Assembly (NCBI RefSeq): GCF_005116445.1
Contig: NZ_SWBQ01000007.1
Span: 1-64,000, forward strand
DNA: 64,000 nucleotides
Direction of reading: 5' to 3'
Source of the DNA: Pedobacter frigoris
GTDB taxonomy: Bacteria; Bacteroidota; Bacteroidia; Sphingobacteriales; Sphingobacteriaceae
In this document: positions 1 to 64,000 of the stretch, one piece after another
Layout of the letters: every line of letters starts with the position of its first letter
Position numbering within the stretch: position 1 is the first letter of the stretch
Translations under genes and position numbers: made by a program
The notes under the pieces: model-generated
Databases searched by the model: none
What the model saw: the letters and a program-made list of their open reading frames with translations, nothing else
What the model was told of the DNA's origin: nothing

Positions 1-305
1 GTATAAACCTCACCAGTAGTCGTGTTCACATAAGTATCTCCATTGTTGCCTGTTCCAGCCCCTGGAGCACCAGTACCTCCAGTAATTGATTTACCATCAA
101 TACCGTTTTTACCGTCTATACCATTGTCTCCTTTCGGACCTTTGATATTTCCTGTTACAGTCCAGGTTCCGTTTACGTTTGTATAAACATCACCTGTAGT
201 CGTGTTCACATAAGTATCGCCATTGGCGCCTGTTCCAGCCCCTGGAGCACCAGTACCTCCAGTAATTGATTTACCATCAATACCGTTTTTACCGTCTATA
301 CCATT
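1..305. repeat. 180-bp tandem repeat in collagen-like gene
   Basis: Bases 1-120 and 181-300 align with a period of 180 bp. Bases 61-120 are identical to 241-300, and 1-60 differs from 181-240 at five positions. The period is exactly 60 codons, so units can be gained or lost without shifting the frame. More units may lie beyond the left edge. Confidence 0.9.
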
Positions 306-791
306 TTTCCCATTTGCACCATTCACATTTGTCCAAGTATTTGTGGTCGGATTATAAATCCAGGTTCCGCTATCGTTTGTTACAATTGTAGTTCCTGCAC
401 CGGGTCCACCCTGTTGACCTGGAATTCCAGGAGTCCCGGTTTTACCAGGCTGTGCTTCAATGATAATTGATCCGGGATCACCTTTTGTACCTTTTACAAA
501 AACCCATTTCGTTCCGTCATTATAATAAATTCCGGGAATCAAATCTTTACTTGTTGCAGTATTGTAAACCATCATTCCTGCTACATGAGCAGAAAGTGGT
601 GCTGGGTTGATACTCTCAACCAGTGCTACTCTTGCATGTAATAGACCTTTGTTGTTGCTCTCCAGTTCGAGTAAAGCATCTCTGTTCGGAAGACTTCCAT
701 TCGCAACCGTACCATCCTTTACTTTCTGTTGAGCGACCGCACCCAGAGTACTTAGTACGATAGTCAAACTCATTAGTAAGCGTTTGTTCAT
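1..791 (-). CDS. Collagen-like repeat protein, 5' part only
   Basis: This gene runs off the left edge of the window, so only its N-terminal 263 residues are visible. It begins MNKRLLMSLTIVLSTLGAVAQ, a clear signal peptide. Residues of about 30-85 form a header (ALLELESNNKGLL, MVYNT) often seen at the start of exported Bacteroidota repeat proteins. From about residue 98 the sequence is rich in Gly-X-Y triplets (GDPG, GKTGTPGIPG, GKNGIDGKNGIDGK), broken by short segments containing NGDTYVNTTTG. The triplet region is built from 60-residue tandem units. It is probably a secreted or surface-anchored structural protein. The C-terminus, which would show any sorting signal, is outside the window. The ATG at 789-791 is followed directly by the signal peptide, so the start is well supported. 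Confidence 0.85.
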   Translation of the reverse strand, partial: MNKRLLMSLTIVLSTLGAVAQQKVKDGTVANGSLPNRDALLELESNNKGLLHARVALVESINPAPLSAHVAGMMVYNTATSKDLIPGIYYNDGTKWVFVKGTKGDPGSIIIEAQPGKTGTPGIPGQQGGPGAGTTIVTNDSGTWIYNPTTNTWTNVNGANGKNGIDGKNGIDGKSITGGTGAPGAGTGANGDTYVNTTTGDVYTNVNGTWTVTGNIKGPKGDNGIDGKNGIDGKSITGGTGAPGAGTGNNGDTYVNTTTGEVY

Positions 792-1223
792 AATCAAAAT
801 TAATTTATAGGTAGTTTTAATTTAAAGCCTATGAGATCATCATAGGCTTTGTAGGAAGGCTCTAGTCAAAAACATATCCAATAGGAGAAAAGCACACTGA
901 TAACCCTATGGGGATATATTCGCATAAAAATTATCGAGAAATATAATTCCCAAATAAAAATATTAAGGAAAATAATTCCCCAAAAACAGCTAACTCAAAA
1001 GATGTCTTTAGGCAAAAAAATCCCTTTGCACATCAATTTTGGACAGTTAAAACATAAAAAAAAGAGAAAACATTGGCTGAAAGAGCCAGTAAACCGATAA
1101 AGCAAACGGAAAAACGACAGTCCAAAGGACAGAGAAATAAATCCCCAACTATTCCCTATTAAAGGAAATAATTACACACAGAATATCTACTGAAACGCTG
1201 ATCCTGGAAACAGAATTTAGGAC
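792..1223. other. Non-coding stretch upstream of collagen-like gene
   Basis: No convincing gene is visible here. The sequence is A-rich, with several loosely repeated AATAATTCCC-like words near 950-980 and 1140-1170. It should hold the promoter of the collagen-like gene, but I could not identify a clear TAnnTTTG box. The only strong structure is the hairpin at 824-850. Confidence 0.5.
824..850 (-). promoter_or_regulatory. 5' leader hairpin of collagen-like gene
   Basis: An 11-bp perfect inverted repeat (AAAGCCTATGA at 824-834, TCATAGGCTTT at 840-850) with a 5-base loop lies 33 bases upstream of the collagen-like start codon. It has no T-tract on the minus strand, so it is not a typical terminator. 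It may be a leader stem affecting mRNA stability, or an operator. Confidence 0.5.
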
Positions 1224-1256
1224 AAAAAAAGCAGGTACGCTACCACACGTACCTGC
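1224..1256 (-). terminator. Rho-independent terminator
   Basis: The stem GCAGGTACG (1231-1239) pairs with CGTACCTGC (1248-1256) across an 8-base loop. Read on the minus strand it is followed by seven T residues (1224-1230). It lies about 120 bases beyond the stop codon of the RbsD-like lipoprotein gene and would end the GH116/RbsD-like transcript. Confidence 0.8.
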
Positions 1257-1378
1257 AACCTAACTATCGCTAACTATGAAAATCTTAGGTTCTCAATACA
1301 AAGTTGCTACAAAACCAGCGAGCTGACTACAACTGTATTGTCCAGCTTAGCAACTCTTTAGTGCTAAAATGATAAAAT

Positions 1379-1963
1379 CTACTTACTGATGCTTTCCCTC
1401 AGCTGTTTTTCTTTGTCTCCATTCCAATAGGCACAATCCAATTGCAGAAAAACTGAAGTATAAGGAATAACCTCATTTGTCTTGATGACCAATACTTTAA
1501 ACAGTTTTGATTCCATATCCAGTTTCTTAAAAACAGAATCATGAAGCATGGTTTGGACAGGCTGGTTACCAAGCGTACTTTTGATAGCCGTTTTAAACCG
1601 TGTAACGCCACTGGCCTGCTGCTCAGTAATGAAGCCTAGTTCTTTATCCTGATAAATAATAGGTTTAACATGACCAGATTGATTGACCTGTGTAAGCACC
1701 TGTTTCAGAACAGCATTCAATCCTTCATTAGCATAAATGTATTCCATGCCCGCAGCATTTTGTTCAGGAAAGGCCTTATCTACCACCAAAATCCAATTTC
1801 TATGACCCAGCATAGGCAACTTTGCATAAAATTCCTGCTCCCAATTTTCAGGAGCATCTGCCGAATTGTCTTTTTGTACTCCCGGCGTCGTACATCCCGC
1901 AAGAAATAAGCTACCGGCAATCCATAAGACTGCAGGTAATTTTATAAAATTGAATGGTTTCAT
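1379..1963 (-). CDS. RbsD/FucU-family mutarotase-like lipoprotein
   Basis: This 194-residue protein has a lipoprotein signal with lipobox LAGC (Cys24), so it should be exported and lipid-anchored. The mature part resembles the RbsD/FucU sugar pyranase/mutarotase family: LGHRNWILVVDKAFP (52-66) matches the RbsD segment LGH..(12 residues)..GLP, H141 followed by FK matches the second His segment, and IKTNEVIPYTSVFL (160-173) matches the C-terminal RSGE.SPYANIIL motif. The candidate active-site residues H54, D62, H141, E164 and Y168 are all present. RbsD and FucU are normally cytosolic, so a lipoprotein version is unusual. It starts 9 bases after the GH116 stop codon, so the two are probably co-transcribed. 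I infer that it handles anomers of the sugar released by the glycosidase. The family call rests on motifs read by eye. Confidence 0.7.
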   Translation of the reverse strand: MKPFNFIKLPAVLWIAGSLFLAGCTTPGVQKDNSADAPENWEQEFYAKLPMLGHRNWILVVDKAFPEQNAAGMEYIYANEGLNAVLKQVLTQVNQSGHVKPIIYQDKELGFITEQQASGVTRFKTAIKSTLGNQPVQTMLHDSVFKKLDMESKLFKVLVIKTNEVIPYTSVFLQLDCAYWNGDKEKQLRESISK

Positions 1964-1972
1964 ATCTTTAAT

Positions 1973-4693
1973 TTAAGAAATGGTGATGGTTAAAATCTGA
2001 TTTTTCTGGACATTAAGCCTTTCTTTTACGAGGATGTCCACCGCATTATTTTCCTGTTTAAAGGTCGATGGAATTTGTCGGCCACCCAACTGAGCTGAAA
2101 CACTACTCACCTTCGCTCCTCCCAATTTTTCAAAGGACAGTTTATTTAGCGCCAGGGTTCCGTATTTCAATTCCAGGTTGTGGATCTGCTTAAGACCGGA
2201 TTTTTGCTGATGGTATGTCCCCCACCCCTCTGCCGAAGTAAATGGGGCCTTAAAATTTTCTTTATTCCATTTTGGTGCAAAAGCGATATATCCCTTCGGA
2301 CCGTGATACTCAAAACCACATGCAGTGATAAAAGTACCATAACTGGCCATTGCCCTGGCATAATGGTCGCTGCATTCAATTTCATTAAATGGATTTCTCT
2401 TTGCCGCATGGTGCCTGTCGTGAATCACCCTTGTCAGCACAAGACTTTCTTCCAACATGCCTTCTGCCATAAAGTGCGCAGCCACCTGGTGTTCAAAACC
2501 GCTCATGCATTCATGAAAATAACCAAGCTGCCAGCTTATATTTTCTCCAAATGGTTTGGGTTCATTCCGAGGATTGGTATTCATAACCATTCCTCCCTCA
2601 CCGGAAAGTGCATACGGACGCCCGCCTGTATGCGTTTTGATGTAAGGTCCAACATCCATGGTAAAATTGTATTTCCATAATGCCTTGAGTGCGGCTATTG
2701 CTTTTGCTTTATCCAACACACGGGGTAATCCTACCTGAAATGCCCAACTTTGGCCATACACCTGGTCAATATGACAGGTATTGTAAGAACCGAGGTTTTT
2801 CCGGCCCTGAACAGCATCCGGACGGTGGATAAAGTATTCTCCATTGAACAATTCCTTCTCCATATTTCTGCGGCCATTACTTACATAATTTTCACAGATT
2901 TTAGCAAATGTATCATCCTTCATTTCTTCTGCCATGGCTTGTCCTGCTCTCGCCGCAGCTATACACAACCCAACAATCCATGCAATTTCTCCTTCCCATA
3001 CTGCATCAAGTGTATTCTCCATAGGCGTATCAGTCATGCCATCTCCATTCTTATCCTGCGACAGCATAAACTGTATTGCCTTTTTAATTTTAGGCCAGTT
3101 GGTCTGCAGAAAAGTACTATCCTTACTCATTTGATGTTCGCGATAGAATCGCAGCACTGTACCCGCCTGACCATCAATGGCTGGCCTGCTCTCATTTTCT
3201 GCACGAAAAATAATTGCTCCGCTGTCTTCCTTGAATCCTACTCCCAGATCAACCTTTTCGCGTAAGCCTCTCTCCAGTTCCGGAAAGATTCTCCCTACAG
3301 CCTGCGCATATTGCCACACATGCGTACAAGTACCTGCACATGCACCTACACCTTCCCATCCCCAGAACCTGCCATCTGCAAAACGATAAGTATTAGCGGT
3401 AGCAAGCGTACCTATATTCACAAAAGTGCGCTCTAAAAACCAATGCGGTAATGTAGAGTTGTTCCAGGTATTACTCCACAATTCTGTAGTGGAGGATAAC
3501 TCATTGAAATTGGCATTTATAAATTCTGAAACTGCCCTGGCATCCTTAAATCTGGCTCCATAGTGATAGCCCGCTTCGGCATTTTTAACCAGTTTCTTCA
3601 GCTTTGGGTTCACATTATTAAAATGCCAGCTAACTGAATAATTTGCTTTAAGGGATTTTCCTGGCAATAAATGCTCTGAAAAGCCGAGAGACCCTACCAG
3701 TTTTTCAGGTGCTTCTACATTTGCGGGGCTCATGGCGGCAACATCAAAATGTTTGCCTTCAACCGGCCATGGACTAAATGAAGTCTGAGCTCTACCCTTT
3801 GTGCCATGCAGTACAAAACTCATGCTTCCGCTATCAGTCGCTCCTCTTACTTCTTCATTCGTGGTCTCAAAAGAAGAAAATATACCAGTTGATTTTTCAA
3901 GACTGATGACCTCATTTTTTCGCTGTCCTGTTTTTGCTTTTCCTGTTAGTTTATTCACGCCATTCTCCATCCAGCCCAGCACGGAAACATTCAATGGACT
4001 TTTACCTTTGTTCACTGCTTCAAGTTTTAGAATTGTAGCAGGTAAGGCAGATTTCTCCGCATCAAGTGGGATAAAAGGTGAATATACTTTTAGGTTTACC
4101 TCCAAAGGGAATCCTTTGCTGCTATACTTAATGTTAGCCACGGGATAGGATGCAGTAAAACTAACCTCTTCCCAATCGTCTTCATTCAGTTCCTTAACAA
4201 TTGTTTTTCCGTTTACGATCGCTTTGATGGCAAAGCCCTGATCGAGTACACGTTTGTTATTCGCTATAGCAGGTTCCACATAAGCTGCGCCATCTCTAAC
4301 ACGTATTTTACGTACTGAAGTACCATCATTCCAGTTGACGACCTTTGGATCTATACCTTCCTGTGGCCCCTCAAAGGTTTCATTATAAATCTGCCACAAC
4401 CAAAGACGTCCATCGCCCCCCACATAAACCGTTCCTGCATGCAGACCTCCGGCAGGCATACCAATGTACTTTAATTCATTTCGGCTTTTCAAATAGGTGG
4501 TAGCATCACCCCTGTTAAAGAGGGAACGTGCCCAGGCAGGATCTATCCCTTTGTTTTCGGGGATGTTGTGCAAGGGATATCCTTCAGCAAAAATGCTCTG
4601 TGCCCATACCGGAAATTGCAGTGCTGCAAAACCCGCTGTAAGCAAACCTGCTTTTTTAATAAAGTCCCTTCGGTCAACAGTCTTATTGTTCAT
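1973..4693 (-). CDS. Tat-exported GH116 family glycoside hydrolase
   Basis: This 906-residue protein starts MNNKTVDRRDFIKKAGLL, a twin-arginine signal (RR at 8-9) that predicts export of a folded enzyme. I chose the ATG at 4691-4693 because it gives a compact Tat signal; the longer reading begins at a GTG at 4754-4756 and adds an unlikely 21-residue tail. The N-terminal half contains GMPAGGLHAGTVYVGGDGRLWLW and the C-terminal half contains EGVGACAGTCTHVWQYAQ and LFPELERG-like segments, all typical of the GBA2-type non-lysosomal glucosylceramidase/GH116 family. The segment DGMTDTPMENTLDAVW probably lies near the acid/base aspartate. Family members are beta-glucosidases or beta-xylosidases; the substrate here cannot be read from sequence. 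It is the first gene of a two-gene unit with the RbsD-like lipoprotein. Confidence 0.88.
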   Translation of the reverse strand: MNNKTVDRRDFIKKAGLLTAGFAALQFPVWAQSIFAEGYPLHNIPENKGIDPAWARSLFNRGDATTYLKSRNELKYIGMPAGGLHAGTVYVGGDGRLWLWQIYNETFEGPQEGIDPKVVNWNDGTSVRKIRVRDGAAYVEPAIANNKRVLDQGFAIKAIVNGKTIVKELNEDDWEEVSFTASYPVANIKYSSKGFPLEVNLKVYSPFIPLDAEKSALPATILKLEAVNKGKSPLNVSVLGWMENGVNKLTGKAKTGQRKNEVISLEKSTGIFSSFETTNEEVRGATDSGSMSFVLHGTKGRAQTSFSPWPVEGKHFDVAAMSPANVEAPEKLVGSLGFSEHLLPGKSLKANYSVSWHFNNVNPKLKKLVKNAEAGYHYGARFKDARAVSEFINANFNELSSTTELWSNTWNNSTLPHWFLERTFVNIGTLATANTYRFADGRFWGWEGVGACAGTCTHVWQYAQAVGRIFPELERGLREKVDLGVGFKEDSGAIIFRAENESRPAIDGQAGTVLRFYREHQMSKDSTFLQTNWPKIKKAIQFMLSQDKNGDGMTDTPMENTLDAVWEGEIAWIVGLCIAAARAGQAMAEEMKDDTFAKICENYVSNGRRNMEKELFNGEYFIHRPDAVQGRKNLGSYNTCHIDQVYGQSWAFQVGLPRVLDKAKAIAALKALWKYNFTMDVGPYIKTHTGGRPYALSGEGGMVMNTNPRNEPKPFGENISWQLGYFHECMSGFEHQVAAHFMAEGMLEESLVLTRVIHDRHHAAKRNPFNEIECSDHYARAMASYGTFITACGFEYHGPKGYIAFAPKWNKENFKAPFTSAEGWGTYHQQKSGLKQIHNLELKYGTLALNKLSFEKLGGAKVSSVSAQLGGRQIPSTFKQENNAVDILVKERLNVQKNQILTITIS

Positions 4694-4804
4694 ATTTGGT
4701 TTTGTGTGTTGTGTGTTCGGTTGTATGCTACTAAAATTAAACACATTAAATGACACTATTCAACTTATGCCAAAATCACTTAATATTATGATCAAATGGT
4801 AAAA

Positions 4805-4840
4805 TGAAAGCCCCGCAGCATCTATGCTACGGGGCTTTCA
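4805..4840 (-). terminator. Hairpin terminator downstream of beta-barrel gene
   Basis: An 11-bp GC-rich stem (TGAAAGCCCCG at 4805-4815 with CGGGGCTTTCA at 4830-4840), extended by an inner AGCAT/ATGCT pairing, lies about 110 bases past the stop codon of the beta-barrel gene. A short T-run follows on the minus strand. It sits upstream of the GH116 gene and insulates the two minus-strand units. Confidence 0.7.
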
Positions 4841-4951
4841 TGTTTACGTTATCCTAAAAAATCACCTTCTCAGAGAAGACCTCAGGCGGTTTTGCCCTTT
4901 TAGCGAAGCGGGCAAAAGATGCCAGTCTTCGAAGAGAACGGTTATTTTTCA

Positions 4952-7828
4952 CTACATGAAACTACCGTCACCTCTTCTCATAATATCTCTTCCGTTTCTT
5001 CCCTGCGCTCCTGTCCATTTTTGCAACCTCATGGTTAAGCGTAACATAAAATACCTGCTCAACGCATTTGATTTCGTATCTACATAACCACCATTTTCTG
5101 TTAAGTCACGTGTTACAAAGTTATTCTGATTTAGAATATCAAATGCCTGCAAGCTAATTTTACCCCTTCTGTTAAAAAGTTCCTTTTCTATGGATGCATT
5201 AATTACAAAAGGGTTACTTGTGATATTTGCGTTGATACCATTTACATAGTTTTTGCTTGCATTGTAATTGAACAGCCAGCTATCCCACAGAATAACCCTT
5301 CCATCAAGGTTTAATGCAAGTGTATTGGTTGTATAATCTGCAGACGGCAATGAGCTATTAGATTTAGTGACATTATAAGACACATTCGGATTAATTTCAA
5401 ACCATTCTGTCGGATTGATCCTCGGACCAAAACGTTCTACAAATGTCCAGGTATCTGTAGTAGTCAGTAAGCCGTTACTCATCGACAAGCCATGGTTAAA
5501 GCTGACATTTCCATTTAACGACAAATTATATTTACGGTTATTCAATTGTTTGCTGATGGAATAGTTTCCACCTAATCTGTATGCGCCATCTGCATTGATG
5601 AACCTGGTTTCAGTAATGATACCCCCGTTCACGTCCTTATATTGCACATTATTTCTGATGACCGAATTGTCTATGAAAGAAGCATTGAAATTAACTGAAT
5701 AGTTTAATTTAGCATTAGCAATGTAGTTATTATAGTTTCCGTTGATGGCGTGCGTGAAAGTAGCCAGCAGGTCCGGATTACCTACAATAGGATTCTGCGG
5801 GTTAATCACGTCACGTACCGGTTGTATCTGATCAAACGTAGGCTCATTTGCATTACCTGAATAGTTTAATGAAATCCGGTGCTGACGTGAGAAAACATAT
5901 TCCATACGGGCAATCGGGATCAGATTAAAACTGCTTCTGTTAGTAGAGGTACCCAAACTTTCTTTAGTCCCCGACAATACCGCTGGTATACCAGTTAAAC
6001 CGAGTGAAAATCTCACTTTTGAAGTGCTGCTCAATCCATATCTGAAATTCAGTGCAATACGTGCCTGTGTAAACGAGTATTTATAAATATTACTTAATGA
6101 ATCAATGACTTGTGAACTTCCGCCTGCATCTACATTTCGGGTGGTTGCGTTGTTATCATACCCATTGTAATTTAGCTGCGCATTCAATTCCAATTGTGTA
6201 TTCAGACTTAAAGGTTCTACATAGGTTAAACTTCCTCTGTAATTGTTCTGTAAGTTCTTGCGCGCTATAATCCTGTTGAGTAATTCTTCAGTCGTAGCTG
6301 TGCCATTATAATAAGTAAACCTGGTATCTTGTTGCTGCTCGTTCTCGCTGTCATTGCTATTGATATCTGCTTGTAGTGAGAAATTTCTTCTTGGCTTATT
6401 GAAGGTATGCTGGTAAAAGACAGAAGCCCCAAGTCTCGGTGTCGTATTTTTAGTATTATTGAAACTGATTTGGTCCTGACGAAAATCTAAACCGTTTAAA
6501 GTACCATTCTGATAAAGGGAGTCACGTCGCAGACCGATTGTCGAACCATAGGTTATCGTCGGTATGAACCTTAGAAAGTTATTGCTATCCAGATCAGCTT
6601 CTAATTCCAGTCTCAAGTTATGACTTTTGGTATTATTATTACTCAAATTCCCTTTTGTAGCATAAATATCACCTGTAGAGGTAACATCTAAAGAACTGCT
6701 GTTATTTAAAGAATTAACATCTGATCCTGAATAATTATAGTTTAAGTTGACCCCAACTTTACCCAATTGATCACGATAGCTTAGACTCCCATTACCAGCA
6801 TTGGTAGTTCCTCCACTACCCGAACCACCTGACCCGGATTGCAAAGCTCCTGAAGTGTTGCCACCACGGCCTCCTCCTCCTTGTCCGCCACGACCGCCAC
6901 CACCTTGACCGCCGCTGCTAAAACCACCACCGGATCCGCCACCGCCACCAGCCACGCCATTAACAGTATTGTTGAAATTCCCATTTACACCAATAACCTG
7001 ATCACCATTTACCCTGGTAGCAAAAATGCCGGATTCGTAGCGTTCATTATTTCCTCCACCTGCATTCAGGTTTACCATATTGCCTACAGACTTGTCTGTC
7101 CTAGTTGTGATGTTTAATATTTTTGAGGGATCCCCATCCTTAATGCCTGTTCTCGCTGCCTGATCGCCATAATCATCTACAATTTGAATTTTATCTACGA
7201 TTTCAGCAGGCAGGTTTTTAATCGCATTAGCGATATCCCCACCTAAATATTCCTTTCCGTTTAATTTCGCTTTCGCCACCGCCTCGCCATTATGCGTTAA
7301 ACTTCCGTCCGTGCCGACTTCCATACCTTCCATCTTTTTCAAAAGTTCATCGACACTCGCATTGGCCCTCACCACGTAATCACTGGCTCTATATTCTACA
7401 GTATCTGTTTTATAGGTGATAGCGGGAGTTCCGGTAATCACAACAGTATTTAATGTATTTTTTTCTTCCTTCATCACAATCGGATCCATTACGATGCGGG
7501 CAATCATGTCGTTCTGTTTGAAACGCATTGGCTGAGTTTTGAGATAGCCAAGACTTTGAACTACAATTGTATAGGTAGCTGATTTTACGTTCTTGAAAAC
7601 AAAGATCCCGTCAGTATTTGTAGAGGTCTTTAAAGTGTCCTTGTCTGACGTCAGCGATACTGTTGCACCTGGCAAACCAAGATCTAAAGTATCCTTCACA
7701 ATTCCGCTGATTTCACGCACAGGAAGTGGCGGAGGCGGCGTCTGTACTGGCTTATCCTGGGCACTTACCTGGTTTACGCAAAGGAAACTTGTTATTGCTA
7801 AAATCAGTATTATAAAATTCTTAATCAT
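4952..7828 (-). CDS. Outer-membrane beta-barrel protein with carboxypeptidase-like domain
   Basis: This 958-residue protein has a signal peptide (1-23, ending VSAQ) and a proline-rich linker (PPPPLP). A CarboxypepD_reg-like beta-sandwich follows at about 38-115 (ISGIVKDT..LPGATVSL), then a plug-like region at about 125-245 (VVITGTPAITYKTDTVEYRASDY, LLKKMEGMEV) and a long barrel to the C-terminal MLRLTMRLQ segment. This arrangement is typical of the OMP_b-brl_3 group of TonB-receptor-like proteins in Bacteroidota. Residues 291-347 form an extreme Gly/Ser/Arg-rich insert (GGGGGSGGGF, GGQGGGGRGG), probably a flexible surface loop. The substrate is unknown. It is divergent from the small Spy-like gene at 8023, whose mature N-terminus is also Gly-rich. 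A hairpin terminator lies downstream at 4805-4840. Confidence 0.85.
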   Translation of the reverse strand: MIKNFIILILAITSFLCVNQVSAQDKPVQTPPPPLPVREISGIVKDTLDLGLPGATVSLTSDKDTLKTSTNTDGIFVFKNVKSATYTIVVQSLGYLKTQPMRFKQNDMIARIVMDPIVMKEEKNTLNTVVITGTPAITYKTDTVEYRASDYVVRANASVDELLKKMEGMEVGTDGSLTHNGEAVAKAKLNGKEYLGGDIANAIKNLPAEIVDKIQIVDDYGDQAARTGIKDGDPSKILNITTRTDKSVGNMVNLNAGGGNNERYESGIFATRVNGDQVIGVNGNFNNTVNGVAGGGGGSGGGFSSGGQGGGGRGGQGGGGRGGNTSGALQSGSGGSGSGGTTNAGNGSLSYRDQLGKVGVNLNYNYSGSDVNSLNNSSSLDVTSTGDIYATKGNLSNNNTKSHNLRLELEADLDSNNFLRFIPTITYGSTIGLRRDSLYQNGTLNGLDFRQDQISFNNTKNTTPRLGASVFYQHTFNKPRRNFSLQADINSNDSENEQQQDTRFTYYNGTATTEELLNRIIARKNLQNNYRGSLTYVEPLSLNTQLELNAQLNYNGYDNNATTRNVDAGGSSQVIDSLSNIYKYSFTQARIALNFRYGLSSTSKVRFSLGLTGIPAVLSGTKESLGTSTNRSSFNLIPIARMEYVFSRQHRISLNYSGNANEPTFDQIQPVRDVINPQNPIVGNPDLLATFTHAINGNYNNYIANAKLNYSVNFNASFIDNSVIRNNVQYKDVNGGIITETRFINADGAYRLGGNYSISKQLNNRKYNLSLNGNVSFNHGLSMSNGLLTTTDTWTFVERFGPRINPTEWFEINPNVSYNVTKSNSSLPSADYTTNTLALNLDGRVILWDSWLFNYNASKNYVNGINANITSNPFVINASIEKELFNRRGKISLQAFDILNQNNFVTRDLTENGGYVDTKSNALSRYFMLRLTMRLQKWTGAQGRNGRDIMRRGDGSFM

Positions 7829-8022
7829 CTTCTAAAGTGTTGGTTTTGGGGAATAGACGTGTAAACCTGGGATTGGTTTAATCAAGTTAAACAAGAATTA
7901 ACAATCACCTCTATTTTGTTACAATTCATAACTTATGCAACAATTAAGTTACTATATTAGGATTAAACCTATTTCAATTTCTCCGCTCAAAGTCATCATT
8001 GATAACCAAAAACTATAACAAG

Positions 8023-8421
8023 ATGAAAAAATTAATGATGATCTGTATGCTGGTTTTCGCAACAGCTGCTTTTGCACAAGCACAACAAGGTGGTGGTAAC
8101 CGTGGTGGTACTCCGGAAGAAAGAGCTAAAAGAAATGTAGACCAATTGAATGAAAAAGTAAAACTTACTGATGATCAAAAAACTAAAGTAACAGCACTTT
8201 ACCTGGAGCAAGGCGCTAAAACAGCTAAGATTTTTGAAGCGATGCAGGATGGTGGAAACCGTGATTCAGTTCGCGTAATGATGACCAAAGCAAACGAAGC
8301 TACAAATGTTAAAATCTCGGCTTTATTAAACGATGAGCAGAAAAAAGCTTTCACTGCATGGCAGGCTGAGCGTGCTGAAGCGATGAAAAAACGCATGGCA
8401 GAACGTTCAGGTGGTCAATAG
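8023..8421 (+). CDS. Small periplasmic Spy/LTXXQ-like protein
   Basis: This 132-residue protein starts MKKLMMICMLVFATAAFAQAQ, a signal peptide, followed by a QQGGGNRGG stretch and a helical charged domain. Two LTxxQ-like turns are visible (LTDDQ near residue 48 and LNDEQ near residue 105), each ahead of a long helix, as in Spy/CpxP periplasmic chaperones and related small Bacteroidota proteins. I chose the ATG at 8023 over one 24 bases upstream because it opens directly into the signal peptide. It is divergent from the beta-barrel gene and may serve the envelope, but no direct partner can be shown. A strong hairpin terminator follows at 8441-8479. Confidence 0.75.
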   Translation: MKKLMMICMLVFATAAFAQAQQGGGNRGGTPEERAKRNVDQLNEKVKLTDDQKTKVTALYLEQGAKTAKIFEAMQDGGNRDSVRVMMTKANEATNVKISALLNDEQKKAFTAWQAERAEAMKKRMAERSGGQ

Positions 8422-8440
8422 TACCAAAACACTTTTAAAT

Positions 8441-8479
8441 AAAAATCCCCCGGAACTTTCATAAGTCCGGGGGATTTTT
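8441..8479. terminator. Bidirectional terminator
   Basis: A 14-bp perfect stem (8441-8454 with 8466-8479, core TCCCCCGGA / TCCGGGGGA) is flanked by five A residues on the left and five T residues on the right. It can therefore act on both the plus-strand Spy-like gene and the converging minus-strand DUF4374 gene. Confidence 0.9.
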
Positions 8480-8494
8480 ATTTAAAGCAATCTA

Positions 8495-9853
8495 TTAATA
8501 AGCACCGATAAAACGATGTCCTGTACCATTTGCTAATTTAGCACCTTTGGTAAGCACACCAGTTTTCCAGTTGTAAACAAATACGTTTCCTGCCTCGCTT
8601 ACCGGGGTCAACGGAACATACACAAAATCTCCCTGAACCGCGATGCTCTGGTGCTGATCAAAGTTCAGTCTTGCTTCATATTCAGTTGGTATCTTCGTAG
8701 CTGTCTTAGTATTTAAATCAATAAGAGCAAGGTAACCTCCCGCTTTGTTGATGTCATACATCACAAATCCTTTATTGTTTCCAAGGTATCTCCATGCCTT
8801 AATACCTGCGCCAGTCACATTTAAAGCCTGAGATAAATCAAACAGATAAGTGTTATCATAATCGTTTGTATTTTTATCTATGCGAAGGATGTGCGGACAA
8901 CCTGTAGTATTTACGCCTGTCGCCTGATAAACATGACCATCGTCGCCAATATGCTGAACCATAGTACGGTATCCATTATTACCATATTTACTTTGCGTAG
9001 ACCAGATTAGCTTAGGATTTTTCAATGTTGGATAGTCAAGAACTATAGTAACCGTACCTGCAATATTTGCAGCGTCACTAGGCCATGACACAACCCCTGA
9101 AGTTGCATTTTGGGTAGGCGTACCAATTGGATTGATCTTAGAGATATTACATCCAATATATACTTTATTCTTTGCCTGGTTGATGATCGGCACATCAATA
9201 CGTCCGATCGAATAGCCCTGCGCCAATTGTTGTGCGGTGAAAGGAACTTCAAATGATGCCGTATTTAAGATACTTGGATTGTCAAGATTAAGAGATGCAA
9301 CCGCTGCAGTGGATTTAATAGACCCAAAAGTTACAGCAGGAAAGGTTCCGGTATATAAAGTCTCGTTAGCAATACTTACGCCAACACCAACTCCTTCGGC
9401 AGATTTTACCCAACGTGGAGATGTACCCAAAATAATGGCAGCGTTAACTTCATTACCTTCTCTTACATATTTACCTTGTCCATCGACTCTGAACTTTTGA
9501 AAGATACCACCATCAGCACCAGTATACTGAATATCATACAGATATTTTCCATCGGCTGATGCCTGTACACGCGACGTACGCGGAGACTCCAGTTTCAATC
9601 CTTTACCTACCGGAAAAATATCTAATTCAAATGCCGGATTAATAGCCTGGTCGTGGCTAATCGCGTAAGCTAATGTCCCGCCATTACCGTCGCCGTCATT
9701 CGTTTGCTTTAGCGCTGCAGTAAGCGTAATCCATCGCGTATCGTTCTGAGGCTCATCAATAGATGGCTCTTTATCCTTTTTACAGCTGCCTAAAGTAAGG
9801 GATGCAATTGCAGCACCAAAAAGTGCCCCTCTCAATAATAGTCCTTGTTTCAT
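8495..9853 (-). CDS. DUF4374-type surface lipoprotein, XusB-like
   Basis: This 452-residue lipoprotein has lipobox LGSC at the end of its signal peptide, followed by an acidic, disordered KKDKEPSIDEPQND linker. The rest looks like a beta-propeller: repeated short strands such as GKYLYDIQY, NKVYIGCNI, GHVYQATGV, GGYLALIDL, GDFVYVPLT and GNVFVYNWKTG. It fits the DUF4374 family. The Bacteroides xenosiderophore-binding lipoprotein XusB is, as far as I recall, a member of that family and works with a TonB receptor. It lies 37 bases downstream of the TonB receptor gene on the same strand, so the pair probably forms one operon and one uptake complex on the outer membrane. The ligand is not determinable; a siderophore or similar chelate is the likely class. 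Confidence 0.72.
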   Translation of the reverse strand: MKQGLLLRGALFGAAIASLTLGSCKKDKEPSIDEPQNDTRWITLTAALKQTNDGDGNGGTLAYAISHDQAINPAFELDIFPVGKGLKLESPRTSRVQASADGKYLYDIQYTGADGGIFQKFRVDGQGKYVREGNEVNAAIILGTSPRWVKSAEGVGVGVSIANETLYTGTFPAVTFGSIKSTAAVASLNLDNPSILNTASFEVPFTAQQLAQGYSIGRIDVPIINQAKNKVYIGCNISKINPIGTPTQNATSGVVSWPSDAANIAGTVTIVLDYPTLKNPKLIWSTQSKYGNNGYRTMVQHIGDDGHVYQATGVNTTGCPHILRIDKNTNDYDNTYLFDLSQALNVTGAGIKAWRYLGNNKGFVMYDINKAGGYLALIDLNTKTATKIPTEYEARLNFDQHQSIAVQGDFVYVPLTPVSEAGNVFVYNWKTGVLTKGAKLANGTGHRFIGAY

Positions 9854-9890
9854 ATTCCTATTTATTTTGTTTTTATTGTTTATGATCTGT

Positions 9891-12350
9891 TTAAAATTTG
9901 CCTATCGTGTAATTCAGTTTAAAATAAATTCCTCTTCCTGGTTTTTGCACTCCAAAATTGTCATACAAGGCCGAATTGAATACGTTCTTTGCATCAAGAC
10001 TGGCGATGATCTTTCCCGCAGGGAAACGATAGCTGGCTCCTAAATCATGCGAAAACTGAGCTGGAGTAAGACTTCCTTCAGAAGGATGCCAGGCGATGTC
10101 ATAAGCGCCAACGAAACCTGTGTTGTAATAAACGTTGGTAATGGATTTATCTTGAAAGAGGTTATTTAACCTATATTGAACGTTTGCATTGATGGTAAAA
10201 AAAGGCTCATTGGGTATTTGAAGGTTATAACGATCGTCTACAACACCATTATCATCGTGGTTTCTTTTGTATAAAGCATTGAACTTTGAAAAGTTAAGCG
10301 CCGCGTTTAACCGGTTGTTAAAAATATACAGCACCTCTGCTTCTACCCCTCTCGATTGCGTTCTCCCCAGATTGACAAATGAAGTTGCCTGTATATCCAG
10401 GTCGGAATCAGTCACTACACTATCAACTGTTTGTCTGGTAACTTTATCATATCCGTTACGCCAAAATGCACTGCCATAAAATGAAATCTTATGTTTACCA
10501 AAATCCAGGATCCCCAACCGGAAACCAATATTGTAATTGATATTCTGCTCAGGACGCAGACCTAAATTGGGCAAAATGTTATTTTCGAGGTTTCCATACA
10601 TCTGCTCTTCTGTAGGCATGATGTAACTGTTCTCCATGGAAGCTATCAAATAAAATTTAGATACGGCATTATAGGAAACGGTCGCTCCATAACCAAAATT
10701 ATCATCAAATGTTCTTGATGTTTGCGGATCAAGCTGATAGGAACCATCGGCGTTATATGTTGCCTTAGGGTCGGTCTGCATGGTATTGTTTGCGGTATAT
10801 TTAACCATTGCGTTGGTACGCAATTTACGTCCGAAGGTTTCTGCTTCGTAATTTGCAGACACAATGTTTTTAGACACCTCCATTACGGTGATGAGATCCT
10901 TATTAACCGGCCTCAAAAGATTTGTATCATCTCTGTCGGTTCTTTCAAATTTGTGGTTCAGGGAAAGTCTGTGACCAGGAACAATGGTATATGCCAGATT
11001 TGAACGTGCATTGATGATTTTCCTATCCACGTTGCTGATCGTAGGGAGCCCTTGTTGTGCACCGTTCATGGGAGCCTTCATAATTATAGGAGGTTCACCG
11101 GCTTCAATCATGTAATCCGTATGTAGTATTAAAGGATTGCCATCCCAATTGTAAAGGGTAGTAACAGTATCCTGCACATAGGTGCTGCGGCTGCTTCTTA
11201 CGGCATTTATATTTAACGCCAACCCGTTTGTGAAAAGATTATTCTTGTTGTAATTCAAACTGAATACATGAGCCTGGTATTCTGTAAAACGCCCTACATA
11301 CGGCTGTCCCGTTGTAGTGCCATGTGGAATGTCCTTATAAGTGTCTGATATATTGTAGCCGAGGAAAAACTGGTCTGCCCATTTTACGTCGGTAAATCCA
11401 ACTTCGAAACGTCCGCCAATGGATTTATAAGTATCATTAAATCTTTTCGCCCTGAAATCACGGGTTAAGATCCCGTTTCTATCGGTATATTTCGCGAATT
11501 TGCCCCACATTTCATAACTGTTGTCCGAATAGGTATAAAAACCGGATCCTCTGAACGAAAGTCCTGATTTATTATTACGCATGATTACACTGGCATCGGC
11601 ATTATAGGTGTTGAACGATCCGTAAGACATGGCGACAGTTGCATTGTTCCGGGAAGCATCTTTTTTTAATATCACATTTATCGCCCCGCCAACATAGTCT
11701 CCAGTCAGATGGGACGGCAATACACCTTTATAAACTTCTATACGATCAATCATCGCCGGAGGTATATTATTCAGATTGAAAGAAGAGCCATAAGTCGAGG
11801 CTTCTATCCCGTCGATAAAAATCCCGATGGTGCTGCCCGACATACCATTCAGATTATATTCAACATTTGAGCCTACTCCCCCATTCTGTCTGACACGAAC
11901 GCCAACTGCCCTGTCCAGGAGTTCATTTGTAGTCAGGTTCCGTAATGATGCTTCTTTTGTTTCTATAATTGCCACCGCAAACCCGGAAGTTTCCATTGCC
12001 TTTTTGACCGTCTTTTCCACTACAGTGACCTCGTTTAGACTTTTGTCGCCTGCGGGAGCTACAATGGCATTATGAACTACTACATCCTGGTTTATTTTTA
12101 CTTTCGTGGAATATAATCTGGACTCGATGGAACTGATTTCCAATTGATATTCACCGAAAGAGAGGTCTTTCAATTCATAAATACCTTTTTCATCCGTAGG
12201 CACCATTCTGTTTAATGCTTTGATCTGCACCGTTGCACCTTCCACAGCTTTTCCGCTTTGATCGCTCACTTTGCCTGAAAGTTTACCGGTCTGTGCTTGA
12301 ACAACGCAGCTGATGAACAGAATGGTTAGCGTAAGTAAAGCTTGTTTCAT
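9891..12350 (-). CDS. TonB-dependent outer-membrane receptor, siderophore type
   Basis: This 819-residue receptor has a signal peptide ending VVQAQ, a CarboxypepD_reg-like domain (about 22-110: GKLSGKVSDQSGKAVEGATVQI), a plug (about 125-235, with ELLDRAVGVRVRQNGG, IFIDGIEASTYG and IDRIEVYKGVLPSHLTGDYVGGAINVI), and a barrel ending in the aromatic GIYFKLNYTIGKF segment. The architecture is that of siderophore or metal-chelate receptors rather than SusC glycan receptors. It is the first gene of an operon with the DUF4374 lipoprotein. An AraC-type regulator is transcribed divergently from just upstream, and its gene begins within about 80 bases, so a shared regulatory region is likely. The transported ligand is inferred from neighbours only. 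Confidence 0.85.
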   Translation of the reverse strand: MKQALLTLTILFISCVVQAQTGKLSGKVSDQSGKAVEGATVQIKALNRMVPTDEKGIYELKDLSFGEYQLEISSIESRLYSTKVKINQDVVVHNAIVAPAGDKSLNEVTVVEKTVKKAMETSGFAVAIIETKEASLRNLTTNELLDRAVGVRVRQNGGVGSNVEYNLNGMSGSTIGIFIDGIEASTYGSSFNLNNIPPAMIDRIEVYKGVLPSHLTGDYVGGAINVILKKDASRNNATVAMSYGSFNTYNADASVIMRNNKSGLSFRGSGFYTYSDNSYEMWGKFAKYTDRNGILTRDFRAKRFNDTYKSIGGRFEVGFTDVKWADQFFLGYNISDTYKDIPHGTTTGQPYVGRFTEYQAHVFSLNYNKNNLFTNGLALNINAVRSSRSTYVQDTVTTLYNWDGNPLILHTDYMIEAGEPPIIMKAPMNGAQQGLPTISNVDRKIINARSNLAYTIVPGHRLSLNHKFERTDRDDTNLLRPVNKDLITVMEVSKNIVSANYEAETFGRKLRTNAMVKYTANNTMQTDPKATYNADGSYQLDPQTSRTFDDNFGYGATVSYNAVSKFYLIASMENSYIMPTEEQMYGNLENNILPNLGLRPEQNINYNIGFRLGILDFGKHKISFYGSAFWRNGYDKVTRQTVDSVVTDSDLDIQATSFVNLGRTQSRGVEAEVLYIFNNRLNAALNFSKFNALYKRNHDDNGVVDDRYNLQIPNEPFFTINANVQYRLNNLFQDKSITNVYYNTGFVGAYDIAWHPSEGSLTPAQFSHDLGASYRFPAGKIIASLDAKNVFNSALYDNFGVQKPGRGIYFKLNYTIGKF

Positions 12351-12431
12351 GTATATGATTGTAATTTTTTTATGTCTTCTTTAGAAATAGTCTTAATAAC
12401 CTTAACTTCGCCGCAAAGATATACGCTGCTT

Positions 12432-13409
12432 ATGACGCCAAAAGGAGAAGAGTTAACGCTAAAGGGAGAAATTTCCAGTCACATTTTCAGTGTCAACCGG
12501 GAGGTAACGTTATATCATTCCAGCAATGCAGACTCTTTTTCAGCCCTTGTTGATAAAATAACAAATCAGCAAGGCGATAACCTGCAGATGATCTTTGTAG
12601 CCAAAGGCAGACTAGGCTGCACGCTTCTTAATGCTAAAAAGCCTTTCTTCACCTTTGAAGATCAGCAGCACAATCTCCTGGCAGCCAATAAAAAATTAAT
12701 GTGGGATATAGAAGAGGAAGAGCATGATATCCTTTGTTTAAATATCAGTTTTTCATTCTTATCGCGCTATCTCCCTGATGATCACTCCGGTTATTTAGAT
12801 TTAAAGAAGGGCATAGAACTATCCAAACCGGCTGCGTTTTCTAAAAACAACCTGTACATCACTCCGGAGATCAATGCGATATTAAATACGTTAAAATCAT
12901 CTCCGCACACCGGATTTTGTGCAAAGCTGTTCTTAGAATCCAAGGTACTCGAACTGCTGATGCTGCAGTCCTCACAATTTGAGCAGTCCAGGGCATCCGA
13001 AACCACGTACCAGTTAAAAAAAGAAGAGCTGAACAGGATGCAGGAAGTAAAGGAAATCCTAACAGAAAATATAGACACTCCATTTTCACTTCGTACACTG
13101 GCGCACATGGTCGGAACCAACGAGTTCAACCTGAAGCGCAATTTTAAAATAGCATTCGGAACCACAGTATATGGCTACCTTAACCAATACAAGATGGAAC
13201 AGGCTAAAGCCATGCTGATTGAAAAGGACATCACGATAGCTGAATTATCGGGAAAAATGGGTTATAAATATGCTACGCATTTCACCAGTGCCTTTAAAAA
13301 ATATTTTGGGTACCTTCCTAATAAACTGAAGTCGGGTAAATTATCTTTATTGATCTTTGCAGAAGAACTTGCTGCGACACTGGAGCATTTTTTAATAGCT
13401 ATGGTATAA
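12432..13409 (+). CDS. AraC-family transcriptional regulator
   Basis: This protein has about 325 residues. The C-terminal about 100 residues are a typical AraC/XylS DNA-binding domain with two helix-turn-helix units (FSLRTLAHMVGTNEFNLKRNFKIAFG and ITIAELSGKMGYKYATHFTSAFKKYFGYLP). The N-terminal region resembles the ligand-sensing part of PchR-like regulators. The start is uncertain. ATG codons occur at 12372 and 12432 in frame; I prefer 12432 because it leaves 81 bases between this gene and the divergent receptor for promoters. The stop overlaps the stop of apbE by 11 bases in convergent orientation. It sits between the receptor/lipoprotein pair and the reductase operon and probably controls one or both. 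Confidence 0.82.
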   Translation: MTPKGEELTLKGEISSHIFSVNREVTLYHSSNADSFSALVDKITNQQGDNLQMIFVAKGRLGCTLLNAKKPFFTFEDQQHNLLAANKKLMWDIEEEEHDILCLNISFSFLSRYLPDDHSGYLDLKKGIELSKPAAFSKNNLYITPEINAILNTLKSSPHTGFCAKLFLESKVLELLMLQSSQFEQSRASETTYQLKKEELNRMQEVKEILTENIDTPFSLRTLAHMVGTNEFNLKRNFKIAFGTTVYGYLNQYKMEQAKAMLIEKDITIAELSGKMGYKYATHFTSAFKKYFGYLPNKLKSGKLSLLIFAEELAATLEHFLIAMV

Positions 13410-14394
13410 ATAGCGACTTCCCTTTATCAGTGATTAGCACACCTTTATATCCAGGGAACCGCTTTAAAAGCAGTATACCGTCCCGCTCTCCTAGTACCAT
13501 AATAGATGTACTCAGGGCATTTGCAAATTCAGCTGTCGGCCCATAAATTGTTACGCTTGTTAATCCTGTAGCTGGATAACCGGTCTTTGGATTTATAATG
13601 TGTGAATAATGTCGCCCGTCAATCTCTGCATATTTTTCATAACTTCCTGAGGTTACCACAGCACTTTCCTTCAGCTTCAATGCTTTTATGATTTTATGTC
13701 TTTTGAAGGGATTGGTGATTCCTATTACCCATGCCTTACCAGAAGGCTGTTCTCCCCAGGTAGTCATATCACCCGATGCATTTACTATGCCTCCTTTTAC
13801 GCCTGCCGCCTGCATTAATGCTCTTCCCTTATCCGCTGCATACCCTTTTCCTATAGATCCAAATCCTATTTTCATACCTGTCCGTTCCAGGTAAATAGTA
13901 CAATTGGCACTGTCGAGTATGATGTGCTGAAAGCCTACCCTTTCCACAGATTTTTTAATAGCTGCCTCTTCAGGCATCTCATCCATGCTTCCATCAAATC
14001 TCCATATCTTATCCATAGCGGCAATGCTAACGTCAAATGCACCGTCCGACATTCGGGAATATTGAATGGCCCTTTTTGTCAAATCAAATACCTCTCTGTC
14101 TACCTTTACCGGCCTGACGCCTGCATTTCGATTCACTGCTGATATTTGAGTTTCCGGTTGCCATTCAGAGATCAGCTGCTCTATACGTTTCACTTCAGAA
14201 ATTACCAGTTCCATATTTCTTTTTGCAAGTACACTGTCCCGGTCTACCAATGTAAACTGGAACACCGAGCCCATTAAAGTAACTTGCCGCTTCAGTAAAA
14301 CCTGTGCAGTGCTGGAATTGCAAAAAGCTATAAAGCTGTTCAAAAGCAAAACAACCTTTAAAACCTGGCTTTTAGACATAGGCATCAATAACAA
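13399..14394 (-). CDS. apbE: FAD:protein FMN transferase (ApbE)
   Basis: This 331-residue protein attaches FMN from FAD covalently to Ser/Thr of extracytoplasmic proteins. Visible family motifs are SIGKGYAADK (the SIAKGYAVD motif that binds FAD), NASGDMTTWG (the GGD-like segment), and SHIINPKTGYP (the HIIDPRTG segment that helps hold Mg2+ and FAD). A hydrophobic N-terminus (VLKVVLLLNSFIAFCNSSTAQ) predicts export, as expected for ApbE. ATG codons also occur at residues 4 and 6, so the exact start is open. It overlaps the 3' end of the PepSY reductase gene by 10 bases, which implies translational coupling. The probable client, two genes upstream, is the DUF2271 protein with a flavinylation-like motif. 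Confidence 0.92.
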   Translation of the reverse strand: MLLMPMSKSQVLKVVLLLNSFIAFCNSSTAQVLLKRQVTLMGSVFQFTLVDRDSVLAKRNMELVISEVKRIEQLISEWQPETQISAVNRNAGVRPVKVDREVFDLTKRAIQYSRMSDGAFDVSIAAMDKIWRFDGSMDEMPEEAAIKKSVERVGFQHIILDSANCTIYLERTGMKIGFGSIGKGYAADKGRALMQAAGVKGGIVNASGDMTTWGEQPSGKAWVIGITNPFKRHKIIKALKLKESAVVTSGSYEKYAEIDGRHYSHIINPKTGYPATGLTSVTIYGPTAEFANALSTSIMVLGERDGILLLKRFPGYKGVLITDKGKSLFIP

Positions 14395-16583
14395 TCGGTC
14401 AAAATCTGGTTTCTATCCTTATAATACGTTAATGGTCTATCATTCTTAGCTAAAGAAAGCTCTTCTAAAACCTGTTCCACATCCTTTTGCATATTTAACG
14501 AACCACAGATCATTACCACTCCATTATTTTCCAAAAGGTCTATAAATTGTGCAGCATCCCTTCTGATCAGATCCATTACATACTGCGATTCCTCCTCTCT
14601 GGAAAATGCGATATCGAACTTATTCAGTCGCTGCGCTGCGATTTCCGTCGCCGCAAACTCCTGGTATTGCTGAGTAAGTGCATTGTTATACCTGAAACCC
14701 GCGTACAGGCTCACAGGAACCTGTTTACCATTATCCATAATCATACCCAAAAACGGCGCGATACCTGTACCGTTTGCAATCATGGCCACTCCTGCAGCAT
14801 CTTCAGGGAAATGAAATCCGGAATTGCTCATGATGCGGGCCTTCAGAATGCCTTGCTCTTCTAACTGATACAGAAACTCTGAACCCAGTCCACCTGCATA
14901 TAACTTCACCATCAACTGGATCATTCCATTACTATTGCCGATAGAATAAAAACGTTCCCTGTTATCATTGGCCGGATATATAGCCAAAAGATCTCCCGAC
15001 CGGAATTTAACGTTTGAAGCAGGCTTCAATACCATCTTGAATGTGGCGTTGTCTTCGCTCACGGCAGTTTTAGCAACTACCTTAAATTTCTTCAGTCCAG
15101 CTACCTTTGTGTTGTACACAGCAGAGGCCGTAGCCAAAGCAATGAGCGATTGCTCACTCCAGTGATGTGCCCATTTTACAAATTCCTCGGTAGACCTGTC
15201 ATTGACTGTTTGAAGATCCAGGAAACGTGAAAATGATTCATGCTGCTCCAATAAGACATCTATGTGTTTTGAATAAGCGCAATAATCCGGATAGGCCTTT
15301 GAACCAAACCCCACAACAGAAAACTGAATGCTTTGTTCCTGCTTAATTTTACCCAGTAAATTTTCAAATTGTAATGCATTCGTTGGCGCAGTCCCCAAAC
15401 CGTAAGTTGAAGTAAAAACCAGCAGATGCTTTGCCTTTGGATAATTCCGGTATTGGTTCATTTCTGCGATAAATGAACTTTTCCCATCTGCCAGCAATTG
15501 CTTATGAATTTGATTTGCGAAGAACAATGTGCTTCCGTTTTCAGTCCCCACCAGAATCACAATTTCCGCTTGCTCTGCTTTAAACTTATTCCTGATCTTT
15601 GTTCTTGTTCGCTTAAAAGTAATCACGAATCCGGTATAGATAAAAAACAGGATATTCAGTGATGCCAGTCCCAAAACGATGGCCCAGAGCATATTTGTAC
15701 GCCCGGTATGCAAATCGAGGCTCAGTTTTTCCAAAACCGCAGCGTAAGGATATTTACTTTCCTCCACAATCGCCCCGTTGATTTGACTCACCGACAGCTC
15801 CCTGTCCCGTAATTTCAAGACATAAAACTCTTCTGGATCGTCTTCCATAAAAGGAAACGCTACTTGCTCTATCTCTGATAATTTGCTTTCCTGAAAAACG
15901 GCAAACTCATTGGGTTTCTTCAAAGGAGCATCCTCAATGTTTTGCGCGTGCTCCACCTTAACGCTGGCATCCTTGATGATTTCCATCCGCACCATAAACA
16001 AATGTGTCCCGGTAAGCGCAATGAGAAATACAGGTATTAAAAATATCCTTCCTGTGAGAACATGGAAGTATTGGGCAAAGAAATCCCGGTTTATTTTCGC
16101 GAAAAAATGCCTGATGCCCTGCTGACGTTTTGCAATGAGTATCACCCCTGTTATCGTAATCACGAGTAACAGAAATGAAGTAACCCCCACAATGATCCTT
16201 CCCGTTTCCTTTAGAAACAAAGAGCGGTGCAAAGCAGTCGTCCATTGCACAAACTGGCTTTTAGGCTTTAGCTTACCCAGTACAGCACCGTTGTTCGGGT
16301 CTATGTAGGCTTTTACCGTATTGCCATCCCCGTCCAGCGCTTCGATGCTCACAAACTGGTTGTGGTCGACCGAAATTTGCGTGATTTCAGGATAAACCTT
16401 TTTTAGTTCAGGAATCACCTGTGCAAGACTTAGGGAATTGAAATTTTCTGCCCGGTAAGCCGGCACCTTTTCGCCTACAGCATCAATCGCCAGTATAACT
16501 CCTGTAACAGAAAGAATCAGCACAAACAAGGAAGATACAATCGCCAATGCCAGATGCGCGTATCTCCAAACAGATAACGTCAT
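14385..16583 (-). CDS. PepSY transmembrane flavodoxin reductase (transmembrane electron donor)
   Basis: This 732-residue fusion spans the inner membrane. Residues 1-325 form a PepSY_TM module with helices near 12-33, 131-151, 178-198 and 300-322. Histidines at 10, 119, 174 and 292 lie in or near the membrane, as expected for b-type haem ligands. Residues 341-475 are a flavodoxin domain (IVILVGTENGST for the FMN phosphate, TSTYGLGTAP). Residues 497-732 are a CPR/sulfite-reductase-type FAD/NAD(P) domain (RFYSIGN at 544-550, MIANGTGIAPF at 601-611, CGSLNMQKDV near 693). It should carry electrons from cytosolic NAD(P)H through FAD, FMN and haem to the periplasm. Neighbours point to the flavinylated DUF2271 protein and metal chelates as acceptors. 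The Bacteroides XusC protein is also a PepSY membrane protein, but I do not recall it carrying the reductase fusion. Confidence 0.88.
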   Translation of the reverse strand: MTLSVWRYAHLALAIVSSLFVLILSVTGVILAIDAVGEKVPAYRAENFNSLSLAQVIPELKKVYPEITQISVDHNQFVSIEALDGDGNTVKAYIDPNNGAVLGKLKPKSQFVQWTTALHRSLFLKETGRIIVGVTSFLLLVITITGVILIAKRQQGIRHFFAKINRDFFAQYFHVLTGRIFLIPVFLIALTGTHLFMVRMEIIKDASVKVEHAQNIEDAPLKKPNEFAVFQESKLSEIEQVAFPFMEDDPEEFYVLKLRDRELSVSQINGAIVEESKYPYAAVLEKLSLDLHTGRTNMLWAIVLGLASLNILFFIYTGFVITFKRTRTKIRNKFKAEQAEIVILVGTENGSTLFFANQIHKQLLADGKSSFIAEMNQYRNYPKAKHLLVFTSTYGLGTAPTNALQFENLLGKIKQEQSIQFSVVGFGSKAYPDYCAYSKHIDVLLEQHESFSRFLDLQTVNDRSTEEFVKWAHHWSEQSLIALATASAVYNTKVAGLKKFKVVAKTAVSEDNATFKMVLKPASNVKFRSGDLLAIYPANDNRERFYSIGNSNGMIQLMVKLYAGGLGSEFLYQLEEQGILKARIMSNSGFHFPEDAAGVAMIANGTGIAPFLGMIMDNGKQVPVSLYAGFRYNNALTQQYQEFAATEIAAQRLNKFDIAFSREEESQYVMDLIRRDAAQFIDLLENNGVVMICGSLNMQKDVEQVLEELSLAKNDRPLTYYKDRNQILTDCY

Positions 16584-16590
16584 TCCGTTT

Positions 16591-17076
16591 TTACTGAACT
16601 TTATTAAGTTTCACCAGACGGATATATCCTTTTCCTGTAGCCTTTTCAGTAATAGCGGCAGTCGTCAACGGAATCTCCACATCAGTTACATGGTACTTTT
16701 GCTCTTCTACCGCAGATTCAAAACGCAGTTTGTAGCCCTTATTCATTTTTGAGTCTTCGATTTCAATGGTCCGCATGGCACGGTCGCCACCCCCAACAGA
16801 AGCTCCTGTCACCGCACTCAGCTTCTCCTTAGATTTTGCTTGAAATTTATACCAGTCTTTCAATGTATTATACCACTGTTTATCAGTACCCAGTACAGAA
16901 AGCGTCTTTTCATAGCCACCTTTTGGACTGATCAAAGACACGACTACATAAGCGGCTTCACCCTCATAGCTCGTCATTTGAATCATACATTTATATTTGC
17001 TCGACTGCGCAAAGGCATCACTCGTAAAAGCTACAAAAGCAACTATAGGTAATAAGAATCTTAAAGAAAATTTCAT
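16591..17076 (-). CDS. DUF2271 periplasmic protein with flavinylation-like motif
   Basis: This 161-residue protein has a signal peptide (1-23, ending DAFAQ). The mature part fits DUF2271, with the VLGTDKQWYNTLKDWYKF segment (61-78). Residues 87-93 read SAVTGAS, close to the ApbE target consensus D-x-x-[ST]-G-A-[TS] seen in FMN-binding domains, with Ser87 in place of the usual Asp and Ser93 as the predicted attachment residue. It lies between the ankyrin protein (6-base gap) and the PepSY reductase (7-base gap), with apbE one gene further on. I infer that it is a soluble or peripheral periplasmic flavoprotein that takes electrons from the PepSY reductase. Covalent flavin is a prediction. Confidence 0.78.
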   Translation of the reverse strand: MKFSLRFLLPIVAFVAFTSDAFAQSSKYKCMIQMTSYEGEAAYVVVSLISPKGGYEKTLSVLGTDKQWYNTLKDWYKFQAKSKEKLSAVTGASVGGGDRAMRTIEIEDSKMNKGYKLRFESAVEEQKYHVTDVEIPLTTAAITEKATGKGYIRLVKLNKVQ

Positions 17077-17081
17077 GCTAT

Positions 17082-18632
17082 TTATTTTAGAAAATCAACA
17101 GGTACATTGTTTTTTGAAAGGAACTCATTCTCCTTCGCAAGGTCATAAGCTGTTTCATCAAATTCGGTTTTCAAATTCTTTTTTGCACCCAACTCAACCA
17201 GTGATTTCAACAAAGTATCGTTTTTAGCAATCAGGGCCGCTTTATGCAATGCCGTCGCACCTTCGCTATCCTGTGCATCGATATTCGCACCAAGCTCTTT
17301 TGCCTTTTTAACCAATTTCAGGTTGTCCTTAGCTACAGCTAAATGAAATAGCGTACTTCCATTCTTTTGAGGAGCGGCTACATCAAGTCCGCTGCTTTTT
17401 AAAACAGCCAGCTTACTCTCAAACTCATCACCCTGAGGACGTTGAGCGCCAGTTCCCTGCGAACCGCCACCTTGCATACCGCCTTCCTGTGGTCTACCCT
17501 GAGCTCCTGCCGGTGCAGCTTCTCTGTACGTGTTAAACCAATAGTAAGCCAGGTTATTCCCGTCTTTATTCAGCACTTTAACATCTGCACCATTTTTTAT
17601 CAATAATGAAGCTACTTCCGATGATCCTGTTGCAATAGCCTGGGTAAGCGCAGATTCTCCTTTTTCATTTACCGCGTTTACATTCTTTGCTTTCGACAAC
17701 AACAACTCTACCAGCTGGACATCTCTTCCGGCAGCAGCAGCCATCAATACAGTATTGCCTTCATTGTCAGCCTTAGCAACATCTACTCCCTTACTCAGGA
17801 AATAATTAATGAGTTCAGTATTAGGTCGGCGTACCAGCGTATGTAAAATAGTTGCACCGTCTTTCGGGTTAATAGCTTTCGGATCCAGTTTCAATTCTTC
17901 CACGAGATATTTGTAGGTTTCGATGCCGTTTTGAGACATTCTCGATCCCTGTGTTGCAAAGAAAAGCGCCCTGTTGGTAGATTTGATGCCTTTGGCCATT
18001 AATTTTTCTATCAATTGCTTGTTGCCCAGCTTCGCTGCATAATCTACAACAGTACTGCCATATTCATCCTTATCATTAAAAGACAGACCTTTAGAAACCA
18101 AATAATCTGACAATTTCAAATCGTTATCCCTGGAAATTGCCTGCATCAATAATGTAGCACCATCCTCATATTTCTTTTTAGGATCTACACCTGCACGAAA
18201 CAACGCTTCGTAAACAGTTCTGTCCTGGTTTCCATTAGCAGCAGCATTAGAAATAACGGCTGCTCCATGGCTATCAGTCAAATTTACATCAGAACCTTTT
18301 GCTATCAAATAGGTGATCAGTTCTGTATTTCCCCTGGATGCCGCCCAATGCAGATAAGAGGCACTATGGTGTGTTTTTTTCTTTACTCCATTACCCTCCT
18401 GCTCCACCATGAATTTAATCGTTTCTAAAGGCGCATCGTTAAGAATAGCTCTTGCTGTTGGGTCCCAGGAAGCAGCGTCAGGTTGCGACGGACTATTTCC
18501 TTTAGCGATCTCAGCTTTTACCTGATCGATGCTGGGTTTGGTTTTCCAAAAATCAGCATTCATTAACGTGTTGTTCTGCGCATTCGCATAGAGTCCGGAT
18601 AATAAAAGGGCGGATAGGAGAATCTTTTTCAT
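17082..18632 (-). CDS. Exported ankyrin-repeat protein
   Basis: This 516-residue protein has a signal peptide ([19 protein letters not shown]) and then about nine ankyrin repeats, visible as [113 protein letters not shown] and [17 protein letters not shown] Gly/Gln/Pro-rich linker (about 370-400) splits the array. Ankyrin repeats bind other proteins; the export signal puts this one in the periplasm. It is the first gene of the operon leading into DUF2271, PepSY reductase and ApbE, so it may scaffold that electron-transfer complex. That role is inferred from position only. Confidence 0.88.
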
Positions 18633-18737
18633 TTTATTTATACTAATTCTAAATTGACTGCGAATATATAAAAATCTAACTAAAAAAAACTCTAGTGTAA
18701 TATAAATTTTAGATGCGACCCTGCGCTGTGTATAATT

Positions 18738-19082
18738 TTACTTCAAAAATTTAGTTAACGTTTTTTCCAGCATTTCAACTCTTAGATTTTTAGCCACAAT
18801 TACGCCATTAGGATCAATCAGGAAATTCTGAGGAATTGCAGAAACTGCATAAAAACCGGCGGCTACATTTTTCCAACCCATCAGATCACTTACCTGGGTC
18901 CATGGCAAAGCATCGTCTTTTAAGCTGCAAGTACATTTGAATTTTCTGCCCGGCAAGGTCCACACCAGCTTACCCAAAAATCAAGCAGTACATATTTTCC
19001 TTTATATGAGGATAAAGAAACGAGTTTACCATTTACGTCCGGCTGACTAAAATCCTTTGCCTTTACCCCAATTGCGATCATG
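18738..19082 (-). pseudogene. Broken TlpA/thioredoxin-like gene
   Basis: The remains of a TlpA-type thiol-disulfide oxidoreductase lie here in two frames. One frame from the ATG at 19080 reads KDFSQPDVNGKLVSLSSYKG and DFWVSWCGPCRAENSNVLAA, including the WCGPC active site, and then stops. A second frame resumes with LKDDALPWTQVSDLMGWKNV, then IPQNFLIDPNGVIVAKNLR, and ends at 18738. About 25-30 residues that normally lie between these segments are missing, so an internal deletion caused the frameshift. The 5' end is also cut: a stop codon sits five codons before the ATG, and no signal peptide or DUF4369-like domain is seen. The 138-bp palindromic element begins 30 bases away at 19112. The gene cannot make a normal enzyme. 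Confidence 0.82.
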
Positions 19083-19111
19083 ATAAGGCATTGTAGTCAG
19101 TTAACGCTGCG

Positions 19112-19249
19112 TTCGCTATGCGTTCGTATCATCTAGAGTACTGCTCCATATCATCTGGGGTGTTGGTTCGATTGGAACCGAACCAACACCCTATCAACAC
19201 TGAAGCACCACCCTGGCGACACCCTAGTTGATACGAACGCACACCGAAA
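19112..19249. repeat. 138-bp palindromic element, copy A
   Basis: This segment has 13-bp perfect terminal inverted repeats (TGCGTTCGTATCA at 19119-19131, TGATACGAACGCA at 19229-19241) and a 13-bp central hairpin (GGGTGTTGGTTCG at 19158-19170, CGAACCAACACCC at 19179-19191). Its left edge, TTCGCTATGCGTTCGTATC, matches copy B at 53840 in 17 of 19 bases, and its right edge, GCACACCGAAA, matches in 10 of 11. The two copies are almost equal in length (138 and 137 bp) but differ inside while keeping hairpin structure. No ORF of note lies within. It resembles a MITE- or REPIN-like interspersed element, which is an inference. Confidence 0.7.
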
Positions 19250-19358
19250 ACAGACCAAACGTCCCTTACTGATATCGCTTAACGTCGGGTTAAGTCTATT
19301 ATAGGAGTGGGCAAAAATATTGAAGTTCCGGATTGTAAAATTGTTCTAATTAGATGCT

Positions 19359-19366
19359 TATCTTTG
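19359..19366 (+). promoter_or_regulatory. Bacteroidota -7 promoter box for ispG
   Basis: TATCTTTG matches the Bacteroidota -7 consensus TAnnTTTG exactly and lies 17 bases before the ispG start codon, giving a short leader. A TTG at 19341-19343 is a possible -33 element, although the spacing (15 bases) is shorter than usual. Confidence 0.5.
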
Positions 19367-19383
19367 TACCATATCAATAAGCA

Positions 19384-21354
19384 ATGGAAGAAGCAGTTGT
19401 TCAAAGTGTATTAAAAGGTGGATATTGTAATAGCCTCACCCAATATTCAAGATTCTTAACAAGGGAAGTTAGCATTGGTGATATCCCTATGGGCGGCTTA
19501 AACCCCATCCGTATCCAGTCTATGACTACTACAGACACCATGAACACCATTGCTACCGTTGAGCAAACCATCAGAATGGTAGAATCCGGATGCGAATATG
19601 TCCGCATTACGGCGCCTAGCATGAAGGAAGCAGAAAACCTTGCTAATATTAAGAAAGAGTTACGCTTAAGGGGCTATACAGTTCCATTGGTTGCAGATAT
19701 CCATTTCACCCCAAACGCTGCAGAAGCCGCGGCCCGCATCGTAGAAAAAGTAAGGGTAAACCCCGGCAATTATGCCGATAAAAAACGCTTTGAAAACATA
19801 GATTATACGCAGCAGGCGTATCAGGCAGAACTGGATCGCATCTATAAAAAATTCACTCCCCTTGTAAAGATCTGCAAGGAATATGGTACAGCAATGCGTA
19901 TCGGAACCAATCATGGTTCCTTATCAGACAGGATCATGAGCCACTATGGTGATACGCCGCGTGGTATGGTAGAATCCGCTATGGAATTTATCCGCATGTG
20001 TGAAGACCTAAACTATTACAACCTGGTGATCTCCATGAAAGCCAGCAATACGCAGGTGATGGTACAGGCTTACCGTCTTCTGGTAGAAACTATGGTAAAA
20101 GAGGGCATGAACTATCCTTTGCACCTTGGTGTTACAGAAGCCGGGGATGGTGAAGACGGACGTATCAAATCTGCTGTCGGTATAGGCACTTTGCTTGAAG
20201 ATGGTCTTGGCGACACGATCAGGGTTTCACTAACAGAAGACCCTGAATTTGAAGCACCTGTAGCCAAAGCACTTGCACTTAGGTATGAGAAACGAGCAAT
20301 TGAAACTGTGAAAGAAGAAAGGGAACAGATCAGTATCAGACAACTTCCTTATAATCCGTTCGAATATCAGCGCAGACACACAGAACCTGTGCAACATATC
20401 GGCGGACATCATCATCCCATAGTGATGCTGGATGTTTCAAAAGAAAACCTGAAAGACCCTTACTTTCTAACCTCAGCAGGTTATAAGTATAGTGCTGGTC
20501 TGGATAAATACAATATGGCCGATCAGGCTTGTGATCTTGTTTACCTAGGGGATGCTTTGCCTTCTTTTTCTTTCCCCGGAAACCTGAAGCAGATTTATAA
20601 TTACCAGACCTGGCTGGCACTTCGGGATAAAACCAATTGCCACCCGCTGATGAGTTATAAAGAGTTTATTGGTACAGAGGTCAAAGATCCCTATCTAAAT
20701 CTTGTTAAGGTTAACCCGGCTGAAGTGCAACAAATAGATGCTGTGGCTTTAAAGAGCAATAGCATTTTGGTTTTGGAAACAACTGCCAGTCATGGCATGG
20801 CAGAACAACGGGAATTCTTCATTTCACTCATCAATAAAAACATCACTATCCCTGTGATCATCAAAAGGGATTACGAGGGACTAAGTGCAGATGACCTGAT
20901 GTTATATGCTGCGACCGACCTGGGTGCTTTATTAACCGATGGTATGGGTGATGGTGTCTGGATCAATGCAGATCATTCGATTGATCTCTCACTGATCAAT
21001 TCTACCAGCTTTGGCATCCTGCAGGCTACCAGAACAAGGATTTCTAAAACAGAATACATCTCCTGCCCTAGTTGCGGACGTACGTTATTCGATTTACAGG
21101 AAACCACGCAGATGATTCGCTCACGTACAGATCATTTAAAAGGCATCAAAATAGGCATCATGGGATGTATCGTTAACGGACCCGGTGAAATGGCTGATGC
21201 CGATTATGGTTATGTTGGAACAGGCCCAGATAAGATTACCTTATACAGAGGCAAAGAGGTCGTAAAAAAGAATGTAAATTCGGCCAATGCCTTAAATGAT
21301 TTGATCGAACTGATTAAAGAAGACGGCAACTGGACTGAAGTAAAGCAAGGTTAA
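19384..21354 (+). CDS. ispG: 4-hydroxy-3-methylbut-2-en-1-yl diphosphate synthase (IspG)
   Basis: IspG performs the penultimate step of the MEP isoprenoid pathway, the reductive conversion of MEcPP to HMBPP, using a [4Fe-4S] cluster. The protein has 656 residues, the long plant/Bacteroidota form with an inserted middle domain (about 280-520) rather than the about 370-residue E. coli type. The N-terminal TIM barrel shows PIRIQSMTTTDT, VPLVADIHFTP and KVRVNPGNY. The C-terminal cluster domain carries CPSCGRTLFDL and GIMGCIVNGPGE, which supply the three cluster cysteines. The ATG at 19384 fits the promoter box at 19359. The 3' end overlaps the converging RDD gene by 4 bases. Confidence 0.96.
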   Translation: MEEAVVQSVLKGGYCNSLTQYSRFLTREVSIGDIPMGGLNPIRIQSMTTTDTMNTIATVEQTIRMVESGCEYVRITAPSMKEAENLANIKKELRLRGYTVPLVADIHFTPNAAEAAARIVEKVRVNPGNYADKKRFENIDYTQQAYQAELDRIYKKFTPLVKICKEYGTAMRIGTNHGSLSDRIMSHYGDTPRGMVESAMEFIRMCEDLNYYNLVISMKASNTQVMVQAYRLLVETMVKEGMNYPLHLGVTEAGDGEDGRIKSAVGIGTLLEDGLGDTIRVSLTEDPEFEAPVAKALALRYEKRAIETVKEEREQISIRQLPYNPFEYQRRHTEPVQHIGGHHHPIVMLDVSKENLKDPYFLTSAGYKYSAGLDKYNMADQACDLVYLGDALPSFSFPGNLKQIYNYQTWLALRDKTNCHPLMSYKEFIGTEVKDPYLNLVKVNPAEVQQIDAVALKSNSILVLETTASHGMAEQREFFISLINKNITIPVIIKRDYEGLSADDLMLYAATDLGALLTDGMGDGVWINADHSIDLSLINSTSFGILQATRTRISKTEYISCPSCGRTLFDLQETTQMIRSRTDHLKGIKIGIMGCIVNGPGEMADADYGYVGTGPDKITLYRGKEVVKKNVNSANALNDLIELIKEDGNWTEVKQG

Positions 21355-21968
21355 ATAAGCCGGTCTTTTACGACCAAAGTATTCGCAATCGCATCATGAA
21401 AACACTGCTGTTTTTTATTGAGGAAACTATAAAGGTAGCCAAAGAAAAAAGGTGCGGTAGAAATGATCTTCGCAAGATTTCTTCCAAATGAGTTGGTCAT
21501 CGAAATTTGATTCCCTCCCAGATCGGTTACTTTGATGTTCAGCAGCTTTTTACCTATTGTGGCTTGTTGCGACGAAGCCTCTGCCAGACTTCCGTAAATA
21601 AATTTAGCGATGGGCACCAAAGGCAATCCGCCAAAAGCCATCGCCATACGTGCAGCCTGATCTTCCACAAAAACGAATCCTAAAAGTACCAAAAGTATGT
21701 ACCCTAAAGTCAATAAGAAATAATCTATTGCTGATGCCAGCAAACGCTGATCAAAGGAAGCAAAATACTGCGGAGCAGTCTGCTGATAGGTAAAACCAAG
21801 AAGCTCACGCAATTCCGGGAATTCGTGAGCTTCTTTATAATCGTCCATTCCAGGCACTCTGATAAAAGTGCCGACGTGAATATCCATTGTTTTTAATTGT
21901 TCTAACTGATATGGTCCCTGCGGTTTACCATTTATAACAACTGTATATTGAATATGCTGATCATCCAT
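21351..21968 (-). CDS. GYF_2-RDD family membrane protein
   Basis: This 205-residue protein has an N-terminal GYF_2-like domain (about 8-57: YTVVINGKPQGPYQLEQLKTM) followed by an RDD domain (about 68-205) that starts with the characteristic FDQRLLASAIDYFLL and contains QATIGKKLLNIKVTD. It has about three membrane helices (82-101, 110-128 and 170-185, approximate). RDD proteins have no single agreed function; some are reported to affect ion transport. It is the last gene of the cluster SDR-PspC-LiaF-like-RDD, 6 bases after the LiaF-like stop codon. The GYF_2 part may bind proline-rich partners. Its stop codon overlaps the end of ispG. Confidence 0.82.
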   Translation of the reverse strand: MDDQHIQYTVVINGKPQGPYQLEQLKTMDIHVGTFIRVPGMDDYKEAHEFPELRELLGFTYQQTAPQYFASFDQRLLASAIDYFLLTLGYILLVLLGFVFVEDQAARMAMAFGGLPLVPIAKFIYGSLAEASSQQATIGKKLLNIKVTDLGGNQISMTNSFGRNLAKIISTAPFFFGYLYSFLNKKQQCFHDAIANTLVVKDRLI

Positions 21969-21974
21969 TTATTG

Positions 21975-22904
21975 CTAATACCTCTGAACCTCAAAGTTAC
22001 TCAATCCACCATCTAAATTGATAAAAATCTTTTTAGTGGACGCTTTGTAATTGGGCGTCTCATAAGTACCATTATCCAGCTTGGTAAAGCCCGTAAAATC
22101 TTTAGATGACAAACCTGTTTTGGTCTTTATTCTACATCCTGATCCCTCTGGAATATTCAGTTTCACATCGGCAACCCCTGTTTTTACATTGACGTCTGTT
22201 ATAGGTAAAAGATCCCCGAACTTAATGTCCAGAGCAGCTGCCCCGCCATCAAAATTAAAGGTCCTTACCTTATAGCCTGAAAGGTCAAAATCAACCTCAC
22301 CGGCGCCCATATTCATATTAATTTCCCAGTTAGGATTGGTGTTCAGGTCAAAATCTACATCGTTCCCGCCATCACCCATATTCCATTCACTTTTACCCTT
22401 CATCTTGAAAAAGATAGAGGTCACACTATCCTGTTTCATCGTTTCCAAAGAAAACTTACCTGCTTTATTCTGAACTCTGGCCTCTATCAGGCTATCCGTT
22501 GCCCCCTGAAGTTTAAAAGATGTTCCTCCACCTGAAATATTCAATACCGTTTTTACTGCGGTTGAATCATCATATGGATGAGAAAAAGTCAGGTCTTCAT
22601 ATTCCCCTCGGTCGATGTTCATTTCACTTTCTACACGGTCAACAATCCTGTTGTCGGCCGGCGGACGTTGTCCTTTAAAGAAAAGCAGTATAAGTGTTAT
22701 AACAAGTATCCCCAGAGATACTATCCCGCCGATCTGTGATTTATTCTTATTGAACAAGATATTTACTCCTGCAATGATTAGAAAGATTGGCCAGAACCGC
22801 CAAACACTGCCCCAGTAAAATTCAATGAAATGAAAATTTTCTAAAAGGAGTACGCCACCTATAAAAAGCAGTACAATACCCCACATTATTCTGTCCAGTT
22901 TCAT
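21975..22904 (-). CDS. LiaF-like membrane protein with four N-terminal helices
   Basis: This 309-residue protein has an N-terminal LiaI/LiaF-type transmembrane region (about 1-75: MWGIVLLFIGGVLLLENFHFI, FWPIFLIIAGVNILF, LGILVITLILLFF) and a C-terminal beta-rich domain with repeated segments (VLNISGGGTSF, WEINMNMGAGEVDFDL, VRTFNFDGGAAALDIKFGD, VNVKTGVADVKLNIPEGSG). This beta-helix-like part resembles the cell-wall-active antibiotic response domain of LiaF. It starts one base after the PspC gene stop codon. PspC- and LiaF-type proteins together point to envelope-stress sensing, though no two-component system is adjacent. Confidence 0.8.
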   Translation of the reverse strand: MKLDRIMWGIVLLFIGGVLLLENFHFIEFYWGSVWRFWPIFLIIAGVNILFNKNKSQIGGIVSLGILVITLILLFFKGQRPPADNRIVDRVESEMNIDRGEYEDLTFSHPYDDSTAVKTVLNISGGGTSFKLQGATDSLIEARVQNKAGKFSLETMKQDSVTSIFFKMKGKSEWNMGDGGNDVDFDLNTNPNWEINMNMGAGEVDFDLSGYKVRTFNFDGGAAALDIKFGDLLPITDVNVKTGVADVKLNIPEGSGCRIKTKTGLSSKDFTGFTKLDNGTYETPNYKASTKKIFINLDGGLSNFEVQRY

Positions 22905-22905
22905 A

Positions 22906-23691
22906 TTATATGTCTCTTTTAGTGAATCTATCGTCTATTTTCGGTCCTTCCTGACGCGGTTCTTCATTAGGACCATCCGCTACCGGAGTGTCAGTTACAG
23001 GAGCATCTGCTGCTGGAGTCTCTGCCACCGGCATGCCTGTCGGCTGTTCCGTAGGGTTTACAGGATTAGCATCATGGCTGCGTATATCTGCGTACAAATC
23101 TTGCTCCTGCTGTCTCTTCCACTGCTCCCATGCATTTTTCTTATTGGCCTTCAAAATAAAACTAACGCCTATGGCAACAAATACCAGGGGCCATAATTTA
23201 CCTAAGCTAAACCAGAATGGAATGAAGTTGAATTCATTCATAAGGAAATAGATACCAATTACCAGCAGGAACATTCCCCCTACTGTACGTCCGGTTTCAT
23301 TATTCTTCTTAAAAGGCTGAAAGTCTTCCGGTTTTGGTGCAGCTTTAAAACCAGCGTCATTTACAGTCGATGATGTCCATCCCTGACCAGTACTAGTACT
23401 TCCAGGATTGTTTGATGGCTGTGAAAATGGATTGGGGTTGGCAAAAGGATTGTTTTGCTGACCCTGATAAAAATCATTAAACCTTGAAAACCTTCTTGTC
23501 GGGTCATTATTTACCGGCACCACAATCCACATGATCAGGTAAACCAATATTCCTGTACCCACTAAAAAAATGGTGGAGAGTACGAACAGTAACCTGATTA
23601 TCGTTACATCCACCTCCATGTATTCTGCAACTCCTGAAGATACCCCAGCAATTACTTTCTCATGCTCATTCCTAAATAATCTCTTGTCCAT
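22906..23691 (-). CDS. PspC-domain membrane protein
   Basis: This 261-residue protein has an N-terminal PspC domain (about 1-62: KRLFRNEHEKVIAGVSSGVAEYMEVDVTIIRLLFVL, then a helix ending YLIMWIVVP). A Pro/Asn/Ser-rich linker (about 65-125) leads to two further membrane helices (about 135-152 and 158-177, FWFSLGKLWPLVFVAIGVSF), a LiaI-like pair. The C-terminal tail has repeated Pro-Val-Ala-Asp-type units (AADAPVTDTPVADGP). PspC proteins take part in phage-shock/envelope-stress responses. It is followed closely by the LiaF-like gene and preceded 19 bases upstream by the SDR gene, so all may share a transcript. Confidence 0.87.
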   Translation of the reverse strand: MDKRLFRNEHEKVIAGVSSGVAEYMEVDVTIIRLLFVLSTIFLVGTGILVYLIMWIVVPVNNDPTRRFSRFNDFYQGQQNNPFANPNPFSQPSNNPGSTSTGQGWTSSTVNDAGFKAAPKPEDFQPFKKNNETGRTVGGMFLLVIGIYFLMNEFNFIPFWFSLGKLWPLVFVAIGVSFILKANKKNAWEQWKRQQEQDLYADIRSHDANPVNPTEQPTGMPVAETPAADAPVTDTPVADGPNEEPRQEGPKIDDRFTKRDI

Positions 23692-23710
23692 AATAAATGT
23701 CCTCCTATGT

Positions 23711-24400
23711 TTAAAATTGTAAGGGTTTTATCGTCACCTCATCAACATTTACGCCACTACTTAAATTTAAGATAGTATGTATGGTTTTCGCAATATCATC
23801 AGGCTGTACAAAACGTTCATGCGGGATTGTTGTTCCTTCCCAGGATGAAGTTAGTGTAGAACCAGGCAAAATCGCTGTTACCTTAACGTTGTATTTTGAT
23901 AACTCTTCCCTAAATACATGATTAAGACTAAGCAACGCTGCTTTAGTTACACTATAGCTACCAGCATTTTCAACAATTTGTTTACTTGCGATGGAACATA
24001 TATTGAAAATATGCCCTTTCTGTTGCTCACGCATCATTTTTCCGAAAAATTTGGAAAGGTAATAAACTGCATTAAGGTTCAGGTTAATCTGCTTTTCAAA
24101 CTGATCATCAGCCTCATCCAACAGCAGACCGGGGAAATATATGCCGGCATTATTGACTAAAACATCTATGCTTTCGAACTCTTGCTGAACAGCATTGCAA
24201 AAAGCATAGACCTCAGTTTTAATGCTGCAATCTGCCTGATAAGTGAATATCCTCGCATTCGTATGTTGAAGTTCCTCTGTCACTTGTTCAAGTTCGTCCG
24301 CATTCCTGGAACACAATGCAAGATTATATCCTGTTTCCGCCAGTTTCACGGCTATAGCTTTTCCTATTCCACGGGTAGCACCGGTAACGATCGCATTCAT
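23711..24400 (-). CDS. Short-chain dehydrogenase/reductase
   Basis: This 229-residue classical SDR shows the Rossmann motif TGATRGIG (about 5-12), NNAG (about 83-86), a catalytic Ser in ICSIAS and the YSVTK motif (Tyr and Lys). A GSTLTSSW segment follows the usual substrate-binding region. I chose the ATG at 24398-24400, which opens directly into MNAIVTGATRGIG; a longer reading would add 13 residues with no homology to the fold. The substrate is unknown. It lies 19 bases upstream of the PspC gene on the same strand and is divergent from the MlaE-like gene. Confidence 0.9.
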   Translation of the reverse strand: MNAIVTGATRGIGKAIAVKLAETGYNLALCSRNADELEQVTEELQHTNARIFTYQADCSIKTEVYAFCNAVQQEFESIDVLVNNAGIYFPGLLLDEADDQFEKQINLNLNAVYYLSKFFGKMMREQQKGHIFNICSIASKQIVENAGSYSVTKAALLSLNHVFREELSKYNVKVTAILPGSTLTSSWEGTTIPHERFVQPDDIAKTIHTILNLSSGVNVDEVTIKPLQF

Positions 24401-24527
24401 GATTATTGTCTTCTTTGTCGCAATTATACAAAAAGACATGCATAGAAAACTTTGTGGCCAAGAAGTTGTTAGAAAATTGTTTCTTTGTAATAATATTGCA
24501 CAAATACTATAGCTAATTTTTTACTGA

Positions 24528-25262
24528 ATGAATTTCACCAATTTTGGAAAGTATCTTCTCTTATTAAAAGCGGTATTTAGAAGACCTGAAAAATTTAAAA
24601 TATATCTAAAGGCCATTTTCAAACAAATGGACTTTATCGGCGTGGGTTCTATAGGACTGATCGCGATCATCTCTACCTTTATTGGTGCTGTAATGACTTT
24701 ACAGATTGCCTTCCAGCTGGTGAGTGATTTTATTCCGAAAACAATCATTGGCTCGGTAAACAGAGATTCAAGCATCCTGGAGTTGAGCCCTACGATTACT
24801 GCAATTGTACTTGCCGGGAAAATTGGCTCAGCCATTTCTTCTGAAATCGGCACCATGCGTGTAAGTGAGCAAATTGATGCGCTGGAAATCATGGGGATCA
24901 ATTCCCCGGGCTACTTAATTCTCCCAAAAATACTTGCAGGTATTACCATGGTCCCACTATTGGTGATCATGTCTATGTTCTTAAGCATCGGCGGAGGATA
25001 CTTGGGCGGAACATTATCCGGTGCAGTTTCTCCGGCTGAATATATTCAGGGAATTACTACAGATTTCAATCCATACACAATTGTTGTTGCCCTGGTGAAA
25101 GCATTTGTGTTTGGCTTTATCATTACTTCTGTACCTGCCTACGAAGGTTTTTATGTTAAAGGCGGGGCATTGGAAGTAGCACAGGCCAGTACACGTGCTG
25201 TTGTGGTGAGCTGTATTTCTATCCTTGCCTGTGACTATATCGTAACCCAGTTATTACTATGA
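24528..25262 (+). CDS. MlaE-family lipid ABC transporter permease
   Basis: This 244-residue protein fits the MlaE/DUF140 permease family. Visible segments are VGSIGLIAIISTFIGAVMTLQIAFQL, the conserved ELSPTITAIVLAGKIGSAISSEIGTMRVSEQIDALEIMGI block, LILPKILAGITMVPLLVIMSMFLSIGGGYLGG, and the C-terminal GALEVAQASTRAVVVSCISIL. It should form the membrane part of a phospholipid transporter that maintains outer-membrane asymmetry. It overlaps the ATPase gene by 4 bases. A substrate-binding MCE (MlaD) gene is not present in the next 3 kb, so that subunit must be encoded elsewhere. Confidence 0.92.
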   Translation: MNFTNFGKYLLLLKAVFRRPEKFKIYLKAIFKQMDFIGVGSIGLIAIISTFIGAVMTLQIAFQLVSDFIPKTIIGSVNRDSSILELSPTITAIVLAGKIGSAISSEIGTMRVSEQIDALEIMGINSPGYLILPKILAGITMVPLLVIMSMFLSIGGGYLGGTLSGAVSPAEYIQGITTDFNPYTIVVALVKAFVFGFIITSVPAYEGFYVKGGALEVAQASTRAVVVSCISILACDYIVTQLLL

Positions 25263-26011
25263 TCGAGATCAAAGACATCTACAAGTCGTTTGGCGACAAT
25301 GAAGTACTGAAAGGAATCTCAGGCAAGTTTGAAGCCGGGGTAACCAATTTGATTATTGGGGGCTCAGGTTCTGGTAAAACCACTTTACTGAAATGTATGA
25401 TTGGTCTGCACCATCCTGAGCAAGGAAGTGTAGAATACGACGGACGCGAGTTTACGACCATGAATTTCGAAGAAAAGATTGAGATTAGGAAAGAGATCGG
25501 TATGCTTTTCCAGGGCTCTGCGCTTTTTGATTCCATGACCGTAGAAGAAAACATCATGTTTCCTTTGAACATGTTTACCGAACAATCCCGCAAAGAAAAA
25601 CTGGAACGTGTAAACTTCTGTCTCGAACGTGTAAACCTGGAAGGCAAAAATAAACTCTTCCCTGCTGAACTTTCAGGAGGGATGAAAAAACGTGTAGGAA
25701 TTGCACGTGCAATTGCCATGAATCCAAAATACCTCTTTGTAGATGAGCCAAATTCAGGTTTGGACCCTAAAACTTCCATCGTAATTGATGAGCTGATCAA
25801 AGAGCTGACCGAGGAGTACAATACCACCACTATAGTGGTCACACATGATATGAACTCAGTAATGGGAATCGGGGATTATATCCTCTTTCTTCATGAAGGA
25901 AAAAAATTCTGGGAAGGTTCCAACAAAGAAATCGCCCACACTGACATTCAGGAACTAAACGATTTTGTCTTTGCAAGCCGCTTTATGAAAGCAGCTAAAG
26001 GCAAATTTTAA
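25259..26011 (+). CDS. MlaF-family lipid ABC transporter ATPase
   Basis: This 250-residue ATPase has Walker A GGSGSGKTT (about 34-42), a Q-loop LFQGSALFDSMTVEENI, the signature LSGGMKKR, Walker B YLFVDEP, and a switch histidine in VVTHDMNS. The Q-loop sequence and the LSGGMKKR signature are typical of the MlaF/MKL type rather than of sugar or peptide importers. It overlaps the MlaE-like gene by 4 bases (ATGA), so the two subunits are translationally coupled. The methyltransferase gene starts 13 bases downstream and may be on the same transcript. Confidence 0.93.
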   Translation: MIEIKDIYKSFGDNEVLKGISGKFEAGVTNLIIGGSGSGKTTLLKCMIGLHHPEQGSVEYDGREFTTMNFEEKIEIRKEIGMLFQGSALFDSMTVEENIMFPLNMFTEQSRKEKLERVNFCLERVNLEGKNKLFPAELSGGMKKRVGIARAIAMNPKYLFVDEPNSGLDPKTSIVIDELIKELTEEYNTTTIVVTHDMNSVMGIGDYILFLHEGKKFWEGSNKEIAHTDIQELNDFVFASRFMKAAKGKF

Positions 26012-26024
26012 TATATTTTATTTT

Positions 26025-26909
26025 ATGATAAGCCTGCTTACCCCCACGCACTGGAAAGACTACGAGTTGCTTGATTGTGGTGATTTTGAAAAATTAGAAC
26101 GTTTTGGAAATCTAGTATTATCCAGACCGGAGCCTCAGGCTGTATGGAAAAAAACACTATCTGAACAAGAATGGAAAAAAGCGACACACATTCGCTTTAA
26201 AGGACGTTCTGCTACTTCGGGTGAGTGGATTAAAAACTCGGCACATCTGCCAGACAGGTGGAATGTGGAGTATAAAAATGATGATGTAACCATCAATCTT
26301 CGCCTGGGACTCACTTCTTTTAAGCATGTAGGTGTGTTTCCGGAACAAGCGGTAAATTGGGACTACATATCTTCATGTATCCGCAAATTCAAAACGCCTA
26401 GTCCTAAAGTCCTCAATTTATTTGCCTATACCGGCGCAGCATCACTAATTGCCAAAGCAGCCGGAGCAGATACGACACACGTAGATTCTATAAAACAAGT
26501 GGTCAACTGGGCAAATGAAAATCAGGAGCTTTCTAAATTGAAAGATGTACGCTGGGTAGTGGAAGATGCCTTAAAATTCGTGAAAAGAGAATTGAAAAGG
26601 GGCAAAAAATACAATGGGATTATCCTGGACCCCCCTGCTTTTGGGCATGGTCCAAATGGTGAAAAATGGAAACTGGAAGACCATATTCAGGAAATGATGC
26701 ATGATGTTGTGCAGTTGCTTGATGATGATGAACACTTCCTGATCTTAAACACGTATAGCTTAGGTTTTTCTTCTGTAATTGTCGAAAACCTGATTAAAAC
26801 GTCTTTCCCTCAGGTGAAAAACCTGGAAACAGGAGAATTATACCTGCAGGCAACTTCAGGGATTAAACTTCCACTGGGTGTATTTGGTAAATTCAACAAG
26901 TTTAAATAA
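26025..26909 (+). CDS. Class I SAM-dependent methyltransferase, RlmI/K-like
   Basis: This 294-residue protein resembles the C-terminal catalytic part of RlmI/RlmK-type 23S rRNA methyltransferases. It shows a SAM-binding loop LNLFAYTGAASLIAKAAGA (about 125-143), an acidic residue after the next strand (THVDSIKQVVNWANEN), and the DPPAFGHG motif IV (about 202-209). It lacks the N-terminal PUA domain of full RlmI. The target is therefore probably an RNA base, but this is inferred from family. It follows the MlaEF-like genes by 13 bases. A short hairpin (26918-26940) lies just downstream. Confidence 0.85.
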   Translation: MISLLTPTHWKDYELLDCGDFEKLERFGNLVLSRPEPQAVWKKTLSEQEWKKATHIRFKGRSATSGEWIKNSAHLPDRWNVEYKNDDVTINLRLGLTSFKHVGVFPEQAVNWDYISSCIRKFKTPSPKVLNLFAYTGAASLIAKAAGADTTHVDSIKQVVNWANENQELSKLKDVRWVVEDALKFVKRELKRGKKYNGIILDPPAFGHGPNGEKWKLEDHIQEMMHDVVQLLDDDEHFLILNTYSLGFSSVIVENLIKTSFPQVKNLETGELYLQATSGIKLPLGVFGKFNKFK

Positions 26910-27295
26910 AAAATAAAGCGTCGGGGACCTAATCCGACGCTCTCAAACACACCTAAACCAGTAACACCTTACTGAACTAAGTTTCTTTCCAGCGATTTAA
27001 AAAGGAGCTTCCGGAAGGGCTCCGGAAGCATTTCTATCAACTTAAACCAACCAAATTTATCTTTATCATCCTGACCACGTCCATGGCCAGAAGAATTATT
27101 TAGAATCATTTCAAATAACTCTGCAAGTATAGCAAGTTATTTAGAATAATTCCAAGCAACTTGAATAAATATTTTAATATATCCTTGCCGACTAATTTTT
27201 AATTCGTTGTAAGAATGGTATACTTGTATGATTTTAAAATTATCAGGTCAACAACTAATACTTTAATATCTTACCATAAAAAACACAATCAAAAA
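26910..27295. other. Intergenic region with two hairpins
   Basis: No gene is visible. The first hairpin, GCGTCGG (26918-26924) with CCGACGC (26934-26940), lies 9 bases after the methyltransferase stop codon and is a plausible terminator, though it lacks a T-tract. The second, GCTTCCGG (27006-27013) with CCGGAAGC (27021-27028), stands alone. The remainder is AT-rich and should hold the promoter of the lipoprotein gene; TATCCTTG near 27180 resembles the -7 box with one mismatch. Confidence 0.5.
26918..26940 (+). terminator. Possible terminator after methyltransferase gene
   Basis: A 7-bp GC-rich stem with a 9-base loop lies immediately downstream of the methyltransferase stop codon. The bases that follow are not T-rich, so termination may be weak or need help. 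Confidence 0.45.
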
Positions 27296-28354
27296 ATGAA
27301 ATTATCTCATCTAGCAGGGATGCTTTTAGTTGGAGCTGCATCATTCGGTATATTCACCAGTTGCTCTTCAGAAGCTAAAAAGACAAACGGAAAAACTATT
27401 AAAACGGCAGCCGGAGTCGACTCGACTTTAATTGAAACCGAAGGGGAAACCGAAATTGTACGCGAACCAATTGACACCGCTAAATACAATGCATTGATTA
27501 AGAAAAATGCAAACGGAGATACCACCGGAAAATGGCCGGTTAAAAAACAACCCTATCCTTTGGACGGCGCCATACTTCCATTTAAACGTATTGTGGTATA
27601 TTATGGCAACCTGCATTCTAAAAAAATGGGCGCTTTAGGTGAGTATGCGCCTAAAGAAATGTGGAGAAGATTAAATGCTGAGGTGAAAAGATGGGAAAAA
27701 GCAGATCCTTCTACTCCTGTTCAGGCTGGTGTACACTACATCGCTGCTGTCGCCAGCGGCACGCCTGGAAAAGATGGAAAATACATCAACAGGATGGGCA
27801 ACAAACAGATTGATTCTGTGCTGAAAATTGCCAAAATGCAAAAAAACACGATCGTGTTTCTGGATTTGCAGGTTGCACTCAGCACCATCAAAGCTGAGTT
27901 GCCGCATATAGAAAAATACCTGCAATTGCCTTTTGTACACCTGGGTATCGACCCTGAATTCTCTATGAAAGATGGTTCTAAACCAGGTAAGAAAATTGGA
28001 ACTTATGACGCTGCAGACATCAACTACGTTTCGCAACACCTTGCAGATATGGTAAAAAAATACAACCTGCCTCCCAAAGTATTTGTGATACACAGATTTA
28101 CCCGTAAAATGGTAAGTAACTACCAGAACATCAAATTACGTCCTGAAGTTCAGATTGTAATGCACATGGATGGATGGGGCGAACCTGACTTAAAAATCGG
28201 AACATACCGTCACTTCATTTACTCAGAGCCAGTGCAGTTTACCGGATTCAAGTTATTTTATAAAAACGATTTGAAGAAAGCACCAAACCGTTTGATGACA
28301 CCGGAAGAATTATTGAAGTTAAAACCGGCGCCGATTTATATTCAGTACCAGTAG
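27296..28354 (+). CDS. Conserved lipoprotein of unknown function
   Basis: This 352-residue protein starts MKLSHLAGMLLVGAASFGIFTSC, a lipoprotein signal with lipobox FTSC. I chose the ATG at 27296 because the longer reading from 27215 adds 27 unrelated residues before the signal. The mature N-terminus is Lys/Thr/Glu-rich. From about residue 110 it looks like a globular alpha/beta barrel, with strand-like segments FKRIVVYYGN, HYIAAVAS, TIVFLDLQVAL, FVHLGIDPEF, KVFVIHRF and VQIVMHMDGWG each followed by a helix. Asp and Glu at the strand ends (DLQ, DPEF, DGWGEPD) hint at an enzyme related to TIM-barrel hydrolases, but I do not recognise a named family. It is followed by a terminator-like hairpin. 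Confidence 0.75.
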   Translation: MKLSHLAGMLLVGAASFGIFTSCSSEAKKTNGKTIKTAAGVDSTLIETEGETEIVREPIDTAKYNALIKKNANGDTTGKWPVKKQPYPLDGAILPFKRIVVYYGNLHSKKMGALGEYAPKEMWRRLNAEVKRWEKADPSTPVQAGVHYIAAVASGTPGKDGKYINRMGNKQIDSVLKIAKMQKNTIVFLDLQVALSTIKAELPHIEKYLQLPFVHLGIDPEFSMKDGSKPGKKIGTYDAADINYVSQHLADMVKKYNLPPKVFVIHRFTRKMVSNYQNIKLRPEVQIVMHMDGWGEPDLKIGTYRHFIYSEPVQFTGFKLFYKNDLKKAPNRLMTPEELLKLKPAPIYIQYQ

Positions 28355-28368
28355 ATCATTATAGCAAT

Positions 28369-28406
28369 AGAACCAGAGGCTGTCCGAAAAGGCACCCTCT
28401 GGTTCT
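28369..28406. terminator. Hairpin between converging genes
   Basis: An 11-bp stem (AGAACCAGAGG at 28369-28379, CCTCTGGTTCT at 28396-28406) lies between the lipoprotein gene (+) and the DUF6702 gene (-). Its right arm abuts the stop codon of the latter. The flanking T/A tracts are short, so it is a moderate candidate for a shared terminator. Confidence 0.65.
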
Positions 28407-28893
28407 TTACCACACGAACTCAGCCTTGCTATTCGGATTGTCCAATTTAGTACTCTTCCTCTTTCCTCCTACAATCGCATGGATCATATTGATCTGTGTT
28501 TCATGTTGTTCATACAGAATGTCATTTTGCACACTTATCGACTGTACCGCAGCCAGTGGCACCGTTTCAAAATAACACCAGGCGGCATCTTCCTGTATTT
28601 CGTAGCCTTGGTATTTTAAAACCACGGCCTTGCCATTTGCCCGGACCTTTAGATGGTCGGTCAAATAAGCTGAAATTAGCTGATCAAGCTGCTTGCGGTC
28701 TTTGGGTTTTAGGATATTTACCCTCGTCTTATACCGTTTATCCAATGCCTTTTCAAAATCATCAAAGAAAACACGTATGCTCACCTGGACGGTTTTTGTT
28801 TTTACGTTTTGCTCTATTTCAGTCACACTGACGTAGAATGGGTGGAAGAGGGTGGAAGAGGTTGAAACAAAAGAACAAAATGAACTGGAACAT
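28407..28893 (-). pseudogene. DUF6702-type gene, frameshifted by 10-bp duplication
   Basis: The body of this gene encodes HPFYVSVTEIEQNVKTKTVQVSIRVFFDDFE and on to EFVW, a DUF6702-like protein of about 155 residues. Its natural start appears to be the ATG at 28891-28893, which reads MFQFILFFCFNLFHP, a short export signal. However, a 10-bp unit is present twice in tandem at 28841-28860, so the start and the body are in different frames. Removing one copy joins them perfectly as MFQFILFFCFNLFHPFYVSVTEI. The uninterrupted body frame can start only at a TTG (28941-28943) and then lacks a convincing signal. It is divergent from the HupE/UreJ-like gene, a pairing common in Bacteroidota. It is either inactive, phase-switchable, or a sequencing error. 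Confidence 0.7.
28841..28860. repeat. 10-bp tandem duplication
   Basis: The unit GGTGGAAGAG occurs twice head to tail at 28841-28850 and 28851-28860. It lies at the junction of signal sequence and mature part of the DUF6702 gene. Because the unit is not a multiple of three, the duplication shifts the reading frame. Confidence 0.9.
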
Positions 28894-28962
28894 AATTGTT
28901 TAATTTCGATGTAAATTAAGATATTGCTTTGAATTCGAATCAAAAATATGAATTAAACACCA

Positions 28963-29547
28963 ATGGAAGATTTTAGTCTCTATTTTAACCTCGGCTGGCA
29001 CCATATTCTAGACTGGCAAGGTTATGATCACATCCTCTTTCTGCTTGCGCTATGTGGCATGTATACTGCCGCAGACTGGAAAAAAGTACTGATACTGGTA
29101 ACAGCTTTTACCATAGGCCATAGCATCACACTTGCGCTCAGCGTACTAAACGTAGTAAGCATCAACACGGCCCTCATAGAATTCCTGATACCGGTAACCA
29201 TACTGATTACCGCAAGCGCCAATATCCTTAGCAAAAAACAAAAGCCAAAAAATATCAGGCTTAAATACACTTTCGCATTATGTTTTGGTCTCATCCACGG
29301 CATGGGCTTTTCCAATTACCTCAAAAGCCTGCTCGGCAAAAGCACGAGCATTATAACTGAGTTGCTGGCATTTAACCTCGGACTGGAATTTGGACAGGTA
29401 ATTATCGTAACCGGAGTACTGATCATCTCATTTGTACTCATCTGGTTTGTAAAAATTAAGCGATGGGACTGGAATTTCTTCCTTTCATCAGCTATATTTG
29501 GTATCTCGTTTATCATGGCTGCAGAACGGCTGTCAGCGATTTTATAA
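28963..29547 (+). CDS. HupE/UreJ-family membrane protein
   Basis: This 194-residue protein has about six membrane helices and fits the HupE/UreJ_2 family. Histidines characteristic of the family are present in GWHHILDWQGYDHILFLLAL (11-30 region), GHSITLALS and GLIHGMGFSNYL. Family members are proposed to move nickel or cobalt, but many Bacteroidota copies have no link to a nickel enzyme, and the role here is unknown. It is divergent from the DUF6702 gene (70 bases between starts) and is followed 8 bases later by the M1 peptidase gene, an arrangement I know from other Bacteroidota. Confidence 0.85.
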   Translation: MEDFSLYFNLGWHHILDWQGYDHILFLLALCGMYTAADWKKVLILVTAFTIGHSITLALSVLNVVSINTALIEFLIPVTILITASANILSKKQKPKNIRLKYTFALCFGLIHGMGFSNYLKSLLGKSTSIITELLAFNLGLEFGQVIIVTGVLIISFVLIWFVKIKRWDWNFFLSSAIFGISFIMAAERLSAIL

Positions 29548-29555
29548 TTTACCTC

Positions 29556-31883
29556 ATGAAGAAAGCTTTACTTCTGTTTGCAGCAACGATGCTCAGTGCT
29601 TCAGCATTTGCACAATTACTGAACAATCCAGGTTCAAATCACGGAAACAAATTCGAACAACTGGGAACCATCATATCTGATCCTAATTCTTACCGTTCCG
29701 CTTCAGGTGCTCCCGGACCTGCATACTGGCAACAAAGGGCAGATTATGACATCAATGCAGAACTGGATGAGAAGAACTTAAAGCTTACCGCCTCGGAAAC
29801 CATTACGTATTATAACAATTCCCCTGACCCATTAAGTTATTTATGGGTTCAATTGGATGAGAACCAGCACAAGGCCACCAGCGACAATAAGCTTACTGAA
29901 ACCAGTAAAATGTCTGATAAGATGAGCTATAAGGAGCTGGACGGCATCATCAGAAACGAAAATAACCTGGGTATAAACATCATCAAAATCACTGATGAAA
30001 ATGGGAAGTCCATCCCTTATGTCATCAACAACACCATGATGCGCATAGACCTCCCGGTTACATTAATGCCTAAAGGAAAATACAAATTCAGGATTTCATG
30101 GAATTACAACATCCCTGACCGCATGACCGTTGGCGGAAGAGGTGGATATGAGTATTTTGCTGAAGACGACAATTACTTATTCACCATGACACAGTGGTTT
30201 CCGCGCATGGCAGTATACTCTGATTTTCAGGGCTGGCAAAACAAACAGTTTGAAGGCCGTGGTGAATTTGCACTTGCTTTTGGAAACTATAAAGTGAACA
30301 TGACTGTTCCTGCTGATCACGTAGTAGGCGGCACAGGAGAATGCCAGAATTACAGCCAGGTACTTAGTGCAGCCAGTATGAAAAGATGGAACGAAGCACA
30401 ATCTGCCAAAGCACCTATAGAAATTGTAAACCTTGGTGAGATCAAATCCGGTCTTTCCAAAAAATCTTCCGCTAAGAAAACGTGGACTTATGTCGCAGAA
30501 AACGTAAGGGACTTTGCCTGGGTATCTTCACGCCGCCTGGTATGGGATGCTATGGCCACTTACATAGATGGCAAAAAGATCATGGCCATGTCTTACTATG
30601 GACCTGAAGCCTATCCGCTATACAACAAATACTCTACGAAAGTAGTGGCCCATACGTTAAAAGTATATTCTAAACACACCATTCCATACCCTTATCCGGT
30701 AGCCATTTCTGTAGAAGCAGCGAACGGCATGGAATATCCAATGATCTGCTTCAATTATGGCAGGGCAGAAAAAGACGGCACTTATACCGAAGCCATCAAA
30801 TATGGCATGATCGGTGTAATCATCCATGAAGTGGGCCATAACTTCTTCCCGATGATCGTGAATTCTGATGAAAGACAATGGAGCTGGATGGATGAAGGAC
30901 TGAATACTTTCTGCCAGTTTTTGGCTGAGCAGGAATGGGACAACCATTACCCTTCTCAGAGAGGCCCGGCACACAAGATCGTTGATTACATGAAAATGCC
31001 GAAAGACCAGCTGGAGCCTATCATGACCAACTCGGAAAACATCATCAATTTTGGACCGAATGCTTACGCAAAACCCGCAACAGCGCTCAATGTATTGAGG
31101 GAAACCGTGATGGGCCGTGAGCTATTTGATTATGCCTTCAAAGAATATGCTAGACGCTGGGCGTTTAAGCACCCCACTCCTGCTGATCTGTTCCGGACAA
31201 TGGAAGATGCATCTGCAGTAGACCTCGACTGGTTCTGGAGGGGTTGGTTTTTCAGCACAGACCCTGTTGATATTTCTTTGAATGACGTGCGTTATTACCG
31301 TATGAACAGTATGAAACAGGCTGTAGAAAACGTAGAAGACAAAAAAGCTTACGACAAAGATTCCAAATACATAGGCCGTGAACGCAATAAAGCGGCGGGT
31401 GTTAAATTTGCGGTAGAACAGGATACCAGTCTCCTTGACTTCTACAACAAGTTCGACCGTTTTGAAGTCAGCAAATCTGCCGATGACCAGTTTAAAACCT
31501 ATTACAACTCGCTTTCCGCTGACGAGAAAAAACTGTATGAAAGCAAAAAGAACTTCTACGAACTGGAATTCTCAAATGAAGGCGGCCTGGTGATGCCTAT
31601 CATCATCGAATGGACATTCAAAGACGGCAGTAAAGAAACCGACAGGATTCCTGCGTATATCTGGAGAAAGAATGAAAACAAAGTAACCAAGGTATTTGCC
31701 AAAGATAAAGAAGTGGCGTCAGTACAAATAGATCCTTACAGGGAAACAGCAGATATCGATGAGTCTAATAACTCATGGCCAAGAAAAGCACAGCCGTCTA
31801 GATTTGAATTGTTTAAACAACAACAGGCTCCGAGGGGTTCTTCTACAGGAAGTAATCCAATGAGAGATGCGAGACAGCGGTAA
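29556..31883 (+). CDS. M1-family zinc metallopeptidase
   Basis: This 775-residue protein has a signal peptide (MKKALLLFAATMLSASAFAQ). The gluzincin zinc site is complete: HEVGH at 424-428 and the third ligand E447 in WMDEGLNTF. Just upstream, EAANGMEYPM takes the place of the usual GAMEN substrate-binding motif. A long N-terminal beta domain (about 70-290) precedes the catalytic domain. The C-terminal third is a beta/helical region ending in a Gln/Arg-rich tail. It should be a periplasmic or surface aminopeptidase. I chose the ATG at 29556, which opens into the signal peptide; the longer reading overlaps the HupE-like gene. The 8-base gap suggests co-transcription with that gene. Confidence 0.93.
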   Translation: MKKALLLFAATMLSASAFAQLLNNPGSNHGNKFEQLGTIISDPNSYRSASGAPGPAYWQQRADYDINAELDEKNLKLTASETITYYNNSPDPLSYLWVQLDENQHKATSDNKLTETSKMSDKMSYKELDGIIRNENNLGINIIKITDENGKSIPYVINNTMMRIDLPVTLMPKGKYKFRISWNYNIPDRMTVGGRGGYEYFAEDDNYLFTMTQWFPRMAVYSDFQGWQNKQFEGRGEFALAFGNYKVNMTVPADHVVGGTGECQNYSQVLSAASMKRWNEAQSAKAPIEIVNLGEIKSGLSKKSSAKKTWTYVAENVRDFAWVSSRRLVWDAMATYIDGKKIMAMSYYGPEAYPLYNKYSTKVVAHTLKVYSKHTIPYPYPVAISVEAANGMEYPMICFNYGRAEKDGTYTEAIKYGMIGVIIHEVGHNFFPMIVNSDERQWSWMDEGLNTFCQFLAEQEWDNHYPSQRGPAHKIVDYMKMPKDQLEPIMTNSENIINFGPNAYAKPATALNVLRETVMGRELFDYAFKEYARRWAFKHPTPADLFRTMEDASAVDLDWFWRGWFFSTDPVDISLNDVRYYRMNSMKQAVENVEDKKAYDKDSKYIGRERNKAAGVKFAVEQDTSLLDFYNKFDRFEVSKSADDQFKTYYNSLSADEKKLYESKKNFYELEFSNEGGLVMPIIIEWTFKDGSKETDRIPAYIWRKNENKVTKVFAKDKEVASVQIDPYRETADIDESNNSWPRKAQPSRFELFKQQQAPRGSSTGSNPMRDARQR

Positions 31884-31929
31884 GATAATTACCGCGTCAT
31901 CTCGAAACTTCAAAAGAAATGACGAAGCT

Positions 31930-34900
31930 TTAAAACAACTTCGTCTGGCCTTTATCGTCGATTTCCAGATCTCCCGGATTGGTGATCTCCAGCTTAATTT
32001 CCTTTTTTGGTGTAGACCAGGTCTTTTTAGCAGATTCTTTAGTAACAGGTTCTTTAGTAGCAGGTTCTTTAGCAACTGGCGTCTCCTGTACAACAGGTGC
32101 TTCTTTCACTTCTTCAACCTGTTTCTCTATAGACTCGGCCTTTTCCTCCAGCGGTTCAGTCTTTTTCTCTACAGGTGGCTTTTCGGTGGTAAAAGCACGT
32201 TTTTTAGGCGCAGGCTCCGCTTTCGTTTCAAGTGCAGCAGGCTCTGTCTTAGTCTCAACATCCTCAACCCATGAAACAGTCAGCTCAGCAACACCCTCCT
32301 GCTCCACAACTTCTTCTTCAGCACCATCCTCAATACTTTCTGTTTCCTCTGTTTCCGGAAGCGGCACCTCTTCTCCATCAGCATCCTTACTTAGTGCAGG
32401 ATCTACCTGCTCCTCTTTGATGTCATCATCGAGTTCTATCTCTTCGTTGTGCAGTATGGATATATTCTTAACTTCATGCTGGGTTAGCCTGTTTCCATTT
32501 GCCTTGATCCCCTTCACATCAATAAATTCGGACAACACGATTTCCAGAGTCTCAGGAATCTGAGTTTTGCCTTTCAGAACATCTACGGTAAGTACCGCAG
32601 CCGGGTTGCTGGTCAGGTAGAGAAATTTGGAACCGCTCTCTTCGCTGATCAGGCTAAACTTCTTGCCCACTGCTATAGATTCAAATACAAAGCGTTTGAT
32701 GAAATAGTTCTTTGCTTTGTCTTCATACTGAACTACAGCAAAAGGTTTTTCAGGATCAAACTTCTGGATCAGTACCAGGTCTGCATCAAAGTGATTGCTC
32801 AGTTCGAAAGTGCTGAGCTCATACCAACCCTCTTTATGTACCTGAAGGATTTTATCATCTCCGTCAAATTCACCAAGATACTTACCCCTGCCATCCACAT
32901 TCAACCTTCTAAGCAGGTCATCATACCATATTTTTAGTCCGGAAAGTGTAGATACACCTTTGCTCTTCAGCAATACCTTTTTGATCGGGTATTTCGATAC
33001 GATATTACCCTGTGATCCGCGTCCTTTAATAGTCACCTCAGCATAGTCAATATCAAACTGAAGCTTTTTAAGTTTGGTATGTGGCTTAAGCTGTACCGTA
33101 ACAATCTCGGCCTCACCATTAGGATTGGCAGTAAAATACAGTATCTTAGAACCTTTGCTACCCTTGGTCAGGTCATACTCCTTATCACGGGTCACGCCCA
33201 CAACCGCAAAACGCTTGATATAAGAAACACCACTGGCGCCATCTTTATAAATCAGGTTATAAATCGTACGTTCATCACCTTTCTTAAACACCTGTGCATG
33301 CAATATACCTTTGCCAACAAAGGTTTTATCAGCCACTTTGGTGATGATACATTTGCCATCCTCTCTGAAAACAATGATTTCGTCCAGATCCGAACAATCT
33401 GCCACAAACTCATCTTTACGCAAGCCTGTACCAATAAATCCGTCTTCACGGTTCATGTATAACTTTACATTGGCCAGTGCCACTTTAGAAGCCTCTACCC
33501 TATCAAAAAGACGGATTTCTGTTTTACGTTCCCGTCCCTTTCCGTATTTATCTCTCAGTTTTTGGAACCATGCAATGGCATATTCAGTGAGGTGACGCAA
33601 ATGGTTTTTCACCACCTTGATCTCATCTCCCAGTGCCTTCATATGGTCATCCGCTTTCTTCACGTCAAAGCGGGTAATGCTGCTCATCGGTTTATCGATC
33701 AGCTTCTTAAAATCCTCAGGAAGAATGTCCCGGTAAAGATCAGGCTTGAACGGATCAAATAAGATATTCAATACCTCAACTACAGTATCAAAATTCGCAG
33801 AGTTTTCATATTCTGCATTTTTATACATCCCTTCCTGAATGAAGATCTTCAGCAATGAACTGAAGAAGATTTTCTCCTGCAACTCATGAAGCTTGATTTC
33901 CAGCTCCTGTTTCAGTAAAGCTTTTGTATGCTGTGTATTTTCTATAAGGATATCATTGACACTCAAAAACTGCGGCTTTTCACCCTTAATCACGCATGTA
34001 TTTGGAGAAATAGAGACCTCACAGGAAGTGAAAGCATACAAGGCATCAATGGTCACATCCGGAGAGATGCCCGGTGCAAGGTGCACCACAATCTCCACAT
34101 TAGCAGCCGTATTGTCTTCTATTTTCTTGATTTTGATTTTGCCTTTGTCATTCGCAGACAATACACTATCGATCACCGACCCGGTAGTTGTGCTAAATGG
34201 TATTTCGGTAATGACCAAAGTCTTTTTATCCTTTTCCGTGATCTTTGCCCTTACCCTGATCTTGCCGCCCCGCATGCCTTCATTGTATGCAGAAAAATCG
34301 GCCATACCGCCGGTAAAGAAATCAGGAAGGATGTTTGGACGGGTACCTTTTAAAACCTCAATGGAAGCATCAATTAACTCCAGGAAATTGTGGGGCATGA
34401 CCTTGGTGGCCAGACCTACCGCAATACCCTCTGCACCTTGTGCGAGCAGTAAAGGAAACTTGACCGGTAAAGTAATCGGTTCATTATTCCTTCCATCATA
34501 ACTCAACTGCCAGGCCGTAGTATCCGGATTAAAAACCACATCATTGGCAAATTTGGACAAACGGGCTTCGATATAACGCGGTGCAGCCGCACTGTCGCCG
34601 GTTACAGGATCACCCCAGTTACCCTGGCAATCGATCAAAAGGTCTTTCTGACCGATCTGCACCATTGCATCACCAATGGAAGCATCACCATGAGGATGGT
34701 ACTTCATGGTATTTCCGATCACGTTGGCCGCTTTATTAAAACGCCCGTCATCCATCTCTTTCAAAGAGTGCATAATACGTCGCTGAACCGGCTTTAAACC
34801 ATCATTGATGTGTGGTACGGCGCGATCCAGAATTACATAAGAAGCATAATCGAGGAACCAGTTTTCGTAAAGCCCGTTGATGGGGATTACGGTATGTGCA

Positions 34901-34938
34901 TTTTCTTCGTTTATGTTGTTTTCTACTTCGTCGCTCAT
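31930..34938 (-). CDS. parC: DNA topoisomerase IV subunit A (ParC)
   Basis: This 1002-residue type IIA topoisomerase subunit cuts and rejoins DNA to separate daughter chromosomes. The N-terminal winged-helix region has DRAVPHINDGLKPVQRRI and KYHPHGDASIGDAM; the catalytic tyrosine is Tyr122 in SAAAPRYIEARL. The C-terminal beta-pinwheel (about 500-830) has degenerate blades such as GKGILHAQVF and GSKILYFTANP. The last about 150 residues are a low-complexity tail rich in Glu, Lys, Pro and Ala with repeated PVAKEPATKEPVTKE-type units. The ATG at 34936-34938 is preferred over the TTG one codon upstream. Its partner gene parE lies 11 kb away on the same strand, separated by plus-strand tamB-tamL-yihY and a kinase. 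Confidence 0.95.
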   Translation of the reverse strand: MSDEVENNINEENAHTVIPINGLYENWFLDYASYVILDRAVPHINDGLKPVQRRIMHSLKEMDDGRFNKAANVIGNTMKYHPHGDASIGDAMVQIGQKDLLIDCQGNWGDPVTGDSAAAPRYIEARLSKFANDVVFNPDTTAWQLSYDGRNNEPITLPVKFPLLLAQGAEGIAVGLATKVMPHNFLELIDASIEVLKGTRPNILPDFFTGGMADFSAYNEGMRGGKIRVRAKITEKDKKTLVITEIPFSTTTGSVIDSVLSANDKGKIKIKKIEDNTAANVEIVVHLAPGISPDVTIDALYAFTSCEVSISPNTCVIKGEKPQFLSVNDILIENTQHTKALLKQELEIKLHELQEKIFFSSLLKIFIQEGMYKNAEYENSANFDTVVEVLNILFDPFKPDLYRDILPEDFKKLIDKPMSSITRFDVKKADDHMKALGDEIKVVKNHLRHLTEYAIAWFQKLRDKYGKGRERKTEIRLFDRVEASKVALANVKLYMNREDGFIGTGLRKDEFVADCSDLDEIIVFREDGKCIITKVADKTFVGKGILHAQVFKKGDERTIYNLIYKDGASGVSYIKRFAVVGVTRDKEYDLTKGSKGSKILYFTANPNGEAEIVTVQLKPHTKLKKLQFDIDYAEVTIKGRGSQGNIVSKYPIKKVLLKSKGVSTLSGLKIWYDDLLRRLNVDGRGKYLGEFDGDDKILQVHKEGWYELSTFELSNHFDADLVLIQKFDPEKPFAVVQYEDKAKNYFIKRFVFESIAVGKKFSLISEESGSKFLYLTSNPAAVLTVDVLKGKTQIPETLEIVLSEFIDVKGIKANGNRLTQHEVKNISILHNEEIELDDDIKEEQVDPALSKDADGEEVPLPETEETESIEDGAEEEVVEQEGVAELTVSWVEDVETKTEPAALETKAEPAPKKRAFTTEKPPVEKKTEPLEEKAESIEKQVEEVKEAPVVQETPVAKEPATKEPVTKESAKKTWSTPKKEIKLEITNPGDLEIDDKGQTKLF

Positions 34939-35449
34939 CAAAAAAGGATTGGATTTTGTAAATATAAGGGTTGAAATGCAATTTAGGAACAGAAGTTTTT
35001 AACAGTTCCTGGTTGAAAAATACTGCCTTTCAATCCATTGTTATCCGGAAACAAAAGATCACTTAAATTTGCTGGATAATGCGCCCTGGACAAGCACGCC
35101 TTCCGTTCTAGCCTTGTTTAGATTAAACACGGAGTAAACAGGGAGTAAACAAAGGGTATACACGCTTTATACCCGCTTAATGAGCGTGTAAACTCCCATT
35201 ATAATTCGTGTTAATTCCTGCTTACCTCCCAATTAAAACATAAGCAGGCTATAACCAATTGCAGGCTCGATTAGCACCTCTTTAGTGCCTTAACAACAAA
35301 GTATCATGGATTTGTGTTGATTAAAAAAACAATATATTTAAACAAATTAATTATTTCGATTGTAGAATTGTCGGATAACTAATTCTTTTTAGCCCAGATG
35401 GCATGGTTTTAGTTATTTATTGATTTGTAAAACCTTCAAATTATTTCAG
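34939..35449. other. Intergenic region between parC and tamB
   Basis: No gene is visible. The divergent promoters of parC and tamB should lie here. The middle part contains two direct copies of GGAGTAAACA (35131-35140 and from 35142) and a nested set of inverted repeats at 35141-35197. The remainder is AT-rich, with no other clear structure. Confidence 0.55.
35141..35197. promoter_or_regulatory. Nested inverted-repeat cluster, possible pseudoknot
   Basis: Three complementary pairs interlock here: GGGAGT (35141-35146) with ACTCCC (35192-35197); GGGTATA (35154-35160) with TATACCC (35168-35174); and ACACGCT (35160-35166) with AGCGTGT (35183-35189). The third pair uses the loop of the second, so both together would form an H-type pseudoknot. 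Function unknown; it could be a leader RNA structure or an overlapping operator set. Confidence 0.45.
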
Positions 35450-38400
35450 TTGAACAAATATATACGCAAAAGTCTTAAAATCATCCTTTGGATTATTGCC
35501 AGCATAATAATGCTGGTGGTTTTACTTGCCCTTTCTTTAAATATTCCGGCGGTTCAAAACTTCGTTAAAGACAAAGCTATTGGTTACTTAAAAAACAAGA
35601 CCAATACAGAAGTAAGCCTGGAAAGTATCAAAATTGCCTTCCCTAAAGATGTGGTTTTAAACAAGTTCTATATTGAAGATCAAAAGAAGGATACTTTGCT
35701 GTATGCGCAGAGACTTTCGGTAGACATTAACTTATTTAAGCTGCTGAGCAATAAGATTGAAATCAACAATATCGAATTGGAAAAGATCAGAGCCAATGTA
35801 ACCCGCATTAATCCTGATACTGCATTCAATTTTTCCTTTTTAGTAGACGCTTTTATGTCCGAGCAGACAAAACCGGAGGAGCAGGTTGAGAAAGATACGG
35901 CCTCGACCCTGAAGTTTTCGATCGACAAAGTAAATTTCAAGGACATAGGCATCAATTACCGCGATGATGTGGCGGGTAACGACATGAGGTTGAATCTTGG
36001 TGAGTTTAATGCCAAAATCAAAGACTTCGACCTGAATAACCAGCACTATGTCATTAAGAATCTTTCATTAAGCAACACTTCGGTTAAGTATTTACAACAA
36101 AAGCCGTTGACCCAATTGCAGGCACACCTGGAAAACAGCATTGATACCGCCAAGACCGAATCAGGGAAACTCCCATTGGTAGAAATACAAGATTTTGCAT
36201 TCAATAACATTAAGATTGGTTTTGATGATCAGGTCTCGGGTATGAATGCTGATGTGGACTTGAATAAACTGGCACTTACACAGCTCATCGTAGACCTAAC
36301 CAACAACAACTACAAAGTAGAAGATGCGAAGCTGAAAGACACAAAAATCTCGTTCAATTCATCAGCCAATAAGGCAAATGTAGCTGTGAAGGAGCTATCA
36401 CTTACTAAAATTCTGGCCGATGTGACCAACGGCAAATACAATATTGGAGATGCGAAGCTGAACAAGTCTGACATCCTGTTTGCGATGAAACCTGTGGCGC
36501 CGATCAAAGGAGGTAAGATCCCTGACACCGCAGCGAAGTCAGCTCCGCTGTCTTTTGTTCTGGGCGCGCTGAGTCTGGAAGAAAACAACATCCAATACGA
36601 TGTGATTGGAGCCAAGCCTTCAAAGGGAATGGATTTTAATCATTTACAAATCAACAAGCTTGGATTGGTCGCAGATGGGCTTGCCTATTCAGACAAAGGC
36701 ATGAAAGTCAATGTCAAAAGTGGTTCGTTCAAAGAAAAAAGTGGTTTCCAGCTGGATAAACTGCAGGGAAATGTGCTGTATTCTGATAAGGCCATCAAAG
36801 TGGATAATTTCTTATTGAAAACTCCGAATACTTCGATAGAAAACACGACTTCACTAAGCTATACTTCACTGGAAGACCTAACTAAGCACCCTGAGCGGGT
36901 GAAGATGGCAGTGGTAGTCAGGAATACAACCATAGGTCTCGAAGACGGGACTTATTTCAGTGACGCCATTCCTGCGGCCTACCGCAATGAAAAGATCAGG
37001 GTAAATGCGAATATGAGTGGGTACCTGAATAACCTTTCTATCCCACGCTTACAGGTAAATGGTTTGAAAAGTACACAGATCGACATTAGCGGAACGGCTA
37101 AAGGACTGCCTGATATCAATAAAACCGTACTGGATCTGAAGATTAAAAAGTTTGCGCTGACCAAGCAGGATCTACTCGTTGTCATTCCTAAAAACGCTCT
37201 GCCCGCCAACATCACACTACCCAACGCCATTAGCGCAAATGGGATTTTCAAAGGTTCCATGACCAATTTTACTACGGGCTTCAATATCTTCACCGATATG
37301 GGATCTGCTAAACTGGCTGCCAAAATGAGTGGCGCAAAGGGCCGTGAGCAATATGCAGCGAACATCAGTTTAAACAACTTCAATGTAGGACGCCTGCTCA
37401 AACAGGATTCTGTGCTGGGCAGGGTGACTGCCAAGGCTACGGTGACTGGCCGCGGACTGGACATGAAGACTGCATCTGCGAAGGTAAATGCCCAGGTGAT
37501 CAGCGCACAATACAACAAATACACTTACAGGGATCTGTACCTGACAGGAGACTACAGTCGTAACAAACTGAATCTCAAGAGCAATATGGATGACCCTAAT
37601 GCAAACTTCAATCTAACTGCGGCTGTAGATATGTCAGGGAAATATCCGTCTGTAAAGGCTGATCTGAATCTGGTGCAGGTAGATTTGCAAAAGCTCAATT
37701 TCAGCAAGGGTGAATTCAAGGTCGCAGGTTTAATGACGGCCGATATACAGACGGCTGATCCGGACTACCTGAATGGTGATGTGAGTCTGCGTAGTTTGCA
37801 GTTTGTAAAAGACGGACAGCGGTTTAATATGGATACCGTCGACATTCATTCCGAAGCAACTGCGGAGCACAATCTCCTGACATTGAAATCGGAGATTCTG
37901 AGTGCGAGTGTAGATGGTAAATACCAGCTTACCAATATGGGTACTGCGATCATCAATGAGATCAATAAATATTATGCCTTCGGCGAAGTAAAACAGATTC
38001 CTGATCAGCGCATGCGCTTTAAGGTAAATGTCTATAATACAAAACTACTCAGCAATTTTGTTCCGGAGCTGACTAGCTTCTCCCCTTCGAGCATGACCGG
38101 TTTGATAGATACACAACAAGATAGCCTTCGCCTGAATGCCTGGTTTCCGCAGGTGGTATATGGCGACTATAAAGTAGATAGTACGCGATTGGATGTGGCA
38201 AATAAAGCACAAACATTGGACTACAAGCTGACGGTAGGCAGGTTACAGAGCCCGTCCATCGCACTGTTCAATTCAGAAATACGCGGACAGGCCGCAAATA
38301 ACCAGCTAGGACTGAATATTTACCTACGCGATGGCAGCAAAAAAGATAAGTATGTGATTGGCGGCATTTTCAAGTCTATCGATAAAGATTACCAGTTTTC

Positions 38401-40642
38401 AATGGATCCGAATAAGCTAATGCTGGATTATGAAAAGTGGAGTATCGCACCGGAAAACTACCTGCAATTTGGGAAATCAGGGATACTGGCCCACCAGTTT
38501 AACCTGAGTAAAGGCAATCAGTTGCTGAGCATCAACAGTGCAGATAACACGCCTAATTCTCCGGTGAAGGTAGAATTTAAGGACTTCCGCATAGAGACAC
38601 TGACAAAATTTGCGAAGCAGGACAGCGCTTTGGTAGGTGGTGTGATCAATGGAACGGCTAGCATCAGTGAACTGATGGCTAGCCCTAAATTTGAAGCCAA
38701 TATCACAGTCGATCAATTGCGCTACCAGAAAGATCAATTGGGTACGTTGCGCATCGCAGTAAACAACAACACAGCGAACGCCTATGAAGTTAACATGGCA
38801 CTGACGGGCGTGCACGAACTGCGTGCGAATGGTTTTTACTACACAAACACAGAAAATGCGCTTGATTTGAATGTAAATCTGGATAAGGTGGACCTTAAAG
38901 CATTAGAAAGCCTGTCAATGGGCCAGATTAAAAATGGATCAGGGACTGTGACCGGGCAGATGACGGTAAAAGGATCTACATCATCACCTAAAGTATTAGG
39001 AGACATTAACTTTAACCAGGTGGCATTTACCGCTACCTATGTTAACTCCTACCTGAGGATTCCGGATGAAACCATCCGATTTACCAATACAGGAGTGAAT
39101 TTCGATAGCTTTACCATATTGGACTCCCTGGGTCAGAAAGCGGTGATAACAGGTGGCATCCGTACTACAGACTATACGAATTTTGCATTCAACATGGACA
39201 TCAGGACGAATAACTTCAGGGCACTGAATTCTACTGCGGAGGACAATGAAATGATTTATGGCACGGTATATCTGACCAGTAACATCAAAGTTCGCGGCGA
39301 TATGAACCAGCCTGATGTGGACATGAATGTGACGGTGGAAAAGGGAACAAAATTCTTCTTTGCACTGCCCAACAGTGATCCATCAATTATTGACCAAGAA
39401 GGCATAGTGCAATTTATTGATGCCGATGCACCTCCATTTAACGGAAAGCTTGCGCTGAAGACCGACAGTATAGAAAAATCGCCGATCAAAGGCATGACCT
39501 TAAATGCCACAGTAAACATTGATCCGGAAGCGGAACTTAATGTAGTAGTAGATCCCTCAAATGGAGATGCTTTGAAAGTAAAAGGCGAAGCCAACCTGAT
39601 TGCAACGATGGATGCAAGCGGTAAAACCAGTCTGACCGGGCGTTATGAAATCACTGACGGATCATATAACCTTTCCGTTGGTCCGATGGGTAAAAAAGAA
39701 TTCAAACTCGTGAAGGGAAGTTATATCGTATGGACCGGCGACCCTATGTCTGCGAATGTAGACCTGACTGCGCTATACGAGGTAAACGCTGCGCCGATAG
39801 ACCTGTTGAATGATGAGAATAATATACAGGCTAAAACAAAACTGCCCATCCAGGTATACCTGATGATGAAGGAGGAGCTGATGAAGCCGAAGATCTCTTT
39901 CCGTTTGGATCTGCCTGAGAACGAACGTGGCGCGCTTTCGGGGGCTGTATATTCTAAATTACTACAGGTGAACCAGGATGAGAATGAACTGAACAAGCAG
40001 GTATTTGCCTTGCTTGCGCTTAATAGGTTTATTGCCGAAAATCCGTTCCAAAGTCTGGCCGGAGGTGGTGGTGGCGTATCTACGCTGGCGCGCTCTAGCG
40101 TAAGTAAACTACTGACAGAGCAATTGAACAACCTGGCTTCCGACCTGATTCAGGGTGTAGATCTGAATTTCAATTTAAACTCACAGGAAGATTACTCCAG
40201 CGGGGCATTGGAGCAAAAAACAGATCTGGAGGTAGGACTATCCAAGAAACTTCTAAACGACAGGCTTACTGTTACAGTTGGTAGTTCATTTGGGATTGAA
40301 GGCTCAGATGGCCCGAATGAGAAATCCACCAATATAGCAGGTAACGTGAATGTGGAATACATGCTTTCTGCAGATGGCAGATACAGATTAAGGGCCTACC
40401 GGCGCAATCAGAATGAGGGAATAATTGAAGGCCAGATCATTGAGACAGGACTTGGTTTTGCATTGGTAGTAGATTATAATAAGTTCAAAGAGATCTTCCA
40501 GAAAAAAGAAACCAAAGAACAGCGCAAGGCCAGAAGAGAGAAAAACGAACAGCGGGAACAGGAAAACAGAAACCGTGAAACAAGAGAACAACAGTTGAAC
40601 CGGGATGGCATGCCCCGTGACACCACAAAGACTACTAACTAA
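35450..40642 (+). CDS. tamB: Translocation and assembly module protein TamB
   Basis: This 1730-residue protein has one N-terminal membrane anchor (about 8-30: SLKIILWIIASIIMLVVLLALSL) and then a very long periplasmic beta-rich body of repeated amphipathic strands, the hydrophobic-groove fold of AsmA/TamB proteins. The C-terminal about 400 residues are the TamB (DUF490) domain, with MTVKGSTSSPKVLGDINF, VTVEKGTKFFFALPN and GRYEITDGSYNLSVGP. The tail is a charged Arg/Glu/Gln-rich segment. TamB bridges inner and outer membranes and helps move phospholipid or assemble beta-barrel proteins. No in-frame ATG occurs before the anchor, so a TTG start at 35450 (reading NKYIRKSLK) is likely. It is followed 2 bases later by tamL. 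Confidence 0.92.
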   Translation: MNKYIRKSLKIILWIIASIIMLVVLLALSLNIPAVQNFVKDKAIGYLKNKTNTEVSLESIKIAFPKDVVLNKFYIEDQKKDTLLYAQRLSVDINLFKLLSNKIEINNIELEKIRANVTRINPDTAFNFSFLVDAFMSEQTKPEEQVEKDTASTLKFSIDKVNFKDIGINYRDDVAGNDMRLNLGEFNAKIKDFDLNNQHYVIKNLSLSNTSVKYLQQKPLTQLQAHLENSIDTAKTESGKLPLVEIQDFAFNNIKIGFDDQVSGMNADVDLNKLALTQLIVDLTNNNYKVEDAKLKDTKISFNSSANKANVAVKELSLTKILADVTNGKYNIGDAKLNKSDILFAMKPVAPIKGGKIPDTAAKSAPLSFVLGALSLEENNIQYDVIGAKPSKGMDFNHLQINKLGLVADGLAYSDKGMKVNVKSGSFKEKSGFQLDKLQGNVLYSDKAIKVDNFLLKTPNTSIENTTSLSYTSLEDLTKHPERVKMAVVVRNTTIGLEDGTYFSDAIPAAYRNEKIRVNANMSGYLNNLSIPRLQVNGLKSTQIDISGTAKGLPDINKTVLDLKIKKFALTKQDLLVVIPKNALPANITLPNAISANGIFKGSMTNFTTGFNIFTDMGSAKLAAKMSGAKGREQYAANISLNNFNVGRLLKQDSVLGRVTAKATVTGRGLDMKTASAKVNAQVISAQYNKYTYRDLYLTGDYSRNKLNLKSNMDDPNANFNLTAAVDMSGKYPSVKADLNLVQVDLQKLNFSKGEFKVAGLMTADIQTADPDYLNGDVSLRSLQFVKDGQRFNMDTVDIHSEATAEHNLLTLKSEILSASVDGKYQLTNMGTAIINEINKYYAFGEVKQIPDQRMRFKVNVYNTKLLSNFVPELTSFSPSSMTGLIDTQQDSLRLNAWFPQVVYGDYKVDSTRLDVANKAQTLDYKLTVGRLQSPSIALFNSEIRGQAANNQLGLNIYLRDGSKKDKYVIGGIFKSIDKDYQFSMDPNKLMLDYEKWSIAPENYLQFGKSGILAHQFNLSKGNQLLSINSADNTPNSPVKVEFKDFRIETLTKFAKQDSALVGGVINGTASISELMASPKFEANITVDQLRYQKDQLGTLRIAVNNNTANAYEVNMALTGVHELRANGFYYTNTENALDLNVNLDKVDLKALESLSMGQIKNGSGTVTGQMTVKGSTSSPKVLGDINFNQVAFTATYVNSYLRIPDETIRFTNTGVNFDSFTILDSLGQKAVITGGIRTTDYTNFAFNMDIRTNNFRALNSTAEDNEMIYGTVYLTSNIKVRGDMNQPDVDMNVTVEKGTKFFFALPNSDPSIIDQEGIVQFIDADAPPFNGKLALKTDSIEKSPIKGMTLNATVNIDPEAELNVVVDPSNGDALKVKGEANLIATMDASGKTSLTGRYEITDGSYNLSVGPMGKKEFKLVKGSYIVWTGDPMSANVDLTALYEVNAAPIDLLNDENNIQAKTKLPIQVYLMMKEELMKPKISFRLDLPENERGALSGAVYSKLLQVNQDENELNKQVFALLALNRFIAENPFQSLAGGGGGVSTLARSSVSKLLTEQLNNLASDLIQGVDLNFNLNSQEDYSSGALEQKTDLEVGLSKKLLNDRLTVTVGSSFGIEGSDGPNEKSTNIAGNVNVEYMLSADGRYRLRAYRRNQNEGIIEGQIIETGLGFALVVDYNKFKEIFQKKETKEQRKARREKNEQREQENRNRETREQQLNRDGMPRDTTKTTN

Positions 40643-40644
40643 AA

Positions 40645-42966
40645 ATGGACAGGTATAAAATTGCTTTATTATTCTTTTTTTCGTCGCTGATATTTATTGG
40701 CTGCAGCAGTACGCGCGGTTTAAAGCCCGGACAAATCCTATATACCGGTGCTGATGTAAAGATCAATCCAGACTCGTCAGGCCGGATCGATGATCAGAAA
40801 TCCGTAAAAAGTGCATTGGAGGAAAGAACCAGACCAAGACCTAACAAATCGATACTAGGTTTTAAATACAAACTGTTCTTTTATAACCTGGCTGGTGAAC
40901 CGAAGAAAAACAAAGGAATAAAGCATTGGCTGCGTACCAAAATGGGAGAACCACCGGTACTGCTCAGTGAGGTGAAAATAAAATACAACAATGATGTACT
41001 AACCAGTTATTTGATCAGTCAGGGCTACCTGCAGTCGGTAGTAACAGGCGACACACTGGTAAAAGGTAAAAAAGGAAAGGCTATTTATACAGCAGTTACG
41101 GGACAACGCTATAAAATCAACAGCATTTCCTTTCCGGCAGACAGCGGAAACCTGGCTAATATCATCAACCAAAATAAAGAAAAATCATTGCTTAAGGTTG
41201 GGAATTATTATGATCTGGAAACTTATAAAAATGAGCGGATCAGGATTGACAATGACCTAAAGGAAAAAGGATACTTTTATTTCAGTCCGGATTACCTGAT
41301 TGTGCAGGTAGACAGTACCATTGGAAAACATTTGGTAGATATTCGAATGCGTGTGAAAGAGATTGCTCCCGATGCCGGTCTGAAACCCTATACGATCCGC
41401 AACATCAATATCTTCCCCAATTACAATGTAAGGCGTGACAGCCTACTCAAACAGCTGAAACCTGTTGAATTTGCTGACTTTAGAATTTATGACAACCGGA
41501 ACACCTTCAAACCCTGGGTATTTAACAGACTGGTGTTTTTTCAAAAAAACGAATTATACAACAGGACCGACCATAGCCAGTCATTAAACAGACTTGTCAA
41601 TATAGGCACCTTTCAGGGTGTCCGGGCAGATTTTCTTCCTATTGACAGTTTCAGGAACAACCAGCTTGACCTGAATTTATACCTGACACTCATGAAAAAG
41701 AATTCACTTACGTTTTCTGTAGTGGGCACCAGTAAGTCGAATAATTTTGTCGGTTCAGAAATAAGGCTCACCCAAACGACCAGGAATGTATTCAAGGCAG
41801 CAGAACAACTTGATGTAAGTGTGAGCGGAGGATTTGAAACCCAGGTAAGCGGACAATCCCGGGGGCTGAACTCCTATTCATTTACTGCTGAAGGGAAACT
41901 CACCTTTCCGCGTTTGCTGATTCCATTTTTTAAGTTTAGCAGTACCAATGCTTTTGTACCAAAGACCATTGTTTCTGCTTCCTATCAGCTGCTGAGCCGT
42001 GGATCACTCTATAACCTGAACTCCATTAAAGGTGAGTTTGGTTACAACTTCAAGGAAAGCAAATACAAGGAGCATACTTTTAATCCGATATCCATTAACT
42101 ATGTACAACCTTCAAGTCTGAATATTGTAAAAAGGGACAGTTTATATCAACTTGGTTTGAGAGGCGTGCTGGAAAAACAGTTTATTATTGGGAGCAACTA
42201 CAATTTTACGTACACCAATCAAATGGAAGATCAACGCCGGAACAACCTATACTTTAATGGTAGTGTAGAGACCGGCGGTAATCTGGTAGGCCTGGTAGTC
42301 CCTAAAAACGATCAGGGTAAAAAGGAATTGCTGAACACGTCACTTACACAATTTATAAGGCTGGAAGCTGACATAAGGGACTACTTTAAATTAACAAAGG
42401 GAATCACCTGGGCCAACCGCTTCAATGCAGGCTATGGGTTTGCCTATGGAAACAGCAGGGCATTGCCTTATGTGAGGCAGTTCTTTGCAGGTGGAAGTAA
42501 CGATATCCGTGCATTCCGGGCGAGAGCCCTGGGGCCCGGCACCTATAAACTTCCCGACACAGCCTTTGCAGATCAGGGAGGTGATATTAAAATTATGCTG
42601 AATACTGAACTTCGCTTTAAGATCGTAAGTGTGCTGCATGGTGCGCTATTTGCCGATGCCGGTAATGTCTGGCTGCGAAGAGAAGATCCGCCTACCCCGG
42701 CAACAGACGATGCCCCTGCTAATCCAGGTCGCGAAGGTGTAAAGTTCAGGCCAGGCAAGGCGCTCAGCGAGATGGCTGTGGGTACCGGAGCGGGTTTAAG
42801 GATAGATGCTACTATCTTCGTGATCCGACTGGATGTGGCTTTCCCACTTAGAAAACCGTATCTTCCACCGGGCGACCGCTGGGTTATTGACAAAATAGAC
42901 TTCGGCAGCAGCTCCTGGAGAAAAGACAATTTAATTTACAACATCGGTATTGGATACCCTTTTTAA
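40645..42966 (+). CDS. tamL: TamA/BamA-type outer-membrane lipoprotein (TamL)
   Basis: This 773-residue protein has a lipoprotein signal with lipobox FIGC (near residue 20), POTRA-like domains (about 90-310, e.g. LLSEVKIKYNNDVLTSYLISQGYL and IRNINIFPNYNVRRDSLLKQL) and a C-terminal Omp85 beta-barrel with RQFFAGGSNDIRAFRARALGPG (the conserved RGF-like segment is RAF here) and a final strand ending NLIYNIGIGYPF. A lipid-anchored Omp85 protein next to TamB matches the Bacteroidota TamL type. It starts 2 bases after tamB and should form the outer-membrane end of the Tam complex. Confidence 0.92.
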   Translation: MDRYKIALLFFFSSLIFIGCSSTRGLKPGQILYTGADVKINPDSSGRIDDQKSVKSALEERTRPRPNKSILGFKYKLFFYNLAGEPKKNKGIKHWLRTKMGEPPVLLSEVKIKYNNDVLTSYLISQGYLQSVVTGDTLVKGKKGKAIYTAVTGQRYKINSISFPADSGNLANIINQNKEKSLLKVGNYYDLETYKNERIRIDNDLKEKGYFYFSPDYLIVQVDSTIGKHLVDIRMRVKEIAPDAGLKPYTIRNINIFPNYNVRRDSLLKQLKPVEFADFRIYDNRNTFKPWVFNRLVFFQKNELYNRTDHSQSLNRLVNIGTFQGVRADFLPIDSFRNNQLDLNLYLTLMKKNSLTFSVVGTSKSNNFVGSEIRLTQTTRNVFKAAEQLDVSVSGGFETQVSGQSRGLNSYSFTAEGKLTFPRLLIPFFKFSSTNAFVPKTIVSASYQLLSRGSLYNLNSIKGEFGYNFKESKYKEHTFNPISINYVQPSSLNIVKRDSLYQLGLRGVLEKQFIIGSNYNFTYTNQMEDQRRNNLYFNGSVETGGNLVGLVVPKNDQGKKELLNTSLTQFIRLEADIRDYFKLTKGITWANRFNAGYGFAYGNSRALPYVRQFFAGGSNDIRAFRARALGPGTYKLPDTAFADQGGDIKIMLNTELRFKIVSVLHGALFADAGNVWLRREDPPTPATDDAPANPGREGVKFRPGKALSEMAVGTGAGLRIDATIFVIRLDVAFPLRKPYLPPGDRWVIDKIDFGSSSWRKDNLIYNIGIGYPF

Positions 42967-42973
42967 TAAGCGT

Positions 42974-43966
42974 ATGACATTCTTAAAAAAAGCGATTCAT
43001 TTTGTTAAAGCGACAGCTCACTTATTCATAGCAGCAGGAAAGGGCTTTATGGAAGACCGGGTAATGAAGTTGAGCGCGGCGCTTGCTTATTACACCATAT
43101 TTTCATTAACCCCGCTGATCATTATCATCATATCCGCAGCGAGCTTGTTTCTGGGCGACAGTATGGACCCTAATGATAAACTATTTGGCGCCAATGGTGA
43201 AATCACCTCCATGATCGGTACAGATGCCTCTGCGCAGCTCCGTGCATTTGTAAACAATGCGAACTATTCGGGGAAAAGTACATTAGGTCTGATGATTGGT
43301 ATCGTAACATTGATTATTGGTGCTACCGCAATATTCATTGAAATACAGGACAGCATCAACCTGATCTGGAAAGTAAAAGCCGTTCCAAAAAGGGGCTGGA
43401 AGAAACTGATAACAAACAGATTGCTGTCATTCTCCTTAATTGCTTCGCTTGGGTTCCTTCTACTGGTTTCACTGGTAATCAACAGTATTGTGGTTGGTAT
43501 TGGTGGTAAGCTTGGGCTTTACGCTTCTAAAATAGGAATTGAGAAAGTATCAGAATTGCTGATGCTGGTTGTGACTAATGTGCTTACGCTTGCTGTGGTA
43601 ACCAGTATTTTTGCCATCATCTTTAAGGTGCTCCCAGACGTAAACCTGAAATGGAAACCGGCTATAGTTGGTGCATTATTTACCGCCATTCTATTTAGCC
43701 TGGGTAAATATGCGATTGGTATTTATATTGAAAAAGGAAATCCCGGCTCTGCCTTTGGCGCCGCCAGCTCGCTCATTGTAATATTGGTATGGATTTACTA
43801 TACGGCAATCATTCTCTATTTCGGCGCAGAATTCACACAGGCTTATGCCGAACGGTATGCCAATGGCATCTCTCCCAGCAAATATGCGGTACACACTAAA
43901 ATTGTCGTCGTAGAGAAAAAGGTTGAGGTACTTCCTCCGCAACACCCTGAGGATACCAGGATATAG
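42974..43966 (+). CDS. YihY/BrkB-family inner-membrane protein
   Basis: This 330-residue protein fits the YihY (BrkB, formerly RNase BN) family. It has about six helices and typical segments: LSAALAYYTIFSLTPLIIIIISAASLFLG, TLIIGATAIFIEIQDSINLIWKVK, and GSAFGAASSLIVILVWIYYTAIILYFGAEFTQAYAERYA. The family is not a ribonuclease; its function is unsettled. I chose the ATG at 42974, which avoids overlap with tamL and starts 7 bases after its stop codon, so tamB, tamL and this gene form one operon. Its stop codon directly abuts that of the converging kinase gene. Confidence 0.9.
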   Translation: MTFLKKAIHFVKATAHLFIAAGKGFMEDRVMKLSAALAYYTIFSLTPLIIIIISAASLFLGDSMDPNDKLFGANGEITSMIGTDASAQLRAFVNNANYSGKSTLGLMIGIVTLIIGATAIFIEIQDSINLIWKVKAVPKRGWKKLITNRLLSFSLIASLGFLLLVSLVINSIVVGIGGKLGLYASKIGIEKVSELLMLVVTNVLTLAVVTSIFAIIFKVLPDVNLKWKPAIVGALFTAILFSLGKYAIGIYIEKGNPGSAFGAASSLIVILVWIYYTAIILYFGAEFTQAYAERYANGISPSKYAVHTKIVVVEKKVEVLPPQHPEDTRI

Positions 43967-46108
43967 TTAGACGTACTTCGTAATCTGATCGATCAGTTGT
44001 TTTTCAAGGAAAGGTTTGAGCACCAGATCATTCATCCCAGCCTTCAAATAGATATCCCTGTTTTCTTGCATCACATGTGCAGTAATTCCCAGTATCGGTA
44101 CTCCTGATTTGGCAAAATCGCCATTGTACCGGATTTCATGGGTAAGCTCTACACCGCCCATAATCGGCATCTGGATGTCTGTAAGCACCAGGTCATACTG
44201 GTTTTTCTTAAATAACTCCAATGCTTCTTTTCCATCGTAGGCACTGTCGTACGCAATGTTCCATTTTTTAAGAATGGTCTGGGCAAGCAATACGTTCATT
44301 TTATTATCATCTACCAGAAGCACCTTCTTGCCATCCAGCTTTCCATTACTTGATGCTGCTTTCGCCTCAGCTGTCACCTCTTTTTTCTTTTCCGCTATTT
44401 CATAAGGAATCTCAAAGCTAAACACCGATCCTTTTCCCGGTACGCTTGTTACCTTAATTTCGCCACCCTGTAGTTCGACTATCTTTTTGCAAATGGCCAA
44501 TCCCAGTCCTGTACCCTGTTGCGCTGCCCGCGCCGGCGAATTGATCTGTGCGAACTCATCAAAGATCAGGTCCAGATCACTTTTGGCCATTCCTATACCG
44601 GTATCCTCTACCTGCACCTTCAGAATACCTTGTTTTTTGCCCTCCGGCAACAGTTGAGCCCTTAAGGTAACGTGTCCGTTTGAGGTGAATTTAATCGCAT
44701 TGGTAAGCAGGTTCATTACCACCTGTTTCAACCTGAACCTGTCACCCATCAACACAATACCTTTATCCAGAGACATTTTATTGATGAGTTCGATGTTCTT
44801 ATTATCAGCAAGCACATTCATGCTGCTGAATACTTCAGCTATTTCATCCTGTGGTGAAAACGTTGCGTGTTCAAAATTTATCTTCCCTACTTCAAACTTA
44901 GAAAAGTCTAAGATTTCATTGACCACCTCCAGCAGCATCTCTGAGGAATTTCGAATGGCCGTAATCTGGTCGGTCTGCTCCTTATTGAGTTCACTACTGC
45001 TCAGCTGTTCTGAAAAACCGACGATTGAATTTAAAGGAGTGCGTATTTCATGACTCATATTTGCCAGGAACCTGCTTTTAGAATGGGCATCCTGTGCAGC
45101 CCTTTTATTGAGGCTTACCAATACTTTTTCATGCTTAAACATCTTAAAGATATTATATAAGATGACTACAATCAGGCTAATCAGCAATATTCCATTCACA
45201 ATGGCTATGCTGTCGAGGGATTTGAATTCGCTTTCGAGCTCATCTGCCATAGCCGCCTTGCTCTTCATGATGAAGTCTATTTCATCCTGCTTGTAGGACT
45301 GCAAAATGGATACGATCTCTGCGATCAGCCTGCTGTTTAACAACAGGATAGATTTTTCTTCAGCCCTAAGCCTATTGGAATTATCATATAAACTGCTGTA
45401 ATATTCCCTGATCCCTTTCAGTTGTTTTTCATTATAGGCTTTGATGTCCCTGGCGAGGTCTTCATTTCCAGCATTGGTGACCTCAGTTTTAATGATGGTA
45501 ACCGAGCTGTCCTTCTTGCCTTTACCTGAAATTGCATCTGCTATCCTGCCAAAAAGCTTTCTTTTCGGGGGAGTCTTGTGTTTAATAGTATCAAGCTTTA
45601 CAACTTCTTTATAAGGTTTTTTTATAGATGGGAAAGCTAATTTTGGTCCTTCCTTCCTATCCATCAGGCCAAGTTTAAGAAAACCCACAACCAGGCTGTC
45701 GGTTAGTTTTCTAAGCCGCATGTAATTCTCCGTCTGGATCTGCTTTTGTTCCACCAGCCCTTTAAACCTTGCTCTTTTTTGTTCCGATTCAGATTTAAGG
45801 TCTGCAACATATGTAGAGACCCGTTGAATTTGCGACGAGAATTCTTTGATGTATTCCTTATTTGCCGTAACAGTATACAACCGTGAATTATTCTCAGCGT
45901 TGTAAAGAATGTAGATACAGCTGTCTATTTTTGAATAGTCTTCCTGAAGTTTGATCAGTTCAGTAATGTTCTCTTTGAGTGAATTTACTTTTGCATTTCT
46001 GAGGTAGTGAAAAAAAGCAAAAAGGAATAGTATTAGTATTAAAAATACAATGAGGAAATAGCGAAACGGCGATCTTTTATTAGCGTTAAACGGCATAACT
46101 TTATCCAT
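43967..46108 (-). CDS. Hybrid sensor histidine kinase/response regulator
   Basis: This 713-residue inner-membrane kinase has a first helix at about 16-35, a long coiled-coil-rich periplasmic region (about 40-300), a second helix at about 304-322, a HisKA domain with H353 in MSHEIRTPLNSIVGFSEQL, and an ATPase domain with NLLTNAIKFT (N box), EDTGIGM (G1) and GTGLGLAI (G2). A C-terminal receiver domain follows, with acidic residues in LLVDDN, phospho-acceptor Asp644 in VLTDIQMP, and Lys in VLKPF. I chose the ATG at 46106-46108. No separate output regulator is encoded next to it; its signal and target are unknown. The periplasmic region has no recognised sensor fold. Confidence 0.93.
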   Translation of the reverse strand: MDKVMPFNANKRSPFRYFLIVFLILILFLFAFFHYLRNAKVNSLKENITELIKLQEDYSKIDSCIYILYNAENNSRLYTVTANKEYIKEFSSQIQRVSTYVADLKSESEQKRARFKGLVEQKQIQTENYMRLRKLTDSLVVGFLKLGLMDRKEGPKLAFPSIKKPYKEVVKLDTIKHKTPPKRKLFGRIADAISGKGKKDSSVTIIKTEVTNAGNEDLARDIKAYNEKQLKGIREYYSSLYDNSNRLRAEEKSILLLNSRLIAEIVSILQSYKQDEIDFIMKSKAAMADELESEFKSLDSIAIVNGILLISLIVVILYNIFKMFKHEKVLVSLNKRAAQDAHSKSRFLANMSHEIRTPLNSIVGFSEQLSSSELNKEQTDQITAIRNSSEMLLEVVNEILDFSKFEVGKINFEHATFSPQDEIAEVFSSMNVLADNKNIELINKMSLDKGIVLMGDRFRLKQVVMNLLTNAIKFTSNGHVTLRAQLLPEGKKQGILKVQVEDTGIGMAKSDLDLIFDEFAQINSPARAAQQGTGLGLAICKKIVELQGGEIKVTSVPGKGSVFSFEIPYEIAEKKKEVTAEAKAASSNGKLDGKKVLLVDDNKMNVLLAQTILKKWNIAYDSAYDGKEALELFKKNQYDLVLTDIQMPIMGGVELTHEIRYNGDFAKSGVPILGITAHVMQENRDIYLKAGMNDLVLKPFLEKQLIDQITKYV

Positions 46109-46213
46109 AGCTACAGTAAAAACTGCAGAATTCAACAATTATTGTCAACAGGGATTCGATCAGCTTACAAGTATACCGCAAAAAAATTAAAACCAGTCTA
46201 TATTAATGTAATA

Positions 46214-48118
46214 TTACGCTACATCAAGTGCAGATTCATCTTCTTCAGTAACAGCTCCCTGTGCTAACTCAGGCACCAGTTCTTCGATAGTATCCTTCTC
46301 TATTCTCAGGTTACGGATGATGTGCTGCTGCCTGTCGGGTGTATTTTTTCCCATGTAATATTCGAGCAGGCTTTTAATCGTCTGGTCTTTGAGAATCACA
46401 GGATCCAGACGGATGTCCTTACCAATAAATAATCCGAATTCATCAGGAGAGATCTCTCCCAACCCTTTAAAGCGTGTGATCTCAGGCTTGTTGCCTAGTT
46501 TTTGAATTGCCTTCCTGCGCTCGTCATCGCTGTAGCAATAAATGGTTTCCTTTTTATTACGTACCCTGAACAATGGCGTTTGCAGGATATAAACGTGCCC
46601 TGCCCTTACCAGATCAGGGAAAAACTGCAGAAAGAAAGTCATCATCAACAACCTGATGTGCATACCATCCACATCAGCATCTGTGGCGATTACAATGTTG
46701 TTATAATGCAGGCCATCCAGTCCGTCTTCGATGTTTAGCGCGTGCTGCAGGAGGTTAAACTCCTCATTTTCATAAACCACTTTCTTGGTCAGCTCATAGC
46801 AGTTTAAGGGCTTACCTTTTAAGCTGAATACGGCCTGACAATCTACATCCCTCGATTTGGTGATGGATCCAGAAGCAGAATCACCCTCGGTAATGAACAA
46901 TGTAGTTTCATACCTCTTTTCGTGGTTACTATTGAAATGGACTTTACAGTCCCTCAGTTTCTTATTGTGTAGGGAGGCTTTTTTAGCACGGTCATTGGCC
47001 AGTTTCTTGATCCCGGCGATGTCTTTACGTTCACGCTCCGATTGCAGAATTCTTTTTAGCAGCGCGTCCGCTACTTCCGGATGTTTGTGCAGGTAATCAT
47101 CCAGTTCCTTTTTAACGAAGTCGTTGATGAAAGTCCTCACAGAAGGCCCTTCCGGTCCCATGTTTTGTGAACCCAGCTTGGTTTTGGTCTGCGACTCAAA
47201 TACAGGCTCCTGCACCCTTACCGAAATGGCAGCAATGATGGACGACCTGACATCGGCAGCATCATATTCCTTTTTATAGAATTCCCTTATGGTTTTTACC
47301 ACTGCCTCACGAAATGCGGCCTGGTGTGTTCCACCCTGAGTGGTATGCTGACCGTTTACAAATGAATGGTAATCCTCACCATACTGTTGTCCGTGAGTCA
47401 TCGCGATTTCAATGTCATTACCAATCAAATGAATGATCGGATAACGCACCTCTTCAGGCTTGTTAAACTTACTCAACAAGTCATATAATCCACGTTCAGA
47501 AAGAAATTTCTGGTTGTTGTAATTGATGGTTAACCCTGTATTTAGAAATACATAGTTCCAGATCATGCTTTCCACGAAATCGGAGATATAATGGTAATTT
47601 CTAAAAATGGTTTCGTCCGGGTAGAAGGTAATGGCAGTACCATTTCTTTGTGTGGTGTCAATAATTTCATTGTCTACCACAACCTCACCCTTTGAGAATT
47701 CCACTTTCTTGGTCTTGCCATCCCTGTAGGATTGCACCATAAAAGCGGTAGACAAAGCATTCACCGCCTTGGTACCTACCCCGTTCAGCCCTACAGATTT
47801 TTGAAAGGCATTGCTATCGTACTTTCCTCCGGTATTGATCTTAGATACACAATCGATCACCTTACCTAGCGGAATACCCCTTCCATAATCCCTAACATTG
47901 ACTTTGGAATCAGACACCGTGATGTCGATGGTACGTCCGGAGCCCATTACAAACTCATCGATAGAGTTATCGACGATCTCTTTGAGCAATACATAAATTC
48001 CATCGTCCTGCGCAGAGCCGTCACCCAGCTTACCGATGTACATACCAGGACGTAACCTGATGTGTTCCTTCCAGTCGAGTGAGCGTATACTGTCGTCGTT
48101 ATAAATAGGTTCAGCCAT
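46214..48118 (-). CDS. parE: DNA topoisomerase IV subunit B (ParE)
   Basis: This 634-residue ATPase subunit pairs with ParC. The GHKL ATP-binding domain shows [23 protein letters not shown] and [14 protein letters not shown]. The transducer domain has the QTKTKLGSQ segment with the conserved Lys (QTK loop). The TOPRIM domain has [11 protein letters not shown] and [12 protein letters not shown], which bind Mg2+. The C-terminal segment [16 protein letters not shown] is typical. The length matches ParE rather than the GyrB form with an insert. The gene lies 11 kb from parC on the same strand. The ATG at 48116-48118 opens [20 protein letters not shown], the usual ParE N-terminus. Confidence 0.94.
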
Positions 48119-48230
48119 GATGTATCGGGTGTATGCAACAAATTTAATCTATTCAGTCCGTGAATCAACTACAAAGTTTCAACAAATACACATTTTCGTG
48201 TATATTCAAACAATTAAACTTCTGATTAGC

Positions 48231-49583
48231 ATGCTACCCAAAAAACAGCTCTCCTTATTTGACCTGGCTATGATTGTAATTAGTCTGGTGATTGGGATGG
48301 GCATATTCCGCACACCCGTTAATGTCGCCAGAGGAGCACAAATACCTGAGCTCTTTTTTCTCGCCTGGGCTGCCGGGGGGATCATTGCACTTTGCGGCGC
48401 CCTCACCTATGCAGAGATCGGTTCGCGCTTCCCGGTAACGGGTGGCTACTATAAGATATTTTCTGCATTCTACCACCCTTCTATTGCTTTTGCCATCAAT
48501 TGCATCATTGTGGTTTCCAATGCCGGATCAGTGGCCGGAGTTTCCATCATTGGCGCAGAATACTTCAGCAAAGTGATCTTACCTGTCGAACTGCAAACAG
48601 AAACCTACAGGATCATCATTGCGGCCGTCACCATAGGTTTGTTCTACGTATTAAACCTGATGGGACTGAAAGTCAGTTCACGTGCCCAGAATATACTCTC
48701 CGTTATTAAGATCGGAATGGTACTCGTACTGATCTGCGCTGTATTTACAGGTCCTGGTCCGGAATCTGCTATACCGGTTTTTAAAACTTCATCTGGTGCT
48801 GCGCCCTCCTGGTTTGACTATGGAAAAGCACTAGGCGTTTGTTTGATCGGCATTTCCTTTACTTTTGGCGGATACCAGCAGGCCATCAACTTTGGAGGAG
48901 AGGCAAAGAATCCAAGCAAGGTAATCCCCAGAGCCATTATCATCGGATTGGCGATCATTATTACCTTGTATATGGCTATAAACTATGCCTATGTAAAGAT
49001 CATCGGTTTTGAGGAATTGAAAACAGCGCAGAGCATTGCAGCGATACTTGCGGGCAAATTGTTCGGTCCGGCGGGCTTTACCTTGCTATCCGGACTCATT
49101 TACCTATCCGTTTTGGGCTATGTAAATGTAAACCTGCTGAGCAATCCGAGGGCTATGTATGCAATGGGCGAAGAAAAAGCCTTGCCGGTAATTTTCACCA
49201 GGAAGAGTAAAAAGACCGACGTGATGTTTGTCAGCCTCACCGTTTTCGCCATTATTGCTGTATTCACACTTTTCTATGCGCAGACTTTCGACAAGATTCT
49301 AAACTATACCATTTTCCTGGATTGTATTGGCATGGCCACATCAGCGGCCACGATTTTTTTCCTACGAAAAAGGACAGCGCATCTCGATAAAAAAACCATT
49401 TACAGCATGAGCTTATATCCGCTAATGCCACTGGTTTTCATCGCGGCCTACACATTCGTAGCCATTAGCATATACTACGATGATCCTGTTTCGGCTACAA
49501 ATGGATTATTGATTTTTGCAGGATTTATCCTGATATATTTTACTAGCAGATTTTTCAATAAGGACAAACACCAAAGCACATAA
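48231..49583 (+). CDS. APC-family amino-acid permease
   Basis: This 450-residue protein has twelve predicted helices and fits the APC superfamily (PotE/LAT-like). The N-terminal helix carries the substrate-binding signature VIGMGIFRTPVNVA, followed by WAAGGIIALCGALTYAEIGSRFPVTGGYY. It should import or exchange amino acids across the inner membrane; the substrate cannot be told. I chose the ATG at 48231, directly before the first helix (MLPKKQLSLFDLAMIVIS); the longer reading overlaps the parE start. The MFS permease gene follows after 16 bases. A small inverted repeat (ATACAC/GTGTAT at 48186-48203) lies upstream. Confidence 0.92.
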   Translation: MLPKKQLSLFDLAMIVISLVIGMGIFRTPVNVARGAQIPELFFLAWAAGGIIALCGALTYAEIGSRFPVTGGYYKIFSAFYHPSIAFAINCIIVVSNAGSVAGVSIIGAEYFSKVILPVELQTETYRIIIAAVTIGLFYVLNLMGLKVSSRAQNILSVIKIGMVLVLICAVFTGPGPESAIPVFKTSSGAAPSWFDYGKALGVCLIGISFTFGGYQQAINFGGEAKNPSKVIPRAIIIGLAIIITLYMAINYAYVKIIGFEELKTAQSIAAILAGKLFGPAGFTLLSGLIYLSVLGYVNVNLLSNPRAMYAMGEEKALPVIFTRKSKKTDVMFVSLTVFAIIAVFTLFYAQTFDKILNYTIFLDCIGMATSAATIFFLRKRTAHLDKKTIYSMSLYPLMPLVFIAAYTFVAISIYYDDPVSATNGLLIFAGFILIYFTSRFFNKDKHQST

Positions 49584-49599
49584 CACCTTTTTTAATACC

Positions 49600-50946
49600 A
49601 TGCCGATAAAACAATTGCCTTTAAGAAAAGAGATCGCTTACTCAGCAGGAATGATGGGCTGGAGCATCATGACCAATATCATCATTGTCATGCTGCCTTA
49701 TTTTTATCTTCCGCCAAATCATTCAGGACTGACGCCGCTGGTACCCCAGTTGCTAGTATTTGGTGCATTTAACATATTGTCATTGATTGCGGCCTCAGGA
49801 AGACTTTTCGACGCCATATACGATCCTTTCATCGCATCCCTAAGTGATGCCAGCGAAAACCCAAAAGGAAGGCGCATACCGATTATGAAATGGGCCATTA
49901 TTCCGGCAGTAATTTGCTGTTCGCTGGTCTTTTTTCCGATGGTAAAGGGCGAAAGCACCCTCAATGCCTGGTGGCTTACCATTGTACTTGCCGGCTTTTT
50001 CATTTCGGTTACCACCTATATCATCCCTTATAATGCATTGCTGGCAGAACTGACCCATAGCACTGAACAGAAAGTGAAACTATCTACCTACCAGCAGGTA
50101 GGATTTGTCCTGGGAATGATTGTCGGTGCATTGTGCAACAACTATGCAGACCTGATTCAGGAGGTTTTTCATGTAACCGACAGGTCTCAGGCACTTCAAT
50201 ATACCATATTTGGACTGAGCATCTTTTCCGGATTGGTCATGACTTTGCCCATTATATTCATCAACGAAAAGGAATATACAGAGGGTAAGCCGACGCATAT
50301 CCCGTTATTGCCTGCGATAAAAAACACGTTCCGGAACAGCAACTTCAAATACTACCTGATCTCGGATTTTGCGTACTACATCGCGCTAAGCATCATTTCC
50401 AGCGGACTTTTATTCTTCGTTACCGTACTTTTAGGACTGCCCGATTCAGATGGCGGAAAATTTATGGGCATTATGGTGATCCTGTCGCTGGCTTTCTACC
50501 CCTTTATCAATTATGGCTCTAAACGGTTTGGGAAGAAGCCATTGGTACTGGTCGCATTTGCAATACTCAGTCTTATATTCGTAACGATCTATTTCCTGGG
50601 CAGGCTACCCTTTTCTCCTACCATGCAAATGTACATCCTGGTTATTTTCGCATCCTTTCCACTGGCATCTCTGGGTATACTTCCGAATGCGATTTTGGCC
50701 GACATTGCTCAGAAAGACACCCTTGAAACCGGTGAAAATCATGAAGGGATGTTCTTTGCGGTGAAATACCTTTTTGTGAAACTTGGTCAGACGCTTGGTA
50801 TTGCAGTATTTGCAATGCTCACCGTTTACGGCAAAGATCCGGGGCACGATTATGGGCTTCGGTTAAACGGGGCCGTGGGATTTGTACTCTGTATTTTGGC
50901 CTTGTTGTTCTTCAGCAGGTTTAAAGAAAGTAAAAACTCTGAATAA
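49600..50946 (+). CDS. MFS permease, GPH (glycoside-pentoside-hexuronide) type
   Basis: This 448-residue protein has about twelve helices. It resembles the GPH/MelB-like branch of the MFS, with the loop-2 region DAIYDPFIASLSDASENPKGRRIPIMKW, which is the conserved D-(X3)-D-P-(X5)-D-(X4)-T-(X)-GRRRP-type motif of that family, and VTTYIIPYNALLAELTHS. Members are cation-linked sugar symporters. The substrate is unknown. It starts 16 bases after the amino-acid permease gene, and the two may be co-transcribed, though no common substrate is evident. Confidence 0.88.
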   Translation: MPIKQLPLRKEIAYSAGMMGWSIMTNIIIVMLPYFYLPPNHSGLTPLVPQLLVFGAFNILSLIAASGRLFDAIYDPFIASLSDASENPKGRRIPIMKWAIIPAVICCSLVFFPMVKGESTLNAWWLTIVLAGFFISVTTYIIPYNALLAELTHSTEQKVKLSTYQQVGFVLGMIVGALCNNYADLIQEVFHVTDRSQALQYTIFGLSIFSGLVMTLPIIFINEKEYTEGKPTHIPLLPAIKNTFRNSNFKYYLISDFAYYIALSIISSGLLFFVTVLLGLPDSDGGKFMGIMVILSLAFYPFINYGSKRFGKKPLVLVAFAILSLIFVTIYFLGRLPFSPTMQMYILVIFASFPLASLGILPNAILADIAQKDTLETGENHEGMFFAVKYLFVKLGQTLGIAVFAMLTVYGKDPGHDYGLRLNGAVGFVLCILALLFFSRFKESKNSE

Positions 50947-50958
50947 CAATATTATATG

Positions 50959-50991
50959 TACCTTTGCCACAAAGTGATATTCTTTCACTTT
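50959..50991 (+). promoter_or_regulatory. Promoter -7 box and leader hairpin of DEAD helicase gene
   Basis: TACCTTTG (50959-50966) matches the -7 consensus TAnnTTTG. Just downstream, AAAGTGA (50971-50977) and TCACTTT (50985-50991) form a 7-bp stem with a 7-base loop, near or at the predicted transcript 5' end. The start codon of the helicase follows at 51017. Confidence 0.55.
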
Positions 50992-51016
50992 AATTATACA
51001 TTAAAATACAAACACA

Positions 51017-52363
51017 TTGTTATTCGAAGAATTAAACCTGATTGAGCCAATTTTAAAAGCGCTGCAAACAGAGGGTTATACACAACCCACCCCCATACAA
51101 GAACAATCTATCCCATCTATATTACAAGGCAAAGACTTGCTCGGCTGCGCGCAGACAGGTACTGGTAAAACAGCTGCTTTTGCAATTCCAATGCTACAGT
51201 TGCTGAGTAAACCGCACACGAACACGAAAATACATAAGGCCATTAAAGCTTTGGTATTGACGCCGACGCGCGAACTTGCCATTCAGATTGAGGAAAGCTT
51301 TAAAGCTTACGGAAAAAATCTTCCGATCAAACACCTGGTTATTTTCGGTGGTGTTGGTCAAAAAGCACAGACTGATGCATTGCACCGCGGAGTTGATATT
51401 CTGGTAGCTACCCCGGGTCGCTTATTAGATTTAATGAACCAGGGCTTTATCAGCTTGAAGGACATTGAACTTTTTGTGCTGGATGAAGCAGATAGAATGC
51501 TGGACATGGGCTTTATCCATGATGTTAAAAAGGTGATTGCCAAGTTACCGACTGTCAGACAAACTTTGTTTTTCTCGGCTACCATGCCTAAGGAAATTCA
51601 AATACTTGCTGATACCATCCTGAGAAATCCTGTTAAAGTTGAAGTTACACCGGTATCATCAACTGCAGAGAAAATACAGCAGCAGATCTTTTATGTAGAG
51701 AAAAACGACAAAAGAGGCTTGTTGATGCACATACTGCAGGACAAAACCATTGAAACTGCATTGGTTTTTGCCCGTACCAAACATGGTGCAGACCGCATCG
51801 TCAAAGATCTGGTTAAAGTAGGTGTAAAAGCTGAAGCCATTCATGGCAACAAATCTCAGAATGCCAGACAAAGGGCATTGACGAACTTTAAAGCAAAAAC
51901 CACAAGAATTTTAGTGGCTACTGATATTGCCGCAAGAGGTATTGATGTGGATGAACTGACGCATGTCATCAACTACGAATTGCCAAACATTCCTGAAACT
52001 TACGTGCACCGAATTGGTCGTACAGGACGTGCAGGACTAAGCGGCACAGCACTTTCATTCTGTGATGCAGAAGAAAAAGAGTTTTTGGATGATATTGAAA
52101 AGCTGATTGGCCTGAAACTTCCTGTTACCGAAGATCATCCTTATGCCATGAGCTGGCAGAGTTTGATGAGCGGAGCTGCAGCAGCGAAAGGTAAGAGCAA
52201 AGCAAAACCTTCCAGAGGAGCCAGACCACCAAGAGCAGACAGAGGAGCCGGTTCGGCACGCACAGAACGTGAGCCTAACCTAAGTGGCGCTAAGAAAACC
52301 GCAGGTGCCGGAGGAGGAAACAGAAAAAGATGGGGGAATAAGCCAAAAAGCTCAAACTCATAG
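51017..52363 (+). CDS. DEAD-box RNA helicase, RhlE-like
   Basis: This 448-residue helicase shows the full motif set: Q motif GYTQPTPIQEQSIP, motif I AQTGTGKTAAF, Ia PTREL, II DEAD in LDEADRMLDMGF, III SAT, IV region ALVFARTK, V ATDIAARGIDV, VI HRIGRTGRAG. The C-terminal about 75 residues are basic and Gly/Ala/Arg-rich, a typical RNA-binding tail, and the order of motifs is RhlE-like. It should unwind RNA in ribosome assembly or RNA turnover. No in-frame ATG exists between the upstream stop and the Q motif, so the TTG at 51017 is the probable start (MLFEELNLIEPILKAL). A strong terminator follows at 52373-52401. Confidence 0.95.
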   Translation: MLFEELNLIEPILKALQTEGYTQPTPIQEQSIPSILQGKDLLGCAQTGTGKTAAFAIPMLQLLSKPHTNTKIHKAIKALVLTPTRELAIQIEESFKAYGKNLPIKHLVIFGGVGQKAQTDALHRGVDILVATPGRLLDLMNQGFISLKDIELFVLDEADRMLDMGFIHDVKKVIAKLPTVRQTLFFSATMPKEIQILADTILRNPVKVEVTPVSSTAEKIQQQIFYVEKNDKRGLLMHILQDKTIETALVFARTKHGADRIVKDLVKVGVKAEAIHGNKSQNARQRALTNFKAKTTRILVATDIAARGIDVDELTHVINYELPNIPETYVHRIGRTGRAGLSGTALSFCDAEEKEFLDDIEKLIGLKLPVTEDHPYAMSWQSLMSGAAAAKGKSKAKPSRGARPPRADRGAGSARTEREPNLSGAKKTAGAGGGNRKRWGNKPKSSNS

Positions 52364-52372
52364 TATAAAAGG

Positions 52373-52401
52373 AAAGCGCATACTTTGTATGCGCTTTTTT
52401 T
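52373..52401 (+). terminator. Rho-independent terminator of DEAD helicase gene
   Basis: An 11-bp perfect stem (AAAGCGCATAC at 52373-52383, GTATGCGCTTT at 52387-52397) with a 3-base loop is followed by a run of seven T. The same stem occurs again at 54009-54033. Confidence 0.9.
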
Positions 52402-52439
52402 ATGTCCCAGCCATCGCGTCAGGCCAGATTTTTTTTTTA

Positions 52440-52471
52440 TTTGCGTAACCGAATGGTATCACATATATTTG
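52440..52471 (+). promoter_or_regulatory. Consensus Bacteroidota promoter of ArsR gene
   Basis: TTTG (52440-52443) and TATATTTG (52464-52471) are separated by 20 bases, matching the Bacteroidota -33/-7 consensus and its usual spacing. The predicted transcription start near 52478 leaves a leader of about 15 bases before the ArsR ATG at 52493. Confidence 0.7.
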
Positions 52472-52494
52472 TAACCACATGGTTTCAGATATAT
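52445..52494. promoter_or_regulatory. Tandem operator-like direct repeats upstream of ArsR gene
   Basis: Two 24-bp copies start at 52445 and 52471 with a 26-bp period. Their shared pattern is GTAACCnnATGGTnTCnnATATAT. Each contains an AACC-N4-GGT(T) half-palindrome. The first overlaps the spacer and -7 box, the second overlaps the leader and start codon, so a bound repressor would block transcription. Confidence 0.65.
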
Positions 52495-52828
52495 GGAAAT
52501 AAGAAGAGACGTATTCCAGGCAATAGCCGACCCTACCAGGCGTCAGATCATTGATCTGCTCAGCGATCAGTCGCTGAATCTCAATGCTGTGGCCGGGCAT
52601 TTCGACATTAGTCGCCCCGCTATTTCCAAACACATCAAGATCCTCACAGAATGTGGATTGATTATGATAAAGCAGGAAGGCAGGGACCGTTATTGCCGGA
52701 CCGACCTGCAGAAACTGAAAGAAGTAGATCAGTGGCTAAACCGCTACCGGAAATTCTGGAATAGTAAACTCGATGCCCTGGGCGATTTCCTGGAGCGCAG
52801 CGAAGATCAGGACCATAACAATAAATAA
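52493..52828 (+). CDS. ArsR-family transcriptional repressor
   Basis: This 111-residue winged-helix protein shows FQAIADPTRRQIIDLLSDQSLNLNAVAGHFDISRPAISKHIKILTECGLIMIKQEGRDRYCRTD, the core ArsR fold with the recognition helix in SRPAISKHIKIL. The metal-binding cysteine motif of metal-sensing ArsR proteins (ELCVCD) is absent. It belongs instead to the group paired with SRPBCC/AHSA1 proteins, whose ligands are mostly unknown. It lies 31 bases upstream of a double SRPBCC gene. Operator-like repeats overlap its promoter and start, so self-repression is likely. Confidence 0.92.
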   Translation: MEIRRDVFQAIADPTRRQIIDLLSDQSLNLNAVAGHFDISRPAISKHIKILTECGLIMIKQEGRDRYCRTDLQKLKEVDQWLNRYRKFWNSKLDALGDFLERSEDQDHNNK

Positions 52829-52859
52829 GAAAATAATACCCTACCTAAAAATCAGTACT

Positions 52860-53705
52860 ATGGAAGCAAAACCACTAATTGTAGAACGCACTTATAACGC
52901 ACCAATTGAGAAGGTCTGGAAAGCCATCACTGACCGCGACCAGATGAAAGAATGGTATTTTGAACTCGAAGAGTTCAAAGCCGAAAAGGGATTTAAATTC
53001 CAGTTTACCGGCGGAGATGAAAACGTACAATACCTTCATGAATGTGAAGTATTGGTATGCGAACCACCTCATAAGCTTAGCTATTCCTGGAGGTATCCGG
53101 ATTATAAAGGTTACTCGGTACTAACCTGGGAACTTTTTAAAGAAGGTGAAAATAAAACGCGACTCAAACTCAGTCATGAAGGACTGGAAAGCTTCCCTCA
53201 GGAAAATCCGAATTTTAGGGTAGAAAGCTTTACCGGTGGCTGGAACTATTTCATCAACGAAGCACTGACCAATTTCGTTGAAACGGAGACCATCAAAAAG
53301 AACATCTCCATCACTGCCTCTGCTGAAGCGATCTGGGACATCCTGCTCAACCCGGGCGGGCAGTGGGGCAAAGCATTCGGCGATGGATCGTTTGTAAAAT
53401 CCGACTGGAAGGAAGGATCGAGCGTCATCTGGACCGATCTAAGCGGCGACGTTGGCGCCCATGGCGTTGTAGCAGAGCACAGACCTACGGAATATTTGCA
53501 GATAGACATGTACGATGACGTCAACCCAGCCCCTGACGCAGAAACAGGTGAATATTCGGAAAAATATAAACTGACAAAAACCAACAATGGAGACTATACA
53601 CTATCTATAGAATCCGGTCCGCTTGCTAAAAAGTATACCCAGATGCATGAGCCAATGTGGGATAAAGCACTGGAGATCATTAAGGATTTATCGGAAAAAA
53701 GGTAA
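52860..53705 (+). CDS. Tandem SRPBCC (AHSA1-like) domain protein
   Basis: This 281-residue cytosolic protein has two START/SRPBCC-like domains. The first (about 5-140) opens IVERTYNAPIEKVWKAITDRDQMKEWYFE and ends GGWNYFINEALTNFVE. The second (about 145-281) opens KNISITASAEAIWDILLNPGGQW and ends EPMWDKALEIIKDL. The fold forms a hydrophobic ligand pocket. I chose the ATG at 52860 because it opens directly into the first domain; the longer reading overlaps the ArsR gene. Its pairing with ArsR is common, and the ligand is unknown. A hairpin terminator follows. Confidence 0.9.
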   Translation: MEAKPLIVERTYNAPIEKVWKAITDRDQMKEWYFELEEFKAEKGFKFQFTGGDENVQYLHECEVLVCEPPHKLSYSWRYPDYKGYSVLTWELFKEGENKTRLKLSHEGLESFPQENPNFRVESFTGGWNYFINEALTNFVETETIKKNISITASAEAIWDILLNPGGQWGKAFGDGSFVKSDWKEGSSVIWTDLSGDVGAHGVVAEHRPTEYLQIDMYDDVNPAPDAETGEYSEKYKLTKTNNGDYTLSIESGPLAKKYTQMHEPMWDKALEIIKDLSEKR

Positions 53706-53707
53706 TG

Positions 53708-53749
53708 AATCAAACCCTTGAGCTGCATCCGGAGCCCAAGGGTTTGATT
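53708..53749 (+). terminator. Hairpin terminator after SRPBCC gene
   Basis: A 13-bp perfect stem (AATCAAACCCTTG at 53708-53720, CAAGGGTTTGATT at 53737-53749) with a 16-base loop lies 3 bases past the stop codon. It lacks a long T-tract. Confidence 0.7.
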
Positions 53750-53839
53750 AGTTTGGGGATTGTTAATTGAATTATAGTTCCTCAAATCCGTATTAACCAA
53801 ATAAGACAAGAAATAAATTTAGTTTCCCCTCTCCCTGGC

Positions 53840-53976
53840 TTCACTATGTGTTCGTATCTTCTGCGGTACTGCCGCTTCATGTGGGGTATTGCTGGGCTCA
53901 GGACCCCAGCAATACCCCAGCGGCACCGCAGAAGATGCCCCGGCTGTAGCCCGGCAAAAGCGAGCACACACCGAAA
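53840..53976. repeat. 137-bp palindromic element, copy B
   Basis: This element matches copy A (19112-19249) at both edges (TTCACTATGTGTTCGTATC on the left, ACACACCGAAA on the right). Its interior folds into a long hairpin with three stacked stems: ATCTTCTGCGGT (53856-53867) with 53925-53936, GCCGCT (53871-53876) with 53919-53924, and GGGGTATTGCTGGG (53883-53896) with 53905-53918. That gives 32 paired bases, with bulges only on the left arm (ACT and TCATGT) and an 8-base loop. No coding sequence is evident; ORFs across it are by-products of the palindrome. Confidence 0.75.
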
Positions 53977-54004
53977 GGAAGACAGCAGGAATATAAAACC
54001 GCAT

Positions 54005-54037
54005 AAAAAAAGCGCATACAATGTATGCGCTTTTTTT
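54005..54037. terminator. Bidirectional terminator of OmpA-family gene
   Basis: A 15-bp stem (54005-54019 with 54023-54037), core AAAGCGCATAC / GTATGCGCTTT, has an A-run on one side and a T-run on the other. It ends the minus-strand OmpA-type gene, and its core is identical to the DEAD helicase terminator at 52373. Confidence 0.9.
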
Positions 54038-54049
54038 ATTTATGATTGA

Positions 54050-54913
54050 CTAGTCTTTTTTAGTATCTGGTGCCTTACCGATCAAATCCATAAACTGATC
54101 GAGTTTCGGTGTAATGATGATCTGGGTACGCCTGTTTTTCATCTTACCTGCGTCTGTGTCATTACCCGCAATTGGATTGTATTCACCTCGGCCACCAGCA
54201 GTTAAGCGCTTAGGATCTACGTTATAGGTGTTTTGTAAAGCCTGTACCACAGATGAGGCACGCAAGGCACTCAAATCCCAGTTGTTCCGGATGTTGGTTT
54301 GTGAGATTGGTACGTTGTCCGTATTACCTTCTATCAATACTTCATAATCTTTATAGTCAGTAATGATCTTTGCAATCTTACTCAATGTAGCACCGGCCGC
54401 GGGCAAAATGTCGTAGCTGCCTGATTTGTACAACATGTTGTCGGCTAATGAAATATATACAACACCTTTTAATACCTGTACATCCACATCTTTCATTTCC
54501 TCACGACTCAATGAACGTGTCAGGTTATTGGTCAACACCACGTTGAGCGAATCGCTTTTATTCTTGGCATTCACCAATTGCTGGATGTATTTATTGGAAC
54601 TATTGATCTCATCCACCAATTTGGAGATGTTCACATTACCCTGACTGGTGGAGTTCAGACACTTGTCAAGCGCATCCTGGAGGGCTTTTACATTGGCTTT
54701 TTCAGAAGCAATCTGTTCCTCGAGACTTTTTACCCTTGAGGAAGAACCCGATAAGTCTTGCTGACCGGTCTGATATTTTTGATTTAAATCTTTGGATTTC
54801 TGCTGCAGATCATTGTAGCGGGTCTGCAATTCATTGTACTTTTTGTTGCTTACACATCCCTGGCTTATTATAGCAAGAACCAGCAATGCCAATGGTATTC
54901 TATTAAACTTCAT
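54050..54913 (-). CDS. OmpA-family lipoprotein
   Basis: This 287-residue lipoprotein has lipobox ISQGC near residue 20, a coiled-coil region (about 25-130, heptads in YNELQTRYNDLQQKSKDLNQKY), and a C-terminal OmpA-like peptidoglycan-binding domain (about 150-275) with YEVLIEGNTDNVPI, NWDLSALRASSVVQAL and the NRRTQIIITP segment. It probably ties the outer membrane to peptidoglycan. I chose the ATG at 54911-54913, which opens into MKFNRIPLALLVLAIIS; the longer reading adds 34 residues before the signal. A bidirectional terminator follows its stop codon. Confidence 0.93.
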   Translation of the reverse strand: MKFNRIPLALLVLAIISQGCVSNKKYNELQTRYNDLQQKSKDLNQKYQTGQQDLSGSSSRVKSLEEQIASEKANVKALQDALDKCLNSTSQGNVNISKLVDEINSSNKYIQQLVNAKNKSDSLNVVLTNNLTRSLSREEMKDVDVQVLKGVVYISLADNMLYKSGSYDILPAAGATLSKIAKIITDYKDYEVLIEGNTDNVPISQTNIRNNWDLSALRASSVVQALQNTYNVDPKRLTAGGRGEYNPIAGNDTDAGKMKNRRTQIIITPKLDQFMDLIGKAPDTKKD

Positions 54914-55026
54914 ATCCTTTATTTTTATAAAAACTATATTTATTAAAGGAGGGCGTGTTATAGCATAACAATAGGGGAGCCAGAAAGTTTTATAAGGGTC
55001 GCCCTGCAGTAGCAAGGCAACCGGAA

Positions 55027-55755
55027 TTAAGTTTTTCTGATTTTGATGATGCGCATCCAGTGCATGACCTTCATAATTGGATAAGTCGGATCAAACTCAA
55101 ACCAGCGGGAAGCAAAGTTTGGACTATTCGGCTTTTTATGATGGTTGTTCTGAAACAACTCTCCTAACATCAGGAAATCTAACGGAAGGGTGTTTTTGCT
55201 GTGGTCATCATTATCGTGGTTTGAATACCCGTATTTATGTCCGCACCAGTTTACAATGGCACCATGAACAGGCCCCATTAAGAAGTGTATCGGCAATAAA
55301 AGGAACATCCACCATGATGTTGCGAAGGTTACGTAGAACCAGATATAGAAACCGATAAAAACAAATCTGGTCAGCCATGAGTTGCCTATTTTATCTACTA
55401 ATGGCCAGCTGGGATATTTGTCTCTGAATTGCTCTTCAGGCTCTACATTATACTTTGCATAATTCAGATACATATTTTTTGTCTTGATCATCATGCCCCA
55501 AACATCTTTTACAAAATGCGGAGAGTGAGGATCTTTTTCTGTATCTGAGAACGCATGGTGCATGCGGTGCAAGATCGCATATGCACGGGGGTTCAGAAAC
55601 GATGAGCCCTGAGACAAAAAAGTAATGATGTAAAAGAATTTCTCCCAAAAAGTATTCATTTTAAACATCTTATGCGAGGCATACCGATGCAGAAAGAATG
55701 TTTGAGAAAATAAGGATAAGAACCAGTGTGTGAGGAAGAATAGTAAAATGATCAT
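55027..55755 (-). CDS. Acyl-CoA/fatty-acid desaturase
   Basis: This 242-residue membrane protein has the histidine clusters of delta-9-type desaturases: HRYASH (23-28), HRMHH (63-67), and HHKKP (205-209), plus an extra H173 in NWCGHKYGY. Membrane segments lie near 1-20, 40-55, 130-150 and 152-165. It uses a di-iron centre and O2 to place a double bond in a fatty acyl chain. It is shorter than eukaryotic desaturases but normal for Bacteroidota. Its start codon overlaps the stop of the upstream cupin gene by one base. Confidence 0.9.
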   Translation of the reverse strand: MIILLFFLTHWFLSLFSQTFFLHRYASHKMFKMNTFWEKFFYIITFLSQGSSFLNPRAYAILHRMHHAFSDTEKDPHSPHFVKDVWGMMIKTKNMYLNYAKYNVEPEEQFRDKYPSWPLVDKIGNSWLTRFVFIGFYIWFYVTFATSWWMFLLLPIHFLMGPVHGAIVNWCGHKYGYSNHDNDDHSKNTLPLDFLMLGELFQNNHHKKPNSPNFASRWFEFDPTYPIMKVMHWMRIIKIRKT

Positions 55756-56252
55756 TATCTCCCAAAATCATCTTGTACCCTAACGATATCGCTTTCATCA
55801 GATGGTTGAGCCGGATCTGTATGCTGCCAGATTTCAGAAACAATGCCCCAATCTTCCAAACCGATTAACCTGTGTCTCTCGCCTTGTTTCAATTTGATGC
55901 TTTGGCCAGGTGCCAGTTGCTGCAGTTCACCTTGCTCATCTGTATCACTTGTGATTACACCTACGGTTCCATTTACTACCCTCCAGATTTCCGCACGGCG
56001 ATGGTGGTATTGCCATGATAAGCGGGTATTAGGAGCTACGATTAATATTTTTGGACTTAATTTACCTGAGATCTTTAGATCATCAACATTTAATCCTTCG
56101 AAATAAACGTTGGCAAACTGCTGGGCCTGCTCTTCATCGATCACAAAAAAACCACCCCAAGGGCGTGTTTCATCACGGTTTACTACATTAAAGCCTTCGA
56201 TTTTTAAGCGTTGTGCTACACCTTCAAATATTTCCTTTTTTTGATCTGACAT
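55755..56252 (-). CDS. Mannose-6-phosphate isomerase-like cupin
   Basis: This 165-residue protein resembles the type II phosphomannose isomerase C-terminal cupin domain. Visible segments are RPWGGFFVI (about 25-33), LSWQYHHRRAEIWRVVNGTVGVITSD with two His and a Glu as metal ligands, and PGQSIKLKQGERHRLIGLEDWGIVSEIW with a further His. It lacks the nucleotidyltransferase part found in bifunctional ManC proteins. The activity is probably sugar-phosphate isomerase or a related cupin function. The desaturase gene follows immediately with one base shared, so they are co-transcribed. Confidence 0.83.
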   Translation of the reverse strand: MSDQKKEIFEGVAQRLKIEGFNVVNRDETRPWGGFFVIDEEQAQQFANVYFEGLNVDDLKISGKLSPKILIVAPNTRLSWQYHHRRAEIWRVVNGTVGVITSDTDEQGELQQLAPGQSIKLKQGERHRLIGLEDWGIVSEIWQHTDPAQPSDESDIVRVQDDFGR

Positions 56253-56359
56253 TTTAATAACAGTATTATTTTAATCCACAAACTTAGCTAAAATGGTTAA
56301 GCATTCATTAAATACAGACAAAAAAAATGAGGGAATTGTTTTACAGCGGCAACATTGAG

Positions 56360-56962
56360 TTAGTCTTCACGCTCCCAGGTCAGCCTATCAATCTCACAGA
56401 GGTCCATATTCAGTTCAATGATCAGATCATATAATAGTGATACATTTTTATCTTCCGAGATCAGTCTTTCATGAAGCACTTCAGCATAGTGTTCTAAAAA
56501 TTCATCATACATTTCTTCAGGAATGTCAACTGTATTTAAGCGGAGTTGACAACTCGTATGGTACAGCAACTGGGAAATCGAAAAGTAAACGGGGTTTAAG
56601 TTGAACAGCAAATCCTTATAGTTTTTGCTTTCCCATTCCAGAATGTAAATGTGATAGCTATTTGAGGCCTCCTGATTGCATTCCTCATTCTCCAGCACCT
56701 CCAGTTCATCGAGATTATTGATCATCAAATAGGTTTTCGAACAATCAATGACTTTATCGACTGACTTTAATAAAACCTTTACAATACCATCGTCTACAGA
56801 TTCCAGCAATTCAAAATCATCGGGAGTAATGGAATCAGCACTTACCAATCCTTTCAGGTCTGCCAAATCCCTTTCATAAGCAATTAGAAAACCATTTCTG
56901 CAAAGCTCATTGATCACAAAACTTAAAATATGTGGCACTAAACCTTTTACGACGTCGTCCAA
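56360..56962 (-). CDS. Unknown acidic cytosolic protein
   Basis: I do not recognise this 200-residue protein. It is acidic, has no signal peptide or membrane segment, and is predicted to be mostly helical. Notable segments are VPHILSFVINELCRNGFLIAYERDLADLKGLV at the N-terminus, an EVLENEECNQEASNS loop and a C-terminal helix LYDLIIELNMDLCEIDRLTWERED. It lies between the cupin gene (107-base gap) and a response-regulator gene with a terminator between, so it is probably transcribed alone. Base use resembles that of the neighbours. Confidence 0.65.
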   Translation of the reverse strand: MDDVVKGLVPHILSFVINELCRNGFLIAYERDLADLKGLVSADSITPDDFELLESVDDGIVKVLLKSVDKVIDCSKTYLMINNLDELEVLENEECNQEASNSYHIYILEWESKNYKDLLFNLNPVYFSISQLLYHTSCQLRLNTVDIPEEMYDEFLEHYAEVLHERLISEDKNVSLLYDLIIELNMDLCEIDRLTWERED

Positions 56963-57016
56963 AACTGCTCCTTTCTGGTTATATAAAATGAAGTTAATTA
57001 CATCTCATGATAATAC

Positions 57017-57061
57017 AAAATAAAAGAGCCTGATCATGATATGATCAGGCTCTTTTATTTT
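57017..57061 (-). terminator. Long rho-independent terminator
   Basis: A 21-bp perfect stem (57017-57037 with 57041-57061), core GAGCCTGATCAT / ATGATCAGGCTC, with a 3-base loop and A/T-rich flanks, lies 13 bases past the stop codon of the response-regulator gene. Confidence 0.92.
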
Positions 57062-57074
57062 ATTTGAGTATTAG

Positions 57075-57440
57075 CTATGATTTCGACAACTGTGCGTTGA
57101 TGCGTCGCACAATGTAATCTATATCAAATGGTTTACTGATGTAATCATTAGCTCCCGCTTCCAGACTTTTTTGTTTGTTCTGATCATTTGCAGACATCAC
57201 AATAATAGGAATGTGTTTAGTAAAAGGATCTTCCTTAAGATCTGTACAGATATCCGTACCATCACCGTCAGGGATCATAACATCAAGGATAAATAAATCC
57301 GGCACAGAATCTCTCAGTTTACTTTTTAGTTCAGCAAATGTCGATGACAGCTGCAGTTCGTACCCTTCATCTTTAAGTAAAACTCCAATGATGTATCTTA
57401 TATCTTCATCATCTTCAAGCACATGTATTCTTTTTATCAT
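57075..57440 (-). CDS. Single-domain response regulator
   Basis: This 121-residue protein is a stand-alone receiver (CheY-like) domain. It shows the acidic pocket LEDDED (8-13), phospho-acceptor Asp53 in FILDVMIPDGDG, a Ser in VMSAND (about 82), and Lys103 in SKPFD. With no output domain it must act by protein-protein contact or as a phosphate relay. No kinase gene is adjacent. A long terminator follows. Confidence 0.92.
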   Translation of the reverse strand: MIKRIHVLEDDEDIRYIIGVLLKDEGYELQLSSTFAELKSKLRDSVPDLFILDVMIPDGDGTDICTDLKEDPFTKHIPIIVMSANDQNKQKSLEAGANDYISKPFDIDYIVRRINAQLSKS

Positions 57441-57534
57441 ATCTGTTTTAAGTTATATAGATTTTAGTCTACATAAACAGCAAGAATTTTGCCACATATG
57501 ATAAGTGGAAGTGTAATTGTTACTTAAAGGTTTT

Positions 57535-58851
57535 TTATTTTGCTTTTATCCAGGCAGAAATATCATTTATGAGCCCGTCAAAGACACTTGCAGGGCTCTG
57601 ATATTGCTGAGGTGTACTTTTTTCAGGATGTACACTTAACATATGGTTAAGTTCCGGATAAGATTTAAGCGTAACATTCTTTTTGGTACCCAATGCGGCT
57701 TTCCAAATGTTGTAATCAGTCGCGGTTACCTGGTAGTCGTTTTCGCCATGAGCAATAAAAACTTTTTGCTTACTGATTTTTTTCGCCGCTTCAACCTGGT
57801 TGTTGACATTTAAATCAATCCAATAAGCAGCAGGTAATCCCGCTACGATAGAATCAGGCTTCATAGTGCCCAGTTTGGTCAGCTTGCCTTTTTCATACTC
57901 AGCAACTATGGTATCCAGCTGCTTTTTACCAGCTGCTGTTGTATCATTCATTAATGAAAAAAGAAACTTGTTCTGTTCAACAATCATATCTGACAATTTC
58001 CTGGCAGGAGCAGCAACCATGATGATGCCTTTTAAATCCGGCGCAAGCAATGGCATTCTTGGCGCAAGCATTCCACCAAGGCTATGTCCCAGTACGTAAA
58101 TTTGCTTTTTATCTGCTCCGGGAATCGTACGAGCAAGAGCTATCGCCGCCAATGCATCATCCATCACCTCTTCTTTAACGGTAAAAGCCCCAATAAACTC
58201 TCCTGGATAAATCATCGTCCTTTTTACATAACGGATACTCGCTATGCCTTTTGCTGCCAGGCCTAATGCTAAATCTTTCAGTGGTTTATTTGGGCCATAC
58301 GTAGCATCCATATCGCTTGGACCGGAACCATGCACCAACACTACTATAGGATAGTTTGCAGCCTTTTTAGGAGTGGTTAGTAAACCTACAAGGTTATGAC
58401 CAGGTGCTTTCACGTATACCTCTTCTTCTTTATATAAAGTGGTATCTGCATAAGCCGGCAGTACATAACCCTCAACGGGCGATTTGGGCTGGAGGAAAAA
58501 ACCCACCATTTTTTCTGCTTTGTTGAATGCCAGTAAAAAAGGCTGGGAATCATTTGTAAATTTGACATCAATCACCACCGCAAATAACTCACCCTCAGTT
58601 TTACTGCTGGATACAGAACCTGATTCATATTTACCCAGCTTTTCACCCAGTTTCTCCCAGATTTCCTTAATCTTAGCTTCAGGAACTTTGGCCTGAAAAG
58701 TACTGTCGAAAAATCCATATGCCTCGGTATATTTCTCTTCAGACAAAAGCTTAAAGAAGTCCTGTGACTTACCCAATAAGTTCAGGACACTTTGCGAAAA
58801 TGCAGAAGTTGTAATTAATAGTGCAAAAAATAAAAGGCATACTCTTTTCAT
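57535..58851 (-). CDS. Secreted alpha/beta hydrolase with DUF3887 N-terminal domain
   Basis: This 438-residue protein has a signal peptide (MKRVCLLFFALLITTSAFSQ), an N-terminal DUF3887-like domain (about 25-120) and an alpha/beta-hydrolase domain (about 145-438). The latter has an oxyanion segment VLVHGSGPSDMD, the nucleophile motif GHSLGG, a probable acid Asp in AHGENDYQV and the catalytic His in PELNHML. It is probably a periplasmic esterase, peptidase or lipase; the substrate is not indicated. It stands in the same direction as the SGNH hydrolase gene, 75 bases away. Confidence 0.9.
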   Translation of the reverse strand: MKRVCLLFFALLITTSAFSQSVLNLLGKSQDFFKLLSEEKYTEAYGFFDSTFQAKVPEAKIKEIWEKLGEKLGKYESGSVSSSKTEGELFAVVIDVKFTNDSQPFLLAFNKAEKMVGFFLQPKSPVEGYVLPAYADTTLYKEEEVYVKAPGHNLVGLLTTPKKAANYPIVVLVHGSGPSDMDATYGPNKPLKDLALGLAAKGIASIRYVKRTMIYPGEFIGAFTVKEEVMDDALAAIALARTIPGADKKQIYVLGHSLGGMLAPRMPLLAPDLKGIIMVAAPARKLSDMIVEQNKFLFSLMNDTTAAGKKQLDTIVAEYEKGKLTKLGTMKPDSIVAGLPAAYWIDLNVNNQVEAAKKISKQKVFIAHGENDYQVTATDYNIWKAALGTKKNVTLKSYPELNHMLSVHPEKSTPQQYQSPASVFDGLINDISAWIKAK

Positions 58852-58926
58852 GAATATTGTGTTAGCTTATGGTGGATTATTTGAGTTGATTATTAAGGTT
58901 TAAGAAACCAAAGTTAGTATAAAAAT

Positions 58927-59595
58927 TTACTTGGGAAAGTTATTGTTAATCAGATACGGAGTCAAGAACTTTTGCCAGATTTTATAACCTTCGGCTTTCA
59001 TATGCAGATTATCCTGCAGAAAAATATCCTTGTATACCATACCATCTTTATCCAGCATAGGATTCCACATGTCTACAAATTGCGTCTTCCTTGATTTCTT
59101 GCTATAGGCCTTTAATGCTTTATTAAACTCCTCATATTTATTTTTCAGGTGCCATCTCGCCACGCTTGGCTTGGCCCCGATAAACACCACCGGGACTCCT
59201 GGCAAAGCTGCCCTGATCTTTTCTCTCAACTGTTTCGCCTGCTCAAGGATCACATCAGTCGCAATACCTGCGGCGATGTCATTGTCTCCCCCATAAATAA
59301 ATATCTTAGCAGGTTTGTAAGGAGTAATTGCACGATCTGTATAATACAGCAGGTCTTCAAATTTAGAACCGCCAAACCCCCTGTTGATCACATATGCCTT
59401 AGGAAAATAGCTTTGCATATCCGGCCACATCCTCAGCGTGGAACTTCCCACAAACAGATTACTGCCGGACTTTGCACCTTCAAGAGCATCCTTTTGATCA
59501 AAGCTGCCTATCTCCTTTTCAAATGTCTTGGGGTTATACTCCTGAGCAAACACCGACGTGGCCAAAAAAAACAGCAAGCAAAAATATTTCATCAT
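58927..59595 (-). CDS. Secreted SGNH/GDSL-family hydrolase
   Basis: This 222-residue protein has a signal peptide (MMKYFCLLFFLATSVFAQ). The SGNH blocks are present: VGSSTLRMW (Ser nucleophile, block I), INRGFGGS (block II Gly), IYGGDNDIAAG (block III Asn), and DNLHMKAEGY (block V Asp and His). It should cleave ester or acetyl groups of lipids or polysaccharides outside the cytoplasm. It is divergent from fecR, and the ECF promoter-like motif at 59611 lies between them. The first of two adjacent ATG codons is used. Confidence 0.9.
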   Translation of the reverse strand: MMKYFCLLFFLATSVFAQEYNPKTFEKEIGSFDQKDALEGAKSGSNLFVGSSTLRMWPDMQSYFPKAYVINRGFGGSKFEDLLYYTDRAITPYKPAKIFIYGGDNDIAAGIATDVILEQAKQLREKIRAALPGVPVVFIGAKPSVARWHLKNKYEEFNKALKAYSKKSRKTQFVDMWNPMLDKDGMVYKDIFLQDNLHMKAEGYKIWQKFLTPYLINNNFPK

Positions 59596-59610
59596 ATTCT
59601 TTTATTTTTC

Positions 59611-59647
59611 TACTACCTGGACATCACTAAACCGACTTAATTATAAA
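59611..59647 (+). promoter_or_regulatory. Candidate ECF-sigma promoter upstream of fecR
   Basis: TACTACCTGG (59611-59620), an 11-base spacer, CCGAC (59632-59636), a 5-base spacer and TATAAA (59642-59647) lie 36 bases or less upstream of the fecR ATG. The same sequence and spacing recurs upstream of susC at 61530. The T-rich run just before it is also shared. This looks like the target of the local ECF sigma factor. Confidence 0.6.
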
Positions 59648-59672
59648 CCACGAATTACATGGTTTAAAGATT

Positions 59673-60857
59673 ATGACCAAATATAGTGCAAAACAATTAT
59701 TAGAACGATATATAGAAGGTACCTGTTCGGCCGAGGAAAAGGCTATAGTGGAAAGCTGGCACCTTAAAGAATTGGAGCGTAAAAATTTTGAACCCGACCC
59801 CAACCAGCTCGAACAGGCCCATGAAAATATATGGAGATCCATCAATTCAAGGTCTAAAGATAATTTTCCCAGGCCTATATTGAAGCGTCTGCCATATCGC
59901 TACGCGGCAGCTGTGATAGTGACCATTGCGCTATCTGCAGCCTTATTTTTCTTCATTCAAAAGAATACAGGTTATGCCACTGTTAAAGAGTTGTTGGTAA
60001 AAAGCGGAAAAGATTTTATTCCAGGAGGAAACAAAGCTATACTTACTTTGGCAGATGGCTCCAAAATTTCACTTACCGATGCTGCAACAGGAAAGCTGAT
60101 CAACCAGTCGGGCATTTCTATTACAAAAACTAAAGACGGACAGGTAATTTATAAAATAGATTCAAAGGAAGCAGCAGACGTAAAATTAAAGCAGCCAATA
60201 TACAATACCATAACAACCCCTAAGGGCGGACAATTTCAGATTGACCTGCCGGACGGCTCTAAAATCTGGCTCAATGCTGAATCTTCTTTGAAATATCCGA
60301 TGGTCTTTAAAGGTGACATACGGAAAGTTGAATTGACGGGAGAAGCCTATTTTGAAGTAGCGAAAGCCGGACAACCTTTTATTGTAGCAAGCAATGGCCA
60401 GGAAGTAGAAGTATTGGGTACACATTTTAATATCAACAGCTATGCTGATGAAGGGAATACGAAGACGACGTTATTAGAGGGATCTGTTAGCGTAGCGGGC
60501 CTCGGCTCCCCACAAATCGTAAATCGTAATTCTAACATCGTAATTCTTCAGCCTAACCAGCAGGCAATTCTGAATACAAACAACATTATCAAAGTGCAGG
60601 AAGCTGATATTGAAAATGCAATGGCCTGGAAAAATAATCTCTTCATTTTTAAAGGAGAAAGCATTGAAAGCATTACCAGAAAGTTATCCAGATGGTATGA
60701 TGTTGAATTCAGCTTTGAAGGCAATGCTTCCAACCTTTCCTATGTAGGTATTGTGTCGCGTTCAAAAAACATATCAAGCGTACTCAGCATTATGGAGGGA
60801 GCAGGAAATGTTCATTTTAAAATTGATGGAAGGAGGATTACCATCATCACTAAATAA
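59673..60857 (+). CDS. FecR-family anti-sigma factor
   Basis: This 394-residue inner-membrane regulator has a cytoplasmic N-terminal helical region (1-70, with SAKQLLERYIEGTCSAEEKAIVESW) that should hold the sigma factor, one membrane helix (77-96), and a periplasmic FecR domain (about 185-300: TPKGGQFQIDLPDGSKIWLNAESSLKYP, VELTGEAYFEV, VLGTHFNINSY). A DUF4974 C-terminal domain (about 325-394) contains NNLFIFKGESIESITRKLSRWYDV. It should receive a signal from the STN domain of the downstream SusC-type receptor. Here it lies upstream of its sigma factor gene, the reverse of the common order. Its own promoter carries the ECF-like motif. Confidence 0.93.
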   Translation: MTKYSAKQLLERYIEGTCSAEEKAIVESWHLKELERKNFEPDPNQLEQAHENIWRSINSRSKDNFPRPILKRLPYRYAAAVIVTIALSAALFFFIQKNTGYATVKELLVKSGKDFIPGGNKAILTLADGSKISLTDAATGKLINQSGISITKTKDGQVIYKIDSKEAADVKLKQPIYNTITTPKGGQFQIDLPDGSKIWLNAESSLKYPMVFKGDIRKVELTGEAYFEVAKAGQPFIVASNGQEVEVLGTHFNINSYADEGNTKTTLLEGSVSVAGLGSPQIVNRNSNIVILQPNQQAILNTNNIIKVQEADIENAMAWKNNLFIFKGESIESITRKLSRWYDVEFSFEGNASNLSYVGIVSRSKNISSVLSIMEGAGNVHFKIDGRRITIITK

Positions 60858-60945
60858 GCTTGTTCATCACAAGTTATGATCAGGGCCGACCTACGTTTCG
60901 TTATTCGTTGTGAATTAATTGTTATATTCGCATAGGATAATAGTA

Positions 60946-61512
60946 ATGTCGGTTTATAGCACACTTCCGGACAATGAATTACTTCAATTGACCAGATCTG
61001 AGGATCGGAGGGCATTTAGTGAAATCTATAATCGTTACGGCACCTTGCTCTATGTTTATGCACTTAAGCTCACCAATGACAAAGACGATGCAGATGACAT
61101 TGTGCAGGAAGTTTTTTTATCACTCCTGACCAGGAATGATCTGGAAGTAAAAAAAACGCTATCTTCTTATTTATATTCAGCTGTACGGTATAAGATATTT
61201 GATCTTTTTGCACATAAGAAAGTCAGGACCAGCTATGCAGATTCTTTACAGCATTTCATTGACGATGGAGAATACATCACAGATAATTATGTGAGAGAAA
61301 GGGAACTTGCCAGGTTAATAGAAAAAGAGATCTGTCTGCTCCCCAAAAAAATGCGTGAGGTATTTGAATCCAGCAGAAAAGCCAATCTTTCACAAAAACA
61401 AATCGCTGAAAAATTCAACATTTCAGAAAAAACAGTGAAGAAACAAATCAACAATTCAATTAAAATATTGAGACTCAAACTGGGTAAACTGATTATTTTC
61501 ACTTTTATTTAA
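60946..61512 (+). CDS. ECF sigma factor (FecI-like)
   Basis: This 188-residue sigma-70 family protein has region 2 (about 10-80: FSEIYNRYGTLLYVYALKLTNDKDDADDIVQEVFLSLL) and region 4 (about 125-180: LLPKKMREVFESSRKANLSQKQIAEKFNISEKTVKKQINNSIKILR), without regions 1.1 or 3. It is an extracytoplasmic-function sigma factor of the Bacteroidota FecI type, released by FecR when the receptor binds its ligand. I chose the ATG at 60946. The gap to fecR is 88 bases. It should activate the motif found before fecR and susC. Confidence 0.93.
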   Translation: MSVYSTLPDNELLQLTRSEDRRAFSEIYNRYGTLLYVYALKLTNDKDDADDIVQEVFLSLLTRNDLEVKKTLSSYLYSAVRYKIFDLFAHKKVRTSYADSLQHFIDDGEYITDNYVRERELARLIEKEICLLPKKMREVFESSRKANLSQKQIAEKFNISEKTVKKQINNSIKILRLKLGKLIIFTFI

Positions 61513-61529
61513 AATAGTTCATTTTTTCC

Positions 61530-61565
61530 TACTACCTGGATATTTCTGAGCCGACATATTATAAA
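61530..61565 (+). promoter_or_regulatory. Candidate ECF-sigma promoter upstream of susC
   Basis: TACTACCTGG (61530-61539), an 11-base spacer, CCGAC (61551-61555), a 4-base spacer and TATAAA (61560-61565) repeat the fecR promoter motif. Transcription from here would give susC a leader of about 230 bases. Confidence 0.6.
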
Positions 61566-61790
61566 GCCACTTACTTTTTGTGCTTTATGAACCACCATGA
61601 TTTACAACCTATATTCAACTATAACTAAACATATGAAAGGAGAACCAAAATTATGACCTAAGGGCTACTCGTAATTGTAACTCCAAAAAAAACCAGATAC
61701 CGTTTAGAGCCGATATCTGGAAAAGGCTGGGGTACATCAAATATTATTGCGGAAACAACAAAATCAACAACCCAAAACCCAAACAAATGT
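61566..61790 (+). other. Long 5' leader of susC with hairpin and mini-ORF
   Basis: This stretch holds no gene of normal size. It contains a 7-bp hairpin (CCAGATA at 61693-61699, TATCTGG at 61714-61720) and a 7-codon open frame MKGEPKL (61633-61656). Either could affect susC expression. Nothing else is recognised. Confidence 0.4.
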
Positions 61791-64000
61791 ATGAAATTTT
61801 ACCATTTATTTAGGTCTGAGCTACTTGCATACAGACCTGACCAAATACTGCGTATTATGAAATTAACTGCCATCATAATAACCACTTTTCTTTTACAGGT
61901 TAGCGCAGCTGGTTTTGCTCAAAAGATTACATTAAAAGAAAGTAATGCTTCTCTTGAAAAGATCGTAGTTCAAATCAGAAAACAAAGCGGATATGATTTT
62001 ATAGTAGATGCTAAATCACTGAGAGCTGCAAAACCGGTTAGTATTAACGTAAAAAATGTAAGCCTTGAAGAGGCATTGAACATCTGCTTTTCCAATCAAC
62101 CGCTTTCCTATAGCTTAGAAGAAATGACAGTTGTTATTAAGGACAAACCGAAGTCGATAATTCAACGCATTTCAGAGTACATCAATGCTGTAGATTTAAG
62201 AGGAAGAGTCGTAGATGAAAAAGGAGCTCCGATAGCCGGAGTTAATGTCACCGAAAAAGGAACCAGCAACAAGGCCTCAACAGCGACTAACGGAGAATTT
62301 ATTCTTAGAAACGTAAAAGAAAATGCCATTTTAGTCTACTCATATATCGGCTACAAGTCTAAAGAGGTACGAAGTGGAGGAAATGCATTCATTACGATCG
62401 TTCTGGAACAGGAAGTAACCAGCCTGGAGGAAATGGTGGTCGTAGCCTATGGTACAGCCAAGGCCAAAGATGTTACCGGATCGGTAGCTCGTCTTGGAGA
62501 AAAAGAGGTTAAAAACGCGCCTATGGGTGCTACTATACAAAGTTTAATTCAGGGACGTGCCTCAGGTGTCAACGTAGTTGTTCAATCGGCCTCTCCTACC
62601 TCACCAATTAGCGTTGTGATCCGTGGTGCTTCTTCGCTCTCCGGGAATAACCAACCGCTATGGGTAATTGACGGTGTGCCTGATTATTCAACATCTACCT
62701 CCGGAGACATCCAAAATTCACTGTATAACCTGAACCTGAATGACGTGGAAAGCATAGACATCCTTAAAGATGCTTCTGCGACTGCACTTTATGGTTCACG
62801 TGCAGCTAACGGAGTGGTATTGGTTACCACAAAAAAAGGGATTGCCGGACAAAAACCAACGATAGAACTATCGAGCCGCTTAGGCTACATGCAACAGGAC
62901 TTTAATGGCTATAAGTACATGGAAGCTCCTGAATATATACGTTTTGCTGATGCCGCAGCACGTGAAGAAGCATACAGAAGAGGGGCTTTTGATTATTTCA
63001 CCCGTCTATACCTGGATGAGCAGGCTTTCTTCAACTTAAATACCAGTGAATTCGACAGGTCCTCATTTAAAATACTTCCGGGTGCTTACTATGAAGGAAA
63101 TACGAACTGGCTCAAGGAAATGACACAAAATCCGCTGACGCAACAGTACGACCTCTCTCTGAGGGGCGGAACGGATAACATCTCTTATTATGTTTCACTA
63201 AACAATACCAATAACGAAGGTATCGTAAAGACCGGAAACAGTGAGGTTTTTGGGGGCAGAATAAACCTGGAAGCAAGAATCAGAACAGGTCTTAAATTTG
63301 GATTGAACCTGAGCGGATCATCCAGAAAAACGAACGATAAAGATTACATGCTCACAGTATTGAAACAGATTCGTCCTGATATCCCGCCTTACAATGCCGA
63401 TGGCTCGCTTTTTACCAGAGATGCCTATACTGAGAATCCCTACACTACCCTGTTAAATACTGTAACTGCGAATGGCCAGATCTTTAATGGCACCGGATTT
63501 CTTGAATATTCGATCATTAATGGTCTGGTTTTAAAAACCGCCTATACTACAAATTACAACAATTCGCAGGACCTGGAATACAGGAGAAAAGGAAGCACAT
63601 TCAATACCACCGGAAGCAGGACCTGGAGCAACCCAAAGATCACGACCAACGTGTGGGAAAACACACTTACTTATGCCAAAACATTCGGCAAACACGATGT
63701 GACGGGACTTGCCGGATATTCTATGGAGAAAAACAGCGCACTCGCTTACAGCATGAACGCGACTAACTTTCCTGACGATGATATACTGAATGACTTTACC
63801 TCAGGAGCAACCCGGGGCGCCATGACAGAAACATTTTCTGAAAATGCCCTGATCTCACAGTTCGCAAGAGCGTATTATAAGTACAACAACCGTTACATCA
63901 TCTCAGGTACCATCAGAAGAGACGGATCTTCCCGGTTTGGACCAGATAAAAGATGGGGTACTTTCCCTTCTGGTGCTGTGGCCTGGCTGATCACAGAAGA
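61791..64000 (+). CDS. SusC/RagA-type TonB receptor with STN domain, 3' end missing
   Basis: The first 736 residues of a SusC-family receptor are visible; the gene runs off the right edge. A long signal region (about 1-43, ending VSAAGFAQ) leads to an STN secretin/TonB domain (about 45-115: ITLKESNASLEKIVVQIRKQSGYDF), which contacts FecR. A CarboxypepD_reg-like domain follows (about 135-215: VDLRGRVVDEKGAPIAGVNVTEKG). The plug (about 220-350) has MVVVAYGTAKAKDVTGSV, LIQGRASGVNVV, LWVIDGVPDYS, SIDILKDASATALYGSRAANGVVLVTTKKG, the SusC signature. The barrel then begins. It should import glycan or another polymer fragment with a SusD lipoprotein, which would be encoded beyond the window. An in-frame ATG at 61857 is an alternative start. 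Confidence 0.93.
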   Translation, partial: MKFYHLFRSELLAYRPDQILRIMKLTAIIITTFLLQVSAAGFAQKITLKESNASLEKIVVQIRKQSGYDFIVDAKSLRAAKPVSINVKNVSLEEALNICFSNQPLSYSLEEMTVVIKDKPKSIIQRISEYINAVDLRGRVVDEKGAPIAGVNVTEKGTSNKASTATNGEFILRNVKENAILVYSYIGYKSKEVRSGGNAFITIVLEQEVTSLEEMVVVAYGTAKAKDVTGSVARLGEKEVKNAPMGATIQSLIQGRASGVNVVVQSASPTSPISVVIRGASSLSGNNQPLWVIDGVPDYSTSTSGDIQNSLYNLNLNDVESIDILKDASATALYGSRAANGVVLVTTKKGIAGQKPTIELSSRLGYMQQDFNGYKYMEAPEYIRFADAAAREEAYRRGAFDYFTRLYLDEQAFFNLNTSEFDRSSFKILPGAYYEGNTNWLKEMTQNPLTQQYDLSLRGGTDNISYYVSLNNTNNEGIVKTGNSEVFGGRINLEARIRTGLKFGLNLSGSSRKTNDKDYMLTVLKQIRPDIPPYNADGSLFTRDAYTENPYTTLLNTVTANGQIFNGTGFLEYSIINGLVLKTAYTTNYNNSQDLEYRRKGSTFNTTGSRTWSNPKITTNVWENTLTYAKTFGKHDVTGLAGYSMEKNSALAYSMNATNFPDDDILNDFTSGATRGAMTETFSENALISQFARAYYKYNNRYIISGTIRRDGSSRFGPDKRWGTFPSGAVAWLITE

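Follow-up and report, generated by a model that had tools for sequence, protein, structure and literature searches.

Dispersed palindromes in bacterial genomes are usually attributed to RAYT transposases or to MITEs. REP sequences are recognized as units of 20–40 bp with a conserved GTAG/CGTC tag and inverted pairing. A separate precedent is parC of plasmid R1, in which direct repeats of 11 bp stand in tandem at a spacing of one helical turn and serve as protein-binding sites, the 11-bp iterons being bound by ParR. The elements described here were found in the window (the whole 64,000-nucleotide stretch of Pedobacter frigoris DNA analysed) and elsewhere in the same genome. With MITEs they have in common that they are short, non-coding, multi-copy and intergenic, with inverted conserved ends and variable cores, but their interior is made of 11-bp words. 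REP/BIME and REPIN sequences likewise are intergenic palindromes in several arrangements with a mosaic composition; those consist of one 20–40 bp palindrome, whereas here there are 11-bp periodic arms of 4–7 words and no RAYT (Y1) transposase. The likeness to parC-like arrays lies in tandem 11-bp direct repeats at one per turn, a layout for which protein binding is known in parC; the present arrays, in contrast, are inverted round a hairpin, dispersed chromosome-wide and drawn from several unrelated families.

A period of ~11 bp is also found in bacterial DNA at large: two papers (PMC4132750, PMC516772) interpret it as the pitch of negatively supercoiled DNA, and an intergenic concentration is reported for E. 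coli. That periodicity is a weak genome-wide AA/TT bias; in the present case entire words recur, confined to discrete palindromes whose predicted curvature is not unusual. In the literature searched on Bacteroidetes palindromes and 11-bp repeats, no description matched these elements.

Two elements with common edges

Copies A and B (Table 1) agree, as the original prediction had stated, at 17 of 19 bases of the left edge (TTCGCTATGCGTTCGTATC at 19112 and TTCACTATGTGTTCGTATC at 53840) and at 10 of 11 bases of the right edge (GCACACCGAAA and ACACACCGAAA). We also recover the 13-bp inverted ends (TGCGTTCGTATCA/TGATACGAACGCA) and the 13-bp central stem (GGGTGTTGGTTCG/CGAACCAACACCC) that had been assigned to copy A. 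Strong inverted repeats had been claimed for both copies, and both fold far better than shuffled sequence (z about −8 to −10 for copy A, −7 to −8 for copy B). The edge pattern lies beyond chance, with three matches against 0.19 expected and none of 100 shuffles reaching three. The predicted segments of 138 and 137 bp are real, but the similarity between A and B extends a few bases further, to ~147 and ~146 bp. Palindromic elements with conserved edges were thus correctly described; what had been missed is their construction from tandem 11-bp words.

The thioredoxin/TlpA-like remnant neighbouring copy A is frame-broken and truncated ~10 bp from it, as if its 5′ part had been lost at the element.

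Table 1 Positions of the arrays, their parts and a neighbouring gene remnant in the window
Feature	Position	Strand	Description	Basis
Copy A, whole type-1 element	about 19107..19253	.	147 bp = 11x13+4; 6 words on the left, 7 on the right	Edge match and word layout
Copy A left edge TTCGCTATGCGTTCGTATC, outer words	19112..19130	+		
Copy A central hairpin: innermost word GGTGTTGGTTC, centre GATTGGAACC, inverted word	19156..19191	+	Covaries between copies	
Copy A right edge GATACGAACGCACACCGAAA, inverted outer words	19230..19249	+		
Copy B, whole type-1 element	about 53835..53980	.	146 bp; its two arms differ in subtype	
Copy B central hairpin	53882..53919	+	18-bp arms, 94% complementary	
Thioredoxin/TlpA-like remnant	18738..19096	-	Frame-broken, truncated	Stop-to-stop ORFs; identity by eye from WCGPC motif
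Third 11-bp word array with hairpin	35114..35213	.	Unrelated word family GTTTACTCCCT / GTTTACTCCGT, minus-strand reading	

A dispersed family with interchangeable cores

Queried with copy A, the whole genome (G000, 4.69 Mb) yields over a dozen related loci, and copy B adds others; about 1.26 Mb was scanned in full and the remainder covered by BLAST and pattern searches. The edge pattern GATACGARCGCAYASCGAA, allowed up to three mismatches, occurs at 24 places in the genome against one for the backward control, so that the terminal inverted repeats are conserved between copies as they are in MITEs. The family comprises about 20 elements: 14 type-1 copies, A and B included, and six type-2 copies (L043, L056, L057, L059, L064 and L066), whose ends are those of type 1 and whose core is different but mutually conserved (..GTAGCCCTACCAACCCTTGAGTAGCCCCTATGAAGGGGTTGTGAAGTGC..). 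A third core type with type-1 edges is probably present at L188. Genome-wide copy and edge searches therefore bear out the original prediction of a repeat family scattered in many copies, its ends conserved and its cores variable. That prediction was to fall if further copies and compensatory changes were both lacking; each of them is present.

The elements measure 113–180 bp and are non-coding, as MITEs are (no coding capacity, under ~600 bp). Copies are spread over several contigs; 41 of 44 are clearly intergenic and every gene orientation is represented. Neighbouring genes around type 1 are divergent in six cases, convergent in five and tandem in two, with no orientation bias. Two type-1 copies, L006 and L031 (G000:C1 near 121k and 563k), adjoin genes starting M(A)xYxxYTDQELxALLKQG; the three such genes that flank this pair look, from their sequence, like ECF sigma factors.

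Arms built of 11-bp words

Over 14 copies, base identity within the arms is 0.43, 0.44 and 0.35 at lags of 11, 22 and 33, against about 0.26 elsewhere, which amounts to the tandem direct repeats at helical spacing characteristic of iteron- and partition-type sites. Each arm consists of 4–7 tandem 11-bp words, and arms differ from one another by whole words. The left-arm consensus is GGTGTTGSTTC, inverted in the right arm. Copy A reads, going inward along the left arm, GCTATGCGTTC GTATCATCTAG AGTACTGCTCC ATATCATCTGG GGTGTTGGTTC, followed by the centre GATTGGAACC and an inverted right arm carrying one extra word. Edge-to-edge lengths of type 1 are 113, 125 (twice), 136 (four times), 146, 147 (five times) and 158, exactly 11n+4 in 12 of 14, and those of type 2 are 158 (five times) and 180, all 11n+4; the rule overlaps in part with the periodicity, because the edges themselves consist of words. 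Type-2 elements have an identity of 0.40 at lag 11, without signal at lag 22.

Sixty unique middle words fit the degenerate motif GNWNYWNCTNS. Their column heterogeneity is 0.213, where permutation reached 0.013 at most, a result that duplicated words drifting neutrally would not produce. Second neighbours resemble each other more than adjacent words do (0.52 vs 0.40), which suggests a 22-bp alternation. Intrinsic curvature does not exceed that of shuffled sequence (mean z −0.36, by a wedge model).

Covariation confined to the central hairpin

The original prediction had looked for covarying stems, and these prove to be limited to the innermost word pair. This pair, which forms a 14-bp central hairpin, covaries (p=0.0002): 92% of its cells are paired, and double changes occupy 17 cells, compared with 7.0 in shuffled data (0 of 500). 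The outer arms give no within-copy covariation (p 0.8–0.99 for most slots), and past the innermost word a left arm is complementary to the right arm of its own copy to no greater degree than to arms of other copies. The element is therefore not one covarying stem throughout; the long palindrome makes most sense as a pair of inverted arrays of a single motif with a short true hairpin between them. Covariation of the inner pair could stem from template switching and on its own is no proof of selection on RNA.

An element that works when transcribed, as a structured RNA or as an mRNA 3′-end hairpin acting as stabilizer or terminator, would account for the covarying hairpin and for folding that is strong whichever strand is read (z −3 to −10). 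We regard this as improbable, given outer arms that do not covary, the lack around type 1 of the orientation bias that a terminator would show, and an 11-bp phasing of lengths for which an RNA hairpin has no need. Rfam gives no gathering match within the window, with sub-threshold hits only, in seven loci. Assignment to a structured non-coding RNA finds no support on two counts, covariation of the whole structure and membership of a known Rfam family.

Tests of mobility

Target-site duplications and a linked transposase, both of which a MITE-like origin had been expected to reveal, were not found, and on this showing the elements look different from MITEs: across 20 copies there is no consistent flanking duplication at any offset, and among the edge matches in the genome there is no linked transposase or autonomous element with these ends. 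These matches are short elements or chance matches, none with a gene between the edges. A classical MITE is to that extent unproven. The genes of the nearest relatives are ~75–78% identical, so that empty sites are not readable base by base; at the copy B locus the OmpA-like gene retains its terminator in several relatives and the neighbours differ, which leaves no base-exact empty site.

The original prediction had also named REPINs. Palindromes of REPIN/RAYT type, or derived from IS200/IS605 and mobilized in single-stranded form by a Y1 transposase, would be dispersed without target duplication, as these are. However, Y1_Tnp (PF01797) has 0 matches in G000, G102, G109, G152 and G199, and the absence of a Y1/RAYT transposase from this genome and its array-rich relatives leaves a REPIN identity unsupported; the array-poor G239 has two, and its 200-kb sample is without a hairpin array. 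No GTAG/CGTC tag stood out on reading the copies by eye, and an 11-bp word lattice is not known as a REPIN trait. We give this origin very little credence.

The same design in unrelated words

The third array of the window has a gyrase/topoisomerase IV subunit A gene on one side and a TamB gene on the other; there is a second copy of it at L238:11670–11741, near G000:C14:251.7k. Three GKTRTTG words at a spacing of 11 match repeatedly in genomes of the same genus (28 times in G102, 11 in G152 and 7 in G109), with none for the backward control. G102 has a family of its own, in which word indels are exactly 11 bp. In G199, of another genus in the same taxonomic family, 35 loci carry AAGTGAGKTGT arrays around AAGTGC-loop-GCACTT.

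When hairpins flanked by periodic arms were sought in an unbiased way, periods 11 and 22 stood out. Period 11 came up ten times (six in G000, three in G102 and one in G199), the finds in G000 belonging to unrelated word families, while all periods other than 11 and 22 total five over all data; the thresholds were set by hand without a held-out set, comparison with other periods and other taxa serving as the control. Period-11 hairpin arrays were absent from E. coli (150 kb), Persicobacter (400 kb), G239 (200-kb sample), G106, G109 and mixed taxa. Type-1 edges, which had been expected to recur in relatives, are exactly matched in none of the 98 searched. A word motif universal across the unrelated families was not significant (Fisher p=0.22).

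Scattered single matches to the exact edges in unrelated taxa of a genome collection look like chance. Matches in IMG/VR to three successive GGTRTTGN4 units, mostly simple tandem 11-mers on unrelated contigs, were set aside as coincidental, and the plasmid and phage collections held nothing similar.

These comparisons bear on two further explanations. Arrays that attract a nucleoid, centromere-type or silencing protein, and owe their retention to a role in controlling the chromosome or expression rather than to being selfish DNA, would make good use of one-turn phasing, a degenerate within-family motif and an inverted layout suited to cooperative binding, and would be expected at intergenic positions over several contigs. 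Yet one would expect a chromosomal system of this sort to persist from species to species, and type-1 edges are missing from all 98 relatives searched; several unrelated word families, moreover, coexist in one genome. Architectural or partition-like sites of this kind are, we think, unlikely, if still a serious candidate. Neutral growth, in which slippage expands palindromes, template switching at the hairpin corrects them and the 11-bp step reflects helix geometry with no bound protein, would explain why G102 gains and loses words in units of exactly 11 bp and why unrelated words have only their period in common. It sits poorly with a family motif kept far beyond permuted expectation, with ends conserved across loci and with dispersal, and we consider it rather unlikely.

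A model for the elements

The anatomy of the element is well supported; its mechanism we infer. Our preferred reading, held tentatively and rated somewhat short of an even chance, is that the copies form a non-autonomous element of MITE-like kind, in which the inverted arrays offer helically phased putative sites to a family-specific DNA-binding protein. Dispersal with shared ends and interchangeable cores points to copying. That words of a family keep a common motif speaks for their being read by sequence, and their spacing of one turn for proteins stacked along the same face. The short, non-coding, intergenic element presents two inverted 11-bp word arrays flanking a short central hairpin, each word filling one turn of negatively supercoiled DNA. 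Each word would be a putative binding site of the family-specific protein, whose protomers may stack on a single face of the helix, and this protein would mobilize, or would once have mobilized, the element in trans in the manner of MITEs. Arrays would gain and lose sites through 11-bp slippage, and template switching at the hairpin would maintain complementarity of the innermost pair. Against this reading, each unrelated word family would need its own protein, target-site duplication is missing, and the edge matches include no autonomous element with these ends.

The recurrence of one 11-base design in unrelated families points to a repeat, mobile or protein-binding, of a kind not yet described. 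More broadly, and doubtful although quite possible, there may be an undescribed class of elements, so far in two genera of this taxonomic family, whose common trait is architecture (inverted one-turn word arrays round a hairpin) and not sequence, with unrelated families arising repeatedly per genome, each with its own putative DNA-binding recombinase or architectural protein. As a set, the families do not readily fit either the RAYT or the MITE explanation and are built on the DNA helical repeat, with gain and loss word by word. Should the words prove to be protein sites, their cognate protein would count as a new mobilizer or chromosome-organizing factor; otherwise an 11-bp duplication process would be at work at hairpins.

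Additional arrays and their context

Further arrays depart from the hairpin-centred layout. The arrays at L202:13187–13336 and L237:15047–15184 repeat AGCAAGAGAAA words at 11 bp, are almost identical to each other and show little palindrome, and one-armed arrays occur at L233 and L192. In G102, several copies (L126, L127 and L128) start right where the T-run of an apparent intrinsic terminator ends, which may reflect an insertion preference.
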